From positions 28,961 through 92,960 of the forward strand of contig JAENZQ010000014.1 in NCBI GenBank assembly GCA_016841185.1: a stretch of 64,000 bases of DNA. Direction: 5' to 3'. Position numbers and translations under genes: made by a program. The stretch's first letter is position 1, and each line of letters begins with the position of its first letter. Shown piece after piece: positions 1-64,000 of the stretch. The stretch is from Anaerovorax odorimutans. Its GTDB lineage: Bacteria > Bacillota > Clostridia > Peptostreptococcales > JAAYPU01. The notes beneath the pieces were generated by a model that worked only from the letters and a program-made list of their open reading frames with translations, was not told the DNA's origin and did no database searches.

Positions 1-2
1 AT

Positions 3-749
3 GGTACACGTATCAGTGAAGAGTCCCATCTCCGGCCAAAACCCATGATTGAAATAGGAGAACGCCCTATTTTATGGCATATCATGAAATACTATTCTCA
101 TTATGGGTTTAATGATTTTATCATCTGCCTTGGCTATAAGGGGCATATAATCAAACAATTTTTTGCCGAATATTATCTTCATACTTCCGATGTGACTTTT
201 GATTTCACCAATCATAATAAGATGACCATACATAACAATGTATCGGAACCTTGGCGTGTTACTCTGGTAGATACAGGTCTTGATTCCATGACTGGCGGAA
301 GGGTGAAACGCATACAAAGATATACAGGAAATGAACGTTTCATGCTGACTTATGGTGATGGAGTGTCTGATGTTGATTTGAAAGCTCTTGAAAAAGATCA
401 TACAGAATCAAAAAGCTGTTTAACTATGACAGCAGTTCAGCCGGGAGGCCGATTTGGTGTTCTTGATGTTGACGATAAGACAAATCGAATTCGCCAATTT
501 GTAGAAAAAGCAAGAGAAGACGGCGGCTGGATCAATGCAGGATTCATGGTCGTCGAACCGGAAGTTTTTGATTACATAGAAGGGGACCACACCATTTTTG
601 AACAGCATACCCTACCTGTATTAGCTGCTGAGGGAAAGCTAAATGCTTTCAAGCATTATGGCTTCTGGCAGTGCATGGATACACAAAGAGATAAAGGCAC
701 TTTAGAAAAGTTGTGGAATAAAGAAAACGCACCTTGGAAAGTATGGTAA
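3..749 (+). CDS. rfbF: Glucose-1-phosphate cytidylyltransferase (RfbF-like), 5' truncated by window edge
   Basis: Frame stays open upstream of the listed ATG45: GTRISEESHLRPKPMIEIGERPILWHIMKYYS is the conserved nucleotidyltransferase N-terminus, so the gene begins before the window. Confidence 0.88.
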   Translation, partial: GTRISEESHLRPKPMIEIGERPILWHIMKYYSHYGFNDFIICLGYKGHIIKQFFAEYYLHTSDVTFDFTNHNKMTIHNNVSEPWRVTLVDTGLDSMTGGRVKRIQRYTGNERFMLTYGDGVSDVDLKALEKDHTESKSCLTMTAVQPGGRFGVLDVDDKTNRIRQFVEKAREDGGWINAGFMVVEPEVFDYIEGDHTIFEQHTLPVLAAEGKLNAFKHYGFWQCMDTQRDKGTLEKLWNKENAPWKVW

Positions 750-778
750 CACATATTAAAAAGGAGGCGCTTATATTA

Positions 779-1741
779 ATGAAAATAAGTGTAATTATGC
801 TTACATACAATAGGGAGCACTTTATTGCTGCTGCCATTAAATCTATCCTTTCTCAAACCTTTGATGACTTTGAATTTATCATCGTCGATAATGGGTCATC
901 TGACAAAAGCGGCCTGATAGCAGAGAAATTTGCAAAACAGGACAGTAGAATTAAGGTGATTCATATTACAAAGGATAATATTGGGACAGGAAGGAATAGA
1001 GGCCTTGATTTGGCAAAAGGCGATTACATTGCTTTTATTGATGATGATGATGTTGCCGAGCCAGATATGATGGAATATTTGTATATAAATGCCATAGATT
1101 ACAAGGCAGATATTTCTATATGTGGCTCTATAAAAGAAGTAAATGGTGAGATTTTACCAAATTGTATTTTTGAAGAATTTTTGGTAATGACACCGGAAGA
1201 AGCCATAATTGAAATGTTGAAACGGAAAAAATTTAATGTTGGCTTACCTACAAAGCTGATAAAAAATAGATTGTTTAATCATATTAGATTTAATAATAAG
1301 AGAAATTTTGATGATATTACGATTACCTATAAACTGATAGCCAATGCAAATCGTATAGTTGCTTTTGGTAAACCTAAATATAAAGTCGTTAGACATGGAG
1401 GCAATAATTCTAAATTTACGACAAATGATAAACTGCTAAACCCTGATCAGCTGGATGAATATTTTATGGCTTTTCGTGAAAGAACCGAATATCTCTCCAA
1501 AGTTCTGCCGAAGATAGTAGATTTTGTACAATACAGCGAATGGTCTTATATGATCTCTATGTGTCATAAGATTTCAAAAAATAATTTGGAAAACTGTAAA
1601 AAACAATTGAGCTTTGTTAAAAAGGAATTGACCAGGCATTATGACGATTTTTATTATTCTCCGTATATTGAGGAATTTGAAAGAGCGTTTATGAGAAAGT
1701 ATATTAAGAAAATTGATGATGAGGTAATCCAATATGTCTGA
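779..1741 (+). CDS. GT2 family glycosyltransferase
   Basis: MKISVIMLTYNREHFIAAAIKSILSQTFDDFEFIIVDNGSSD plus DDDD motif; RBS aaaggaggcg upstream of ATG779 (ORF track start 734 is too early). Confidence 0.9.
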   Translation: MKISVIMLTYNREHFIAAAIKSILSQTFDDFEFIIVDNGSSDKSGLIAEKFAKQDSRIKVIHITKDNIGTGRNRGLDLAKGDYIAFIDDDDVAEPDMMEYLYINAIDYKADISICGSIKEVNGEILPNCIFEEFLVMTPEEAIIEMLKRKKFNVGLPTKLIKNRLFNHIRFNNKRNFDDITITYKLIANANRIVAFGKPKYKVVRHGGNNSKFTTNDKLLNPDQLDEYFMAFRERTEYLSKVLPKIVDFVQYSEWSYMISMCHKISKNNLENCKKQLSFVKKELTRHYDDFYYSPYIEEFERAFMRKYIKKIDDEVIQYV

Positions 1742-2354
1742 AACCAATAAAATAAAAACATTTTATTATAATAATTTATGCAGTAATGTAAATCGGAAAA
1801 ATGGAACGTTTATTGTTTATAAAAATGCAATAATGGATATACATAAAACTTCAAAAATAAATCTCAATGCTGATTTTTATATTAATTCAAATCATTTTAA
1901 AGGTTCAAAGGCAGAAGGTTATTTAAAAATGCACGAGAGTTCTATTCTCTATATAAATGGAAACTTTAAGCTTTTTTACGGTGCAACCATTCAGATATTT
2001 AAAAATGCAATTCTTACATTAGGGAAGGGCTATATAAATTCTAATTCAGTTATTGCTTGTTCAAGCAATATAACAATTGGTGACGGAGCTACTATTGCCA
2101 GAGGGGTTTATATATATGATGGCGACCATCATTCTATCATAGACGAGAATAATAACCCGTTAAATGATGCTGCTCCAATTTACATAGGAAAACATGTTTG
2201 GGTTGGTGTAAAAGCAACAATTCTAAAAGGTGTTACAATTGGAGACGGTTCTGTTATTGCAGCCGGTGCGGTCGTTACAAATGATATACCTCAAAATTGT
2301 TTAGCAGCGGGCGTTCCTGCTAAGGTAATAAAGAAGAATGTTAATTGGAAGTGA
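1734..2354 (+). CDS. Left-handed beta-helix acyltransferase (Maa/WbbJ-like O-acetyltransferase)
   Basis: C-terminal hexapeptide repeats IYIGKHVWVGVKATILKGVTIGDGSVIAAGAVVTNDIPQNCLAAGVPAKVIKK. Confidence 0.88.
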   Translation: MSETNKIKTFYYNNLCSNVNRKNGTFIVYKNAIMDIHKTSKINLNADFYINSNHFKGSKAEGYLKMHESSILYINGNFKLFYGATIQIFKNAILTLGKGYINSNSVIACSSNITIGDGATIARGVYIYDGDHHSIIDENNNPLNDAAPIYIGKHVWVGVKATILKGVTIGDGSVIAAGAVVTNDIPQNCLAAGVPAKVIKKNVNWK

Positions 2355-2358
2355 AGCT

Positions 2359-3471
2359 ATGATGGATTTGATTAAAGAAAATTGTACTGCTTGCGGTGCA
2401 TGCAGTAATATCTGTCCTAATGAAAGTATCACAATGATTCCGGACAGTGAAGGATTCTTATATCCTTATGTCTGTAAGGAAGCATGTATGTGCTGCGGTT
2501 TATGTGAATCGGTTTGTCCTATTATCAATAGACCGGATTGTGAAAACACTTCAGACCCAAAAGTGTATGCTGCATGGTCTATAGATGAAGAAGTTAGGTT
2601 TAATAGTACATCCGGCGGTTTATTTACTGAACTTGCGAAAGCTGTTATATCAAAAGGCGGCTGTGTTACCGGAGCCCGATATAACAAAGAGCATTTAGTA
2701 GGACATTATATCATTGATAGCGAAAGAGAAATCCCTTTATTAAGACAATCTAAATATGTTCAAAGTGAGACAGGTAATGTTTTCAAACATATAAAAGAAC
2801 GTTTAGATAAAGGCAAGCAGGTCATGTTTGTCGGGACACCATGCCAAGGTGCAGGCTTACAAAGTTTTTTGGGTAAGCAATATGATAATTTACTACTATG
2901 CGATTTCATATGCAGGGGATCGAATTCACCGAAGGTCTATATGAAATATCTGGAAAGCCTGAAAAAACAATATCGATCTGATATTAAAAAAGTATGGTTT
3001 AAAAATAAAATCAATGGCTGGAATAAGTTTTGTACAAAAATTGAATTTGAAAATGGTAAGGAATATTATGCAGACAGATATACGGATTTATTTATGCGAG
3101 GATATTTAAAACATAATCTATATATACGCCCGTCATGTTCAAACTGCTATTTTAAAGGATTTCCCCGTCATTCAGATATAACTTTAGGAGATTTTTGGGG
3201 AGTGAAACTGAATGATGATGAAAGCATAGATACCGATAAAGGGACATCGCTGGTTATTGTTAATTCATCAATAGGACAACAGTGCTTTAACAGTTTAGGT
3301 GACAGAATTTTTAAAAAAGAAAGTAGCCTTGAGGCTGCTTTGCCCTTTAACCAATGTGCCGTAAAATCAGTTGATATGGGAGAAAAAAGAGACTATTTTT
3401 TCAGTGAGATTGATAAAGAGGATTTTACTGAATTAATAAATAAAATAGATAGAAATGAGGATAGAATATGA
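2359..3471 (+). CDS. Coenzyme F420 hydrogenase/dehydrogenase beta-subunit-like protein, 2x[4Fe-4S] (polysaccharide-cluster type)
   Basis: CTACGACSNICP and CCGLCESVCP ferredoxin motifs; FVGTPCQGAGLQSFL and ITLGDFWG motifs typical of the FrhB C-terminal domain family. Confidence 0.85.
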   Translation: MMDLIKENCTACGACSNICPNESITMIPDSEGFLYPYVCKEACMCCGLCESVCPIINRPDCENTSDPKVYAAWSIDEEVRFNSTSGGLFTELAKAVISKGGCVTGARYNKEHLVGHYIIDSEREIPLLRQSKYVQSETGNVFKHIKERLDKGKQVMFVGTPCQGAGLQSFLGKQYDNLLLCDFICRGSNSPKVYMKYLESLKKQYRSDIKKVWFKNKINGWNKFCTKIEFENGKEYYADRYTDLFMRGYLKHNLYIRPSCSNCYFKGFPRHSDITLGDFWGVKLNDDESIDTDKGTSLVIVNSSIGQQCFNSLGDRIFKKESSLEAALPFNQCAVKSVDMGEKRDYFFSEIDKEDFTELINKIDRNEDRI

Positions 3472-4277
3472 GCGAAAAAGTTCCTGTGCATCTTTTAAGG
3501 AGCGGTATTGTTATTACTCTAAGGTGTACCTTGAAATGTAAACTTTGTGGGGGTTATGTACCATATTATAAAAAACCACCCCATTTTTCCTATAATGAGA
3601 TAGCAAAAACAATAGACAATTATTTTGCAGTAGTAGACACGGTAGGTGATTTTTCTATTACAGGAGGGGAACCGCTTCTGCATGAAGATTTAAAAAGGAT
3701 TATAAAAAAAGCACTCGAATACTCGGACCAAATGAAGAGGTTTTTGATTTTAACAAATGGGACATTGCTTTTTGAAGATGAGGTCATACAGATATTAAAA
3801 GAAAACAAAGATATGTGTCATGTTACCATTAGTGATTATGGAGATTTATCAATTAAAACTAAGGAGTTGGCAGATATTTTACATCAAAATGACATTTCCT
3901 GTCGTAAAATTAAATATAACGGGGATAATTTGTTTTTTGATGGTTGGGTTGATTTTGGTGATCATACACAAAAACATTTTACTCAGGAAGAGATTGATGA
4001 AAAGGGGAGAAAATGTTCCGTAAGAAACCGGCATTGCAATTTTTATATTATTAATGGAGAAATTCATAGCTGTGGACGGTCATATAGACGTATGGAATTA
4101 AATATAATACCTAAAAACAAGAAAGAATATGTTGATTTATTTGATGATAGTATTTCAAATGAAGAAAAAAGAAAGACTCTCAATTATATCTACAATTCAA
4201 CAAGTGCTACATCCTGTGCATATTGTAATGGATTATGCAAGGATTCACCCCGCTTTCAACCTGCAGAACAGCTCTGA
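3468..4277 (+). CDS. Radical SAM protein with C-terminal Cys-rich (SPASM-like) region
   Basis: CTLKCKLC (CxxxCxxC), ITGGEPLLH motif, terminal CAYCNGLC; start overlaps previous stop (ATGA). Confidence 0.87.
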   Translation: MSEKVPVHLLRSGIVITLRCTLKCKLCGGYVPYYKKPPHFSYNEIAKTIDNYFAVVDTVGDFSITGGEPLLHEDLKRIIKKALEYSDQMKRFLILTNGTLLFEDEVIQILKENKDMCHVTISDYGDLSIKTKELADILHQNDISCRKIKYNGDNLFFDGWVDFGDHTQKHFTQEEIDEKGRKCSVRNRHCNFYIINGEIHSCGRSYRRMELNIIPKNKKEYVDLFDDSISNEEKRKTLNYIYNSTSATSCAYCNGLCKDSPRFQPAEQL

Positions 4278-4334
4278 AGTTGATTTTATTTTCTGTTTTT
4301 TGTGATGTATAGAATTTAGAATGGAGGGCTTTCA

Positions 4335-5912
4335 TTGCTTAAAATAACATTTTACACTCAGGCATATAATGCAGAAAAATACATAAGAAAATGTATTGAA
4401 AGCGTTTTAAATCAAACTTATATCGATTTTGAGTATATCATAGTTGATAATGGGTCAACCGATAAAACGAAAGATATTATTGTCGAATATGCAAAGAAGG
4501 ATAACAGAATAAAAATCTTTCGATACGAAAAAAATTGCAGAGGATTTTTAGTGGATTTTATAAGAGAAGAAGCAGAAGGAGAATACTTCACAACATTAGA
4601 TTCCGACGACTGGTATGAACAGACATTTGCTGAAAAAATGGTTAAAGCTATTAATGAAACCGGCGCAGATTTAGTGTCGTGTGCTTCAAATGTTGTTTTT
4701 GAAAATAGAAACCTTTCAAAAACAAAACGTATTAGCGATAAACTTATTGTCATTGATAGAAAAGATTTTTCTTCTACCTTTCCAATAGCATATACACATT
4801 ATGGGTCAGTCTGGGGAAGACTTTATAAAACTAAGATTTTCAAAGAAAAAAACATAAGTATTAATAAAAGCGTAGTATATGGGAGTGACACGTTGCTGGT
4901 CTTAGCTTATCAGCAACACTGTAAAAAAGTAGCCTTTTATCCTGAGAAATTACATAACTACCTGATTCGAGATAAATCAGTTTCCAGCGTATTTAATAAA
5001 AATGCAATTGAAAGCAATGAAAATTTATATAAAGCTTTTTATTTATATTTAGAAAAAATAAATGGTTTAACAATTACCAACACAGCATTTATTTCGTCTA
5101 TTTATCTAACCTTAACCACTAATAAAAGTATCAATCCTATTTTAACTAAACAGTGCACATATGAAGAAAAATTAGATATATTATGTAAAACCTTTTTATC
5201 TGAAATTACAAAAGAGTGCTGGAACAGAATAAAATCTACGGATAAAATAATTAAAACCAAATTCGGTATTGGAAAAGAGCAAGAATGGGCTAAGGTGTTT
5301 TTTGAATATATTTATGACAGTTATATTGGAAAAGATAATGATAAATTTTTTGAAATGATATGCTTTTTCTTTCCTGTGTTTAAAGATATTTTCGATAAAA
5401 CAGATGTAAAAGCCTTACTTGCCCGTCGTAAAGTTTTGGTTTCAAATATTAATGATGAGCCGGATGTGCTTGTTTTGAAGATGATGACCGACTTTTCAAA
5501 TAATGAAAAGCATCTTGATAATATATGGAATGCTCTTAAAAAACTTTTCAAGAAAAAAATACTGTTAAGCTGGATAGAGAATAGAGATTTTGCCGTACAA
5601 TATTCGGATATACTCATAGATATTTGTAATCGTAATCTTTCACAGGCCATAGAGAAAACAATAAAAGAATTAACAATGGACATAGGAAATATTCCATTTA
5701 AAGAAGATTTGCTTACTCTATGTTTAAATATTTCAGCTGCAGTAGAAAACGGTACTGTATTTGTCTTCGCAAAAAAACTACAAGCACAATTATTAATTGG
5801 AGAGAACAGATTAAATGAAGCATCATCAGCACTGGAAGATTTGCTGGAAATGTGCCCTCAAGATGAAGAAGTGCTGCAATTGAATAAATGGTTGGAGGAA
5901 GGGAATGTATAA
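4335..5912 (+). CDS. GT2 family glycosyltransferase with long C-terminal extension
   Basis: TFYTQAYNAEKYIRKCIESVLNQTYIDFEYIIVDNGSTDKT; DSDD; TTG start preceded by ggaggg. Confidence 0.87.
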   Translation: MLKITFYTQAYNAEKYIRKCIESVLNQTYIDFEYIIVDNGSTDKTKDIIVEYAKKDNRIKIFRYEKNCRGFLVDFIREEAEGEYFTTLDSDDWYEQTFAEKMVKAINETGADLVSCASNVVFENRNLSKTKRISDKLIVIDRKDFSSTFPIAYTHYGSVWGRLYKTKIFKEKNISINKSVVYGSDTLLVLAYQQHCKKVAFYPEKLHNYLIRDKSVSSVFNKNAIESNENLYKAFYLYLEKINGLTITNTAFISSIYLTLTTNKSINPILTKQCTYEEKLDILCKTFLSEITKECWNRIKSTDKIIKTKFGIGKEQEWAKVFFEYIYDSYIGKDNDKFFEMICFFFPVFKDIFDKTDVKALLARRKVLVSNINDEPDVLVLKMMTDFSNNEKHLDNIWNALKKLFKKKILLSWIENRDFAVQYSDILIDICNRNLSQAIEKTIKELTMDIGNIPFKEDLLTLCLNISAAVENGTVFVFAKKLQAQLLIGENRLNEASSALEDLLEMCPQDEEVLQLNKWLEEGNV

Positions 5913-7041
5913 AACTTTTTTGCTTTACGGTCATGGAGGGTCCTATAATCATGGCGGGGAGGCTATTTCAAAATGTACGATTCAATTGATTAAAAGCGTT
6001 TACCCGGATAGTAGGATTATTCTTTCCACTCATTTTAAAGAGCAGGACATTCAATTTAATATACCTGCCGATGATTATTGCGAACGGGATTCATATTATG
6101 CTGCATTGGATAAGGCTTCTCCTCAAAAAGGCATGTATGATCAATTGGTCTATCGATCAACGATTGATAAGATTACAAAAAATATGATTTGTCTTTCTGT
6201 TGGAGGAGACAATTATTGTTATGATAATTGGCACAGATGGAGGACCATTCACGAAAAAGTGCTGGAGTCAGGTGCAAAAAGCATATTGTGGAGTTGCTCT
6301 ATTGAACCATCCAAGATTACAAATGAAATGCTGGAAACATTAAGAACGCATTATCTGATTACTGTAAGAGAGTGTTGCACATATAATGCTTTAAAAGAAA
6401 AAGGGTTGGAAAATGCAGCATTATGTTCAGATATTGCATTCTTATTAAATGCTGAAAAAACCAGATTGTCGGAAAATTTTATTGAAGGGAATACTGTTGG
6501 GATCAATTTAAGCCCGCTTGTTGTACGTAGAGAAATAGAAAATGGGATTATAATTAAAAATATCAATACCCTGATTAAATTTATCATTGATAATACAGAT
6601 ATGCACATTGCTTTGATTCCTCACGTGGTGATGCCTATGGATAATGATTTTTTGCTGTTAAAGGGTATATACGACGAAATCAAATCAAAAGAACGAGTTT
6701 TCCTTATTTCAGATAAATTGAATGCAGCAGAATATAAATATATTATTTCTAAATGCCGTTTTGGGATCTTTGCAAGAACCCATGCTACCATCGCGGCTTA
6801 TTCTTCTTATATACCTTCGATTGCCATTGGATATTCTATCAAAGCAAAGGGGATTGCTCTGGACCTCGGTTTTGAGGATTATGTGCTGCCGGTAAATAGC
6901 TTTTTAGATGAATACAGATTATTGAAAATGTTTATTAGCTTAATGGAAAATGAATATATGTTAGAACAAAAATTAAAAGAAAAAATACCGGCATATAAAG
7001 AAAACGCCATAAATAATAGAGTATTAGAATGTATCAGATAA
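5905..7041 (+). CDS. Polysaccharide pyruvyl transferase family protein
   Basis: LLYGHGGSYNHGGEAISKCTIQL; SVGGDNYCYDNW; RFGIFARTHATIAAYSSYIPSIAIGYSIKAKG signature. Confidence 0.88.
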   Translation: MYKTFLLYGHGGSYNHGGEAISKCTIQLIKSVYPDSRIILSTHFKEQDIQFNIPADDYCERDSYYAALDKASPQKGMYDQLVYRSTIDKITKNMICLSVGGDNYCYDNWHRWRTIHEKVLESGAKSILWSCSIEPSKITNEMLETLRTHYLITVRECCTYNALKEKGLENAALCSDIAFLLNAEKTRLSENFIEGNTVGINLSPLVVRREIENGIIIKNINTLIKFIIDNTDMHIALIPHVVMPMDNDFLLLKGIYDEIKSKERVFLISDKLNAAEYKYIISKCRFGIFARTHATIAAYSSYIPSIAIGYSIKAKGIALDLGFEDYVLPVNSFLDEYRLLKMFISLMENEYMLEQKLKEKIPAYKENAINNRVLECIR

Positions 7042-7189
7042 AAGAAATGAAATCCTTTTACTGCCGAGCCAACAATATCAAATATGTCAGGTGCATAGTG
7101 GATATATGGGGACCATTAGGGGATGGAGATTTATAATTATACGAAATATTTTCTATGCTATCTATTTTAATAATAAAATCAAAAAAAGC

Positions 7190-7216
7190 TAAAAAAAAAT
7201 ATAAAATATCCGATAT
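7190..7216 (+). promoter_or_regulatory. Candidate sigma-D/sigma-28 promoter for the fliD operon (TAAA-N15-TCCGATAT)
   Basis: TAAA at 7190-7193, exactly 15 nt spacer, TCCGATAT at 7209-7216; consensus TAAA-N15-GCCGATAT. Confidence 0.6.
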
Positions 7217-7250
7217 TTAATACTAAAGTGTATTAAATCGGATTTTTTTA
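7208..7250 (+). terminator. Rho-independent terminator after glycan operon
   Basis: atccgatatttaatac / gtgtattaaatcggat stem followed by a T-run. Confidence 0.65.
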
Positions 7251-7300
7251 TCTTTTTTTGTAAATAATTAGTAAAATAATATATCTAAGAAGGTGAGAGT

Positions 7301-9106
7301 ATGGGAACAAGATTAACAGGATTAGCTTCCGGGATGGATATAGACAGTATGGTGGAAAGTATGCTGGGGACAAAACAATCGAAGGTGGATGAAGCAAAAA
7401 AGAGTCTGCAGTATTTGGAATGGCAGCAGGAAGCTTACAGAAATATCATTGGTGAGATTAAAGATTTTCATGACACTTTTTTCGATATCCTGAATCGTGA
7501 CACTTATTTGATGGGCAGCAGTTCGTTCAATTCATATACTGCCGCAGCAAGTATAAACGGAGCTTCGACTTCTGCCGTGACCGTTTCTGCTACAAGTTCA
7601 GCAACAACGGGGACCCATACCATCAGCAATATAACCAAAGCGCTGAATGACGTGTGGACAGGCAGCAATATTGCTTCCATGGAAGGATCGGGTTTGGCTT
7701 TAGGGGACATCAACAGCGGAGATACCATTGATGTGACACTGGACGGAATAAAAAAAACCATCACATTAGACGGAGGATATGGAACGATTAATGATCTGAT
7801 GGGTGATCTGCAAAGTAAAATCGATACTGCCTTTGGGTCCGGTAAGGTGACGGTAGGGACTTCCGGAAGTGAATTGTCATTTGAAGCTGCAGGACATGTT
7901 TTCAGAGTGACGGATACCAATGAAGGCGATACGGTATTGACATCTCTGGGGTTTTCATCGGGAGATCAGAATGTTTTGAAAAAATATGCGACTCTTGGTG
8001 ATGCAAACTTTACAAATGATATTTTTGGCGCCGGAGATACCATCAGCTTCAGCATCAACGGAGAAACCTTTACTTTTGATAAAACCGGTGACACGGTTCA
8101 GAATCTTATAGATGAAGTCAACAGCAGTACGACGGCCAATGTTACCCTTACTTATAGTGAGCTTACCAACAGCTTCAAACTGGCTTCCGACAGTGAAGGT
8201 GCCAATAACAAGATTCAATTTGAAGATATAACAGGCGGTTTTCTAACAGGCTTGGGTATTGACTATGATAGTGATACCGGACATACCCAGACAGCTGCCG
8301 ATGCAACCTTCACGTTGGATGGTGTGACCACTACCCGGACCAGCAATACATTTACTATCGATGGTGTGAAATATGTACTGAACGAAGATACGGCTTCCGA
8401 AATTACTGTTACGGTCAGTACGGATACAAGCGATACGGAGGAATTGATCCTTGATTTTGTTGACCGGTACAATGAATTGATGGAGAGTATCAATGATATT
8501 GTAAAAGAAAAGCGGGACAGGGATTTTGAACCTTTGACGGAGGCTCAAAGAGAAGAGATGTCTGAAGAGGAAATAGAAAAATGGGAGGAAAAAGCAAAAA
8601 GCGGTGTGCTCAGAAATGACTCCTTACTGACAGGTCTTATGTCAAGCTTGAGGAGATCCCTTATATCTACCCATGACAGCCTGGGAATCAGTCTGATGGA
8701 TTTAGGTATTACCACTTCAAAGGATTATACCAATGGAGGACAGTTGATTGTGGACAAGGAAAAGCTTAAGGAAACCCTCGAGTCCGATCCGGATGGAGTA
8801 AAAAGATTGTTTACGGATACGGAGAACGGGTTAGGCATTAAAATGGATTATATTTTAGAGGACTATGTAAAATCAACAGGATCCGACAAAGGACTGTTAT
8901 TGAAAAAAGCAGGCATGGAAGGGACTACCACAGAAACGGAAAATATCCTAAGCAAACAGATAGAAAGAACGGAGGACAAAGTGGATACTTTGCTGGAGAA
9001 ACTTGAAGAAGCAGAGGAAAAGTATTACCTGCAGTTTTCAGCAATGGAATCGGCAATCCAGGAGATGAATGCTATGTCCAATTATATTTCAGGATGGTTC
9101 ATGTAA
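7301..9106 (+). CDS. fliD: Flagellar filament cap protein FliD
   Basis: MGTRLTGLASGMDIDSMVESML N-terminus; C-terminal coiled coil; followed by fliT/flaG/fliS. Confidence 0.96.
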   Translation: MGTRLTGLASGMDIDSMVESMLGTKQSKVDEAKKSLQYLEWQQEAYRNIIGEIKDFHDTFFDILNRDTYLMGSSSFNSYTAAASINGASTSAVTVSATSSATTGTHTISNITKALNDVWTGSNIASMEGSGLALGDINSGDTIDVTLDGIKKTITLDGGYGTINDLMGDLQSKIDTAFGSGKVTVGTSGSELSFEAAGHVFRVTDTNEGDTVLTSLGFSSGDQNVLKKYATLGDANFTNDIFGAGDTISFSINGETFTFDKTGDTVQNLIDEVNSSTTANVTLTYSELTNSFKLASDSEGANNKIQFEDITGGFLTGLGIDYDSDTGHTQTAADATFTLDGVTTTRTSNTFTIDGVKYVLNEDTASEITVTVSTDTSDTEELILDFVDRYNELMESINDIVKEKRDRDFEPLTEAQREEMSEEEIEKWEEKAKSGVLRNDSLLTGLMSSLRRSLISTHDSLGISLMDLGITTSKDYTNGGQLIVDKEKLKETLESDPDGVKRLFTDTENGLGIKMDYILEDYVKSTGSDKGLLLKKAGMEGTTTETENILSKQIERTEDKVDTLLEKLEEAEEKYYLQFSAMESAIQEMNAMSNYISGWFM

Positions 9107-9118
9107 TGAGGTTTGAAT

Positions 9119-9544
9119 ATGGAAAATACTTTATATTCCCGTAAAGAAAAATTACTCGGTGAGAAGAAGCGGTTATTAAACGAGTTATTAGAAATCACCA
9201 AAAAACAAACACTTTGGATCGAGGAAAAGAACTGGACCCGGCTTCATAATGCAATACAAGCAAAACAGGATAGAATTGATAAGATTGATGATTTGGACCG
9301 GCTGATCCTAAAAACCACAGAATCCTTATCAAATAAAAAGGAAGAAGCCATGATTAACAAAGATATCGAATACACCGCTCAAAAAATCGTTGAAATCGAA
9401 CAAAGCAACATAAATGAAATCCGGGCTGCTATGAAAACATTGAAGAGTGAATTGAAAGAGGTCCAGATAAAAAAAAGAGTAAACAGCACATATAAAAGGC
9501 AGAAAAAAGAAAACAGCGGGAATTATGTGGATAAATATAAATAA
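9119..9544 (+). CDS. FliT/FlgN-like flagellar chaperone
   Basis: Small charged coiled-coil protein between fliD and flaG/fliS; RLHNAIQAKQDRIDKIDDLD. Confidence 0.6.
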   Translation: MENTLYSRKEKLLGEKKRLLNELLEITKKQTLWIEEKNWTRLHNAIQAKQDRIDKIDDLDRLILKTTESLSNKKEEAMINKDIEYTAQKIVEIEQSNINEIRAAMKTLKSELKEVQIKKRVNSTYKRQKKENSGNYVDKYK

Positions 9545-9568
9545 TCTCATGATTAAGGGGAGATAAAG

Positions 9569-9976
9569 ATGAGTAATATTGCAGTAAAAGATTCTTTGAC
9601 TTTTGACAAAGGGATGGCCGGTTCAAAAGTGAAAGATCTTTCCGATTCATCGGGTGTATCTGAGGAAGATATTCGGATATCGGTTCGTACCATGGATGAA
9701 TCCAAGAAGCTTTTCAGAGAAGATTTATCCGGTCAATTAGAGACACAGGAAGGCAAAAAGGCATTCTCAGAGGTTGTGGACGTTGCAAATAAAATATTTT
9801 TTGCTGCCGACAGTCATTTTCAATTTGAAGTACATGACAAAACAGGCAGAGTTATGGTTAAGGTAATCAATAATGATACTGAGAAAGTGATAAAAGAGCT
9901 GCCTCCGGAAAAATTGTTAAATGCTGTAGCAGGTATTTGGGAACTGGCAGGAATCATAGTGGATGAAAAAGCATGA
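9569..9976 (+). CDS. flaG: FlaG family protein
   Basis: FQFEVHDKTGRVMVKVINNDTEKVIKELPPEKLLNAVAGIWELAGIIVDEKA. Confidence 0.88.
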   Translation: MSNIAVKDSLTFDKGMAGSKVKDLSDSSGVSEEDIRISVRTMDESKKLFREDLSGQLETQEGKKAFSEVVDVANKIFFAADSHFQFEVHDKTGRVMVKVINNDTEKVIKELPPEKLLNAVAGIWELAGIIVDEKA

Positions 9977-10015
9977 TATTCTTCATTCTTAATTGGCAAT
10001 GGAGTTGCCTGAGGG

Positions 10016-10399
10016 GTGATAGACAATGGATTATTTCTGAACAAGATAGATCCTCAGATTGTGAAAAATATTCAAAAAATTTCTTCATCGGGCGTCGTTC
10101 ATAAAAAGGAAGATGTACCTATTCAAAGAGAGAGTAAAGACAAAAACGAATCAGATCATAAAAAGAAACAGAAGAATTCTAAAAAGGCGAAAGAAAAAGT
10201 CAAAGCACTTAATGATCTGGCTCAAAAAAACAGTTTGGATTTTTTCTTTGTAGCGGAAGAAGAAGACCACCAATTGTATATAAAAGTTTTTGATAAACAG
10301 ACTAATACCTGTATAAGATCCTTTGATGAAAACGAAATAGAAGAGCTTCTAAGCAGGTTGCAGGATTTATCCGGTATTATTGTAGACACTAAAAGATAA
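10016..10399 (+). CDS. Second FlaG-like protein
   Basis: FFFVAEEEDHQLYIKVFDKQTNTCIRSFDENEIEELLSRLQDLSGIIVDTKR; divergent paralogue of the preceding FlaG. Confidence 0.7.
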   Translation: MIDNGLFLNKIDPQIVKNIQKISSSGVVHKKEDVPIQRESKDKNESDHKKKQKNSKKAKEKVKALNDLAQKNSLDFFFVAEEEDHQLYIKVFDKQTNTCIRSFDENEIEELLSRLQDLSGIIVDTKR

Positions 10400-10412
10400 G
10401 GAGTGGCGCTTT

Positions 10413-10781
10413 ATGTATGCGAATGCAGCAAACCCGTTTAATACGTATCGGCAGAATAATATAAATACGGCATCCCAGGGAAAGCTTATCTTAATGTTGT
10501 ATGAAGGTGCAATAAAATTCTGCAGGTTGGCTGAAATGGCCATTGATGAAAAAAATATCGAAAAAAGACACAATAATCTTAGGAAAGCAAAGAATATTAT
10601 CAAAGAATTATCTCTTACCCTTAACAGAGAGGTAGATTTTTCCGAGCAGTTGGGTGCTTTATATGCTTATATGGAAAGAGGGCTGATTTCAGCTAATATT
10701 CATAATGATAAAAATAAGATCAAAGAAGTTAAGACCATGCTGGAAGAATTAAAAGATGCTTGGGAGCAGATTATAAATTAG
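10413..10781 (+). CDS. fliS: Flagellin chaperone FliS
   Basis: NPFNTYRQNNINTASQGKLILMLYEGAIKFCRLAEMAI. Confidence 0.95.
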   Translation: MYANAANPFNTYRQNNINTASQGKLILMLYEGAIKFCRLAEMAIDEKNIEKRHNNLRKAKNIIKELSLTLNREVDFSEQLGALYAYMERGLISANIHNDKNKIKEVKTMLEELKDAWEQIIN

Positions 10782-10822
10782 ACAAGATTCGACACAATAT
10801 ATTGTAGAAAGAGAAAAGTTTG

Positions 10823-10858
10823 TGCAGGCAAATGTCATTTTTGCTTGCATTTTTTTTG
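10823..10858 (+). terminator. Rho-independent terminator after fliS
   Basis: tgcaggcaaa / tttgcttgca stem followed by 8 Ts. Confidence 0.8.
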
Positions 10859-10945
10859 TAAACCGATATACTAAAAATAGGTTGAATTAGAAAAATTGTT
10901 ATGAAGGTATCGTTATTTATTGATCAGGGGGGGTACGGAGTACAA

Positions 10946-11353
10946 ATGAGTACAATAAATGACCGGACGATGCAGTTGATCAACAAAGCTTTGAATGCTG
11001 CCGTATGCAGAAATGAAGCAATTTCCAATAACATTGCAAATGTAAATACGAGAAACTATAAAGCCAACCGTGTTTTATTCGAGGAAGAATTGAAAAATGC
11101 AATGGATGGACTGAAAGGCAAATTACATACAACTCACAGCAAACATATCAATATAAGCAAATCTATTGAGGATATTACCCCGAAGGTGGTAAAAGACACA
11201 ACCACCAGTATGAGATTGGATGGCAATAATGTGGACATCGATATCGAAAATGCAAATCTTGCTGCAAATCAGCTTTTATACAATGCATTGATACAGCAAG
11301 CCAGTAAAAAGATATCGGTACTTCGTCATGTCATTAGTGAAGGGAGCAGGTAA
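10946..11353 (+). CDS. flgB: Flagellar basal-body rod protein FlgB
   Basis: MSTINDRTMQLINKALNAAVCRNEAISNNIANVNTRNYKANRVLFEEEL; ATG10946 more plausible than 10901. Confidence 0.94.
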   Translation: MSTINDRTMQLINKALNAAVCRNEAISNNIANVNTRNYKANRVLFEEELKNAMDGLKGKLHTTHSKHINISKSIEDITPKVVKDTTTSMRLDGNNVDIDIENANLAANQLLYNALIQQASKKISVLRHVISEGSR

Positions 11354-11355
11354 GT

Positions 11356-11787
11356 ATGCGGATTTTTGATACTTTTAAAATTAGTGCCAGCGGTATGACA
11401 GCTGAGAAGCTGAGAATGGACACCGTTGCATCCAATATTGCCAATGCAACTACTACCCGAACAGAAGACGGCGGACCTTACAGAAGGAAAGTTGCCGTAT
11501 TCAAAGAGAATCTTGAAAGGGAACTGGACCGTATATCGGGAAGGTCCGAAGTTGTTTCCAGAGGTGTAAAGGTTGACGCTATTACAGAAGACCCGACACC
11601 TTTCAGGCTGGTATATGACCCTGAGCATCCCGATGCAAATGAGGAAGGTTATGTTGAAATGCCAAACGTAAATGTTCTCAATGAAATGGTGGATATGATC
11701 GCAGCTACCCGGGCTTATGAAGCAAATATAACAGCATTGAATGCTTCAAAGGCAATGTTTTTAAAAGCACTGGAAATCGGTAGATAG
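11356..11787 (+). CDS. flgC: Flagellar basal-body rod protein FlgC
   Basis: FDTFKISASGMTAEKLRMDTVASNIANATTTR; YVEMPNVNVLNEMVDMIAATRAYEANI. Confidence 0.96.
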   Translation: MRIFDTFKISASGMTAEKLRMDTVASNIANATTTRTEDGGPYRRKVAVFKENLERELDRISGRSEVVSRGVKVDAITEDPTPFRLVYDPEHPDANEEGYVEMPNVNVLNEMVDMIAATRAYEANITALNASKAMFLKALEIGR

Positions 11788-11798
11788 GAGGTTGCTAT

Positions 11799-12101
11799 AT
11801 GAGTACGGTTAATACCATAGAAGGATTAGGATTAAAAGATCCTCCTGAAATTAAAAAAAATAATAATACGGATGACAACGAACTTTCTCTTAAGGAAATC
11901 CTTAATGAAAAGTTAAAAGATATCAATGATCTGCAGATAAAATCAAATGAAGGCACCCAACAGCTTATTACCGGCGAAGCGGATAATGTTCATGAAATCT
12001 TGCTGAACACGGAAGAAGCAGTGCTGGCCTTGGAACTGGCTGTCAAGGTGAGAAATAAAATGGTAGAAGCCTACCAGGAAGTCATGAAGATGCAGATATA
12101 G
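11799..12101 (+). CDS. fliE: Flagellar hook-basal body protein FliE
   Basis: Position flgC-fliE-fliF; EAVLALELAVKVRNKMVEAYQEVMKMQI C-terminus. Confidence 0.92.
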   Translation: MSTVNTIEGLGLKDPPEIKKNNNTDDNELSLKEILNEKLKDINDLQIKSNEGTQQLITGEADNVHEILLNTEEAVLALELAVKVRNKMVEAYQEVMKMQI

Positions 12102-12205
12102 AATATGTCCATGACAAGCCGTAAGAAAGTAATATATTATTTTCCATAAAAATGATGATTTGATGGGGATATTTTCTGATTTAAATATAAGGGAGTCTAC
12201 TCTAT

Positions 12206-13777
12206 ATGCAATGGCTTAAGAATTTTATGGAAAGATTACATACTACATGGAGCAATATGACAAGTGGGAAACGGCTCGCACTGATAAGCGTGGGAGTAGC
12301 TTTTATTGTCTCATTAACCATGTATTATTTTGTTTTTGGAAGAGTCAGTTATGTTCCGCTTTTTACGGATCTGACTGTTACGGATTCCGCAAAGGTAGTT
12401 CAGAAACTGGACGAGATGGGAGTCGGTGACTATAAGATAGAGGCAGGTGGTACTACCATATCCGTTCCGGAGGAGCAGGTAGACCGTTTGCGCATTGACC
12501 TTGCAAATGACGGAGCTCTTCCATCAAATGGGGCAGGGTTTGAATTGTTTGACGAGGCAAGCTTTACCCTTACCAGCGAGGAACGGGAGATCATGTTCCA
12601 GCGCGCCGTACAGGGAGAACTTCAACGTGCCATCATGTCTCTGGAAGAAGTAAATTTTGCGACAGTGATTCTTTCCATGCCGGTAGATTCACTGTTTGCA
12701 AGTGAAGAGAAATCCGGCAGTGCATCCGTACTGTTAAGATTGAATGCTTTCAAAAAGTTAGAACCTCAGCAGGTAAGAGGGATCATTGCTCTGGTATCGG
12801 GAGCTGTCAAAGGAATCCCGCCCGAGAATGTTCAGGTTATTGATACGGAATTGAATTATTTAAGTTTAGGACTTAATGAGAGTGAAGATTTAGTCAGCGT
12901 TCAGGAAACAGGGAACCGTATCAGTCTGAAACAGAATTTTGAAAATACATTGGCCAATGATCTGCAGGAGATGCTGGAAACGGCTCTTGGAAGCGGAAAA
13001 GTGGTTGTTAAGGTCAACGCAGAATTGAATTTTAACACCGAAGAAAAAACGGTTATTACTTACGGAGATACACCGGCTTTAAGAAGCATTCAGGAAAGTA
13101 TCCGTCTCGAGGACGGTCAGGAACAGGACCTGAGTCTGAGTCCGGTGGACAACAATATTCAGTATTATGGAGAGAATACGGATCAGATTGCAGAGATACC
13201 CGGTTTAAGCAATTATGAAAATATTCGTAATTATGAAATAGATGAGACACAGGTACATACCATTAAAGCACCCGGAGAAGTAATCCGATTAACGACTTCG
13301 GTTATTTACGACGGAGATCTGTCTGATGAAAGAAAAGAAGCCATAGAAAACATCGTAATGGGAGCGGTGGGTTTTGATGCGTTAAGAGGAGATGCCATCA
13401 ATGTCGAGGGTTTGACATTTGACCGGACTTCGGAAGTAGAGCTTAAAAAAGCAATGGAAGAAGCAGAAACGGCTTATCAGGCTGAAATGAAAAAGCAGTC
13501 CATTATCAGATATGTGGGAATGGGCGTCGGTTCTTTACTGTTCTTGATTTTCTTCATTATCATACTCATAAAAATGAGAAGGTCTTCAAAGGCTGAAAGT
13601 GAAGCCGAGGCAGCAGTTCAGCCCATGGCCATAGAGGAAATGATTCAGGATGTATCATCAAAACTGACTCAGACCGAGGACGATGGTACGGAAACCGAGA
13701 TAAAAGAGTATGCCAATGAGTCACCTGAAAAGGTGGCAGACATTGTAAGGACTTGGATATTAAAGGATGAGGGGTAA
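12206..13777 (+). CDS. fliF: Flagellar MS-ring protein FliF
   Basis: YVPLFTDLTVTDSAKVVQKLDEMGVGDYKIEAGGTTISVPEEQVDRLRIDLANDGALPSNGAGFELFD. Confidence 0.97.
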   Translation: MQWLKNFMERLHTTWSNMTSGKRLALISVGVAFIVSLTMYYFVFGRVSYVPLFTDLTVTDSAKVVQKLDEMGVGDYKIEAGGTTISVPEEQVDRLRIDLANDGALPSNGAGFELFDEASFTLTSEEREIMFQRAVQGELQRAIMSLEEVNFATVILSMPVDSLFASEEKSGSASVLLRLNAFKKLEPQQVRGIIALVSGAVKGIPPENVQVIDTELNYLSLGLNESEDLVSVQETGNRISLKQNFENTLANDLQEMLETALGSGKVVVKVNAELNFNTEEKTVITYGDTPALRSIQESIRLEDGQEQDLSLSPVDNNIQYYGENTDQIAEIPGLSNYENIRNYEIDETQVHTIKAPGEVIRLTTSVIYDGDLSDERKEAIENIVMGAVGFDALRGDAINVEGLTFDRTSEVELKKAMEEAETAYQAEMKKQSIIRYVGMGVGSLLFLIFFIIILIKMRRSSKAESEAEAAVQPMAIEEMIQDVSSKLTQTEDDGTETEIKEYANESPEKVADIVRTWILKDEG

Positions 13778-13783
13778 TGCGAT

Positions 13784-14797
13784 ATGCAGGTTGCACAGAC
13801 ACTTACGGGAGTTGAGAAAGCAGCAGTTCTGATGATTACGTTAGGGCCTGATTTGTCGTCTAAAATATTAAAGATGCTTCCGGAATCTATGATCGAAAAA
13901 ATTACATTTGAGATTGCAAATATAACACAGGTGGAACCAACGGTAAAAGACGAAATACTAACGGAATTTATAGAGACACAGCGTGCCAGTCAATACATAA
14001 AAGAAGGAGGTCTGGATTATGCCAGAAATCTCCTGACTAAGGCCCTGGGGTCTAAAAAAGCTGAAGAAATACTGGCAAATTCCGAGCGGCTCGCTCAGAA
14101 AAGAAAGCCGTTTATACTGGCGAGGAAAACGGATCCCCTTCAGCTGTTAAAAACCATTGTCAATGAGCACCCCCAGACCATTGCACTCATATTGTGTTTC
14201 CTCCAATCTGACAAAGCGGCTCAGATCATTTCAGGCCTGCCTGACGAAATAAAAGCAGATGTCGCTTACAGGATTGCAACCATGAATAAAACATCTCCAA
14301 AAGTGATCAAACAGGTAGAACAGATTCTGGATAAAAAGCTTTCCAATGTTTTAGACGGCAATTTTGAATCTTACGGCGGCATCCAGACATTGGTTGAGAT
14401 ATTGAACTCAGCGAATCGGGGTACGGAAAAAAGCATACTGGAAAGCCTGGAGCAGGAAGATGCGGACCTGGCAGAAGAGATCAAGGACAGCATGTTTGTC
14501 TTCGAAGATATCATTAATCTTGACAACATTTATGTTCAGCGTGTACTCAGAGATGTGGACAACAGTGATCTGGCATTGGCTCTAAAGGGTGCGTCAAAAG
14601 AGGTGGCCGACCATATTTATGGCAATATTTCCAAACGTGCGGCTGAGACATTGAAAGAAGACATTGAATTTATGGGTCCTGTCAGAATAACCGCAGTAGA
14701 GGAGGCCCAGCATAAAATTGTGGGTGTTATCAGAAGGCTTGATGAAGCGGGAGAGATTATAATCAGCAGAGGTGATCAGGGTGAAGTCGTTGTATAA
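13784..14797 (+). CDS. fliG: Flagellar motor switch protein FliG
   Basis: LTGVEKAAVLMITLGPDLSSKILKML; NEHPQTIALIL; MFVFEDIINLDN. Confidence 0.97.
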   Translation: MQVAQTLTGVEKAAVLMITLGPDLSSKILKMLPESMIEKITFEIANITQVEPTVKDEILTEFIETQRASQYIKEGGLDYARNLLTKALGSKKAEEILANSERLAQKRKPFILARKTDPLQLLKTIVNEHPQTIALILCFLQSDKAAQIISGLPDEIKADVAYRIATMNKTSPKVIKQVEQILDKKLSNVLDGNFESYGGIQTLVEILNSANRGTEKSILESLEQEDADLAEEIKDSMFVFEDIINLDNIYVQRVLRDVDNSDLALALKGASKEVADHIYGNISKRAAETLKEDIEFMGPVRITAVEEAQHKIVGVIRRLDEAGEIIISRGDQGEVVV

Positions 14798-15530
14798 AAT
14801 CATAAAAAATTCCGACAGCTTTGAAGAAAGAAAATCCTGTGTTGTTCCCGTAGCAGAAATTGTTACCGTATCAACGGCTGCCTCATCCGATGATTCTGGT
14901 GAAAATGTGAATGATATCATCGAAGAAGCAGAAAAAGAAGCATCCAGAATCATTGAAGCAGCAAAAATTCAGGCAAAACAGGATGCTCAGGCTGTTTTGG
15001 AAGAGCTTAAAGAAAAAACTTACCAGGAAGCTTATAAAAGCGGATTTGAGAAAGGCCGAAAGGAAGGATATGATACAGGGCATGCTGAGGGTATAAAAGA
15101 ATGTGAATCACTGAGGGATCAGGCAAAAAAGGTTTTAAAAAATGCCCATGAACAGGCATTGCAGATAATAGAAAAAAATGAGGGAGAGATTATCGAGTTG
15201 TCTGTTTATATAGCAGAGCAGATATTGCAGACGGCCATTTCCAGAGATGATGCGCCTTTAATGAAAATAGCTCAGGATGCATTCCGGGAATTTAAGGACA
15301 AAAAACATGTGATCATCAGCGTTCATCCAAATAAAAAACCATTTTTTGAAACAAATATCGAAACGCTGAAAAGAGTCTGTCCCTATACTACGGTGACTCT
15401 TCTTGAGGATGAAAAAGTACCGGAAAACGGATGCATCCTTGAAAGCGATTCTCAGGTGGTAGACACCGGGATTGACGGTCAGCTGGAAAAAATAAAGGAA
15501 GCTTTGTTGGAGATGAGACATGACGGATAA
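14772..15530 (+). CDS. fliH: Flagellar assembly protein FliH
   Basis: Coiled coil with GxxxG-type stretch (SGFEKGRKEGYDTGHAEG); position between fliG and fliI. Confidence 0.88.
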   Translation: MIRVKSLYKIIKNSDSFEERKSCVVPVAEIVTVSTAASSDDSGENVNDIIEEAEKEASRIIEAAKIQAKQDAQAVLEELKEKTYQEAYKSGFEKGRKEGYDTGHAEGIKECESLRDQAKKVLKNAHEQALQIIEKNEGEIIELSVYIAEQILQTAISRDDAPLMKIAQDAFREFKDKKHVIISVHPNKKPFFETNIETLKRVCPYTTVTLLEDEKVPENGCILESDSQVVDTGIDGQLEKIKEALLEMRHDG

Positions 15531-16848
15531 AATCCTTTTTGAAAAGTATAAAGAACGTATCCATAACGGCAGGTTCTATAAACGAGAAGGAAAGGTTAAG
15601 CAGGTTATCGGTTTAACCATTCAGGTAGAAGGCATTAAAGCTTTTGTGGGGGAAATATGTGAAATTATTATAGATGAAAAGAGAAAGATTCAGGCTGAGG
15701 TGGTGGGTTTCAGTGAACAAAAAGTTTTGATTATGCCCTTTGGCGAGCTCAGCGGTATCTCACCGGGCTCACGGGTGATTCCTACCGGTAAATGTATGCG
15801 GATAAAGGTAGGGGAGAACCTTTTGGGAAAAGTTCTGAACGGGCTGGGACAGCCCTTCGACAATGAAAAGATCTATCTCACAGAAGAGGTGGACAGCTAT
15901 CAGAATCCGCCCAATGCCCTTACCAGAAAAAGGATAGATCAAATCATGGAGACCGGTATTCGTGCCATTGATGGGCTTATTACAGTGGGTACAGGTCAGC
16001 GCATCGGTATATTTTCAGGAAGCGGTGTGGGCAAAAGCACATTGATAGGAAAGATATGCCGATCTTCCAAAGCAGATGTCAATGTGATTTGTCTTATAGG
16101 CGAAAGAAACAGAGAGCTGCAGAATGTACTGGATATAGATCTGGGAGAAGAAGGGCTTAAAAAGTCCATAGTGGTCTGCGCAACATCGGACCAGCCGCCG
16201 CTTATACGGATCAAAGGCGCCTATACGGGGATTTCCATTGCCGAGTATTTCAGAGATAAAGGTAACAATGTCATGCTCATCATGGATTCTGTGACACGGT
16301 TTGCCATGGCGCAGCGGGAAATAGGACTTGCCATAGGAGAGCCTCCCACGACAAAGGGATATACTCCTTCGGTTTTTGCAATGCTTCCCAAACTTTTTGA
16401 AAGGGCGGGAACATCCGAAATAGGCTCCATAACAGCCTTTTTTACAGTACTGGTTGAAGGGGACGACTTTAACGAACCTATTTCCGACGCGGCAAGGGGA
16501 ATACTGGACGGGCATATTATTTTATCCAGAAAACTTGCAAACCAGAACCATTTTCCTGCTATAGACGTCAATAACAGCATCAGCCGTCTCATGTCCCAGA
16601 TCATTACCGAAAAGCACTCGGAGGCAGCCGCCCGGTTAAGGGATGTAATGGCATTGTATGAAGAGTCGGAAGACCTGATCAATGTAGGGGCTTATGCTAA
16701 AGGCTCAAATCCTAAGCTGGACAGAGCCATTGAATTATATCCGGAGATTATAAAATTTTTGAGACAGAAATTAAATGACAGAAACTCTATGGAAGAAACA
16801 CTGGAATGGATGTATTCAATATTTAATATGGAAAAGAGTGAGTCGTAA
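15520..16848 (+). CDS. fliI: Flagellum-specific ATPase FliI
   Basis: GIFSGSGVGKSTLIGKI Walker A; DSVTRFAMAQREIGLAIGEPPTTKGYTPSVFAMLPKLFERAG. Confidence 0.97.
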   Translation: MTDKILFEKYKERIHNGRFYKREGKVKQVIGLTIQVEGIKAFVGEICEIIIDEKRKIQAEVVGFSEQKVLIMPFGELSGISPGSRVIPTGKCMRIKVGENLLGKVLNGLGQPFDNEKIYLTEEVDSYQNPPNALTRKRIDQIMETGIRAIDGLITVGTGQRIGIFSGSGVGKSTLIGKICRSSKADVNVICLIGERNRELQNVLDIDLGEEGLKKSIVVCATSDQPPLIRIKGAYTGISIAEYFRDKGNNVMLIMDSVTRFAMAQREIGLAIGEPPTTKGYTPSVFAMLPKLFERAGTSEIGSITAFFTVLVEGDDFNEPISDAARGILDGHIILSRKLANQNHFPAIDVNNSISRLMSQIITEKHSEAAARLRDVMALYEESEDLINVGAYAKGSNPKLDRAIELYPEIIKFLRQKLNDRNSMEETLEWMYSIFNMEKSES

Positions 16849-17303
16849 TGGGATTTCAATATTCTCTTGAAAGTGTATTGGAATACAAGAAAAAAGTTGA
16901 GGACAATAAAAAAGAAAAATTCATTCATGCAAACAATCGGTTCAGTGAAGAAACCGGTGTACTGGAAAGTATTCGTGAGCATTATCATGATACATTGGAA
17001 CAGCTCGGTGCAAAAGAAGAGTTTTCTATTCATGAGCAGAAGAATTATATGCAGTATATCATGAATCTCCACCAAAAAATGGAAAAACAAAAAATCCGCA
17101 TAAGTGACTGCAGAAGAAGACGGGATATGGCAAGGACAGAATTGGAAAATGCCCAAAAAGACAGAAAGATAATGGAGAATCTCGAGGAAAAAGAGTTGAA
17201 CCGGTTTAAAGAAGATATGAAAAAAAGAGAAGAAAAAGAATTAAATGAGATTGCTTCCATGGGCTTTGTCAGGCAAAAAAACGAAAAAAACAAAAAAGAT
17301 TGA
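16848..17303 (+). CDS. fliJ: Flagellar FliJ protein
   Basis: FQYSLESVLEYKKKVEDNKKEKF; coiled coil; follows fliI. Confidence 0.85.
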   Translation: MGFQYSLESVLEYKKKVEDNKKEKFIHANNRFSEETGVLESIREHYHDTLEQLGAKEEFSIHEQKNYMQYIMNLHQKMEKQKIRISDCRRRRDMARTELENAQKDRKIMENLEEKELNRFKEDMKKREEKELNEIASMGFVRQKNEKNKKD

Positions 17304-17419
17304 TCATTATATTACAAAGAATTGTTTCCAATCAAGATGATAGTCAAAGGCTGTGATGAATTAAAACTGTCATGTCAGCCATTGCTATATATTATTTTTT
17401 TAGAAAGGAGGTGAGAAAA

Positions 17420-19042
17420 GTGAGTATCCAGGAGATTATGTCAATGCAGCAAGAAGCTGTATCAGGTTTGCTGACGGGCTCAAAATCAAAAGCAACCGGT
17501 TTAGATTTCAACCAATTAATTGCACAGATAATCACTTCAAGCAAAAAGGGAAATTCAGAAGAAACGGCATACAGACCGTTTTCCGGTATGAAGGATCTGT
17601 ATCAGGATTCAAAAATATCTTTAGAAAGCGGTACAGATGTACTTTCACTTATTTCAGGACTGGAACTTTCTGGGAATCTGAATGAAGGGCAAAATGAAAA
17701 GGAGAATGCTTCGGAGCTTTCGGAGTTACAGGCGGTACTTTCATATGCGGTGCAAGGAATATCCCATAGCGATTCAGAGGTACAGAAAGCTTTCATGGAT
17801 ATATTGAATCGATATGCCCGGGAAGAGGGTCATGGCGAAATGAAAGACGTTTCGGACAACATGGCAATACAGTTACAGTTAAAAGCAGAGAATACGACAG
17901 CCTCTTTTAGAGGACCTGAGCAGCATATGGTAAATCTGATTACTCAATGGATGAAAGGAACAGAAAAAGACGGTTTGCCGAATTCTATGGCACAAGAAGG
18001 AGATAGAACGGAAAACCTGCAGAGTCTATTAAATCCCGGTTTACAGAAAAGACAGCAAGAACAAAATGCCGTGGAAAAGCTTCCGGATCAAATATCAAAG
18101 ATGGATTTATTGAAGGAACAGAAAACAAACTTTAGGGAGATATTACAACCCGGCGAAAAAGCACCTGAATTCGCAAAATCTGTTCAGGAATCCGGGAAAA
18201 ATGTTGAAATTTCAACATATACACCTGAAAGTTTCTCGGATTCCATGATAAAACTGAAAGAACTGTCTGAAAAGTTCATCAATGATAATGCTGCAGCCGG
18301 CAATAAAGACATGGGGAAAACAGAAGATCTTTCCTCTAAAATTCAAAAAAATCCGGAGATAACCGGTATATCCGCTCGTTCTGTGAGTGGTGATGATTCC
18401 GCACAGCTTCAGAAAGAGGACCATTCTCAGGGAAAAGCATTTCATGAGAAGGCAACAGACACTTTCAAAAATACCGAGACAGAAGAGCCTACAGACCATT
18501 TAAAACCTTCATTCCATAAATCTGTTGAGACAGATTCTGTGGTGAAGGAAACCAACGGGCAGGAAATTTTGTCCCAATCCGGAAAAGTAAAAAGCAGCAA
18601 TAGCCCTTTGATAAGAAATCTGGGCGACATACAGATGGAAATAATCAAAAAAACCGGACAAATGAGCGAAAAGGAAAAATCCGTTCTGACGGTGAAGCTT
18701 CAGCCGGAAGAACTGGGAAGGATGAAAATAGAGCTTGAATTAAAAGACGGTACCGTTCACGGCAAAATATTCGTTGAAAATGAATCCGCAAAAAACGCAC
18801 TTCAGCAAAATATTCAAGCCATGCGCAGCCAGATGAAAGAGCAGGGGATTTCTGTGGGGAATCTGGAGGTGGATATCGGAAATGAATCTTTCCAAAACTT
18901 TGAAGACCAACAGGAAACGATGAAAGAAGCAAACCGCTCTTTTTGGGGTTCCGGAAAACAATATGAAGCAGCTATCGACGATTTCAATACCGACGTGAAC
19001 AATAATTCGAACATGGTAAACCGACTAAATGCATTGGCGTAA
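17420..19042 (+). CDS. fliK: Flagellar hook-length control protein FliK
   Basis: C-terminal LTVKLQPEELGRMKIELELKDGTVHGKIFVENESAKNALQQNIQAMRSQMKEQGI; GTG17420 has RBS aaaggaggtga. Confidence 0.9.
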   Translation: MSIQEIMSMQQEAVSGLLTGSKSKATGLDFNQLIAQIITSSKKGNSEETAYRPFSGMKDLYQDSKISLESGTDVLSLISGLELSGNLNEGQNEKENASELSELQAVLSYAVQGISHSDSEVQKAFMDILNRYAREEGHGEMKDVSDNMAIQLQLKAENTTASFRGPEQHMVNLITQWMKGTEKDGLPNSMAQEGDRTENLQSLLNPGLQKRQQEQNAVEKLPDQISKMDLLKEQKTNFREILQPGEKAPEFAKSVQESGKNVEISTYTPESFSDSMIKLKELSEKFINDNAAAGNKDMGKTEDLSSKIQKNPEITGISARSVSGDDSAQLQKEDHSQGKAFHEKATDTFKNTETEEPTDHLKPSFHKSVETDSVVKETNGQEILSQSGKVKSSNSPLIRNLGDIQMEIIKKTGQMSEKEKSVLTVKLQPEELGRMKIELELKDGTVHGKIFVENESAKNALQQNIQAMRSQMKEQGISVGNLEVDIGNESFQNFEDQQETMKEANRSFWGSGKQYEAAIDDFNTDVNNNSNMVNRLNALA

Positions 19043-19054
19043 AGGAGTGAGAAT

Positions 19055-19519
19055 ATGCCGGTAGACAGTGTTACATCGACCAGTCAAAACAGTGCGTCAG
19101 ATACAAGCACATATGCAAGTAATCAGTTGAGTGCGGAAGATTTTTTGCAGATCTTGGCTGCCGAACTTCAGTACCAGGATCCTACAAAAGGAATCGATAC
19201 CACCCAATACATTTCACAGCTGGCACAATTAACCTCTGTACAGCAGCTGGAAGAACTCAATACTTCCTTTTCCGATATAATGCTAAAGCAGGATCTGATG
19301 TTGGGAAGTTCTTGGATAGGAAAAGAAGTTGCAGTATATGAGGAAGACGGCACTATCAGTACAGGTGTGGTGGAAGGGTTTGTGGTAACGGATGTAGGCA
19401 TACAAGTATATGTGAATGACAGTCAATACTTATTGAGCCAGATCGTTGCCGTTTCAGGGCAGACGGAGGGCGATTCCGGATCTGATGAATCAGCTGAATC
19501 CACCGGATCGGAAGAATAA
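19055..19519 (+). CDS. flgD: Flagellar hook capping protein FlgD
   Basis: LSAEDFLQILAAELQYQDPTKGIDTTQYISQLAQLTSVQQLEEL. Confidence 0.92.
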   Translation: MPVDSVTSTSQNSASDTSTYASNQLSAEDFLQILAAELQYQDPTKGIDTTQYISQLAQLTSVQQLEELNTSFSDIMLKQDLMLGSSWIGKEVAVYEEDGTISTGVVEGFVVTDVGIQVYVNDSQYLLSQIVAVSGQTEGDSGSDESAESTGSEE

Positions 19520-19537
19520 AACAATTAGAAGGCAGGA

Positions 19538-19942
19538 ATGAAGATGACGTATCGAATCAATACAGGACGTGTGTTTCCGTATGGACCCACGGATAAAAAT
19601 CAAAAGACCAATGCTCCGAAAACAGGGCAGAGTCAGACTTCTTTCAAGGAAATACTCAATAATTCCCTTCAGGAAAAAAATGCGGTCAAAATATCCAGCC
19701 ATGCACAACAGCGGCTGCAGCAGAGAAATATCATACTGAATGAAGAGGATATGGGTATTTTGAAAAATGCCATGGAAAAAGCAGAAATGAAGGGAGCAAG
19801 AGAGTCGGTAATGTTTTATAAAGAGGTTGCTCTGGTCACAAGCATTCAAAACAGAACCATCATTACGGCAGTGGATTCCAAGGGGACCGAAGAGAACATC
19901 TTTACCAATATCGACAGTGCCGTCATCGTACAATCAAAATAA
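19538..19942 (+). CDS. Flagellar operon protein (TIGR02530-type)
   Basis: SSHAQQRLQQRNIILNEEDMGILKNAMEKAEMKGARESVMFYKEVALVTSIQNRTIITAVD. Confidence 0.85.
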   Translation: MKMTYRINTGRVFPYGPTDKNQKTNAPKTGQSQTSFKEILNNSLQEKNAVKISSHAQQRLQQRNIILNEEDMGILKNAMEKAEMKGARESVMFYKEVALVTSIQNRTIITAVDSKGTEENIFTNIDSAVIVQSK

Positions 19943-19997
19943 CAGGCCGGACCTCCTTGAGGAAGCCTGTGTGCTGCGGAGCGAGTGAAGCAGCGCA
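19940..19997 (+). repeat. 58-bp two-hairpin repeat, copy 1 (upstream of flgE1)
   Basis: taacaggccggacctccttgaggaagcctgtgtgctgcggagcgagtgaagcagcgca; 56/58 identical to copy 2 at 21191-21248. Confidence 0.9.
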
Positions 19998-20002
19998 GTA
20001 TC

Positions 20003-20165
20003 ATTTAAGATTTAAGATTTAAGAGTTAAGATTGAATGAGGATTTTGCTCTTGAAATCAAAATCTTAAAGAATCTTAACTAAAGACTTAGTTTACAAAAA
20101 ATTTTAATTGCTTAAAATCTTTATCATGTCATCGCGAGGAGCGGGAGCTCGAAGCGATCTCATAA
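20003..20165 (+). repeat. Composite intergenic repeat (A): atttaag repeats, GATTTTG..CAAAATC hairpin, TGTCATCGCGAGGAGCG box
   Basis: tcatttaagatttaagatttaagagttaag..gaggattttgctcttgaaatcaaaatctt..tgtcatcgcgaggagcgggagctcgaagcgatctc. Confidence 0.75.
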
Positions 20166-20184
20166 GTCTATAAACAAAAGGGCA

Positions 20185-21144
20185 ATGAAAAATCAAGGTT
20201 TAAAAAATGGAGGTTATTTAAAAATGTTAAGATCTTTATATTCAGGAGTCAGCGGACTCAAATGCAATCAGAATAAAATGGATGTCATCGGCAACAATGT
20301 GGCCAATGCCAGCACCACGGCATTCAAATCAGGCAGGATGAGTTTTCAGGATGTATTCAGCCAGACTTTGGCAAGTGCCCAGGGGGCTTCAGAAGATGCA
20401 ATGGGAGGAGTCAATCCCAAACAGATCGGACTGGGCGTCAGCATCGGAACCATCGATACCATCATGACAGGCGGATCCACCCAGCCTACCGGCAGGGATC
20501 TGGATTTTGCCATTACCGGAGAAGGGTTCTTCATTGTATCTCCGGACAGCACAGGGGCCACCCAGCTTTATACAAGAGACGGGATTTTTTATACCGATGA
20601 AAATGGGAACCTGGTCAATGGCAGCGGTTATCGTGTAATGGGGTATGCGGTTCCCGGGACCGGAACTTCAGGAATTGTAACGGCTGTTGATACAGATGGG
20701 GACGGAACTAATGATTATAATGTATCAGATACAGCATCAGATGTTGATGTATCAACAACGCTTTCTCCCCTAAAAATTCCTGAAGCAATGGGAGGATATG
20801 AAGTGGAAGAATTTTCGATCGATGGGACGGGACTGGTTTCAGCAGTTTACAATGGCACGACTTATTACTTAGGAAGAGTAACTTTAGCAAAATTCAACAA
20901 TCCTGAAGGTCTGTCAAAAAACGGCTCCAACACTTATACCAAAACCAATAATTCAGGTGATGCACAGGTAGGAAGTGCCGGGACAGACGGATACGGCAGC
21001 ATCAAGCAGGGCTTCATAGAAATGTCAAATGTGGATCTGGCGACGGAGCTGACGGATATGATCATCACCAGTCGTGCATATCAGGCCAATTCCAAGACCA
21101 TTACCACATCCAACGAAATGCTTCAGCATTTGCTGAATATGTAA
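20185..21144 (+). CDS. flgE: Flagellar hook protein FlgE (copy 1)
   Basis: MLRSLYSGVSGLKCNQNKMDVIGNNVANASTTAFKSGRMSFQDVFSQTLA; most likely start MLRSLYS at 20224. Confidence 0.9.
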   Translation: MKNQGLKNGGYLKMLRSLYSGVSGLKCNQNKMDVIGNNVANASTTAFKSGRMSFQDVFSQTLASAQGASEDAMGGVNPKQIGLGVSIGTIDTIMTGGSTQPTGRDLDFAITGEGFFIVSPDSTGATQLYTRDGIFYTDENGNLVNGSGYRVMGYAVPGTGTSGIVTAVDTDGDGTNDYNVSDTASDVDVSTTLSPLKIPEAMGGYEVEEFSIDGTGLVSAVYNGTTYYLGRVTLAKFNNPEGLSKNGSNTYTKTNNSGDAQVGSAGTDGYGSIKQGFIEMSNVDLATELTDMIITSRAYQANSKTITTSNEMLQHLLNM

Positions 21145-21190
21145 TAACAACTAATACTCCGGGGATGAACCATCCCCGGAGAGAAAAAAA

Positions 21191-21248
21191 TAACAGGCCG
21201 GACCTCCTTGAGGAAGCCTGTGTGCTGCGGAGTGAGTGAAGCAGCACA
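21191..21248 (+). repeat. 58-bp two-hairpin repeat, copy 2 (upstream of flgE2)
   Basis: taacaggccggacctccttgaggaagcctgtgtgctgcggagtgagtgaagcagcaca; 2 mismatches to copy 1. Confidence 0.9.
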
Positions 21249-21393
21249 AATTCAATTTATAATTAATAATAAACAATGAATAATTGTTGAGAATTAAATT
21301 TAGTTGCTTAAAAGTTCTGGTTACAGAACGTTGGCGATCCCGTGGATCTACAAACAAATGAGCAATTAAGGTGAATTTAGGAGGATTATTATT

Positions 21394-22266
21394 ATGTTAA
21401 AATCTTTATATTCAGGGGTAAGCGGGCTTAGATGCAATCAGACCAAACTGGATGTGATCAGTAATAATATTGCAAATGTCAGTACTTCAGGATTCAAGGC
21501 AGGAAGAGTCACTTTCCAGGATCTGTTCAGCCAGACCCTGTCGGGGGCACAGGCGGCAACAGAGGAAAGCGGTGGTATCAAAGCACAGCAGGTTGGTTTG
21601 GGCGTCAGCATCGGTGCCATTGACACGGTTATGTCCAATGGTTCCACACAACCCACCAACCGGGATCTGGATTTTGCCATCAGCGGAAAGGGATTTTTTG
21701 TTTTGTCGCCTGATGAAGAAGGAGAAACATTTACATATACCAGAGACGGCGCTTTTTATACGGATAATGAGGGAAATCTGGTCAATGGGGAAGGGATGCA
21801 TGTGTTGGGCTTTTCCGACGGTGATCCTACCGACGACATGGATGACATCGATACGGAAGGGGATCTGGATGATCTTGAACTGCTGAATATCCCGGATCAG
21901 CTTGATGATGATGAACGTCTGGAATCACTTTCTGTGGATTCCACAGGCTTGATTACTGCCGTATACGGAGGAGAGACTTATTATATCGGGAGGATTGCAT
22001 TGGCAGCTTTCGGTAATCCCGAAGGACTTGAAAAGGCAGGAAACAACGCTTACAGGGAAACGGCAAATTCAGGAGAGGCTCTGGTAGGCATGGCAGGAAC
22101 CGGAGGCTTTGGACCCATCCAGCAAAGCGCTTTGGAAATGTCCAATGTGGATTTGGCATCTGAAATGACAGAAATGATCATCACAAGCAGGGCTTATCAG
22201 GCAAATGTTAATTCTATCAAGACATCGGATGAAATACTTCAGGAATTGGTTAATGTCAGCAGGTAG
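21394..22266 (+). CDS. Flagellar hook protein FlgE (copy 2, shorter paralogue)
   Basis: MLKSLYSGVSGLRCNQTKLDVISNNIANVSTSGFKAGRVTFQDLFSQTLSGAQAATEE; clearly paralogous to 20185-21144. Confidence 0.9.
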   Translation: MLKSLYSGVSGLRCNQTKLDVISNNIANVSTSGFKAGRVTFQDLFSQTLSGAQAATEESGGIKAQQVGLGVSIGAIDTVMSNGSTQPTNRDLDFAISGKGFFVLSPDEEGETFTYTRDGAFYTDNEGNLVNGEGMHVLGFSDGDPTDDMDDIDTEGDLDDLELLNIPDQLDDDERLESLSVDSTGLITAVYGGETYYIGRIALAAFGNPEGLEKAGNNAYRETANSGEALVGMAGTGGFGPIQQSALEMSNVDLASEMTEMIITSRAYQANVNSIKTSDEILQELVNVSR

Positions 22267-22305
22267 TTATGACTGTCTTGATGATGTAGAAAAGGAGCAC
22301 TTAGA

Positions 22306-22515
22306 ATGATTAAATTAACTTCACTTCAGGGAGAAGAGTTTTTTCTGAGCGCAGATCTGATAGAAAAAGTGGAACAAGTCCCCGATACGTTGATTACTCT
22401 CATCAGCGGGAAAAAGATAAGAGTTCGTGAAGATGCTGATAGCGTAGTAGAAAAATATATGGAATATAAAAGGAAAATTCACGGTTTTTCGGAGGTAAGA
22501 AATGAGCAAGTTTAA
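22306..22515 (+). CDS. flbD: Flagellar FlbD family protein (SwrD-like)
   Basis: MIKLTSLQGEEFFLSADLIEKVEQVPDTLITLISGKKIRVREDADSVVEKYMEYKRKI. Confidence 0.93.
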   Translation: MIKLTSLQGEEFFLSADLIEKVEQVPDTLITLISGKKIRVREDADSVVEKYMEYKRKIHGFSEVRNEQV

Positions 22516-23293
22516 TCCGGTACCCATTATTGCAATCATTGCAGCCATTACACTGATATTTATCAGTATTGCAATGGGCGGCAATGTCATAATATTTGTC
22601 AGTGCAGGATCTTTCGTCATTACGGTAGTGGGTTCATTCTGCGCTTTGTTGGCAAGCTTTCCAACCAGGATCCTGCTCAATGTTCCAAGTATTCTGAAAC
22701 AGGCGTTTATGGAGCCTGTAGAATCCAGAAAAAATTTAGTACAACTGTTTACCAATTTGTCCAGAAAGGCAAGATCGGAGGGTTTGCTGGCATTGGAAGA
22801 TGAGCTGACGGAAATAGATGATGAGTTTATTGTAAAAGGGATTCAGATGGTTGTTGACGGCATTGAGCCCGAGAGTATCCGGGATATTCTGGAATTTGAG
22901 ATTTATGCCATACAGAAGCGTCATGGTTATGGCCACAATATTTTCTCCACATGGGGTGAAATGGCACCGGCTTTTGGTATGTTAGGAACTCTCATCGGTT
23001 TGATCCTGATGCTGAGTGACTTGAGTGATGCGGCAAATATCGGTATCGGGATGGCTACGGCTTTGATTACTACTTTTTACGGCTCTCTATTAGCCAATGT
23101 TGCTTTGATTCCTATTGGAAATAAGCTTCAGAATCAAACAGCAGAAGAAGTATTCACCAAGGAAATGGTCATAGAAGGTGTGCTTTCCATACAATCCGGT
23201 GTTAATCCAAGGATCATAGAAGAAAAATTATTGACGTATCTTCCGCCGGCAGAGAGAGGAAAGGAAGAAATGAAAGAAAAAAAGGTGAGTTAA
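22502..23293 (+). CDS. motA: Flagellar motor stator protein MotA
   Basis: MAPAFGMLGTLIGLILMLSDLSDAANIGIGMATALITTFYGSLLANVALIPIGNKL. Confidence 0.95.
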   Translation: MSKFNPVPIIAIIAAITLIFISIAMGGNVIIFVSAGSFVITVVGSFCALLASFPTRILLNVPSILKQAFMEPVESRKNLVQLFTNLSRKARSEGLLALEDELTEIDDEFIVKGIQMVVDGIEPESIRDILEFEIYAIQKRHGYGHNIFSTWGEMAPAFGMLGTLIGLILMLSDLSDAANIGIGMATALITTFYGSLLANVALIPIGNKLQNQTAEEVFTKEMVIEGVLSIQSGVNPRIIEEKLLTYLPPAERGKEEMKEKKVS

Positions 23294-24007
23294 ATGCCGA
23301 GAAAGCGTATTGAACAAAAGCAAAAGTCCGGGGCACCGCCATGGATGACGACATTTTCTGATTTAATGAGCTTACTTTTGACCTTTTTTATTTTACTGTA
23401 TTCTTTTTCTACTCTGGATGCCATTAAATTCCGGAATGTGGCAAGTGCATTACAGACCGTACTTTTAGGTCAGACGAATCCTACTATTTTTGATGAGGAA
23501 ATGCCGGAAGACAGCCCTATTTCCACACCGGTACCGGATCAGGTGGAAACGGATATTCAGGAAGTCTATGAACAGGTACGGTCCTTTATTGAAAATCAGG
23601 GATTAGACGCCCAGGTTTCTGTTACAGTAGAAAAAAGAGGCGTTGCCATAGATATAAAGGAGCATGTTCTTTTTGATTTAGGAAAAGCGGATATAAAGCC
23701 GGAAAGCAGAATTATTCTGGATAAGCTTGGAGACCTGATAAATGAAGTGGATAAAGATATTGTAATAGAAGGACATACGGATAATTTGCCCATCAATACC
23801 TTTCAGTTTCCGACAAACTGGGAGCTGTCGGCTGCAAGGGCGGTCAACGTCCTCAGATATTTTGTTGAGAATAAAGGAGCTGACCCTACACGTATCAGCG
23901 CAACGGGTTACGGCGAATACAGACCCATTGCCTCCAACGAGACGGTTGAAGGCCGTGCAGCCAACAGAAGGGTCAATATCTTATTATTAGTCTATGGAAC
24001 AGAATAA
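23294..24007 (+). CDS. motB: Flagellar motor stator protein MotB (OmpA-like)
   Basis: GAPPWMTTFSDLMSLLLTFFILLYSFSTLD; EGHTDNLPI..NWELSAARAVNVLRYF. Confidence 0.95.
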   Translation: MPRKRIEQKQKSGAPPWMTTFSDLMSLLLTFFILLYSFSTLDAIKFRNVASALQTVLLGQTNPTIFDEEMPEDSPISTPVPDQVETDIQEVYEQVRSFIENQGLDAQVSVTVEKRGVAIDIKEHVLFDLGKADIKPESRIILDKLGDLINEVDKDIVIEGHTDNLPINTFQFPTNWELSAARAVNVLRYFVENKGADPTRISATGYGEYRPIASNETVEGRAANRRVNILLLVYGTE

Positions 24008-24018
24008 GGAGGTCAGAA

Positions 24019-24522
24019 ATGGCAGTCAAACAACAACAGGAGACAACAGAAGAAGCAGCAGTAGAACCTAAAAAAAAGAAAAGAAGAGGATTATTGATAT
24101 TTATCATTGTTCTTCTTGTACTTATTTTGCTTGGAGCAGGCTTTACGGGTTATGCTTTCTTCACAAAGAGTTTCTTCTTTGCTCCCGACGACGGACAGGA
24201 AGAGAAAGCTGAAGCTATTGAAGAAACCATGTATCCGCTGGAAAGCTTTGTCATAAATCTGGGGGATAATGGTATAAGGAAATATCTGAAAGTTACTCTG
24301 GCAATTGGTTGTGCCGAAAAAAAAGACACTAAGAAGCTGACTGAAAAGGAAATACAGATCAGGGATACCATTATTACCACTTTGCGGGAACAGAGCATAG
24401 AAACCTTATCTTCTGTGAATAAAGAGGATATCATTAAAGGAGAGATTGAAAAAAGCATCAATGCACTTTTTGAGCCGGATCTTGCCATTAATGTTTATTT
24501 CACAGAGTATATTATTCAATAG
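24019..24522 (+). CDS. fliL: Flagellar basal body-associated protein FliL
   Basis: Single TM then YPLESFVINLGDNGIRKYLKVTLAIGC; INVYFTEYIIQ C-terminus. Confidence 0.92.
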   Translation: MAVKQQQETTEEAAVEPKKKKRRGLLIFIIVLLVLILLGAGFTGYAFFTKSFFFAPDDGQEEKAEAIEETMYPLESFVINLGDNGIRKYLKVTLAIGCAEKKDTKKLTEKEIQIRDTIITTLREQSIETLSSVNKEDIIKGEIEKSINALFEPDLAINVYFTEYIIQ

Positions 24523-24539
24523 AAATGAAGTGATGCAAA

Positions 24540-24914
24540 TTGGATTCTTCAGAATTAATATTCAGCTGGCTTAAAATAATAGCAGCACTTCCCATTGTTT
24601 TACTGTTGGCTTATTTATCATTCAGACTCAGCCGGGGGTACATGAAGACTTTGAGAAAGGGAGAATTTCTGAAAGTAGTGGAGACAGTTCCTGTTTTCAG
24701 TAAATCTGCGGTAAGCATTGTCCAGGTTGGAGACCGATATCTGGTTGTGGGCATATCGGAGCAGGGAATCCATTTATTGACCGAGTTGACAGAAGAAGAG
24801 GCGGCAAAGATGCAGAAAAAAAATAAAGATATATCCATAAATCCTTCTGCTTTCTTCGCTTTAAAAGATAAATTCAAAAATGTAAATTCAGATTGGAGAC
24901 AGGATCAAAAATGA
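24540..24914 (+). CDS. fliO: Flagellar biosynthetic protein FliO/FliZ
   Basis: TM then GEFLKVVETVPVFSKSAVSIVQVGDRYLVVGISEQGIHLLTEL; directly before fliP. Confidence 0.85.
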   Translation: MDSSELIFSWLKIIAALPIVLLLAYLSFRLSRGYMKTLRKGEFLKVVETVPVFSKSAVSIVQVGDRYLVVGISEQGIHLLTELTEEEAAKMQKKNKDISINPSAFFALKDKFKNVNSDWRQDQK

Positions 24915-25675
24915 AACGAACAGCATGTATTCTCATGATAATGACTGCAATTATTCTTCTTTTTTCTTCTGCCGTTGTGCATGCTGAAGCATTTCAGATG
25001 CCTGTTCCCAAAATAGGAATCGATGTAGGCGAAGCCGAAACTCCGCAGGATTATGTGAACAGCATAAAAATCTTAATGCTGCTTACCGTGTTGACACTGG
25101 TACCCTCTCTTCTGATTCTGATGACATCCTTTACGAGGATCGTTATTGTACTTTCATTTATGAGGAATGCTTTGTCGACACAGCAGACACCGCCAAATCA
25201 AATCCTCATCGGCCTTGCCCTTTTCCTGACTATTTTTATTATGAAACCGGTTTATACCGACGTAATGGCCAATGCGGTGAATCCTTATCTTGCAGGTGAG
25301 ATTACCCAGGAGGAAGCTGTTGAGACGGGTTCAGTACCCATTAAGACATTTATGTTAAGCCAGACCCGGGAAAAGGATCTGGGATTATTTTATGATATCT
25401 CAGATGAACAGCCGCCTGCAGAGAGAATGGATACTTCCTTTACAGTTTTGATTCCGGCATTTGTCATCAGTGAGTTAAAAACCGCTTTTCAGATGGGTTT
25501 TATGCTGTTTATGCCTTTTATTGTTATAGATCTGATTGTAGCCAGTATTTTGATGTCCATGGGTATGTTTATGCTTCCGCCGGTTATGATTTCCCTTCCC
25601 TTTAAATTATTGCTGTTTGTTTTAGTGGATGGGTGGTATCTGGTCGTTAAATCCCTTGTAGAAAGCTTTGTGTAG
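24911..25675 (+). CDS. fliP: Flagellar type III export protein FliP
   Basis: SLLILMTSFTRIVIVLSFMRNALSTQQTPPNQILIGLALFLTIF. Confidence 0.97.
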   Translation: MKRTACILMIMTAIILLFSSAVVHAEAFQMPVPKIGIDVGEAETPQDYVNSIKILMLLTVLTLVPSLLILMTSFTRIVIVLSFMRNALSTQQTPPNQILIGLALFLTIFIMKPVYTDVMANAVNPYLAGEITQEEAVETGSVPIKTFMLSQTREKDLGLFYDISDEQPPAERMDTSFTVLIPAFVISELKTAFQMGFMLFMPFIVIDLIVASILMSMGMFMLPPVMISLPFKLLLFVLVDGWYLVVKSLVESFV

Positions 25676-25684
25676 GTGATGAAA

Positions 25685-25954
25685 ATGAGTGAATCAATGG
25701 TTATTGGCATTGCAAGAGATACTTTGCTCACGGCGCTTTATGTGGCAGGACCGGTTATGGCTGTTGCGCTGTTGGTTGGTCTTACGGTAAGTATTCTTCA
25801 GGCAACAACTCAAATCCAGGAGCAAACACTGACGTTTGTTCCCAAAATCATCTCCGTATTCGTTTTCATCCTTCTTATGGCACCTTTTTTTATAGGAAAG
25901 CTGACGGATTTTGCTGAAGAGATGTTTTCAAATATAGCCAACGTGCTCAGGTAA
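25685..25954 (+). CDS. fliQ: Flagellar export protein FliQ
   Basis: ESMVIGIARDTLLTALYVAGPVMAVALLVGLTVSILQATTQIQEQTLTFVPKI. Confidence 0.96.
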   Translation: MSESMVIGIARDTLLTALYVAGPVMAVALLVGLTVSILQATTQIQEQTLTFVPKIISVFVFILLMAPFFIGKLTDFAEEMFSNIANVLR

Positions 25955-25959
25955 AGATT

Positions 25960-26709
25960 ATGGATATTGTTAAGTTTCAGATCTTCATATTGATTTTTAT
26001 GAGAATCACAAGCTTTTTTGTGTCCAGTCCTTTCTTTTCTCTTAGAGGACTTCCGACAATGATGAAAATAGGGTTTTCATTTGCTGTTGCATTGATTATA
26101 TATTCAATGGCACCTGAAGTGAATGCGGACTTCAGCACCCCGTTTTTCTTTTATTTTTTAATTATTAAAGAAGTTTTTATAGGATTGGCACTGGGCTTTA
26201 TTACAAATATGGTCTATATGTCCATACAAATGGCAGGACAGATAGCCGATATTAAACTGGGATTTGCAATGGCATCTTTATATGATCCCATAACTCAGAG
26301 CAGAATCTCTATATACGGCAGAATGTATAACTGGATAGGGCTGGTTCTGTTTTTTACCATCAACGGGCATTACTATCTGCTTTATTCCATCATTGAAAGT
26401 TATAAATTTATTCCGGCAGGGATAATGGCTCAGGGAATCAATATGGGACAAATCATTGTGATTTTTTCTAAAAGTTTTACGATGGCGTTTCAGATTGCTG
26501 TCCCTTTGATTTTAGTAGGGTTCATGTCGGACCTCATTATGGGGTTTATAGCAAGGACCATACCTCAGTTAAATGTTTTCATATTAGGGATGCCGCTTAA
26601 GGTGATGGTTGGGATGATCGCTTTTGTCATTTTACTTCCTCAGGCTTCGAACCTGATTATTTCCGTATTTGAAGATATGCCGACCATTCTTGAAAAAATG
26701 ATGAGATGA
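25960..26709 (+). CDS. fliR: Flagellar export protein FliR
   Basis: Position; FIARTIPQLNVFILGMPLKVMVGM. Confidence 0.95.
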   Translation: MDIVKFQIFILIFMRITSFFVSSPFFSLRGLPTMMKIGFSFAVALIIYSMAPEVNADFSTPFFFYFLIIKEVFIGLALGFITNMVYMSIQMAGQIADIKLGFAMASLYDPITQSRISIYGRMYNWIGLVLFFTINGHYYLLYSIIESYKFIPAGIMAQGINMGQIIVIFSKSFTMAFQIAVPLILVGFMSDLIMGFIARTIPQLNVFILGMPLKVMVGMIAFVILLPQASNLIISVFEDMPTILEKMMR

Positions 26710-26727
26710 TGAGAGGAGTATAATGAT

Positions 26728-27915
26728 TTGATTTTTCTTTGTTTTCTGATGCTTGCCATGATAATTTTGTCTTGCAGTCAAAGGGTATGCAAGGTACCGT
26801 TATGGTCTGCGGCAGATGCATCTGTTCCTGTCCCCCGGTTCGGTCTGCTATATTTTGCCGATGCCGATGAAAAGACAGAGCAGCCGACTCAGAAAAAGCT
26901 TAGGGATTCAAGAAAGAAAGGTCAGGTCGTAAAAAGCCACGATCTGAATGCGGCAATCATTTTATTGGTTAGTGCCATTTTAATGGGTATTCTCGGAGAG
27001 CATTCTTTTAATAAAGTATGTAAATTTCTGTATCTATGTTTCACCGACTATGCAGATTATCCCATATCCCCCGACAATATAAAAACAGTTATCAGTTTTT
27101 ATATGGTACAGTTTTTCGGCATTACAGGGGTTACCTTCGGAGTGGTAATGGTAATAGGAATTATTGCCAACTTGGTTCAATCCGGATTTGTTTTTTCAAC
27201 AGAACCTTTAAAACCGAATCTGAAAAAGCTGAATCCCTTTGAAGGCTTCAAGAATTTTTTTTCCAAAAGAGCCTTGTTTAATTTTTTTAAGACATTGATG
27301 AAGTTAATTTTTATCGGTGTTGTAGCTTTTATTTTTATCAAAGATAATGTTGACAAGGTATTTTCCATTGGAGGTTTGGATGTTTACGGATTGTTTCCAT
27401 TTCTTAAAGACTTGATTTTCAATTTAGTGATGAGGGTATTGGCCGTTTTGCTGGTACTTGGAATCATTGATTATATTTTTCAACGGTATGATTACAGAAA
27501 ACGCCTACGAATGACAAAACATGAAGTGAAAGAAGAATGGAAACAGACTGAAGGGGACCCTCAGATAAGATCTATGAGAAGACAGAGGCAGCGGCAGCTT
27601 TCAATGAACCGCATGATGACGGAAGTTTCTAGGGCTACGGTAGTCGTAACAAATCCGACTCATTTGGCAGCAGCCCTGAGATATGATGATAAGATGGATG
27701 AGATCCCAGTTTTAGTAGGAAAAGGTGCGGATTACGTGGCAGGTAAGATCCGCGAAGTAGCCAGGGAAAATGAGATTCCGATTATAGAAAACAAACCTCT
27801 TGCCCAGGTTTTATATAAGCAGGTGGAAATTGGCGAAGAAGTTCCGCCGTCACTTTACCATGCGGTTGCAGAAATACTGGCAGTGGTAATGAAAATCAAG
27901 AAAAAAGTCGTATAG
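26728..27915 (+). CDS. flhB: Flagellar export switch protein FlhB
   Basis: EKTEQPTQKKLRDSRKKGQVVKSHDL; VVVTNPTHLAAALRYD autocleavage site; TTG start. Confidence 0.96.
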   Translation: MIFLCFLMLAMIILSCSQRVCKVPLWSAADASVPVPRFGLLYFADADEKTEQPTQKKLRDSRKKGQVVKSHDLNAAIILLVSAILMGILGEHSFNKVCKFLYLCFTDYADYPISPDNIKTVISFYMVQFFGITGVTFGVVMVIGIIANLVQSGFVFSTEPLKPNLKKLNPFEGFKNFFSKRALFNFFKTLMKLIFIGVVAFIFIKDNVDKVFSIGGLDVYGLFPFLKDLIFNLVMRVLAVLLVLGIIDYIFQRYDYRKRLRMTKHEVKEEWKQTEGDPQIRSMRRQRQRQLSMNRMMTEVSRATVVVTNPTHLAAALRYDDKMDEIPVLVGKGADYVAGKIREVARENEIPIIENKPLAQVLYKQVEIGEEVPPSLYHAVAEILAVVMKIKKKVV

Positions 27916-27959
27916 TCGTAAAAGAGAATTTAAGAAAGCAAGATTAAGAGGTTGAAGAG

Positions 27960-30044
27960 ATGGCAGAAAGAAGAAAAGGTTTAATTGGCGGAATGACAAG
28001 AAATATGGACATTATAACGGCAGTAGGTGTTATTGCTATTGTCTCAATGATTATACTTCCCATCAGTCCCGGGTTGTTGGATTTATTCCTGACCTTCAAT
28101 ATTACTTTAGCCATTATCATTATCCTCTTAACCATGTTTACGAAGAGCATACTGGAATTTTCCGTATTTCCAACTCTTCTGCTGGTGACAACGCTTTTCC
28201 GTCTGGCTTTGAATATTTCTTCAACAAGATTGATATTAAGTGAGGGAAAAGCCGGAGAAGTGATTTCGGCATTCGGATCTTTTGTTGCGGCAGATAATTA
28301 TGTGGTAGGAGCTGTTATATTTATTATTATTGTGGTGATTCAATTTATTGTCATCACCAATGGAGCCGGAAGAGTGGCAGAAGTAGCTGCAAGATTTACA
28401 CTGGATGCAATGCCGGGAAAACAGATGAGCATTGATGCGGATCTGAACGCCGGCGTTATAGATGACAATGAAGCACGGAAACGACGCCAGGATCTTCAAT
28501 TGGAAGCAGACTTCTACGGTGCTATGGACGGAGCCAGCAAATTTGTTAAGGGAGATGCAATTGCAGGGATTGTGATTGTTTTTATAAATTTTATCGGAGG
28601 CATTGCTATTTTTTCATGGCAGAAAGATGTTCCTGTCTTGGATGCAATTCAGCAATTTGGTATACTGACCATAGGAGACGGATTGGTTAGCCAAGTGCCT
28701 GCTCTTTTGATATCAACAGCATCCGGTATTCTGGTAACCAGATCGGCTTCCCTTAATAGCTTTGGAAATGAGCTGACAATGCAATTGTTTTCAGTTCCAA
28801 AGGTTATCGGAATTGCAGCTGTTCTATTATTTGTTTTTGGAATTGTCCCGGGTCTGCCGGCGATACCCTTTTTTATCCTGGCAGCGTTATGCGGTGTAGT
28901 GGCTTATTTTCTTGCAGAGGAGAAGAAGCAAAAGGAGGCTGAAGAAGAACGCAAAGAGAAAGCAAAAGCAGATCGGACGGCATCCATGGAAAAAGAGCCG
29001 GAGGATATGGGCCGGTATATCCATATCGAACCTGTTGAAATAGAGATAGGATATGGATTGATTTCTCTTGCAGAAAGCGGAGAGGGAGGCGGTGACCTGT
29101 TGGGAAGAGTGACAGCGGTAAGAAAGCAGAATGCGTCCGAGATGGGCCTTTTGATTCCGCCTGTCAGAATAAGAGATAATTTGCAATTGAACGCAGATGA
29201 ATATATTATTAAAATAAGAGGAAATGAAATAGGAAGAGGAGAAGTATTATATAATCATTTATTGGTAATGAATCCGGGAAGCAGTGAAATTGACATAGAG
29301 GGAAAACCGGCTATAGAACCTGCTTTTGGCCTCCCTGCCAAGTGGATCGACAAAAAATATAAAGAAAAGGCAGAAATGCTGGAATATACCATAGTAGATC
29401 CCACAACCGTTATTGTAACCCATTTAAGTGAAGTGATTAAAGCAAACAGTCATGAGCTTTTAGGCCGGCAGGAAGTAAAAAAACTGTTGGATATGATGAA
29501 AGAAAACTACAGTGCCGTTGTAGAAGAACTGATACCTGATTTACTAACTCTCGGGGATGTCCAGAAAGTTCTTCAGAATTTACTCAGAGAAAGAGTCCCT
29601 ATTAAAGATATGTTGACGATTCTCGAAACTTTAGCGGATTACGGAAAGAATATCAAGGATACGGAAGTATTGACGGAGTATGTCCGAAACAGGATCGGCA
29701 GGACCATTGTAGCAGATTACCTGTCAAAAGAGAATAAATTGGAAATCATTACAGTCAATCCAAATCTGGAAGAATACATAAACGAGAATATCCAGAAATC
29801 GTTCCAAGGCTCTTTTCCTGCTATTGATCCTTCGATAACGACCAAAATTCTGGAAAGAATAGATGCGATACTGCAGTCTTCAAAAGCATCTAAGCCAATC
29901 GTTCTGACTTCACCGAGGATACGGGTGGCATTTAAGAGATTGATTGAAATGACATTTCCGCAGTTGGCGGTCCTGTCTTTGAATGAAATACCAAATTCCA
30001 TTGAATTCGAAGGTGTTGGGATGGTGAGTGTGAATGATAATTAA
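27960..30044 (+). CDS. flhA: Flagellar export protein FlhA
   Basis: RFTLDAMPGKQMSIDADLNAGVIDDNEARKRRQDLQLEADFYGAMDGASKFVKGDAIAGI. Confidence 0.97.
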   Translation: MAERRKGLIGGMTRNMDIITAVGVIAIVSMIILPISPGLLDLFLTFNITLAIIIILLTMFTKSILEFSVFPTLLLVTTLFRLALNISSTRLILSEGKAGEVISAFGSFVAADNYVVGAVIFIIIVVIQFIVITNGAGRVAEVAARFTLDAMPGKQMSIDADLNAGVIDDNEARKRRQDLQLEADFYGAMDGASKFVKGDAIAGIVIVFINFIGGIAIFSWQKDVPVLDAIQQFGILTIGDGLVSQVPALLISTASGILVTRSASLNSFGNELTMQLFSVPKVIGIAAVLLFVFGIVPGLPAIPFFILAALCGVVAYFLAEEKKQKEAEEERKEKAKADRTASMEKEPEDMGRYIHIEPVEIEIGYGLISLAESGEGGGDLLGRVTAVRKQNASEMGLLIPPVRIRDNLQLNADEYIIKIRGNEIGRGEVLYNHLLVMNPGSSEIDIEGKPAIEPAFGLPAKWIDKKYKEKAEMLEYTIVDPTTVIVTHLSEVIKANSHELLGRQEVKKLLDMMKENYSAVVEELIPDLLTLGDVQKVLQNLLRERVPIKDMLTILETLADYGKNIKDTEVLTEYVRNRIGRTIVADYLSKENKLEIITVNPNLEEYINENIQKSFQGSFPAIDPSITTKILERIDAILQSSKASKPIVLTSPRIRVAFKRLIEMTFPQLAVLSLNEIPNSIEFEGVGMVSVNDN

Positions 30045-31152
30045 AAATTATGTCGTAAATGATATGTATGAAGCGATGGTGCTCATCAAAAAGGAATTAG
30101 GAAATGATGCAGTGATTGTAAGTAAGCGTGAAGTCAGGCAAAAAGGGCTTGCAGGGCTTTTCAAAAAGAAAAAGCTTGAAGTGACTGCGGCAACAGAGGT
30201 TATATCGCAGAATGGAAACGGCATTGCCAAAAGAAATTACAATCCGCCGCCTCAGCAGGAAGTGATAAAAGAAGCGGCTGTGCATCAGGAAAGCAGGACA
30301 ACAGAAGAATTAAAGGAAGAGATGCAGCAAATTAAAAGCATTGTCCAAATGCTGGTTGAAAAGTCAGATTCCCGTTTAGAAAAAGAAAAAGAGGCGACCA
30401 TAAAAGACGTTATGATAGAAATGGATTTTCATCCCGTTGTAATCGATGATTTTGAGCAATATTGCAAGAAGAGGTCTTTAAAGCCGGATACCGCCGATAA
30501 TACTGTTCTAAGTGAATTTGTGATGGACAGGTTTGACAGAAAGGTACGGGTAGAGGATGTAGGCGGCAGAATAAAAACTTTTATCGGACCGACTGGGGTT
30601 GGTAAAACAACCACCATTGCCAAGCTGGCCTCCAATGAGGCATTGGTGAATCAGAAAAAAATAGGATTGATAACCATTGATACTTATAGGATCGGTGCGG
30701 TGGAGCAGCTAAAAATCTATGCCAATATTCTTGGAGTTCCTGTTAAAGTGGTTTTTTCTCCTGAAGATCTGCCTGATGCCATTGAACAATTTAATGATAA
30801 AGACTTGATATTTATCGATTCCACAGGGAGAAGCCATAAGAATATCCATCAATTAAATGAATTGAAATCTTACCTGGATCAATGCAGTAATATAAAAATT
30901 TATCTTGTATCGAGTATGGTTACGAAAAATGTAGATTTTGCAAGGACAATTGAAAACTATAAAAACGTGGGATTTGATAGTTTGATCCTGACCAAGTTTG
31001 ATGAGACCTACAGCGCAGGAAACATTATGAATGCGGGATACTTTACAGATAAACCCATCAGCTTTATATGCAAGGGACAGGTTGTTCCAGATGATATAGA
31101 AGTCGCATCCAAAGAAACACTGTTAAAATATATATGGGGTGAAGTAAAATGA
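30034..31152 (+). CDS. flhF: Flagellar biosynthesis GTPase FlhF (SRP-like)
   Basis: FIGPTGVGKTTTIAKLAS..IGLITIDTYRIGAVEQLKIYANILGVPVKVV. Confidence 0.95.
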   Translation: MIIKNYVVNDMYEAMVLIKKELGNDAVIVSKREVRQKGLAGLFKKKKLEVTAATEVISQNGNGIAKRNYNPPPQQEVIKEAAVHQESRTTEELKEEMQQIKSIVQMLVEKSDSRLEKEKEATIKDVMIEMDFHPVVIDDFEQYCKKRSLKPDTADNTVLSEFVMDRFDRKVRVEDVGGRIKTFIGPTGVGKTTTIAKLASNEALVNQKKIGLITIDTYRIGAVEQLKIYANILGVPVKVVFSPEDLPDAIEQFNDKDLIFIDSTGRSHKNIHQLNELKSYLDQCSNIKIYLVSSMVTKNVDFARTIENYKNVGFDSLILTKFDETYSAGNIMNAGYFTDKPISFICKGQVVPDDIEVASKETLLKYIWGEVK

Positions 31153-32030
31153 CTGATCAGGCCCATAATTTAAGAAACCTGGTGGAACAGAAGCGCAAAG
31201 AAAAAATTGATAAGATTGTTAATGAAAAAGATATAAAAGTATATTGTATTGCCAGCGGAAAAGGCGGCGTCGGAAAAACCAATGTAGTCGTCAATCTGGC
31301 CATTTCATTACAAAGAAAAGGGCGGAAGGTCCTGATTATTGATGCTGATTTAGGTATGGCAAATGTGGATGTGGTTCTGGGATTGTTTCCTGCTGTTACA
31401 CTGTTTGATGTGTTCTTTAATAATAAATCATTACAGGAAGCTATTATAGAAGGACCAGAAGGCATTAAAATCATTCCCGGAGGTTCCGGGATGATCAAAA
31501 TGACCACATTGGATACAGCACAGCAGAGTAAACTGGCAGAAGAGTTCATTCAATTGGATGATATCGATACCATACTCATCGATACCGGTGCAGGCATTTC
31601 CATGAATCTGATGTCTTTTATTGCCTTTTCTCAAGAGGTGCTGATTGTCACAACTCCGGAACCCACCGCTTTGACAGATGCATACGGGCTGTTGAAAGTG
31701 ATTTCCGAACTTCAGTTGAAGAAAAGCATCAAAGTTATTGTCAATCGTGTTTCGGGTAAAGACATTGCCCTTTTTACTTTTGAGAGGCTGAAAAATACAG
31801 TGGAAAAATTTCTTAGAATCAATCTGGAGTATGCCGGGTATATCATGGACGATATTCGTGTATCCAATGCTGTTATGGACAGGAAGGCATTCGTTTTGGA
31901 GTATCCTAATGCGGTTGCATCGAAATGTATTAACAGTATTTCGGACAGGATGATTGGGAAGTCCAAAAATGAGATACGCTTGCGCACCATGTCGGAAGTA
32001 TATAACAGACTTATTAAAGTGTTTGGATAA
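31149..32030 (+). CDS. flhG: MinD-like ATPase FlhG/FleN/YlxH
   Basis: IASGKGGVGKTNVVVNLAISLQRKGRKVLIIDADLGMANVDVVLGL; follows flhF. Confidence 0.92.
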   Translation: MTDQAHNLRNLVEQKRKEKIDKIVNEKDIKVYCIASGKGGVGKTNVVVNLAISLQRKGRKVLIIDADLGMANVDVVLGLFPAVTLFDVFFNNKSLQEAIIEGPEGIKIIPGGSGMIKMTTLDTAQQSKLAEEFIQLDDIDTILIDTGAGISMNLMSFIAFSQEVLIVTTPEPTALTDAYGLLKVISELQLKKSIKVIVNRVSGKDIALFTFERLKNTVEKFLRINLEYAGYIMDDIRVSNAVMDRKAFVLEYPNAVASKCINSISDRMIGKSKNEIRLRTMSEVYNRLIKVFG

Positions 32031-32041
32031 AGGTGGTCTTT

Positions 32042-32722
32042 ATGACAATTGTATTTAAGATGAACCGAAGAATAGAATTATTTTCCCTTGAGGATGAAAA
32101 AATAGGCAACAGTACTATTCAGGATGAAGACAGAGGGCATATTTTTATCAGTATTCCTATGGGAAAAAACGGGTATGGATATTTGCAGCCGGGAGAAAAA
32201 GTAAAAGCTACATATTGTGGCGAAAACAACAAGATTTTTTCCTTTGTATCCGAAATAGTCGAAACAATTAAGGACCAGATTCCCTTGATAAAGCTGAAAA
32301 AAGTTGAAGAATATGAAATTATTCAAAGAAGACGATATGTTCGTATTCCTTTGATGATAGATTTTGAGTATTTTATCATGAAGGAAAGGATCGATATCGG
32401 GAAAACACCGGTTCCCGAGCTAAAAGAGATTTATAAGTATAAAAAATGGAAGCAGGGCTATACATATGATTTAAGCGCCGGAGGTGCAGGTGTGGTGATA
32501 AAGGATCCTCTGCAGATGGGCGATGAATTGTTTTGCATTCTTGAGGACGATAATTTTCAGGAAGCCGTTGAAGGAAAAGTTATCAGAATCAACAAGAATG
32601 AGCATGCCGGCGATCGGCTGTACAGAATAGGCATCTGTTTTACCAATATGGATTATCAAGTAGAGGAAAAATTGGTGCGATACATTTTTCAGAAAATGAG
32701 AGAACAGTTAAAAGTAAGATAA
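32042..32722 (+). CDS. Flagellar brake-type PilZ domain protein (YcgR-like)
   Basis: RRRYVRIPLMIDFEY (RxxxR) and DLSAGGAGVV ([D/N]xSxxG) c-di-GMP-binding motifs. Confidence 0.88.
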   Translation: MTIVFKMNRRIELFSLEDEKIGNSTIQDEDRGHIFISIPMGKNGYGYLQPGEKVKATYCGENNKIFSFVSEIVETIKDQIPLIKLKKVEEYEIIQRRRYVRIPLMIDFEYFIMKERIDIGKTPVPELKEIYKYKKWKQGYTYDLSAGGAGVVIKDPLQMGDELFCILEDDNFQEAVEGKVIRINKNEHAGDRLYRIGICFTNMDYQVEEKLVRYIFQKMREQLKVR

Positions 32723-32742
32723 ATAAAAAAGGGGTGCCGTGT

Positions 32743-33477
32743 TTGCAACAAGATCATATATATCCTACAAAAGACGAAAATCAAATCATGCAGTACCTTC
32801 CGCTGGTGGAGAGAATTGTCGACAAAATAAATATCAATTCCCGCCAGGGATTGGAAAGAGAAGATTACATCAATTTAGGGATCATAGGATTGATGGAAGC
32901 CATGGATAAGTACAATCCTTCATTGAATGCTTCTTTTGAACATTATGCCAAGTGGCGAATCAAAGGTGCTATTTATGACGAACTCAGAAAAAATGGAAGC
33001 ATTTCAAGGAGCCGGATGGATAAGCTCAATGAAATGTATAAGATTCGTTCCCTGCTGCAGCAGGAGCTTATGAGAGAGCCCAGTGACCAAGAGATCTGCA
33101 GTTATATGGATATAGATATCAGAGAACTTCAAATTATTTACGAAACAGCTTACTATCTGTCCTATACTTTTCTGGAGGAGACACTTTTTGTAAATGATGA
33201 TGAGTATTCTCTTAAAGAACTTATAGAGGATAAGACGGCCATAGATCCTTCAGGGAAGATATTAGAAGAAGAATTGAAGGATCAGTTGGTATGTGCCATT
33301 GATCACTTGACAGAGAAAGAACAAATTGTACTGGACTTATATTATAACAAGGAGCTGCCGCTGAAGGAAATTGCAGCCATTCTGGATGTTTCCATCTCCA
33401 GAGTGTCTCAAATACACGGCAAGACCATTATCAAACTGAGAAACCTTATGGAAAGAGAAGCGGTTGGAGAACTATAG
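32743..33477 (+). CDS. RNA polymerase sigma factor for flagellar genes (FliA/WhiG/SigD family)
   Basis: YLPLVERIVDKI..LEREDYINLGIIGLMEAMDKYNPSLNASFEHYAKWRIKGAIYDELRKNG; region 4 LPLKEIAAILDVSISRVSQIHGKTI. Confidence 0.93.
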   Translation: MQQDHIYPTKDENQIMQYLPLVERIVDKININSRQGLEREDYINLGIIGLMEAMDKYNPSLNASFEHYAKWRIKGAIYDELRKNGSISRSRMDKLNEMYKIRSLLQQELMREPSDQEICSYMDIDIRELQIIYETAYYLSYTFLEETLFVNDDEYSLKELIEDKTAIDPSGKILEEELKDQLVCAIDHLTEKEQIVLDLYYNKELPLKEIAAILDVSISRVSQIHGKTIIKLRNLMEREAVGEL

Positions 33478-33588
33478 ATAAAAGATAACAGATAAAAGAT
33501 AAAAGTTAATGACAATTTTGTTTACAAAATTACCATATATAACTTAGAACTAAGAGCTTCAGGCTCCGGCATGTCATCGCGAGGGGGG
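33475..33588 (+). repeat. Composite intergenic repeat (B): agataaaag units, AATTTTG-TTTA-CAAAATT hairpin, TGTCATCGCGAGG box
   Basis: agataaaagataacagataaaagataaaagttaatgacaattttgtttacaaaatt...atgtcatcgcgagggggg. Confidence 0.78.
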
Positions 33589-33594
33589 ATGGAC

Positions 33595-33999
33595 TTGTTA
33601 TATTTTTTATTTACGGTGGGACTTGTTTTATTTCTGTATGGTTTAAGAAAAAGCCGGCTTGAGAAAAAAACTTTCAGCGTATTATATGATGAAGCATCGG
33701 AGAAAGAGGATATCAAACTGGTAAATCATTCAATAAATGAAGAAACTTTAAAAAAGGATATTGACCATTTATACCGGGAAATAGAAAAAATCAAGGAGGA
33801 TATCGCAAAGGCGAAAATCATACCGGAAGAGGATAATGATGCAGCAGAACATGACGGAAACGAACAAATCATCATATCCTACAAGGAATTATCGGAAAGA
33901 CTTAAAAATGCTGATGACCTGTCATTGGAAAAATTATCGCGAGAAATGAATATTGGAAAGGGGGAATTGCTATTATTAAAAAATTTATCAAAAAGATGA
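33595..33999 (+). CDS. Membrane-anchored SwrB-like flagellar protein (single TM, coiled coil, C-terminal HTH-like)
   Basis: LLYFLFTVGLVLFLYGLRKS TM; C-term SYKELSERLKNADDLSLEKLSREMNIGKGELLLLKNLSKR; immediately after sigD. TTG33595 has well-spaced aggggg. Confidence 0.6.
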   Translation: MLYFLFTVGLVLFLYGLRKSRLEKKTFSVLYDEASEKEDIKLVNHSINEETLKKDIDHLYREIEKIKEDIAKAKIIPEEDNDAAEHDGNEQIIISYKELSERLKNADDLSLEKLSREMNIGKGELLLLKNLSKR

Positions 34000-34169
34000 A
34001 ATCCCTTTTTGAACCCACAGCCATCATGGGCATTGGACTGGGAATGATGATGACTTGTATCGTCATTATGATTTTTAAGAATTCTATTTACTCGGACTAT
34101 GAGATAGAAAAGAAGGCAAGAGAATTGGGAATGAAATATCCCGATGAAATAAGAGCATTGGAACAATAA
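33996..34169 (+). CDS. 57-aa single-TM microprotein, translationally coupled (ATGA) to the SwrB-like gene
   Basis: MKSLFEPTAIMGIGLGMMMTCIVIMIFKNSIYSDYEIEKKARELGMKYPDEIRALEQ*; not in ORF track (below cutoff). Confidence 0.7.
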   Translation: MKSLFEPTAIMGIGLGMMMTCIVIMIFKNSIYSDYEIEKKARELGMKYPDEIRALEQ

Positions 34170-34190
34170 TATGTCAGGAGGTACAAGAAT

Positions 34191-34949
34191 ATGATGCGAG
34201 CACTTTTTACAGCTGCTTCAGGCATGATTATACAGGAAAGACGTCAGATAAATACTACAAATAATTTGTCCAATGCAGCTACCACAGGATTCAAAATGCA
34301 GGAGCTGATTTCAAAAGAAACCGACAGGTCATTGATTCAAAACAGGGAGCACTCGAGTACAGGAAACAGCTATATGCGGGACTTAGGAGAAATAAGCCTT
34401 GGTGCGGAAATCGATGAAGTCTATTCAAACTTTGAACAGGGAATGCTTCAAGAAACCACAAGAGATACGGATCTTGCAATCGAAGGAGAAGGCTTTTTCA
34501 GGGTCCAATTCAGCGAAATGCAAACAGGATATACCAGAAACGGACATTTTAAAATCGACGGTGAAGGCTATTTAACAACGGAAGATGGAAAAAGAGTTTT
34601 ATCTAATAACAATCAGCCAATACTTGTAGAGAACAAAATACTTTCTGTCAGCGAAAACGGCGTTGTTTCTCTTGACGGAGATGAAGAATATGAATTAGGG
34701 ATTGTCAACATCTCCGGTACAAACCTGAAGGCCATAGGAGAAGGCTATTATTTAATGGAAAACGGTCAGGAAATAGAATCTGAAAACGCTGTTATTCATC
34801 AAAGAATGCTGGAACGATCCAATGTAAATCCGTTGAAAGAAATGGTGAGAATGATTGAAATCGCCAGATCATTCGAATCCAATCAGAAAGTATTGCAGTC
34901 CATCGACAAAATGATGGAAAAATCTGTTAACAGCGTTGGAAAAGTTTAA
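34191..34949 (+). CDS. flgF: Flagellar rod/hook-basal body protein (FlgF/FlgG family)
   Basis: MMRALFTAASGMIIQERRQINTTNNLSNAATTGFKMQE; ERSNVNPLKEMVRMIEIARSFESNQKVLQ. Confidence 0.88.
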   Translation: MMRALFTAASGMIIQERRQINTTNNLSNAATTGFKMQELISKETDRSLIQNREHSSTGNSYMRDLGEISLGAEIDEVYSNFEQGMLQETTRDTDLAIEGEGFFRVQFSEMQTGYTRNGHFKIDGEGYLTTEDGKRVLSNNNQPILVENKILSVSENGVVSLDGDEEYELGIVNISGTNLKAIGEGYYLMENGQEIESENAVIHQRMLERSNVNPLKEMVRMIEIARSFESNQKVLQSIDKMMEKSVNSVGKV

Positions 34950-34965
34950 TGGAGGAAGTGTTTAA

Positions 34966-35748
34966 ATGAACGGTATTCTATATACGGGACGAAGCGGCTT
35001 AGATGCTCTTCAAAAAAGAATCGAAACCATCTCAAACAATATTGCCAATATGAATACGGCAGGTTACAAAAAAGTAGACCAATCCTTTCAGGAGTTATTA
35101 AAAAATAAGATTGGCGAGTTGGGAACGCCTTTGACAGAAGAACTGGAAGCAGAAGACCCTGCCATAGGCGGAGGGGTCAGGGTAACCGAACCTTACAGGG
35201 TATTTGATCAGGGGACGCTTTCACCGTCATCTAATCCTTTGGAACTTGCCATCGACGGAAATGGATTTTTCGGTTTTGAAAATGGTGATGAGATACTATT
35301 TTCCAGAGCAGCAAATCTTTCAGTAAATGAAGAGGGCGAGCTTGTTGATTCAAACGGCAGAAACATTTCCGTTGAAGATGAAGAAGATTTAAATGATTAC
35401 GATAAATCGTCCGTTATCATTAATAAGATGGGAGAAATATTTGCAGAAGACGAAGATGGAGAATTGGAAAGCGTAGGGAAGATAATTCTATACGATGTCG
35501 AGAACAGAGAGAATCTTAAAGATGCTGGAGCAGGTTATTACAGGGTTGCTGAAGGAGAAGAGTTATTGGATTCCGAGGATGAACCCGAGCTTTTCGGAAC
35601 CATAAATCAAGGTTATTTGGAAATGTCAAATGTGGCGATTGAGAAAGAAATGATCGATTTAATGATTCTTGAAAGAGCTTATCAACTCAATGCAAGGAGT
35701 CTCGAAGCAGCAGACGAAATGTGGAAAATGACCAATAACATCAGATAA
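34966..35748 (+). CDS. flgG: Flagellar distal rod protein (FlgG family)
   Basis: LYTGRSGLDALQKRIETISNNIANMNTAGYKKVDQSFQELL; EMSNVAIEKEMIDLMILERAYQLNARSL. Confidence 0.88.
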   Translation: MNGILYTGRSGLDALQKRIETISNNIANMNTAGYKKVDQSFQELLKNKIGELGTPLTEELEAEDPAIGGGVRVTEPYRVFDQGTLSPSSNPLELAIDGNGFFGFENGDEILFSRAANLSVNEEGELVDSNGRNISVEDEEDLNDYDKSSVIINKMGEIFAEDEDGELESVGKIILYDVENRENLKDAGAGYYRVAEGEELLDSEDEPELFGTINQGYLEMSNVAIEKEMIDLMILERAYQLNARSLEAADEMWKMTNNIR

Positions 35749-35871
35749 TAATCATTAATAAAAATGGTAATTAAAGGGATGAAAGATGAGAGTTTTGGTC
35801 GGAAATATTGTTTTTGCTTTAGATATTTATTTCTTAAATCTTAAACTTAAGTGAGAAGTGAGGGGAAATGT

Positions 35872-36159
35872 ATGATCATTGAGGGAAAAGCGGTTACTAA
35901 CAATCCTGTAAATATTTCAGAAAAACAGAAAGACACCGAAAAGGCAGAAGAAGTATTCAAAAAGATATTTCTTGAAAGAATGGTTTCTGAGATGCTTGAA
36001 ACTACGGATATCATACCCTCGGCCAATGAATTGCAAAAAGAGTTTTATACGGGAAAAATGTCGGAGATTCTTGCAGATAAATTGCTGCAAAGTACTGATA
36101 TCCGGTGGGAGCAGATTTTAGGCAAATTGGAAAACTCAGCTTTCACACCTGAAAAGTAA
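35872..36159 (+). CDS. Rod-binding protein (FlgJ N-terminal-like)
   Basis: EKAEEVFKKIFLERMVSEMLETTDIIPSANELQKEFYTGKMSEILADKL; no muramidase domain; after flgF/flgG. Confidence 0.7.
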   Translation: MIIEGKAVTNNPVNISEKQKDTEKAEEVFKKIFLERMVSEMLETTDIIPSANELQKEFYTGKMSEILADKLLQSTDIRWEQILGKLENSAFTPEK

Positions 36160-36235
36160 CCACAAATATCTCTTGTTCATTGAAATTTCAATACAGGTAC
36201 GAAAGCAGAGTTTGCAATGAAAAATTGATCTATGG

Positions 36236-36264
36236 GAGGATTTGTCTATGACAGATCCTCTTTT
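36236..36264 (+). terminator. Terminator at end of flagellar locus
   Basis: gaggatttgtc tat gacagatcctc tttt (11-bp stem, one G-U). Confidence 0.75.
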
Positions 36265-36475
36265 GAATTCACAGAAAAACAGTATTTCTTAGACTGTTGA
36301 AAAACTCATTGCATCAGTTAAAAATGAAATAAGCCTGTATTAATATAATTATATATTAACTTTTCCAACAAGCTCAGTTTTAGTGTATTTATTTTTGTAT
36401 TCTTTGGCGGTTCAATGTATAATGAAAATAAAACAAATATAGGATATTTTATAGAGGGTTTAAGGGGGAGTAAGA

Positions 36476-38197
36476 TTGAAAAGAAATAAAGAAGACCTTT
36501 ATCCCATCAGACCGATAAAAAACCTGAAGGATCTGATAGAGAGCAGTGCAAGGCTTTTTCCCGAAAGAAATGCTTTTCTAAAAAAGGATAAACCGGGCGG
36601 AACATATATCCCCGTGAAGTACAAGGATTTTAAAACTCAAATAGATGCTCTGGGTACCGCTTTTATGGAGTTAGGGCTGAGGGGTAAGTATATTGCCGTC
36701 ATAGGGGAAAACCGTTTTGAATGGCTGCTTACCTATTTATCCGTTGTTAGTGGCATAGGAGTTATTGTTCCTCTTGATAAAGAATTGCCGTCCAATGAAA
36801 TAAGGCATTTGCTGGAAAGGTCAAAAGCCAGTGCACTGGTTTATTCAGACAAATTGGAAAGTGTTGTTGACAATGCTGTGGGAGGATTACAAAATTTGAA
36901 ATATTTAGTGAGTATGGATGCTTTAGAGGATTCTGCTCAAAAGTTGTCTTTAAAAAAAATGATTGAAAAAGGAGACGGCTTTATCAATAATGGGAAGACG
37001 GAGTATATCGATGCAGAAATCGATCCCGATGATTTCAGTATCCTTCTTTTCACATCGGGAACAACAGGACTTGCAAAAGGCGTTATGCTTTCCCATAAAA
37101 ATATATGTACAAATGTTATGGCAATGTCGCAGTATGTGGATGCGAAAGAAACAGATGTTATTCTTTCAGTGCTCCCCATTCATCATACTTATGAATGCAC
37201 CTGCGGTATATTTACACCTTTATACAAGGGGTCATGCATTGCTTTTTGTGAAGGACTTAAGCATATTGTCAAGAATCTGAACGAAGCAAAGGTTTCTGTA
37301 ATGCTGGGCGTACCTTTGATTTTTGAGTCCATGTATACAAGGTTATGGAAAAAAGCCGAGAAAGACGGAAAGTCATCAAAATTGAGAAAAGGACTTACTA
37401 TTAACCGGACCTTGAGGAAAGTAGGAATGGATAAATCCCGCAAACTATTTAAATCTATTCATGAAGCTTTGGGAGGAAACTTGCGGATGTTTATTTCCGG
37501 TGCAGCTGCAGCCGACCCGGAAATTATAGAATGCTTCAATGATATGGGCATTATTATGTTTCAGGGATATGGGTTAACAGAGTGCTCACCTATTGTAACA
37601 GTCAATAAGGACCACTATATCAAATACAAATCCGCCGGACTGCCTTTGCCTGGAACAGAACTGCGGATTTTTGAGCCGGACGAAGAGGGAATAGGCGAAG
37701 TAATCTGCAAAAGTGACTCAGTCATGTTAGGGTATTTTGAGGATGAAGAAGAAACCTGCAGAGTCATAAGAGAGGGATGGTTCCATACAGGAGATTATGG
37801 TTATCTTGATGAAGATGGCTTTTTATATATTACAGGCAGAAAGAAGAATGTTATTGTTACTAAAAACGGAAAAAATATTTTTCCCGAAGAAGTAGAATAT
37901 TATCTTAACAAAAGTGAATATATTAAAGAAAGTATGGTATGGGGTAAAATTGATGAAAAGCGGGAAGATACTTTAGTATGTGCGGACGTTGTAGTGGATA
38001 TGGAATTATTAAAAGAAACGGACAGAGTTTATTCCAATGAAGAAATACATCAATTAATACAGGAAGTGATTCATAATGTCAATGGGAAAATGCCTTTATA
38101 TAAACGTATAAGGCGTTTTAATATTCGAAATGATGAATTCGAAAAAACTACTACTCAGAAAATCAAAAGATACGGAAATAATACAAAGAATCAATAA
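36476..38197 (+). CDS. AMP-dependent synthetase/long-chain acyl-CoA ligase family protein (paralogue 1)
   Basis: ILLFTSGTTGLAKGVMLSHKNI; QGYGLTECSPIVTVN; GWFHTGDYGYLDEDGFLYITGRKKNVIVTKNGKNIFPEEVE. Confidence 0.92.
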   Translation: MKRNKEDLYPIRPIKNLKDLIESSARLFPERNAFLKKDKPGGTYIPVKYKDFKTQIDALGTAFMELGLRGKYIAVIGENRFEWLLTYLSVVSGIGVIVPLDKELPSNEIRHLLERSKASALVYSDKLESVVDNAVGGLQNLKYLVSMDALEDSAQKLSLKKMIEKGDGFINNGKTEYIDAEIDPDDFSILLFTSGTTGLAKGVMLSHKNICTNVMAMSQYVDAKETDVILSVLPIHHTYECTCGIFTPLYKGSCIAFCEGLKHIVKNLNEAKVSVMLGVPLIFESMYTRLWKKAEKDGKSSKLRKGLTINRTLRKVGMDKSRKLFKSIHEALGGNLRMFISGAAAADPEIIECFNDMGIIMFQGYGLTECSPIVTVNKDHYIKYKSAGLPLPGTELRIFEPDEEGIGEVICKSDSVMLGYFEDEEETCRVIREGWFHTGDYGYLDEDGFLYITGRKKNVIVTKNGKNIFPEEVEYYLNKSEYIKESMVWGKIDEKREDTLVCADVVVDMELLKETDRVYSNEEIHQLIQEVIHNVNGKMPLYKRIRRFNIRNDEFEKTTTQKIKRYGNNTKNQ

Positions 38198-38211
38198 GGA
38201 AGGTGAAAAAA

Positions 38212-39924
38212 ATGGCGACCAAACCCATTTACGATGTAAGGGAGATCAAGAATCTGAAAGACATGTTTTATTCAAGCACGGACATTTTTGGTGACAAAAC
38301 GGCTTTTATGGTAAAGGACAATCCGGGAGGAGCTTATAGAAATATCACTTATAACCAGTTCAGGAGAGATGTGGATGCTTTCGGTACAGCTCTTATGGAT
38401 ATGGGTTTAAAAAATAACAAAATTGCCGTAATTGGTGAAAACAGATATGAATGGGCAGTTACATATATGGCGGTTGTTAATGGAGTAGGAACCATTGTAC
38501 CCTTCGACAAGGAACTTCCGGAGGAAGAAATAAAATATCTCATAAAAGCTTCCGGAGTTAGCTGTATGGTATACTCCGAGAAGTTCGGCAATTTTTTTGA
38601 AGATCTGGACATAAAAGGAATGGAGCTTTCTCAGTATATTAATATGGATGCTGAAAGGGATAATGGCGCACATTTTTCCTTTTCCAGAATATTGGAAAAA
38701 GGAAAGAAATTATTGAAGCAGGGAGATAGAACGTATATTGAGGCAAAAATTGATGAAAATGAGATGAAAATCCTTCTCTATACTTCAGGGACTACCGGAA
38801 TGGCAAAAGGTGTCATGCTTTCTCATAAGAATATTACTACAAATCTGATGGCTATGTGTTCTATGGTAAATATTACTCCGGATGATATTTTCTTTTCCAT
38901 ACTGCCGTTACATCATACTTATGAATGTACATGCGGGTTTCTTACACCCATCTACAGGGGTGCGGCTATTGCTTATTGTGAGGGCCTTAAATATATATTA
39001 AAAAACATGGAAGAAGCGAAACCTACTATTTTCTTAGGTGTTCCTTTAATATTTGAAGGCATTTATAAAAAATTATGGAGACAGGCCAAAAAAAGCGGTT
39101 TGGATAAAAAGCTTTCAAAGGCGATTAAGATTAATAACAGTCTTAAAAAATTCGGAGTGGATCTTTCGGGCAAACTCTTTAAAAAAGTTCATAGTAACTT
39201 TGGAGGACATATCCGAATGTTCATAAGCGGCGGGGCAGGCATTGACCCTGAAGTCGCCAAAGGCTTCAGAGATTTGGGAATTTTTACATTGCAGGGCTAT
39301 GGGCTGACTGAAATGTCCCCCATTGTTGCATTGAATCCGGATGTCAAACCAAAGAATGCAGCCGCCGGCGTGCCTCTTCCCGGGATTGATGTTAAAATTC
39401 ATGACCCCGGTGAAGACGGAATAGGAGAGATTATTACCAAAGGCGGCAATCTTATGTTAGGGTACTATAACAATCAGGAAGCTACTGACCAGGTCATTAT
39501 AGATAATTGGTTTTATACGGGCGATCTGGGATATCTGGATCATGAAAACTACGTTTATATCACCGGGAGAAAAAAGAATGTGATCGTGACTAAAAATGGA
39601 AAAAATGTTTTTCCGGAGGAACTTGAATTTTACTTAAACCGAAATGAATATATTGAAGAAAGTATCATTTGGGGAAAAGAAGATTCGGCATCCGGAGAGA
39701 TTTATGTTCATGCTCAAATAAGGCCTAATTATGAAGCGCTTCAAGAAGCATTTAACAGCTCCCTTTCCGATGAACAGGTTCATGATTTTCTTCAGAAGGA
39801 AGTGGACCGGATAAATAGGGAACTGCCTTTTTACAAAAAAATCCGCAAAATACAAATCAGAAAAGAAGAATTTGCAAAGACAACAAGTAAAAAGATCAAA
39901 AGGCACTTAGAAGTACCTAAGTAA
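38212..39924 (+). CDS. AMP-dependent synthetase/long-chain acyl-CoA ligase family protein (paralogue 2)
   Basis: ILLYTSGTTGMAKGVMLSHKNI; LQGYGLTEMSPIVALNPD; tandem paralogue of preceding gene. Confidence 0.92.
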   Translation: MATKPIYDVREIKNLKDMFYSSTDIFGDKTAFMVKDNPGGAYRNITYNQFRRDVDAFGTALMDMGLKNNKIAVIGENRYEWAVTYMAVVNGVGTIVPFDKELPEEEIKYLIKASGVSCMVYSEKFGNFFEDLDIKGMELSQYINMDAERDNGAHFSFSRILEKGKKLLKQGDRTYIEAKIDENEMKILLYTSGTTGMAKGVMLSHKNITTNLMAMCSMVNITPDDIFFSILPLHHTYECTCGFLTPIYRGAAIAYCEGLKYILKNMEEAKPTIFLGVPLIFEGIYKKLWRQAKKSGLDKKLSKAIKINNSLKKFGVDLSGKLFKKVHSNFGGHIRMFISGGAGIDPEVAKGFRDLGIFTLQGYGLTEMSPIVALNPDVKPKNAAAGVPLPGIDVKIHDPGEDGIGEIITKGGNLMLGYYNNQEATDQVIIDNWFYTGDLGYLDHENYVYITGRKKNVIVTKNGKNVFPEELEFYLNRNEYIEESIIWGKEDSASGEIYVHAQIRPNYEALQEAFNSSLSDEQVHDFLQKEVDRINRELPFYKKIRKIQIRKEEFAKTTSKKIKRHLEVPK

Positions 39925-40053
39925 ATTTAGAATTTAAGATTTATTTGAGTAGAAAAGTTGAATAAATAACGATTATCATGGTTTAAATGTTGTATTTTTG
40001 GTATATTAGTATTAGGACAAAAATAAAACAGTTAAGTAAGGAGTTTTAGTTTT

Positions 40054-40272
40054 ATGGAAAATGAAATCAAACAGCTTTTAGAAAAAGTAAGACCTCTTCT
40101 TCAGAGAGACGGAGGAGATGTAGAATTTGTCAGTTATGAAGATGGTATTGTAAAGGTTAGGCTTCAGGGAGCCTGCAGTGGGTGTCCCGGTGCACAGATG
40201 ACCATAAAAACAGTCATAGAAAGAATGCTTAAAGAACAATTTCCGGAAGTCAAAGAGGTTGTAGGCGTATAA
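40054..40272 (+). CDS. NifU C-terminal (NFU) domain Fe-S scaffold protein
   Basis: VRPLLQRDGGDVEFVSYEDGIVKVRLQGACSGCPGAQMTIKTVIERML. Confidence 0.95.
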   Translation: MENEIKQLLEKVRPLLQRDGGDVEFVSYEDGIVKVRLQGACSGCPGAQMTIKTVIERMLKEQFPEVKEVVGV

Positions 40273-40434
40273 AAGATTATTAAAATCAAATCATTCAAAG
40301 TCATTCAATAATACATATTTCATCTTTCGTTCCATCTAATTGAAAGTCCGTGTTTCAAAAAAGAATGAACTGTATTGCGGCATCTATTAAATCCGTTGTT
40401 ATAATCACGGACTTTAACTATGAACATTGAAGGT

Positions 40435-40454
40435 GGTTTTGTTCCAAAGCCTCC
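40435..40454 (+). repeat. Intergenic hairpin repeat (variant I)
   Basis: ggtggttttgttccaaagcctcc; G/C-variant of the ATTTTG..CAAAAT hairpin family. Confidence 0.5.
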
Positions 40455-40498
40455 GTTTTATGATACTAAAATTGAATTTACAATTGATACTTACGGCT

Positions 40499-40534
40499 GG
40501 AAATTTTGCGGCAGCAAAATTTCCGCTTTTTTTT
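40499..40534 (+). terminator. Rho-independent terminator
   Basis: ggaaattttgc ggca gcaaaatttcc (perfect 11-bp stem) gctttttttt. Confidence 0.88.
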
Positions 40535-40673
40535 GGCAAAATCCTTCTTTATCTATTATAATGAAGTGAGACCCGTTAGAGGAAGTCTTAGAGCTTGTTT
40601 AATGAGATAAACTATGTACGATATGTGAGAGATATCAGGCTTTCTGCCTGTGTTAAACAAAAGGGTGAAAAAG

Positions 40674-41954
40674 ATGAAAAAAATTACGATCATTTTATTT
40701 GTTCTGGTCCTTGCAGCCTTTTCCTATATCAGCCTTGATACTTTTTCAAAGCAAGCTGAAAATTTGGAGACTACAGTACAGGATGAAGGGATAGAGGTAC
40801 CAAAGCAGGAACCGGTATATTTGAATATTACTGCAGTAGGGGACATCATGACTCACGGTCCACAATTAAAAGCCCAGTATGATTGGGAAAACAGTGCCTA
40901 TGATTTTTCTGACAATTATGAAATGATTATGCCCCTTATTGATGCGGCAGATCTTGCCTTTTGTAATATTGAAACTGTTTTTGCAGGTGAAGAACAAAAG
41001 TATTCCAGTTATCCCAGGTTCAATACCCCCGACAGTCTGGTGAAAGCACTTAAAGATGCCGGCTTTGATGTTGCTGTCACATCCAATAATCATTGCCTGG
41101 ACCGTGGTGCGGAAGGTGTTATCCGTACAATTAATGTTGTCAGGGATAATGGATTGCAGGCTGCAGGAACACAGCTAAAAAATGAACAGAATTTTTTAAT
41201 ATATCCTGTTAAAGGCATAAAAGTGGGGATTGCCGCATATACCTATGAAACACCGGAATACAAGAATTCTAAAACCATTAATGGCTTAGTCGTACCTGAA
41301 GAAATAGAGGATTGTATCAATACTTTCAATTATGATAATCTGGACGAAAATCTTAAAAAAATGAAGTACACCATTGAAGAAATGAGAGCCCAGGGCGCGC
41401 AGATTATAATATTTTACCTTCATTGGGGACAGGAATATAATAGAACCCCTGATGAATACCAGAAAAAGATTGCCGGTTATCTGGCTGAAAATGATGTAGA
41501 TATTCTTTTCGGGTCACATCCTCATGTTATTCAACCAGTTGAAATTATTGAAGATAAGGAAGGAGAAAAAACAGTTGTATTTTATTCCCTCGGAAACTTT
41601 ATTTCAAACCAGAGATATGAATTAATGGGATTCAGATATTCGGAAGATGGTATGATTGGTGAAGTGATCTGGGAATTTGACCCTGAAAAGCAATCGGGCA
41701 GTCTTTTGGAAGTGAAAAGTATTCCGACCTGGGTGCATAAGCACTATTCAAATGGAAATAATTATGAGATCGTTCCTTTGCCTCAGTTTCTTGAACAAGA
41801 GGTTCTATCGGAAGAAACTTTGTGGAGAGCGGAAAATTCTTTTAAAAACACTTTACAAATCATAGGCTTCGATTACCTGAATGAGGAGACCATGGAGCTG
41901 GAGATATATAAAAGGAAAGCTGAAGAAGAGATAAAAGAAGAGTCTCAGAGATGA
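40674..41954 (+). CDS. CapA family (poly-gamma-glutamate synthesis-like) metallophosphoesterase
   Basis: AVGDIMTHGPQL; NIETVFAG; VTSNNHCLDRG; FYLHWGQEYN; LFGSHPHVIQPVE. Confidence 0.92.
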   Translation: MKKITIILFVLVLAAFSYISLDTFSKQAENLETTVQDEGIEVPKQEPVYLNITAVGDIMTHGPQLKAQYDWENSAYDFSDNYEMIMPLIDAADLAFCNIETVFAGEEQKYSSYPRFNTPDSLVKALKDAGFDVAVTSNNHCLDRGAEGVIRTINVVRDNGLQAAGTQLKNEQNFLIYPVKGIKVGIAAYTYETPEYKNSKTINGLVVPEEIEDCINTFNYDNLDENLKKMKYTIEEMRAQGAQIIIFYLHWGQEYNRTPDEYQKKIAGYLAENDVDILFGSHPHVIQPVEIIEDKEGEKTVVFYSLGNFISNQRYELMGFRYSEDGMIGEVIWEFDPEKQSGSLLEVKSIPTWVHKHYSNGNNYEIVPLPQFLEQEVLSEETLWRAENSFKNTLQIIGFDYLNEETMELEIYKRKAEEEIKEESQR

Positions 41955-41979
41955 GAGGATAGAGTTTTAGAAGATTAGA

Positions 41980-42040
41980 AGAAGATAAAAGATAAAAAAT
42001 AACAGTTAATGATAATTTTGCTTTGCAAAATCTCCATCAT
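41980..42040 (+). repeat. Composite intergenic repeat (C): agataaaag + ATTTTGC-TTT-GCAAAAT hairpin
   Basis: gaagataaaagataaaaaataacagttaatgataattttgctttgcaaaatctccatc. Confidence 0.75.
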
Positions 42041-42141
42041 AATATAAAGATAGAAATTATAGCTTTGTTATAGTTTCTGATAATCACTAACCCCTAATCT
42101 CCAATAAAACTTAACTTACACTTTAAGAAGGAAAGAAGAAT

Positions 42142-42921
42142 ATGGATTTACTTAGGGAGCTTCAGGAAGCCAAAGAAGCTGCATATGCGGCAGGCAAGAG
42201 TATACTTGAGGTATATAAAGAAGATTTTCAAACTGAATACAAAGAGGATAACACACCGGTTACAAAGGCTGATTATATAGCGAACAAAGTGATTATTACC
42301 AAGATAAGAAGATACTTTCCCAATGATGCTATATTATCAGAAGAAGCACGGGATGACAAAGATAGAATGCTGAACCCAAGGTGCTGGATAATCGACCCTC
42401 TGGACGGAACTAAGGAATTTGTAAAAAAGAACGGAGAGTTTACGGTAAACATAGGCCTTGCTTATAATAATAAGCCCGTAATGGGTGTTATTTATATCCC
42501 TGTAAAGGGTGAATTGTATTATGCGATTCAAGGGAAAGGTGCTTTTTATGAAAAAAATCATATGAAAAAGCAAATTACCGTTTCAGACAGAGTAAAAAAT
42601 ATTCGTGCTGCCTGCAGCCGCTCCCATACCTCAAAAAGGCTGATAGCGATTTTGGAACAAAAGGGAATAACTGAAAGGATTTATGCAGGAAGCGCCATCA
42701 AAGGATGCATGGTCGCAAGCGGAGAAGCCGAAATATACTATCGATTTGGTTTTACCAGTGAATGGGATACTGCGGCACTTCAATGTATTGTGGAAGAAGC
42801 AGGCGGCATATTCAGGCAGATGGATGATACGGAAATGACCTATAACAGAAAAGACCCCGTAAATCGAAAAGGTTTTTACATCCTTAACCGGATAGAAAAC
42901 AAGCTGCAAATTAAGATTTAA
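42142..42921 (+). CDS. cysQ: 3'(2'),5'-bisphosphate nucleotidase CysQ / inositol monophosphatase family
   Basis: DNTPVTKADYIANKVI; LSEEARDD; WIIDPLDGTKEFVKKNGEFTVNIGLA. Confidence 0.88.
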   Translation: MDLLRELQEAKEAAYAAGKSILEVYKEDFQTEYKEDNTPVTKADYIANKVIITKIRRYFPNDAILSEEARDDKDRMLNPRCWIIDPLDGTKEFVKKNGEFTVNIGLAYNNKPVMGVIYIPVKGELYYAIQGKGAFYEKNHMKKQITVSDRVKNIRAACSRSHTSKRLIAILEQKGITERIYAGSAIKGCMVASGEAEIYYRFGFTSEWDTAALQCIVEEAGGIFRQMDDTEMTYNRKDPVNRKGFYILNRIENKLQIKI

Positions 42922-42976
42922 GGTAGATTTTGTTTACAAAATCTTCACCTTGTCATCGCGATAAGGTTGCGATGCG
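42910..42976 (+). repeat. Composite intergenic repeat (D): GATTTTG-TTTA-CAAAATC hairpin + TGTCATCGCGA box
   Basis: ttaagatttaaggtagattttgtttacaaaatcttcaccttgtcatcgcgataaggttgcgatgcgg; overlaps cysQ 3' end. Confidence 0.75.
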
Positions 42977-43029
42977 GTAAACTCGAAAAATCAAAAATCA
43001 TAATTCGTAAATATGGAAAGAGGTGGAAG

Positions 43030-44427
43030 ATGGAATATTTAAAAAAACTGGATGCACTTCAGGATGAACTTATTAAAACCCTACAGGGGTTGATTCGGAT
43101 AAGAAGCGTAGAAGATAAACCGATACAGGATAAGCCTTTTGGTAAAGGGATACATGAAGCTTTGATGTATATGCTTAATAAAGGAAAAGCATTAGGGCTT
43201 GAAGTGAAAAATGTTGACAATTATGCCGGGCATGTAGAAATCGGCGAGGGAAAAGATATTTTAGGCATTCTGGCTCATTTGGACGTAGTTCCTGAAGGGT
43301 CCGGATGGCAGTATGATCCTTTTGGAGGAGAAATAGTAGACGGTAAAATATACGGAAGAGGTACAGTGGATGATAAGGGACCGGCAGTTGCAGTTCTTTA
43401 TGGAATGAAAGCAATAAAGGATTCCGGTATAAAGCTTTCTAAAAGAGTTCGCCTTATATTGGGGACAGATGAGGAATCTTCAAGATGGGCCGGTATAAAA
43501 TATTATTTATCAAAAGAAGAAATACCAAATTTTGGATTTACCCCGGATTCAAATTTTCCGGTGATCCATGCCGAAATGGGAATTCTTATTTTTGACTTGA
43601 TAAAAAAAATCAAAGCCGGCACTACAGGGGCTGTTTCACTTAAAAGCATAAAGGGAGGCAATGCACCTAATATGGTACCGGACAGCTGTAAAGCGGTTAT
43701 TACGGCTGATGATTATCAGGATATCCTGAAAAAGGTTGCCCGGTTTAATAATGATAACACAGATAAAATTTCAACAAGAGCAAGAGGAAAATCCTTGGAG
43801 ATATATTCTGAAGGGGTTTCTGCACACGGCGCTCACCCCGAGCGGGGTATCAATGCAGTTTCCATCTTGATGAGATTTTTGGGAATGATCCGTTTTGCAA
43901 ATGAAGACCATAATGAATTTATAGAGTTTTATAACCAAAAAATAGGAATGAACATTCATGGAGAATACATGGGCTGTTATTTTAAGGACGAAATTTCCGG
44001 CCAGTTGATATTTAATGTTGGCAAAATAACCGTGGATGAAAAAACAGCGGGACTGACCATCAATATCCGGTACCCGGTTTCAATGAAAGGAGAAGAAATA
44101 TATAAAGGAATCAGAACCGTTACGGATGAATATGATTTTGGAATCGTAAAAACAGGTGAACAGAACCCAATCTACTTGCCAACGGATCATCCGGTGGTTC
44201 AAATACTGATGAAGGTGTACCGGAAACATACAAATGATAAGGCAAGCAATCCTATTGTTATCGGGGGAGGCACCTATGCAAGAGCAATTGAAAATGCTGT
44301 TGCTTTTGGGCCTGTTTTTATCGGGCAGCCATCTGTAGAACATCAAAAGGATGAACATATAGAAATCGATTTATTAATGAAGGCTTCTAAAATATTTGCA
44401 GATGCCATTTATGAGCTTGCCAAATAA
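43030..44427 (+). CDS. pepV: Dipeptidase PepV (M20 family)
   Basis: ILAHLDVVPEGSGWQYDPFGGEIVDGKIYGRGTVDDKGPAVAVLYGMKAI; LGTDEESSRWAGIKYY. Confidence 0.93.
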   Translation: MEYLKKLDALQDELIKTLQGLIRIRSVEDKPIQDKPFGKGIHEALMYMLNKGKALGLEVKNVDNYAGHVEIGEGKDILGILAHLDVVPEGSGWQYDPFGGEIVDGKIYGRGTVDDKGPAVAVLYGMKAIKDSGIKLSKRVRLILGTDEESSRWAGIKYYLSKEEIPNFGFTPDSNFPVIHAEMGILIFDLIKKIKAGTTGAVSLKSIKGGNAPNMVPDSCKAVITADDYQDILKKVARFNNDNTDKISTRARGKSLEIYSEGVSAHGAHPERGINAVSILMRFLGMIRFANEDHNEFIEFYNQKIGMNIHGEYMGCYFKDEISGQLIFNVGKITVDEKTAGLTINIRYPVSMKGEEIYKGIRTVTDEYDFGIVKTGEQNPIYLPTDHPVVQILMKVYRKHTNDKASNPIVIGGGTYARAIENAVAFGPVFIGQPSVEHQKDEHIEIDLLMKASKIFADAIYELAK

Positions 44428-44511
44428 ATAGAAGATAATGAGCAGGTTCTTCTTGAAAAATAGAAATACAACCGTTATAATATAAGTGCAAAAATAAATA
44501 ATAAATATGTA

Positions 44512-44625
44512 ATCTTCGGGGCAGGGTGAAAATCCCTACCGGCGGTGATAGTCCGCGAGCACATTGTGTTGAGCCTGTGAAATTCAGGTACCGACAGTTA
44601 AAGTCTGGATGGGAGAAGATAAATG
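44512..44625 (+). promoter_or_regulatory. FMN riboswitch (RFN element) aptamer
   Basis: atcttcggggcagggtgaaaatccctaccggcggtgatagtccgcgagc..gagcctgtgaaattcaggtaccgacagttaaagtctggatgggagaagat; P1 ATCTTC/GAAGAT. Confidence 0.98.
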
Positions 44626-44645
44626 ATTAGAGTGTAATTACAATG

Positions 44646-44669
44646 CCCGAAGAAAAATCTTCGGGTTTT
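44646..44669 (+). terminator. FMN riboswitch expression-platform terminator
   Basis: cccgaaga aaaa tcttcggg tttt; 5' arm can instead pair with the aptamer P1 5' strand ATCTTCGGG (antiterminator). Confidence 0.88.
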
Positions 44670-44773
44670 GATATTTTGGGAATAAATTGTAGAACACCTG
44701 ATGATTTTAACCATCGAAGATTACCGGGCTGAATCTTAAGTTCAGACATTATATTATAGGAGGAGAAAAAGAA

Positions 44774-45397
44774 ATGAAACAACCTGAAATGACAGTTCAC
44801 AAAAATTCAAAAACAAATGTATCATTAAAAACAAGTTTACTTACAAAAACAGCTGTGTTATCGGTTTTGGCTTATGTATTAATGCTTTTGGAATTTCCGG
44901 TCTTTTTTTTCCCGGGGTTTTTAAAAATGGATGTGAGTGATTTGCCGGCATTGATCGGTGCTTTTGCACTGGGACCCATGGTAGGTGTTACTGTAGAGTT
45001 GATTAAGAATATTTTACATTGGATAACGGCAAGCCAGACCGGAGGGATCGGTGATCTTGCAAATTTCATTGTAGGGATTGCCTGGATTTTACCGGCAGCT
45101 TTTATTTACAGACATAAAAAGGATAAAAAGAGTGCCGTAATCGGTATGATAACGGGGGTTATAGTAATGTCTGTAGTTGCAGCTTTCACAAACTACTATA
45201 TGTTGATTCCTTTATATTCGAAAATCATGCCCTTAGAAGCTATTATTGAAATGAGTGCTGCGGCAAATACGATGATTACGGATATAAACACGCTTATCCT
45301 GTATGGGATCATTCCGTTTAATCTGTTTAAAGGCACAATTATAACGGTCCTTACATTGCTGGTATACAAGAAACTCTCACCGATACTTCACAGATAA
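44774..45397 (+). CDS. ribU: Riboflavin ECF transporter S component RibU
   Basis: LEFPVFFFPGFLKMDVSDLPALIGAFALGPMVGVTVELIKNILHW; directly downstream of FMN riboswitch. Confidence 0.93.
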   Translation: MKQPEMTVHKNSKTNVSLKTSLLTKTAVLSVLAYVLMLLEFPVFFFPGFLKMDVSDLPALIGAFALGPMVGVTVELIKNILHWITASQTGGIGDLANFIVGIAWILPAAFIYRHKKDKKSAVIGMITGVIVMSVVAAFTNYYMLIPLYSKIMPLEAIIEMSAAANTMITDINTLILYGIIPFNLFKGTIITVLTLLVYKKLSPILHR

Positions 45398-45436
45398 TCT
45401 GCATAGCAGATTATCAGGGGACAGGAGACAGGAAAT

Positions 45437-45500
45437 AAACAAGATAAAAGATAATATATAACAGATAAGAGTCATGGACGGTTTTGTACAAAAGCCTCAA
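45437..45500 (+). repeat. Composite intergenic repeat (E): agataaaag + GGTTTTG..CAAAAGCC hairpin
   Basis: aacaagataaaagataatatataacagataagagtcatggacggttttgtacaaaagcctcaatt. Confidence 0.7.
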
Positions 45501-45735
45501 TTATTAGAGGATAGGGAACAGCTAATTAAATTAACAATTAAAAATGAACAATAATGGTAGGAACTTTTTTATGGGAAAGCTGAATGAATAATGAATAATT
45601 AAGGAAAAAATTTGCTCAAGCATATTTTTCACCATAAATCATAAATCATAAATCCATAGCCCCTATCCCTATTCAAATCCATAAACTATAATCCGTTTGC
45701 TTGTATAACCTTATCTATTTAAGTATAATATATAG

Positions 45736-46206
45736 ATGAAACCAATACTTACCACTCAGAGGTGTATGATGCAACAGTTAATCAGCCATAGTGAGCAGGA
45801 AACCAACAAAATAGGACAAGCAATTGCGGAAAAACTTAAAAAAGGAGATGTCATCTGTTTGACAGGTGATCTTGGAACAGGGAAAACAACGCTTTCCAAA
45901 GCTATTGCCAAGGGCCTGGGCATTCGAGAGACAGTGACAAGTCCTACTTATACCATTGTTCATGAATATGAAGGGGAAATTCCCTTTTTTCATTTTGATG
46001 TTTACCGTATTGACGATATAAATGAGATGTACGAAATAGGTTTTGAAGAGTATTTGGCCGGGGACGGTATTTGCCTGATAGAATGGGCAGAACGGATAAC
46101 AGATATATTACCGGAGGATTGTATTTGGATATATATGGATTACGGGCAAAAGATCGAGGACAGGATACTTAGAATTAATAAACCCGGTTTCATATCAAAG
46201 GATTAG
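45736..46206 (+). CDS. tsaE: tRNA t6A biosynthesis ATPase TsaE
   Basis: ICLTGDLGTGKTTLSKAIAKGLGIRETVTSPTYTIVHEYEGEIPFFHFDVYRI. Confidence 0.95.
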   Translation: MKPILTTQRCMMQQLISHSEQETNKIGQAIAEKLKKGDVICLTGDLGTGKTTLSKAIAKGLGIRETVTSPTYTIVHEYEGEIPFFHFDVYRIDDINEMYEIGFEEYLAGDGICLIEWAERITDILPEDCIWIYMDYGQKIEDRILRINKPGFISKD

Positions 46207-46219
46207 GAGGTGCTACGGT

Positions 46220-46921
46220 ATGATCATTCTTGGGATCGATACAACATCTTCTTCAGCTTCGGTAGCATTACTCAACGAGCAAAAACTCATAGGGGAATAC
46301 ACAAGTAATGCAAAACTGACCCACCTCCGGAAATTAATGCCTATGGTGGATAATTTGTTGAAGAATTGCGAGCTTTCCTTTTCAGATATTGAGGCAATTG
46401 GAGTGTCACAGGGACCGGGCTCTTTTACAGGTATTCGTATTGGAATGTCCACCGCTAAAGCACTGGCACAAGTGCGAAGCCTTCCCATTGTCGGAGTACC
46501 TACATTAAAAGCATTAGCCTATAATATTCCATTTTATCCCGGAGTCATTTGCCCGATTTTAGATGCAAGAAGACACCAGGTATACGGCGCGGCATTCAAA
46601 TGGGAACAAGGATTTTGTAAAGAAATTATAAAAGCAGATGCCTATGCCATAGAGTCACTCACAAAATTAATCAGCGGGTATGAGGATATTCTTTTTCTTG
46701 GAGATGGTGTACAAGCCTATAAAGACAGTATTATGGACAAATTGGGAAATGCGGCATCTTTTGCACCACAATATTTGGCGATGCAGAAATCCTCGTCCGT
46801 AGCTCAGCTAACATATGATATGTTTTCAAAAGAAAACATAAAAAATTGCTATGAAATTAAACCGGACTATTTAAGGAAACCGGAAGCAGAAAGAAATTTG
46901 AGAAAAGAGAAAAGCAAATGA
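46220..46921 (+). CDS. tsaB: tRNA t6A biosynthesis protein TsaB
   Basis: MIILGIDTTSSSASVALL; GVSQGPGSFTGIRIGMSTAKAL. Confidence 0.95.
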   Translation: MIILGIDTTSSSASVALLNEQKLIGEYTSNAKLTHLRKLMPMVDNLLKNCELSFSDIEAIGVSQGPGSFTGIRIGMSTAKALAQVRSLPIVGVPTLKALAYNIPFYPGVICPILDARRHQVYGAAFKWEQGFCKEIIKADAYAIESLTKLISGYEDILFLGDGVQAYKDSIMDKLGNAASFAPQYLAMQKSSSVAQLTYDMFSKENIKNCYEIKPDYLRKPEAERNLRKEKSK

Positions 46922-47364
46922 ATCAATGGCACATAAGGGAAATGAGAGCGGAGGATCTTGATGATATCATGGAAATAGAAAGTCTAAGCTTTTCAGTGCC
47001 CTGGTCGAAAAATGCTTTTATAAGTGAATTGAAAAATTCCGATGTAGCAAAATATTATGTGATAACAATTCAAAACGGCATTGTGGGATATGCCGGATTA
47101 TGGAAGGTATTGGATGAAGCACATATTACAAATATTGCAGTTCATCCGCAATATAGAAACCGGGGAATGGGAACGGCTCTTTTAGAAAAAATAATAACTG
47201 TTTGTCAAAAGGAAAATATTGCGAATATCACATTGGAGGTCCGAAAGTCCAACGAAACAGCCATAAAAATATATAAAAAAATGGGTTTCCGTCACGAAGG
47301 TATCAGAAAAGAATATTATCGCAACAACAAAGAAGACGCTGTAATTATGTGGAGGAGGGAATAA
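46918..47364 (+). CDS. rimI: Ribosomal protein S18-alanine N-acetyltransferase RimI (GNAT)
   Basis: ITNIAVHPQYRNRGMGTALLEKII; LEVRKSNETAIKIYKKMGF; tsaE-tsaB-rimI order. Confidence 0.93.
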   Translation: MNQWHIREMRAEDLDDIMEIESLSFSVPWSKNAFISELKNSDVAKYYVITIQNGIVGYAGLWKVLDEAHITNIAVHPQYRNRGMGTALLEKIITVCQKENIANITLEVRKSNETAIKIYKKMGFRHEGIRKEYYRNNKEDAVIMWRRE

Positions 47365-47455
47365 AACGGCCGCTTGTATGAATATTTTTTTTTATATTTA
47401 CCGATAATAAACAACGTTCCTGTAAATATAAATAATATTCATAGGAGGTGGTTTT

Positions 47456-47656
47456 TTGTTTGAACATGAATACGATTACAACGATGAAATGTGCACTGTT
47501 GCATCTCATTGTAAAAATTTTATGAAGCGAAAAAATATAAATTCTTTCAGCATGTCAGATTACAAGTCATGTGAGAACTGCATCAACTTTTCTCCGGACT
47601 ATCGGTGTACACTAAATCAAGCAGATAATATTCTTTTTAAGATGAATTCCGAATGA
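47456..47656 (+). CDS. Small Cys-rich protein (66 aa), unknown function
   Basis: RBS ggaggtgg before TTG; CTVASHC...CENCINFSPDYRC; followed by its own terminator. Confidence 0.7.
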   Translation: MFEHEYDYNDEMCTVASHCKNFMKRKNINSFSMSDYKSCENCINFSPDYRCTLNQADNILFKMNSE

Positions 47657-47686
47657 AATTCTCTGTTAACACAGAGAATTTTTTTG
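47657..47686 (+). terminator. Rho-independent terminator
   Basis: aattctctgt taac acagagaatt tttttt (perfect 10-bp stem). Confidence 0.9.
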
Positions 47687-47744
47687 ATAAAGGGAAAAGA
47701 TTGAGATATAATGACAGGGGACAGGGTTTAGATTCTTAGAAGGT

Positions 47745-47785
47745 TAGATAAAAGATAGCATATAACAGATAAAAGTTAATTATAC
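47745..47785 (+). repeat. Composite intergenic repeat (F), lacks hairpin half
   Basis: agataaaagatagcatataacagataaaagttaatta; same module as B, C, E. Confidence 0.65.
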
Positions 47786-47799
47786 ATCAGGTGAGTTGA

Positions 47800-48840
47800 A
47801 TGATGATACAAAAAATATTACCCCCGAAAAATGAAGAATATCTTACTTTAGCTATTGAAACAAGCTGTGATGAAACATCAGCGGCTGTTGTTAAAAATGG
47901 AAAAAAGGTTTTATCCAATATCATATCTTCCCAGATAGATATCCATAAACAATACGGCGGTGTTGTACCCGAAATTGCTTCCCGGCATCATTTAGATAAT
48001 ATCAATGTCATAGTAAAAGAGGCTTTAGATTCTGCTGAAGCACAATTCGAGGATCTGGACTTTATAGGTGTGACTTCCGGACCCGGACTTGTAGGGGCTT
48101 TATTGATAGGAATTTCAACAGCCAAAGCACTTTCTTATGCACTCAATATTCCATTGGTGGGTGTTCACCATATTGAAGGGCATATATGTGCAAATTATTT
48201 AGAGCATTCGGATTTAAAGCCGCCTTTTCTGAGTTTGGTGGTATCCGGAGGTCATACGCATATTGTAGACATTCATGAAGAACTGTCCTATCAAGTACTG
48301 GGAAGGACGAGAGATGACGCTGTAGGAGAAGCGTTTGATAAAGTTTCGAGAGTCCTTGGCCTTGGCTATCCGGGAGGTCCGGCAATAGATAAGCTATCTC
48401 AATGGGGAGACCCGAATGCCGTTGATTTTCCGAGAACATACTTAGAGCCTGACAGTTTTGATTTCAGTTTCAGTGGGATTAAAACAGCCGTATTGAATTA
48501 CATTAATTCAGAGAAACAAAAAGGGAATAAAATCCATTCGGCAGATGTGGCTGCAAGTTTTCAAATGGCGGTTATCCAGGTGATCGTTGATAAGGCATTG
48601 ACTGCAGCGGAAAGAATGCAGCGGGATACTATCGTTATGGCAGGAGGTGTAGCTGCAAACAGCCTGTTAAGGAAGATTATGAAAGAGAAATGTGCCGAGA
48701 AAAGAATTCGATTGTATTATCCTTCTCTTGAGTTGTGTACGGATAATGCAGCTATGATTGGCTGTGCTGCCTATTTGAACTATATGAAAGGCAGAATTGA
48801 TTGGTTGGATTTGGATGCCTGCCCTAATTTAAAGTTATAA
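47800..48840 (+). CDS. tsaD: tRNA N6-threonylcarbamoyladenosine synthase TsaD
   Basis: LAIETSCDETSAAVVKNGKKVLSNIISSQIDIHKQYGGVVPEIASRHH. Confidence 0.97.
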   Translation: MMIQKILPPKNEEYLTLAIETSCDETSAAVVKNGKKVLSNIISSQIDIHKQYGGVVPEIASRHHLDNINVIVKEALDSAEAQFEDLDFIGVTSGPGLVGALLIGISTAKALSYALNIPLVGVHHIEGHICANYLEHSDLKPPFLSLVVSGGHTHIVDIHEELSYQVLGRTRDDAVGEAFDKVSRVLGLGYPGGPAIDKLSQWGDPNAVDFPRTYLEPDSFDFSFSGIKTAVLNYINSEKQKGNKIHSADVAASFQMAVIQVIVDKALTAAERMQRDTIVMAGGVAANSLLRKIMKEKCAEKRIRLYYPSLELCTDNAAMIGCAAYLNYMKGRIDWLDLDACPNLKL

Positions 48841-48851
48841 ATGAAAAATGA

Positions 48852-48880
48852 AACAACCTCCGACATGAGGTTGTTTTTTT
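48852..48880 (+). terminator. Terminator between convergent tsaD and acpP
   Basis: aacaacctc cgacat gaggttgtt ttttt. Confidence 0.88.
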
Positions 48881-48897
48881 GAGTAGATGTTTTTATT

Positions 48898-49131
48898 CTA
48901 ATTAGTTTTTTCTTCGATATATTTGATAATGTCTCCGATGCTCTGGAATTTTTCTGCATCTTCATCCGGTATTTCAATATCAAATTCATCTTCAATTGCC
49001 ATTATGATTTCTACCGCGTCTAAAGAATCTGCTTCCAGATCTTTCATAAGAGAAGTGTCCATTGCTATAACGGAATCATCACTGATGCCCAGTTGTTCTG
49101 CAATAATACTCTTAACTTTTTCGAATACCAT
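48898..49131 (-). CDS. acpP: Acyl carrier protein
   Basis: [73 protein letters not shown]. Confidence 0.96.
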
Positions 49132-49444
49132 AAATGTACCTCCCATATTTAAAAATAATCGTTTTCATCCTAAACTTAGTTTATCACAAATTATTATAAT
49201 GGAGTCGTATGAATACTGCAAGGATATTTTAAAAAACATTATGCAATTTATAATAAATATATTAGTATAAATGAAAATATATGAAAAAAACATATTAAAC
49301 TTTGGTCACATCATAAATAATAATTTTTTAATATATCGACTCGTGATCTTTCGCCTATAGAGGTAGGAGCCTTTGAGCGGATTAATGAGATAGAAGAAAA
49401 TCTTGTAGCCATAACTTGACAAGGTAAGGAGCCATAAGATAAAA

Positions 49445-49474
49445 TGACTGTATAGTCACATGACTTAAAAGTCA
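49445..49474. promoter_or_regulatory. Twin perfect palindromes TGACT-N4-AGTCA (candidate TetR-type operator pair)
   Basis: TGACTGTATAGTCA (49445-49458) and TGACTTAAAAGTCA (49461-49474). Confidence 0.6.
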
Positions 49475-49527
49475 TTATTGCATATTATGTCTCGAAAATA
49501 TTCAGTAAAACGAATGGAAGTGATATT

Positions 49528-50235
49528 TTGGAACCCTTTTTCATTAAAGCCGAAAATATATCCAAATACTATCAGATGGGAGAAGTTTCCGTCAAGGCAC
49601 TGGAAGATGCTTCTTTTGAATTATTGGAAGGTGAGTTCGCTGTCATACTCGGCCCCAGCGGTTCGGGAAAAAGCACTTTGTTGAATATTATTGGAGGAAT
49701 GGATGTTCCAACATCAGGGAGGGCTTTTCTTCGGGATGAAGAGATAACCGGGTTTTCCGAAAAAAAATTAACGGAATACAGAAGGAATAAAGTAGGCTTT
49801 GTATTTCAGTTTTACAATATCATGGCTAATCTTACGGCGAGAGAAAATATTGAATTGGCTGTTGAGATCTGTAAGAATCCATTGGATATCGATAAAATCA
49901 TGGAATCTGTAGGGCTTTTAGAAAGGAAGGACCACTTTCCTTCTCAACTCAGCGGAGGTGAGCAGCAGCGCGTTGCAATTGCAAGAGCCATAGCGAAAAA
50001 CCCCGAAATTCTGCTTTGTGATGAACCGACAGGTGCTTTGGATTATACCACAGGTGTTTCTATTTTATCGCTTCTCAGGCAAGTGAATAAAGATTTTGGA
50101 ATAACAGTTGCGGTCATTACCCATAATTCTGCCATTGCAGAAATGGCTGATAAGGTAATAAAGATGAGAAGCGGCCGTATTGTAGATATCCGGACTAATG
50201 AGCAGCCGATGGATCCGGAAAGGATTGAGTGGTAA
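49528..50235 (+). CDS. ABC transporter ATP-binding protein (MacB/LolD type)
   Basis: GPSGSGKSTLLNIIGGMD; LSGGEQQRVAIARAIAKNPEILLCDEPTGALD. Confidence 0.95.
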   Translation: MEPFFIKAENISKYYQMGEVSVKALEDASFELLEGEFAVILGPSGSGKSTLLNIIGGMDVPTSGRAFLRDEEITGFSEKKLTEYRRNKVGFVFQFYNIMANLTARENIELAVEICKNPLDIDKIMESVGLLERKDHFPSQLSGGEQQRVAIARAIAKNPEILLCDEPTGALDYTTGVSILSLLRQVNKDFGITVAVITHNSAIAEMADKVIKMRSGRIVDIRTNEQPMDPERIEW

Positions 50236-52586
50236 TGAAAAAGTTAGACAAAAGGCTATGGGGGCTTATTAAAAGCACGAAAGGGCAGTTTTTTGCCATT
50301 GCTGTGGTTGTTGCAGTAGGCTTGATGATTTTTGTATCCATGGGTTCCGCTGAAATAAATCTCCAGAGTGCATTGAATGATTATTACAAGTTGACAAATT
50401 TTTCTGATTTATATGTTCAGGTTGTAAAAATTCCTGAAAAAGAAATTCCGGTAATCGGCGCTAAGTACAATTTTTCAGCTGCTGAAGGGCGTGTTGTATC
50501 TGAAGTTCCAATGATAACGGATGATGAGAATGAAAGGGTCACAGTGAGAGTGACTTCTCTGTCGGAAGAGGATAAGATAAATTCCCTTTACTATATAGAA
50601 GGAAGCCCCATTAAAGACAAACATCATGACGTTGTTATGATCCAGCAGTTTGCTGAAGCACGGGGTATACGGACAAGAGATGAGATACGGCTTCAGATCA
50701 ATGGGCGTCAGTATAAAATGACGGTAAAAGGCATTGCGGCAAGTGCGGAATATATTTATCTGATAGAGAGCGCTCAAAATATGCTTCCAAATGAAAGCAA
50801 GTTTGGTGTTGTCTACGTATCTGAAGAATTTGCTCAGAAAAGCTTCGGATTTTCGGGAAGCGCCAATGAGATAACCATAAAGCTCAATGAAAATCAGGAT
50901 TCTGAAATTATTGAAGAATTAATAGAAGACGATTTCGAGGATTTCGGCTTAAAACGGATCATTACTAAAGAAAACCAGTTGAGCAACAGAATGATTTCCG
51001 AAGAGCTTACTCAATTAAAAAACATGTCAAGTTCTATTCCGATTTTGTTTCTATCTATTGCGGGTATTGTTCTGATTATGATGGTTTCAAGAATGGTAAA
51101 AAAGGATAGGATAAGTATTGGCGTTTTAAAAGCATTGGGGTATAGTTCATCTCAAATTATTATTCATTATGTTAAATATGCATTGAGCGCCGGTGCTGTA
51201 GGTGTACTGTTGGGGACATTGTTTGGGACGGCAGTGGCCGGGGCTATGACCAAAATGTATATTGATTTTTTCAATCTCCCTTTACTGAGAATAAATGTCT
51301 ATCCGCAATATATAATCTGGTCTGTTGCTTTCGCAGGAATTTTTTGCGGCATTTCAGGTGTTTGGGGCGCTAAAGGAATCCTGAAGATTATGCCTGCCGA
51401 ATCCATGCGTCCGGAAGCGCCTAAAACCGGAAAAAGAATTTTACTGGAGAGGTTTCGATTCTTTTGGCATCGGTTATCCTTCAGCTGGAAACTTATTATA
51501 AAAAATTCATTCAGAAATAAGAAAAGGATGACATTTGTTCTTTTTGGCGTAGCGTTGACATGCAGCCTGATGGTGGCCACCATCAGTCTTGTATCAAGCA
51601 CATTAGGCCTCTTTGATAAACACTTTACCGAGTTTCAGAAAATGGATTACAATATCAATTTCAGCACGCCGCTGAATGAAGAAGTGGTAAAAGAGATTCC
51701 TCATATTATAAAGACAGAACATATTGAGCCTAAAATAGAATTTCCTTTTGAATTGAGTAATGGGCTAAGAAAAGAAGTTGTAAACGTGATTGGAATAAAA
51801 AAGGATACGGGATTCTATTCTTTTACCGGATTAAACGGAGAGTCCATAGAAGTTTCAGGAAAAGGTATTCTCCTTTCTGAAAATTTAGCAAATTTCCTAA
51901 AAATAGAGAAAGGCGGCACCATAAAAATCCATAGTTTCATTCCGGAAAGAGATGACGTATATCTGACGGTGGAAAATATTATCAAGCAGGGATTGGGAAT
52001 GAATGCTTATATGGAGCTGACCGCTATGGGAGATAACCTTATGGAAAATCAATTAATATCAGGTGTATATGTGGATTCCAGGGACCCCGACTTAATGAAA
52101 AAGCTCATAAAAGCCGATCACATTTCCACCATCCAATCTTCACAGGATATGTTGAATGTTTTTCAGGAGTTTATGGGATTGACCATCATGTCTATTGGTT
52201 TCATCGTGGTAATGTCGGGAATTTTAGGATTCAGCATTGTGTATAATGCAACTGTCATCAGCATCGGCGAAAGGGAGATGGAATTTTCATCCATGAGAGT
52301 GCTGGGGTTTTCAAAAAATCAAATTTTCGGTATTATTTTAAGAGAAAATATGGTGATAACTCTATTCGGCATTCTGATGGGCATCCCCATGGGAAGATAT
52401 TTGGGAACTGCTATGGGAAATATGTTTAGTAATGAAATATATACTCTTGGAATTACAGCAGATATAAAGTCTTATATTTTAGCATGTGGTTTTACTCTGC
52501 TGTTTATCATACTTTCACAGTTGGCTACCTATAGAAAAATCAACAAGCTTAATTTCTTACAGGCACTGAAAAATAGAGTATCGTAG
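50229..52586 (+). CDS. FtsX-like ABC transporter permease (two FtsX domains)
   Basis: N-terminal TM, large extracytoplasmic domains, GVLKALGYSSSQIIIHYV and MRVLGFSKNQIFGIILRENM. Confidence 0.9.
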   Translation: MVMKKLDKRLWGLIKSTKGQFFAIAVVVAVGLMIFVSMGSAEINLQSALNDYYKLTNFSDLYVQVVKIPEKEIPVIGAKYNFSAAEGRVVSEVPMITDDENERVTVRVTSLSEEDKINSLYYIEGSPIKDKHHDVVMIQQFAEARGIRTRDEIRLQINGRQYKMTVKGIAASAEYIYLIESAQNMLPNESKFGVVYVSEEFAQKSFGFSGSANEITIKLNENQDSEIIEELIEDDFEDFGLKRIITKENQLSNRMISEELTQLKNMSSSIPILFLSIAGIVLIMMVSRMVKKDRISIGVLKALGYSSSQIIIHYVKYALSAGAVGVLLGTLFGTAVAGAMTKMYIDFFNLPLLRINVYPQYIIWSVAFAGIFCGISGVWGAKGILKIMPAESMRPEAPKTGKRILLERFRFFWHRLSFSWKLIIKNSFRNKKRMTFVLFGVALTCSLMVATISLVSSTLGLFDKHFTEFQKMDYNINFSTPLNEEVVKEIPHIIKTEHIEPKIEFPFELSNGLRKEVVNVIGIKKDTGFYSFTGLNGESIEVSGKGILLSENLANFLKIEKGGTIKIHSFIPERDDVYLTVENIIKQGLGMNAYMELTAMGDNLMENQLISGVYVDSRDPDLMKKLIKADHISTIQSSQDMLNVFQEFMGLTIMSIGFIVVMSGILGFSIVYNATVISIGEREMEFSSMRVLGFSKNQIFGIILRENMVITLFGILMGIPMGRYLGTAMGNMFSNEIYTLGITADIKSYILACGFTLLFIILSQLATYRKINKLNFLQALKNRVS

Positions 52587-52597
52587 GAGGAAATGCC

Positions 52598-53692
52598 ATG
52601 AAAAAAAAGCTGATATTCATGATTATTGCAGTAATATTATTGATTACAGCCGGAAGTCTGTACTTTAAAGAAGGAAAAGGAATAGAAGTTGATACTGAAG
52701 TTGTGGGAAAAGGAAATATCCGTCATTTTATCGAAGAAGTGGGTACTGTCAAGTCCCACAACCAAAGAGAAATCAGTTTGAATACGTCAGGGATCGTATC
52801 GGATTTGAAATGTAAAATAGGAGACGAGGTAAAAGAAGGAGATGTATTGGGGACACTGGATATGGATGCATCTGCTCTTGAAATCAAAAGTCTTGAATCC
52901 AAATTAAGCGGGTTGATGCCATCCTATGAAGAGGCACTTCGTGATGCTCAAAATAATGAAGCACTTTATCAGCAGGGTGCTATCAGTTATGAAGCATATC
53001 AGGAGTCAAAGGTCCTTGAACAGAAGATAAAGTCCCAAATTTCGGAAATCCAATACAATATTAAACAGCTTAGAGAAATGAAAGAAAATGGCTCTGTCAG
53101 TTCTCCCATTTCAGGTGTTATTACAGAAATATATGTTCAGGAAGGGGAAACCGTATTAAACGGAAATCCTATTATTGAAGTGGCGGATTTAAAAGATTTA
53201 TATGTAGAGACTGATCTGCTGGCCGGTGAGGCCAATGATATTGTCGTTAATGCACCGGTTTCTATTTCAAGTGATGATTTAGGCCTGGAGCTGGAGGATG
53301 CCGGAAAAGTTTTAAAAATTCATCCAAAAGCCCATACAAAAGTATCGGATCTTGGCATCGAGCAGAAAAGAGTGACTGTAGAAATCCAGATCAAAGATAT
53401 CACTCAGCTTAAATTAGGTTATGATGTAGATGTAGAAATTCTAACCCAATCAAGAGAAAATGTTCTCATCGTCCCCGAAACGGCTGTTTTTGAGATGAAT
53501 GGTAATCAATATGTTTTTTTAGCCGAAAATGAAAGGGCGGTTTTAAAACAGATAGAAACGGGATTGGAAAGTAAAGACAAGGTGGAGGTGATCCATGGAA
53601 TATCAGAAAATGACAGGATCATTATATCACCGGATGATCAACTGGAAGAAGGAAGCAAAATTGTTATCATTGAGAATGAATCAGAAGTGTGA
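52598..53692 (+). CDS. HlyD/RND-type efflux adaptor (membrane fusion protein)
   Basis: Signal anchor; GIVSDLKCKIGDEVKEGDVLGTLD and SSPISGVITEIYVQEGETVLNGNPIIEVADL lipoyl-like halves. Confidence 0.9.
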   Translation: MKKKLIFMIIAVILLITAGSLYFKEGKGIEVDTEVVGKGNIRHFIEEVGTVKSHNQREISLNTSGIVSDLKCKIGDEVKEGDVLGTLDMDASALEIKSLESKLSGLMPSYEEALRDAQNNEALYQQGAISYEAYQESKVLEQKIKSQISEIQYNIKQLREMKENGSVSSPISGVITEIYVQEGETVLNGNPIIEVADLKDLYVETDLLAGEANDIVVNAPVSISSDDLGLELEDAGKVLKIHPKAHTKVSDLGIEQKRVTVEIQIKDITQLKLGYDVDVEILTQSRENVLIVPETAVFEMNGNQYVFLAENERAVLKQIETGLESKDKVEVIHGISENDRIIISPDDQLEEGSKIVIIENESEV

Positions 53693-55624
53693 TTATTCCT
53701 GTTCCAACAGCAAAATCATGGCTTCCCATTCTTCATAAAGTGCTTCTAATCTTTTGTTCAAGTCAAGGGATTCAATATTCAAGGCACGGCTTTTTTCCAT
53801 ATTGGAATAGATTTCTTCTTTGCACATGTCATGCTGAATATTCTTTAAACGCTGCTCAGCAATAGATATTTCTGTTTCAATATCCTTTAAAGCCTGCTTT
53901 TTCTTTTTTTCTTCCAGAAGGCGGGCTTTTTCTTTCTTTAAAGCTTCTTTTTTTTGCGTCTTTGATATTTCCATTTTCTCTGATTCATTTTCTTCGTCCA
54001 ATAATTGATTTTTCTTTTCGATATAATAATCATAATTTCCCAGATATTCCTGTACTCCTGTATCGGTTAATTCCAATATCCTGTCAGGAATACGATTGAG
54101 AAAAAATCTGTCATGGGATACGATCAATAAAGTGCCCTCATAATTCAGCAATGCCTTTTCAAAGACTTCTTTGGATTCGATGTCCAGATGGTTGGTCGGT
54201 TCGTCCATGATCAAAAAATTTGAATCTGAAAGCATCAGTTTAAGCAATGCTAAACGTGCTCTTTCACCACCGCTTAAAACAGATATTTCTTTGAAGGGAT
54301 CGTCTCCTCTGAAAAGAAAAGCCCCTAAAATATTTCGAATATCGGTTTCGGTGTAATGAGTATGCAGTTGATGGATTTCTTCTATCAGGGTGTTGGAAGG
54401 GCTTAATAGCTTCTGTTCCTGGTCAAAATACCCCATTCTGACATTGTGGCCGATTCTGATATTTCCCTGGTCCGGATTCACTTTCGATAATACTATTTTA
54501 AGTAGTGTGGTTTTTCCGACACCATTAGGGCCGATCATACAGATTTTTTCTCCGCTTTTAATATCAAAACTTACATTTGTGAACAAGAGTCTTCCTTCAT
54601 AAGATTTGGTTAGATCTTGTGCATATAAAACGTCCTTCCCGCTTTTATGAACAGGCTTAAAAGAGATATTCATTCTATCCATAAAGGTTTCAGGTTTTTC
54701 GAGAAGATCCAGATGGCTAAGCTGATTTTCACGGGATCGGGCCCTTTTTGCCAGTTTTTCAGTGCCATGCTGTTTAAATCTCCGGATCATTTCTTCCTGC
54801 CTTTTAATTTCTTTCTGCTGCTTTTCATATGACTTTATCTGCTGAATTTTTAATTCTTCTTTCTTTTTTAAATAAGTAGAATAATTCCCTTCAAAAACGG
54901 AAAGGTGCCGGTTTTCTATTTCAAAAATACGATTTACGATCTGATCCAGAAAATATCTGTCATGAGAAATAACCAAAACTGTGCCTTTATAAGTTTTAAT
55001 ATATTGCTCCAACCATTGCAGAGAGTCCATATCCAGATGATTGGTAGGCTCGTCGAGCAGAAGTAATTGTGGTTTGGAAAGTAAAATTTTTGCAAGAGAG
55101 AGCCTTGTTTTTTCACCTCCGCTAAGGCTTGAAACTCTTTGGTCAAAATAGTCGGAAGAAAAGCCCAATCCATTTAAAACACCTTTTACTTCGCTGACAT
55201 AACCATAGCCGTTTTTTTCTTTGAAAGTCTCTATTTTTTCTGCATAAATCTTTAACAGTTTATCAGGACTTTCGTTTTTTGATGAAATATCTGTAATCTC
55301 TTTTTCCAGATTTCTCAGTTCTTTTTCCAGGGTGATGACTTCGGCAAAGACCGAAATCATTTCTGAATAAACGGTTTGATTTGAGTCAAACAGGCTGTTT
55401 TGCTCCAGATAGCCTATGGAAACACTGCCGGAAAGAAACAAATCGCCGCTATCATAAGACAAGTTCTGAGTAAGGATTTTAAGCAATGTGGTCTTGCCGG
55501 CACCATTGGCTCCTACCAGACCAATTCTATCATTTTCGTCTATATTGAAGGAGATACTATCCAATATTGTTTCGATTCCAAAAGTTTTAATAATGTTACT
55601 TGCAGATAAGATAATCATTTTCAA
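53693..55624 (-). CDS. ABC-F family ATPase (YdiF/Uup-like)
   Basis: GANGAGKTTLLKILT..LSGGEKTRLSLAKILLSKPQLLLLDEPTNHLD; second ABC GPNGVGKTTLLKIV; C-terminal coiled coil. Confidence 0.93.
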   Translation of the reverse strand: MKMIILSASNIIKTFGIETILDSISFNIDENDRIGLVGANGAGKTTLLKILTQNLSYDSGDLFLSGSVSIGYLEQNSLFDSNQTVYSEMISVFAEVITLEKELRNLEKEITDISSKNESPDKLLKIYAEKIETFKEKNGYGYVSEVKGVLNGLGFSSDYFDQRVSSLSGGEKTRLSLAKILLSKPQLLLLDEPTNHLDMDSLQWLEQYIKTYKGTVLVISHDRYFLDQIVNRIFEIENRHLSVFEGNYSTYLKKKEELKIQQIKSYEKQQKEIKRQEEMIRRFKQHGTEKLAKRARSRENQLSHLDLLEKPETFMDRMNISFKPVHKSGKDVLYAQDLTKSYEGRLLFTNVSFDIKSGEKICMIGPNGVGKTTLLKIVLSKVNPDQGNIRIGHNVRMGYFDQEQKLLSPSNTLIEEIHQLHTHYTETDIRNILGAFLFRGDDPFKEISVLSGGERARLALLKLMLSDSNFLIMDEPTNHLDIESKEVFEKALLNYEGTLLIVSHDRFFLNRIPDRILELTDTGVQEYLGNYDYYIEKKNQLLDEENESEKMEISKTQKKEALKKEKARLLEEKKKKQALKDIETEISIAEQRLKNIQHDMCKEEIYSNMEKSRALNIESLDLNKRLEALYEEWEAMILLLEQE

Positions 55625-55821
55625 TCACCTTTTCTCTAAAGATTATACATATGATATTGTATCAAAGTCATAATAGCAATAAAAGTTTTTATTTTAATTC
55701 AAGAAATTTATGGGTATAATTGTTTTAACATCAATTTGTTATTACTTGATAATCTTGAACAGTATGGTATTACATGGTATAATTAATTCCTAAAAATGAG
55801 AATTATAAAAGGAGAAGATAA

Positions 55822-56466
55822 ATGAATCAAAAACTGCCAAATAAAATCTCAAATGCAGTTATCCGAAGGTTACCAAAATACAGAAGGTATTTGGAAGACT
55901 TGCTGAATAAAAAGATATACAGAATTTCGTCAAAGGACTTAAGTGAACTCATCGGTTTTACAGCATCCCAGATACGTCAGGATTTGAATAATTTTGGGGG
56001 CTTTGGCCAACAGGGATATGGTTATAATGTAAAAGAGCTGTATGAGGAGATCGGCAAAATTTTAGGAATCGATAAAGCATATATTGTTGTTATTGTAGGT
56101 ACCGGAAATCTGGGACAGGCTATTGCCAACTATACTCATTTCTATAGAACGGGGTTTATTGTGAACGCAATGTTTGACGTGAATCCAAAACTTATAGGAC
56201 TTCGGATCAACGGTGTAGAAGTAATGGATTCAGAATATCTTCAGGATTATTTGAAAGAAAATTCCATCGATATAGGTATTATATGTACAAATAAAGAAAG
56301 TGCACAGGAAGTAGCCACAAAGCTTTGCGAAGGCGGTGTAAAAGGCATATGGAATTTTGCACCTGTTGATATAGATGTGGATGAAGACATTATTCTAGAG
56401 AATGTACATTTAAGCGATAGTTTGCATACTTTGGCTTATTTTATCAATCACCCTCAGGACTATTAA
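55822..56466 (+). CDS. rex: Redox-sensing transcriptional repressor Rex
   Basis: IRRLPKYRRYLEDLLNKKIYRISSKDLSELIGFTASQIRQDLNNFGGFGQQGYGYNVKEL. Confidence 0.97.
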   Translation: MNQKLPNKISNAVIRRLPKYRRYLEDLLNKKIYRISSKDLSELIGFTASQIRQDLNNFGGFGQQGYGYNVKELYEEIGKILGIDKAYIVVIVGTGNLGQAIANYTHFYRTGFIVNAMFDVNPKLIGLRINGVEVMDSEYLQDYLKENSIDIGIICTNKESAQEVATKLCEGGVKGIWNFAPVDIDVDEDIILENVHLSDSLHTLAYFINHPQDY

Positions 56467-56511
56467 ACGGCGGCAAGTTAAGCTGATCATTCAACTTCCA
56501 TTTAAAAAATT

Positions 56512-56545
56512 ATCTCTTACATATTAATATTAATTTGTAAGAGAT
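56512..56545. repeat. 34-bp near-perfect AT-rich palindrome between rex and ferredoxin
   Basis: atctcttacatattaatattaatttgtaagagat; one mismatched pair. Confidence 0.8.
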
Positions 56546-56620
56546 GTTTAATATATTTATAATCATTCTGACAATGGGGAAAGATAGTAAGGTAGACCAG
56601 TCGAGGAAAGGAGATTATAA

Positions 56621-56809
56621 ATGAAAGGTTATGTAGATAAGGATACATGTATCGGATGTGGTATTTGTCCGGATGTATGTCCGGAAATATTTAAAATGGA
56701 TGATGACGGAAAGGCCGTTGCCGGTAAAGAAGAAATTCCGGAGGATATTATAGATAATGCTTTGGATGCGGAATCCCAATGCCCTGTAGATGCGATACAG
56801 GTGAAATAG
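56621..56809 (+). CDS. [4Fe-4S] ferredoxin
   Basis: KGYVDKDTCIGCGICPDVCPEIFKMDDDGKAVAG..AESQCPVDAIQVK. Confidence 0.95.
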   Translation: MKGYVDKDTCIGCGICPDVCPEIFKMDDDGKAVAGKEEIPEDIIDNALDAESQCPVDAIQVK

Positions 56810-56876
56810 AATTAAGAATTTAAAATTAAGAATTGATGAGGATTTTGCTTGTGCAAAATCTTCTTTATGTTATAGC
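56808..56876 (+). repeat. Composite intergenic repeat (G): aattaagaattt units + GATTTTGC-TTGT-GCAAAATC hairpin
   Basis: agaattaagaatttaaaattaagaattgatgaggattttgcttgtgcaaaatcttcttt. Confidence 0.75.
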
Positions 56877-56955
56877 CTCTTTTTATGATAGAATAATAAT
56901 GGAGTGAATTTTTAACATGGTAAATCTCCAACCAGAATTATAGAAGGAGTAGCGT

Positions 56956-57444
56956 ATGGATGTATTAATGAAAGTGAAAAAAAGCATATCGGATCTGCCA
57001 TTTCCCCTTAAAATATATGAATTTGAAGAAGGTTCAACAAAGACTTCAGAAATGGCGGCTGAGCAGCTTGGTGTAGAATCGGCACAAATAGCTAAAACTA
57101 TGCTGTTTATATGCGGAGATAAACCCATTATTGTAATTACGTGCGGAGATATGAAAATCAAGCAAGGCTGGCTGAAAAAGATAGCAGGTGCAAAACCGAG
57201 ATTTGCTTCTTCCGATGAATGCAAAGAAATAACAGGATATGAGCCGGGGGGGATTTGTCCCTTTGCACTTGAAACAGAGGTGGAAATATTGTTAGACAGA
57301 AGTATCGAGAGATTTGACAAAGTGTATGCTGCTGCAGGAACTGCCAATACAGCGGTTCCCTTGGATATGGAACAGCTGATCTATATCACAAAGGGAAAAA
57401 TCGTTGAGGTTTGTGAGCCTAAGATGGTGCCGAGCAATGAGTAA
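56956..57444 (+). CDS. YbaK/EbsC family (aminoacyl-tRNA editing-domain) protein
   Basis: TSEMAAEQLGVESAQIAKTMLF; GYEPGGICPFAL; VYAAAGTANTAVPLDMEQL. Confidence 0.9.
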   Translation: MDVLMKVKKSISDLPFPLKIYEFEEGSTKTSEMAAEQLGVESAQIAKTMLFICGDKPIIVITCGDMKIKQGWLKKIAGAKPRFASSDECKEITGYEPGGICPFALETEVEILLDRSIERFDKVYAAAGTANTAVPLDMEQLIYITKGKIVEVCEPKMVPSNE

Positions 57445-58573
57445 AGTTGCCATAGTCCGGTGCCAATCCTATGATATTGAAGAGGTGTATCCGGCAATAC
57501 AGAGAGGTATGACGCTTCTCGGGGGGATAAAAGCCCTTGTACCTGAGGAAAAAATATTATTAAAGCCGAATTTGCTGGCTTCATCAAATCCGGATAAAGC
57601 GGTGACAACACATCCCGTAGTATTCGAAGCTGTCATAAGACTTTTTCAGGAGAACGGATATTCATTGATTTATGGCGATTCACCAGGATTTGAAAACCCT
57701 GAGAAGGTTGCAGCCAAGTGCGGGTTAAAGGATGTTGCCGACCGGTATAAAATCAGATTTGGGGATTTCAATAGGGGAAAAACCATTACTTATGAGAAAG
57801 GGGCTATTACAAAGCAATTTGAGATTGCTAACGCTGCGTTAGACTCAGAGGCAATCATCAGTTTGTGCAAAATGAAGACCCATCAACTTACGAGGATTAC
57901 CGGAGCCGTTAAAAATCAATTAGGATGTGTTTACGGTCTCCATAAATCATCTGCTCATGCAAAATTCCCTGATGCCATAAGTTTTTCAAAGATGTTAGTG
58001 GACTTGAATAAATTATTGAAACCTAAACTTTTTATTATGGATGGCATCGTTGCAATGGAAGGAAACGGTCCTCGTTCAGGGGATCCGGTTAAAATGAATG
58101 TGCTGCTTTTTTCTGATGATCCTGTAGCATTGGATTCTGTTTTTTGCAGACTGATTGATCTGAATCCTGAATACATTCCCTCCATTATGTTTGGAGAAGA
58201 ATTGGAATTAGGTAAATGGCGTGAGCAAGATATAGAAATTTTAGGAGATAAAATACAGGATTTAAAGAATGATGCCTTTAATGTGACAAGAAAGCCGGTT
58301 AAATCCGAAAATTTTGGATTTGCAGCTTCTTTTCGAGGCCTTGTATTAAGAAAACCTGTTATAGACAGTGAAAAATGTATTCGGTGTGGTATTTGTATCG
58401 ATGCCTGCCCGGTAGAAGAAAAGGCTCTGAGTTTTAAAAATGCTGATAAAAGCAGGCCTCCCGAATACGCCTATAAAAAATGTATTCGTTGCTATTGCTG
58501 TCAGGAAATGTGTCCGCAGAAGGCAATAGGCGTAAAGACACCTTTGATAGGAAGACTTTTTCTGTACAGATAA
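57437..58573 (+). CDS. DUF362 protein with C-terminal 2x[4Fe-4S] ferredoxin domain
   Basis: LKPNLLASSNPDKAVTTHPVVFEAVI; CIRCGICIDACP and CIRCYCCQEMCP; start overlaps ybaK stop. Confidence 0.9.
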   Translation: MSKVAIVRCQSYDIEEVYPAIQRGMTLLGGIKALVPEEKILLKPNLLASSNPDKAVTTHPVVFEAVIRLFQENGYSLIYGDSPGFENPEKVAAKCGLKDVADRYKIRFGDFNRGKTITYEKGAITKQFEIANAALDSEAIISLCKMKTHQLTRITGAVKNQLGCVYGLHKSSAHAKFPDAISFSKMLVDLNKLLKPKLFIMDGIVAMEGNGPRSGDPVKMNVLLFSDDPVALDSVFCRLIDLNPEYIPSIMFGEELELGKWREQDIEILGDKIQDLKNDAFNVTRKPVKSENFGFAASFRGLVLRKPVIDSEKCIRCGICIDACPVEEKALSFKNADKSRPPEYAYKKCIRCYCCQEMCPQKAIGVKTPLIGRLFLYR

Positions 58574-58654
58574 AAGATCTATGGCCATTTTAAATCTTAC
58601 ACTTACACTTATACTTACACTAATCCATAATGAATGCAAAGGGGAGATCCTTCA

Positions 58655-60031
58655 ATGAAAAAGTATGATGTTATTATAGTTGGAGCCGGTGCCAGTGGTG
58701 TATTCATGTCGTATGAAATGACCAAAATCAAAAATAATGCAAAGGTATTGATGATTGAAAAAGGGAATGAGCTCACTAAAAGAATATGCCCCATTGACGG
58801 GGAAAAAATAAAAGAATGTATTTCATGTCAGACCTGTAATATTATGAATGGATACGGAGGTGCCGGTACACTTTCCGATGGTAAATATAATATTACAACA
58901 CATTTTGGAGGAGATCTTCACAGGTATGTTGGAGAAGACAAGGCATATGAGCTCATGTATTATGTAGATGAGGTTTTATGTAATATGGGAGGGAGCGATG
59001 CAAAGCTTTACTCCACCATGAATTCCGGCCTTAAAACAGCCGCATTAAGGCACGACCTTCATCTGCTGGATGCAAAGGTGCGGCATCTGGGAACGGATCG
59101 TAATATGAAGATCCTCTCAAGAATTTTTGATTATATTAAAGACAGGATCGATATGGTATTCAACGAGGAAGTAAAGGATATTCAAAATATGGATAAGGGA
59201 TTTGCCGTAATTACAGGAGAGGATACCTATTACTGCGAGAATTTGGTTTTGGCTACAGGGAGATCAGGATCCAAATGGATCTCACAGATATGTGACAAAT
59301 TTGAAATTGTGACTGAAAGGAATCGAGTAGACATTGGTGTCAGAGTAGAACTTCCGGCTGCAATATTCGAGCATATCACCAGTGAAGTTTATGAAAGTAA
59401 AATCGTATATAAAACGGAAAAGTATAACGATCTGGTAAGAACTTTTTGCATGAACCCTTATGGAGAGGTGGTAACAGAAAATACCAACGGGATTATTACC
59501 GTTAACGGACATAGTTATTCGGATCCGAATCTCCGTACGGAGAATACCAATTTTGCGCTTTTGGTTTCCAATAAATTTACGGAACCTTTCAAAGACAGTA
59601 ATGAATATGGTGAATCTATTGCAAGACTCAGCAATATGCTGGGAGGCGGTGTGCTTCTTCAAAGATTCGGAGATTTGGTCAAAGGCAGAAGAAGCAGTGA
59701 GCGGAGAATGGAAAAATGCTTTACACGACCGACTTTAAGGGCAGTACCCGGTGATTTAAGTCTTGTCATTCCCAAAAGGCAATTGGATAATATTATAGAG
59801 ATGATTTATGCCTTGGATAAAATTGCTCCCGGTACGGCAAATGAAGACACCTTACTTTACGGAGTGGAAGTTAAGTTTTACAACTCAAAAGTTGAAGTCG
59901 ATGATCATCTGGAAACCAAAATAAAAGGCTTTTATGTTTTAGGCGACGGCTCCGGAGTGACTCATTCACTCTCACAGGCTTCTGCAAGCGGAATTTATGT
60001 TGCACGGCTGCTGGCAGAGAAATACCAATGA
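58655..60031 (+). CDS. FAD-dependent oxidoreductase (NAD(FAD)-utilizing dehydrogenase)
   Basis: YDVIIVGAGASGVFMSYEM; VLATGRSGSKW; FYVLGDGSGVTHSLSQASASGIYVARLL. Confidence 0.88.
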   Translation: MKKYDVIIVGAGASGVFMSYEMTKIKNNAKVLMIEKGNELTKRICPIDGEKIKECISCQTCNIMNGYGGAGTLSDGKYNITTHFGGDLHRYVGEDKAYELMYYVDEVLCNMGGSDAKLYSTMNSGLKTAALRHDLHLLDAKVRHLGTDRNMKILSRIFDYIKDRIDMVFNEEVKDIQNMDKGFAVITGEDTYYCENLVLATGRSGSKWISQICDKFEIVTERNRVDIGVRVELPAAIFEHITSEVYESKIVYKTEKYNDLVRTFCMNPYGEVVTENTNGIITVNGHSYSDPNLRTENTNFALLVSNKFTEPFKDSNEYGESIARLSNMLGGGVLLQRFGDLVKGRRSSERRMEKCFTRPTLRAVPGDLSLVIPKRQLDNIIEMIYALDKIAPGTANEDTLLYGVEVKFYNSKVEVDDHLETKIKGFYVLGDGSGVTHSLSQASASGIYVARLLAEKYQ

Positions 60032-60213
60032 CCTAAGATACTAAAAGAGTAGGGACAGCCCTTGCGGCTGTCCGAGCCCAAGAAAAAAGAGATTAATCGG
60101 ATACTTACACTAACCCTTAACCTCTAACCTCTATCACTATGCACCAGTATCTAAATATTAACATTGACAATTCATTTTAAAAAGCTTAAAATAATCTATG
60201 TAACTTAAAATAT

Positions 60214-60301
60214 GCGGATGTGGCGGAACTGGCAGACGCGCATGGTTCAGGTCCATGTGAAGATTACCTTCATGGGGGTTCGAGTCCCTTCATCCGCACC
60301 A
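60214..60301 (+). tRNA. tRNA-Leu (anticodon CAG)
   Basis: gcggatg acceptor pairs catccgc, catgg-ttCAGgt-ccatg anticodon arm, long variable arm, ggttcgagtcc T-arm, encoded CCA. Confidence 0.97.
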
Positions 60302-60415
60302 AATAATCAATCAAATATAGATACAATGTAAAGTCACTGATTTCAGTGGCTTTCGTTGATTTTAGGACGGAATTTGAATGGTGGATAGGTTAAACTTACG
60401 TTGTGTAACTTTATA

Positions 60416-60455
60416 CAATCAAAAAGCCATTGGGTATTCCAATGGTTTTTTGATT
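60416..60455 (+). terminator. Hairpin terminator downstream of tRNA-Leu (possibly bidirectional)
   Basis: aatcaaaaagccattgg gtatt ccaatggttttttgattt. Confidence 0.75.
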
Positions 60456-60553
60456 TCAAGAGTGACTCGAACCCGAACAGTTAAATTATTACCGAAAGGG
60501 AATAATTTTTGAAAATCACTAAAAACTAACTTTCAACCTCTTGCTTCTTGCAA

Positions 60554-61231
60554 TTACAATGAAATAACTTCGTATTCATGATCATATAAATTGATGCTCA
60601 GCATCTTGTTTCGCAAAATATCCCCTCTTTTTAAAAGGACTTTTAAGACTTCACCTACCTGAACAGAAGCTACCAGCGCAGGGGTAAAAGAGGGATTTCC
60701 CAAATCTGCTTCAATACCATGGTCCGTATCTTCCGGATAGATTTTGTTCAGAGTATTATCTCCGGGTAAAATGGTGCACACCTGTCCGTACCATCCTGCT
60801 ATTGCACCGTGTACAAGGGGAATATTCTGTTCCCTGCAATGTCTTTGAAGTATTTTTCTGACGGGAAGACTGTCCAAAGCATCGACGATAACATCATGAT
60901 TGTAAATGATATCGGTAGCATTTTCCTCATTAAGAAATTCTGAAATAATATTTATCTTTACATTGGTATTGACTTGACGCATCCTTTTTTCGAAAGCTTC
61001 GGCTTTCTTTGTTCCAATGTTTGTTTCAAGGGCTAATATTTGCCGGTTTAAATTGGATATTTCAATAACGTCTCCGTCAACTGCCGTCAGATGTCCGATA
61101 CCTAATCTCCCTAAAAACTCCAGAATGTATCCCCCAAGTCCCCCGCAGCCGATAACACATACGCTGAAATCCTTTAGCTTTTCATTTTCCTCTTTTGAAA
61201 GCATATTCATATTCCGACTGTACCGGTTCAT
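60554..61231 (-). CDS. HesA/MoeB/ThiF family adenylyltransferase (E1-like)
   Basis: RYSRNMNMLSKEENEKLKDFSVCVIGCGGLGGYILEFLGRLGIGHLTAVDGDVIEISNLNRQIL. Confidence 0.93.
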   Translation of the reverse strand: MNRYSRNMNMLSKEENEKLKDFSVCVIGCGGLGGYILEFLGRLGIGHLTAVDGDVIEISNLNRQILALETNIGTKKAEAFEKRMRQVNTNVKINIISEFLNEENATDIIYNHDVIVDALDSLPVRKILQRHCREQNIPLVHGAIAGWYGQVCTILPGDNTLNKIYPEDTDHGIEADLGNPSFTPALVASVQVGEVLKVLLKRGDILRNKMLSINLYDHEYEVISL

Positions 61232-61338
61232 TTTGACACCTCCGATATTGGCTAATTTATTAAATTGAATTATATCATAAAAAATTGATTTTTAAATTTC
61301 TTGTGCTATAATACTTATATACATTAATTGCATAGTTT

Positions 61339-61436
61339 AATTTTCCGATCTGATTTACCTAAAGCAAAGGCTATGGTGTATCAGACGATGGGTATCTGCA
61401 GAAATGCATATGCCTCCCGTGTTTGGAAAGGAAAAT
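61339..61436 (+). promoter_or_regulatory. Moco/Tuco-type riboswitch aptamer
   Basis: attttcc...ctgat ttaCCTAAA gc aaag gc TATGG tgt atcag...GGTATcTGCA-GAAA-TGCAtATGCC tcccgtgtttggaaaggaaaat; 3' core TGCCTCCCGTGTTTGGAAAGG resembles the moaA-leader (Moco RNA) core as recalled; P1 ATTTTCC/GGAAAAT. Confidence 0.8.
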
Positions 61437-61454
61437 AATTTCTTTATTTGTCAT

Positions 61455-61480
61455 TAATCCTTTCCGAGGATTATTTTTTT
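61455..61480 (+). terminator. Expression-platform terminator of the Moco-type riboswitch
   Basis: taatcct ttccg aggatta ttttttt; tcctttcc (61458-61465) is complementary to ggaaagga (61425-61432). Confidence 0.78.
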
Positions 61481-61872
61481 TCAATTCAAGCTAATACAGG
61501 AGAACAGAATTATAAAATCAAAAAAGACCCATCCAATGAATAGGATTATATCGGAAAATGCATAGGAATTGACCGGCTGATTATAAGGAGCCATTGTTCA
61601 TTCCCAATGCGAAATAAGAAAGGGAGCAATTAGAAGTGGGAGAAATATATAGAAGGATACGCAAGCCTTTTTACTGCTGATTTCCTTTAATAGAGAATTT
61701 ATAGCAATATCCTGTTATCCATATATGTTTCTCCTGCTTCGATTTTTTTCTTCTATTATTTCCGTACCTTTTGGACGGCTTTGGGAATACTTTTTCATAG
61801 ATGGCGTTTTGTATGTTTTGCAGCAGCAGATAAGTCATATTGGTTATATTATAAAAAATCAGAGTAGACTTT

Positions 61873-61905
61873 AAGGCGAGTTTTGTTCGCCTTTTTATAT
61901 TTTTT
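61873..61905 (+). terminator. Terminator upstream of MATE gene
   Basis: aaggcga gttttgt tcgcctt tttatattttttt. Confidence 0.8.
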
Positions 61906-61981
61906 TAGAAAACTATTGACGACGCATATAGGAAGTCGAGTATAATCATTGTATAGGTAGAAAAGGAACAGGTAACGAAAC

Positions 61982-63301
61982 ATGTCAACAAAATATGACT
62001 TAAAAAATGATACCATAGGAAAATTATTCTCACATTATTTCTTTATGTCCACAGCGGGCTTGATGGTGCTTTCGGTCCATATTATTTTAGACGGGATATT
62101 CATTGGTCACGGAATCGGTAGTAATGGTCTTGCTGCTATTAATATCGCCGGGGTCGTATTCCCTTTTTTAAATGCTGTTGCATTTACCATAGGATTCGGG
62201 GCAGCAGCGGCTATTTCTGTCGAATTTGGTGAAAGCAGGAGTGAAAAAGCGAATGCTATTTTTAATCAAGCCTTTGTATTATCGGTCATTATTTCCATTA
62301 TATATACAATACTCTCCGTTTTATTCATAGATAAAATAGTTTTTTTACTGGGCTCTAATAAAGTACTTTTTCAAGGAGTAAAAGACTATCTACTTATTTT
62401 TTCACTTTTTTCTTTCTTTTATGTATCAGTAATTATTTTTGAAAGTTCGGTAAGAAACGACGGACAACCTCTTAAGTCGATGATTTCCCTGATCCTTGGA
62501 GCGGTTACCAATGCGGTTTTGGATTATGTATTTATTTTTATTTTTCACTGGGGATTAAAAGGAGCGGCCTTTGCCACAGGTATTGCTCAGATGGTAAGTT
62601 TTGTTTATTTGATCTTTCATTTTCTTATGCATAAAGGGCAATTATTTTTTTGTATTTATAAACTGGATAAAGAAGATATTAAACGTATATTAAAAAATGG
62701 TCTTCCAAATTTTATTTCTCAAATCTCCATAACACTTGTCATTATTGCGGGCAATTGGATTGTCATTAATATGATTGGAGAAATCGGAGTAGCTGCTTTC
62801 AGTATTCTGCTGTATGTAAATGAATTTATGATTCTTGGATTTGCCGGTATTGCGGAAGCATTACAGCCCCTTGTAAGCTTTAATTACGGTGCAAAACAAT
62901 ACGACAGGGTAAAGACTGTTGTTCGGCTATCGATTTATGTCTCTCTGATAATAGGTCTTGTCATGCTCTTATTCAGTGTTCTAAGACCTGATATGATTAT
63001 AAAGCTGTTTAACGACGAAAAAAATCTTATTGATCTGGCATCCCATGCTATGCGTTTATTTTTCCTGGGTATTTTGTTTACCGGAATCAATATGATATAT
63101 GCCGCATACTTTCAGGCGGTTGAAAAATCCAAATCATCCATTATTATACAGATGTTAAGAGGCTTCGTATTTGTAGCTTTAGCTCTGTTGATACTGCCGG
63201 AGTTAATGGGACAAAACGGTTTATGGATATCTGTTCCGGTAGCGGAATTCCTTACCTTTATTGTAACCATTCTTTTAGTAAAATCAAATAAATTGTCTTA
63301 G
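61982..63301 (+). CDS. MATE family efflux transporter
   Basis: 12-TM pattern; LSVHIILDGIFIGHGIGSNGLAAINIAGVVFPFLNAVAFTIGFGAAAAISVEFGE; AEALQPLVSFNYGAKQYDRVKTVV. Confidence 0.93.
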   Translation: MSTKYDLKNDTIGKLFSHYFFMSTAGLMVLSVHIILDGIFIGHGIGSNGLAAINIAGVVFPFLNAVAFTIGFGAAAAISVEFGESRSEKANAIFNQAFVLSVIISIIYTILSVLFIDKIVFLLGSNKVLFQGVKDYLLIFSLFSFFYVSVIIFESSVRNDGQPLKSMISLILGAVTNAVLDYVFIFIFHWGLKGAAFATGIAQMVSFVYLIFHFLMHKGQLFFCIYKLDKEDIKRILKNGLPNFISQISITLVIIAGNWIVINMIGEIGVAAFSILLYVNEFMILGFAGIAEALQPLVSFNYGAKQYDRVKTVVRLSIYVSLIIGLVMLLFSVLRPDMIIKLFNDEKNLIDLASHAMRLFFLGILFTGINMIYAAYFQAVEKSKSSIIIQMLRGFVFVALALLILPELMGQNGLWISVPVAEFLTFIVTILLVKSNKLS

Positions 63302-63496
63302 TTCTTAGTTTCTATCCACTCTTATTGTTTATTATTTGTCAAAAAAAAACTCTTATTAACAGCCGACCTTTAATAAATATAATGCCATTTTTTGACTTTT
63401 ATGAGTAAAATAATATATGATATTGCATAAATTACCATATAACGACATTTCAAATTTCAAAATTAAAAAAAATCTTAAAAAATATGGTAAAAACTA

Positions 63497-63537
63497 TTCA
63501 CAAATACAAGAAACTTTGTTATAATTATAACAAAGTT
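63497..63537 (+). promoter_or_regulatory. Promoter (TTCACA-N17-TATAAT) with Rex-like operator AACTTTGTTATAATTATAACAAAGTT over the -10
   Basis: Perfect 26-bp palindrome at 63512-63537 containing TTGTTA-N6-TAACAA; -10 TATAAT at 63520-63525. Confidence 0.78.
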
Positions 63538-63654
63538 GAATTAGTCTTGTATCAGTTTAAGCCTAAGTGGCTGTTTATACGCCATATTAATCATTTTATG
63601 CATGATTTATAAAGGAACCAGGCTGAATATTTGATAGTGAAAGGAGAAAATGAT

Positions 63655-64000
63655 ATGCCAACCAGTTTTTTATGTGAAGAAAACTTTGCTAAGCTGGACA
63701 AAGTGATTGAAAAGTATAAAAATACCGATGGAGCGCTTATGATGATACTTCAGGAAGGACAGGAAATTTTCGGATGTCTTCCTTTGGAAGTTCAGAAAGT
63801 GATTGCACAAAAACTTTCCATGCCGCTTGCAGAAGTGTACGGTGTCGTAACTTTTTATTCACAATTCAGGTTGAAGCCAACAGGTAAATACACCATTAGT
63901 GTATGTCTGGGTACTGCCTGTTATGTAAGAGGCGCACAGAAGATTGTGGATGCCATAAGTCAGGAATTGGGCATAAACCTTGGTGAAACAACCGGTGACG
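63655..64000 (+). CDS. NuoE/HndA-like [2Fe-2S] subunit (NADH dehydrogenase 24 kDa family / NAD(P)-reducing hydrogenase), 3' truncated by window
   Basis: MPTSFLCEENFAKLDKVIEKYKNTDGALMMILQEGQEIFGCLPLEVQKVIAQKLSMPLAEVYGVVTFYSQFRLKPTGKYTISVCLGTACYVRGAQKIVDAI; absent from ORF track because no stop in window. Confidence 0.93.
   Translation, partial: MPTSFLCEENFAKLDKVIEKYKNTDGALMMILQEGQEIFGCLPLEVQKVIAQKLSMPLAEVYGVVTFYSQFRLKPTGKYTISVCLGTACYVRGAQKIVDAISQELGINLGETTGD

Follow-up and report, generated by a model that had tools for sequence, protein, structure and literature searches.

The window analysed here, a stretch of 64,000 nucleotides (G000:C7:28961-92960), comes from a 3.56-Mb draft genome of 88 contigs that is rated 100% complete. 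The part of interest holds a Moco/Tuco-type riboswitch that lies divergent from an intact ThiF/MoeB-like gene and is followed on its own strand by scraps of tupA and tupB, an intrinsic terminator and a gene for a MATE-family transporter. These features are given below, with comparisons made to G001, the closest relative compared, which belongs to the same GTDB family and to another genus. The window also contains an FMN riboswitch (RF00050, 113.6 bits) at 44508-44624 on the + strand.

60554..61231, -: divergent ThiF/MoeB-like adenylyltransferase, intact (Pfam ThiF 3e-56; 76% amino acid identity to G001)
61285..61312, +: promoter-like site upstream of the riboswitch, TTGATT - 16 nt - TATAAT with an extended -10 TG (consensus scan)
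61340..61436 (Rfam bounds 61332-61449), +: Moco/Tuco riboswitch aptamer (RF01055), P3-less (cmscan; G001 ortholog)
61425..61465, +: antiterminator pairing of GGAAAGGA (61425-61432) with TCCTTTCC (61458-61465), predicted from eight pairs at -10.7 kcal/mol
61455..61481, +: switch terminator, predicted hairpin 61455-61473 with a T8 tail (fold -6.8 kcal/mol)
61491..61527, +: tupA ribosome-binding site and first codons, remnant (aligned locally to G001; score equalled or exceeded by 5 of 1000 shuffles)
61540..61617, +: tupA 3' end, remnant that runs to the ancestral stop codon (61540-61583 outscores all of 1000 shuffles; tblastn match EPLFxPNAK)
61636..61788, +: tupB 5' part, remnant with frame-breaking indels (blastn, tblastn)
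61725..61874, +: 49-codon ORF (MFLLLRFFSS...), a fusion of two tupB scraps (blastn, tblastn and shuffle alignments)
61790..61833, +: tupB last codons, remnant (unique best place in 2.45 kb of G001 covering the tup region; 0 of 300 shuffles)
61873..61907 (stem 61873-61893), +: second intrinsic terminator, between the remnants and the MATE gene (9-pair stem, then a T-rich tail; -9.5 kcal/mol)
61982..63301, +: MATE-family transporter, syntenic 3' flank of the deleted operon (MatE 6e-42; 73% DNA identity to G001 17371-18917)

The riboswitch aptamer

A preliminary description of this DNA, made from its letters, had proposed a riboswitch of the Moco/Tuco type. The Rfam check agrees, as cmscan returned a match to RF01055 at 61332-61449 (+) with 80.8 bits (E 5e-18), far above the gathering threshold of 36, in an alignment that runs the full length of the model (positions 1-135 of 135). 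No Rfam family besides RF01055 was detected by cmscan at the riboswitch locus. All conserved core elements are present. Specifically, P1 is formed by ATTTTCC at 61340-61346 and GGAAAAT at 61430-61436, exactly as had been described, and a GNRA tetraloop on P4 (GAAA) is accompanied by a receptor in P2. Two details of the earlier description need correction. The receptor that it placed in P2, CCTAAA/TATGG, is there, but P2 is a 10-pair helix with one mismatch and not a helix of five pairs. Similarly, the GAAA-capped hairpin that it called P3 exists, but this element is P4 in the published nomenclature (PMC2408646) and the true P3 stem is absent, with the P3 positions deleted in the cmscan alignment.

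Absence of P3 has been associated with users of the tungsten cofactor (Regulski et al. 2008, PMC2408646), a study in which tupA was the marker gene for calling tungsten users. Lacking P3, the window riboswitch does not belong to the P3-containing (Moco) subtype. It groups with the P3-lacking (Tuco) subtype by this absence and by an association with tungsten and MPT, which comes through the G001 ortholog and the local tup remnants only and not through any intact gene here.

A search for decay of the aptamer revealed none. The window aptamer is 90% identical to its G001 ortholog without a gap, and it scores higher than this functional ortholog (80.8 versus 77.8 bits). CCTAAG is the commonest form among the readable receptors; CCTAAA also occurs elsewhere, with a complete P2 in one locus (L024) and with one P2 mismatch in another (L012). 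Both the single P2 mismatch and the receptor variant are shared with other aptamers and are therefore not signs of decay.

The expression platform

The hexamers and spacing of the promoter-like site upstream of the riboswitch are retained in the G001 ortholog. Note that the consensus scan found as many sites in this region as are expected by chance. At the other end of the aptamer, the preliminary description had pointed to an exact complementarity of GGAAAGGA and TCCTTTCC, which we also found, and the identical 8-nt pairing occurs in the G001 ortholog together with an equivalent T-tailed hairpin. This pairing excludes both P1 and the terminator, and the hairpin at 61455-61473 with its eight T competes with it. 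When the aptamer is folded alone, P1, P2 and P4 form. If the folded sequence also includes what follows, up to but excluding the 3' arm of the terminator, the structure of lowest energy pairs GGAAAGGA with TCCTTTCC and P1 is lost. A generic terminator scan did not list the switch terminator.

Conservation of these mutually exclusive pairings in G001 supports the earlier proposal that the ligand switches expression OFF via transcription termination. With the cofactor bound, P1 would form, the terminator at 61455 would then form and transcription would stop. With the cofactor absent, GGAAAGGA would be free to pair with TCCTTTCC and RNA polymerase would read on. Judged from its sequence, this OFF-type terminator switch is apparently intact.

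Remnants of a deleted tup operon

The orthologous riboswitch of G001 is divergent from the same ThiF gene and is followed by tupA-tupB-tupC-moeA-moeA2-moaA-moaC-MOSC, with moeA2 being a moeA-PBP fusion. The 3' flank beyond MOSC consists of the same MATE and NuoE-like genes as are present in the window. The distance from the riboswitch to the MATE gene is ~8570 nt in G001 versus 546 nt in the window, a net loss in the window of ~8.0 kb relative to the G001 operon, and mogA, which is next after ThiF in G001, is also gone from the window. ThiF orthologs are found in or beside Moco operons in G001 and in a further relative, G029, where the gene sits within a riboswitch-led operon. Among the 29 riboswitch loci of relatives that were examined, 13 have tup genes (tupA) 3' of the riboswitch, indicating that tup is an ordinary ancestral target of this RNA. 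As a separate observation, the G001 copy of the MATE gene (L036:17371-18692) lacks one base that is present in the window and is thereby thrown out of frame close to its start, which reflects either a sequencing error or a pseudogene.

What is left between the riboswitch and the MATE gene is four pieces that span 61491-61833 and are collinear with the tupA-tupB order. The piece at 61491..61527 does not conserve the ATG start of G001 tupA, and the piece at 61540..61617 carries an in-frame stop and a small deletion relative to G001. The stretch from the end of tupA into the start of tupB (61588-61788) aligns to G001 at 81% over 208 columns (blastn, E 1e-43), and a TupB query picks the tupB scrap out of the whole window (tblastn, E 9e-6). 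The last codons of tupB at 61790..61833 are joined to the 5' piece through an internal deletion of ~0.5 kb. Farther downstream, 61841-61915 shows no significant similarity to the G001 operon, with 64 of 300 shuffles scoring as high. Disrupted, collinear remnants between conserved flanks, with no intact copy elsewhere, identify this as a relic (pseudogene) locus. Mismatches by codon position number 46/20/107 of 226 sites per position in ThiF and 10/7/12 of about 51 in the tupB scrap, so the scrap is flatter, with sites too few for dating the loss.

The preliminary description had stated that no ORF of 60 or more residues lies between the riboswitch and the MATE gene. This holds on the + strand, where only the 49-codon ORF is listed. 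It had also weighed a decayed Mo/W-cofactor locus against an RNA that may drive something unrecognised. The former is borne out by synteny together with the tupA and tupB sequence remnants. As to the latter, the 49-codon ORF is no unrecognised gene, since it consists of the two ends of tupB brought together by the internal deletion. We examined 61480-61975 for a hidden target. It contains no intact gene, and none that a simple sequencing frameshift could have masked, since ~8 kb of the ancestral operon is missing. A functional small gene in 61480-61975 was also considered and rejected, given that the 49-codon ORF joins two tupB ends and has no Pfam or NCBIfam match.

Absence of Moco pathway genes from the genome

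Searches of the whole genome found no second copy of the riboswitch/operon locus and no TupA, MoeA, MoaC, MogA or MOSC. TupB is likewise missing from the genome beyond the scrap, the nearest permeases being PstC/PstA, which lie beside PstB and PhoU. With TupA absent, TupB present as a remnant only and PstCA as the nearest permeases, relocation of the tup operon within the genome was rejected. No MoaA was found in the genome apart from distant radical-SAM proteins. These candidates for a retained MoaA, of 337, 471 and 460 aa, have low identity and were judged by eye not to be MoaA. Since the assembly is in 88 contigs, there is a small chance that a gene was lost in a gap.

Moco riboswitches were found in 45 of 97 genomes. 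MoeA is present in 43 of these 45 carriers and is absent only in G000, the genome of the window, and in G072. G000 has two further Moco riboswitches besides the one in the window, and it retains three molybdenum-hydroxylase domain (MoCoBD_1) proteins. One genome thereby combines Mo enzymes and Moco riboswitches with the lack of any detectable Moco biosynthesis or Mo/W oxyanion permease.

As to the molybdenum-hydroxylase-type proteins, two that are fused and ~950 aa long are located on C22 (L035:5766-8887 and L108), one of them directly behind a Moco riboswitch. A third is located in a split-subunit cluster on C45 (L106 9093-12782), and presumably resembles the split-subunit nicotinate dehydrogenase.

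What the riboswitch controls now

We consider it highly probable that the window RNA is a genuine, structurally intact P3-less riboswitch that was once the leader of a tupABC-moeA-moeA2-moaA-moaC-MOSC operon, most of which was deleted (~8.0 kb net) with scraps left behind. The role of the ancestral operon would have been tungstate uptake and molybdopterin synthesis. Deletion would have left the leader, the ThiF gene and out-of-frame tupA/tupB scraps that end before an intrinsic terminator. The only product of read-through at this locus would be a short non-coding RNA, expected to stop at the 61873 terminator. The switch therefore most likely controls nothing now, and the RNA is most likely a relic leader without a target. 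The absence of decay in the aptamer could mean that a function has been retained; recent loss of the operon fits equally well.

The best surviving alternative, which we regard as improbable, is that the deletion fused the riboswitch to the MATE gene, such that read-through at low cofactor would raise MATE expression. On the riboswitch strand the MATE gene is indeed the first one downstream, at a distance of 546 nt, and it may once have closed the operon, since it starts ~85 nt after the MOSC gene in G001. However, the terminator at 61873-61893 separates the riboswitch from this gene and is stronger than the switch terminator (-9.5 versus -6.8 kcal/mol). The MATE gene also has a putative promoter of its own, a TTGACG-19-TATAAT site at 61916-61946 that was recognised by reading, has non-ideal spacing and was unlisted by the promoter scan. 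Furthermore, we know of no link of the MATE family to Mo/W, which we count against such control.

Control of a functional small RNA or of a 49-residue peptide, as in a riboswitch-regulated ncRNA, is very improbable. The promoter-like site, aptamer, switch terminator and second terminator do bound a potential transcription unit of roughly 165 or 580 nt, but the body of this unit is made up of the tupA/tupB scraps, the only ORF in question is two tupB ends fused with no family match, and RF01055 is the only Rfam family at the locus. Finally, although the draft is in 88 contigs and the contig of the window ends ~2.1 kb past the remnants, it is barely credible that the operon is present in the organism and missing through an assembly or sampling artefact, given that a single continuous contig carries the expected flanking genes to either side of several separate small remnants, which keep the expected order and contain frame-breaking indels, and that no fewer than eight genes of the pathway (two moeA-domain genes, moaA, moaC, mogA, MOSC, tupA and tupB) are missing genome-wide despite the 100% completeness rating.

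A riboswitch-led ECF operon

The second G000 riboswitch (L034 6342-6463; locus L034:6342-9339, C65) leads genes for an FMN_bind protein and two lipoproteins with sulfite-oxidase-type domains, after which a YkoE-like ECF S component is cut by the contig end. In eight of eight homologous operons from other public genomes (L088-L095), a Moco riboswitch precedes the genes on their own strand, at distances that range from directly upstream to several kb. The complete ECF operons encode an S component, EcfA, EcfA', EcfT, a MobB-like protein and a kinase-like protein. An ECF operon is also located in G072 (L105), directly behind the only Moco riboswitch of that genome. Regulski et al. (PMC2408646) noted that S. 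wolfei has P3-less RNAs close to putative sulfite oxidases.

The lipoprotein is encoded in 11 of 97 genomes, and each of the 11 carries a Moco riboswitch (p about 1e-4 in a hypergeometric calculation done by hand). It is found in both of the MoeA-minus riboswitch carriers (G000 and G072) versus 9 of 43 MoeA-positive ones (p about 0.06, also by hand). An alignment of eight sulfite-oxidase-domain lipoproteins contains no invariant cysteine beyond the one in the lipobox, and the lipoproteins are therefore unlikely to be catalytic molybdoenzymes.

These observations make the ECF operon a candidate importer of Moco or of a molybdopterin precursor. Such import would explain why biosynthesis could be lost. 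We tentatively raise the possibility, which we hold to be somewhat doubtful, that import of Moco or a precursor by the riboswitch-controlled ECF operon, for the remaining molybdoenzymes, is what led the species to lose both Mo/W uptake and Moco synthesis, a change from making the cofactor to scavenging it. Our search of open-access literature turned up neither a Moco-linked ECF importer nor any bacterial Moco importer.

In two bacterial MAGs a gene that by eye is TonB-dependent outer-membrane receptor-like is located between the Moco riboswitch and the lipoprotein gene (L091:1415-3346 and L092:7224-9044). A receptor of this kind would be a hint that the substrate is larger than a simple oxyanion.

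Comparison with known systems

The window RNA belongs to a known class and is ordinary as such; what is unusual is its evolutionary state, which is well documented. It resembles the Tuco variant of the Moco RNA (RF01055, PMC2408646) in its full-length match to the model, in P1, P2 and P4, in the GAAA tetraloop with its receptor, in the absence of P3, in a terminator-type expression platform and in having tupA as its ancestral target. It is unlike this variant in that it has no intact target gene and resides in a genome without the tested biosynthesis genes for its presumed ligand.

The closest counterpart is the leader of the tup-moe-moa operon in G001 (C94), an orthologous RNA that is 90% identical and gap-free, with the same divergent ThiF gene, the same MATE and NuoE-like 3' flank and the same 8-nt antiterminator pairing. 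The difference is that the operon is intact in G001, whereas only scraps are left in the window. The locus is a clear fossil in which the riboswitch is intact and the target it lost can still be named, from collinear scraps.

At the level of the genome, the comparison is with the 'orphan molybdoprotein' organisms, which have Moco enzymes without a complete Moco biosynthesis pathway. These were recorded without an explanation, and the source of their cofactor is an open question (PMC6147048). G000 is like them in having three MoCoBD_1 proteins without MoeA, MoaC or MogA, without MoaA beyond the distant radical-SAM proteins and without a TupB-like permease except PstCA. It differs from them in that the scar of the deletion is directly visible, and in that its cofactor riboswitches persist, one of them leading an ECF-type operon. 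This surviving riboswitch-led operon provides a testable candidate answer to the question of where 'orphan molybdoprotein' organisms obtain their cofactor.
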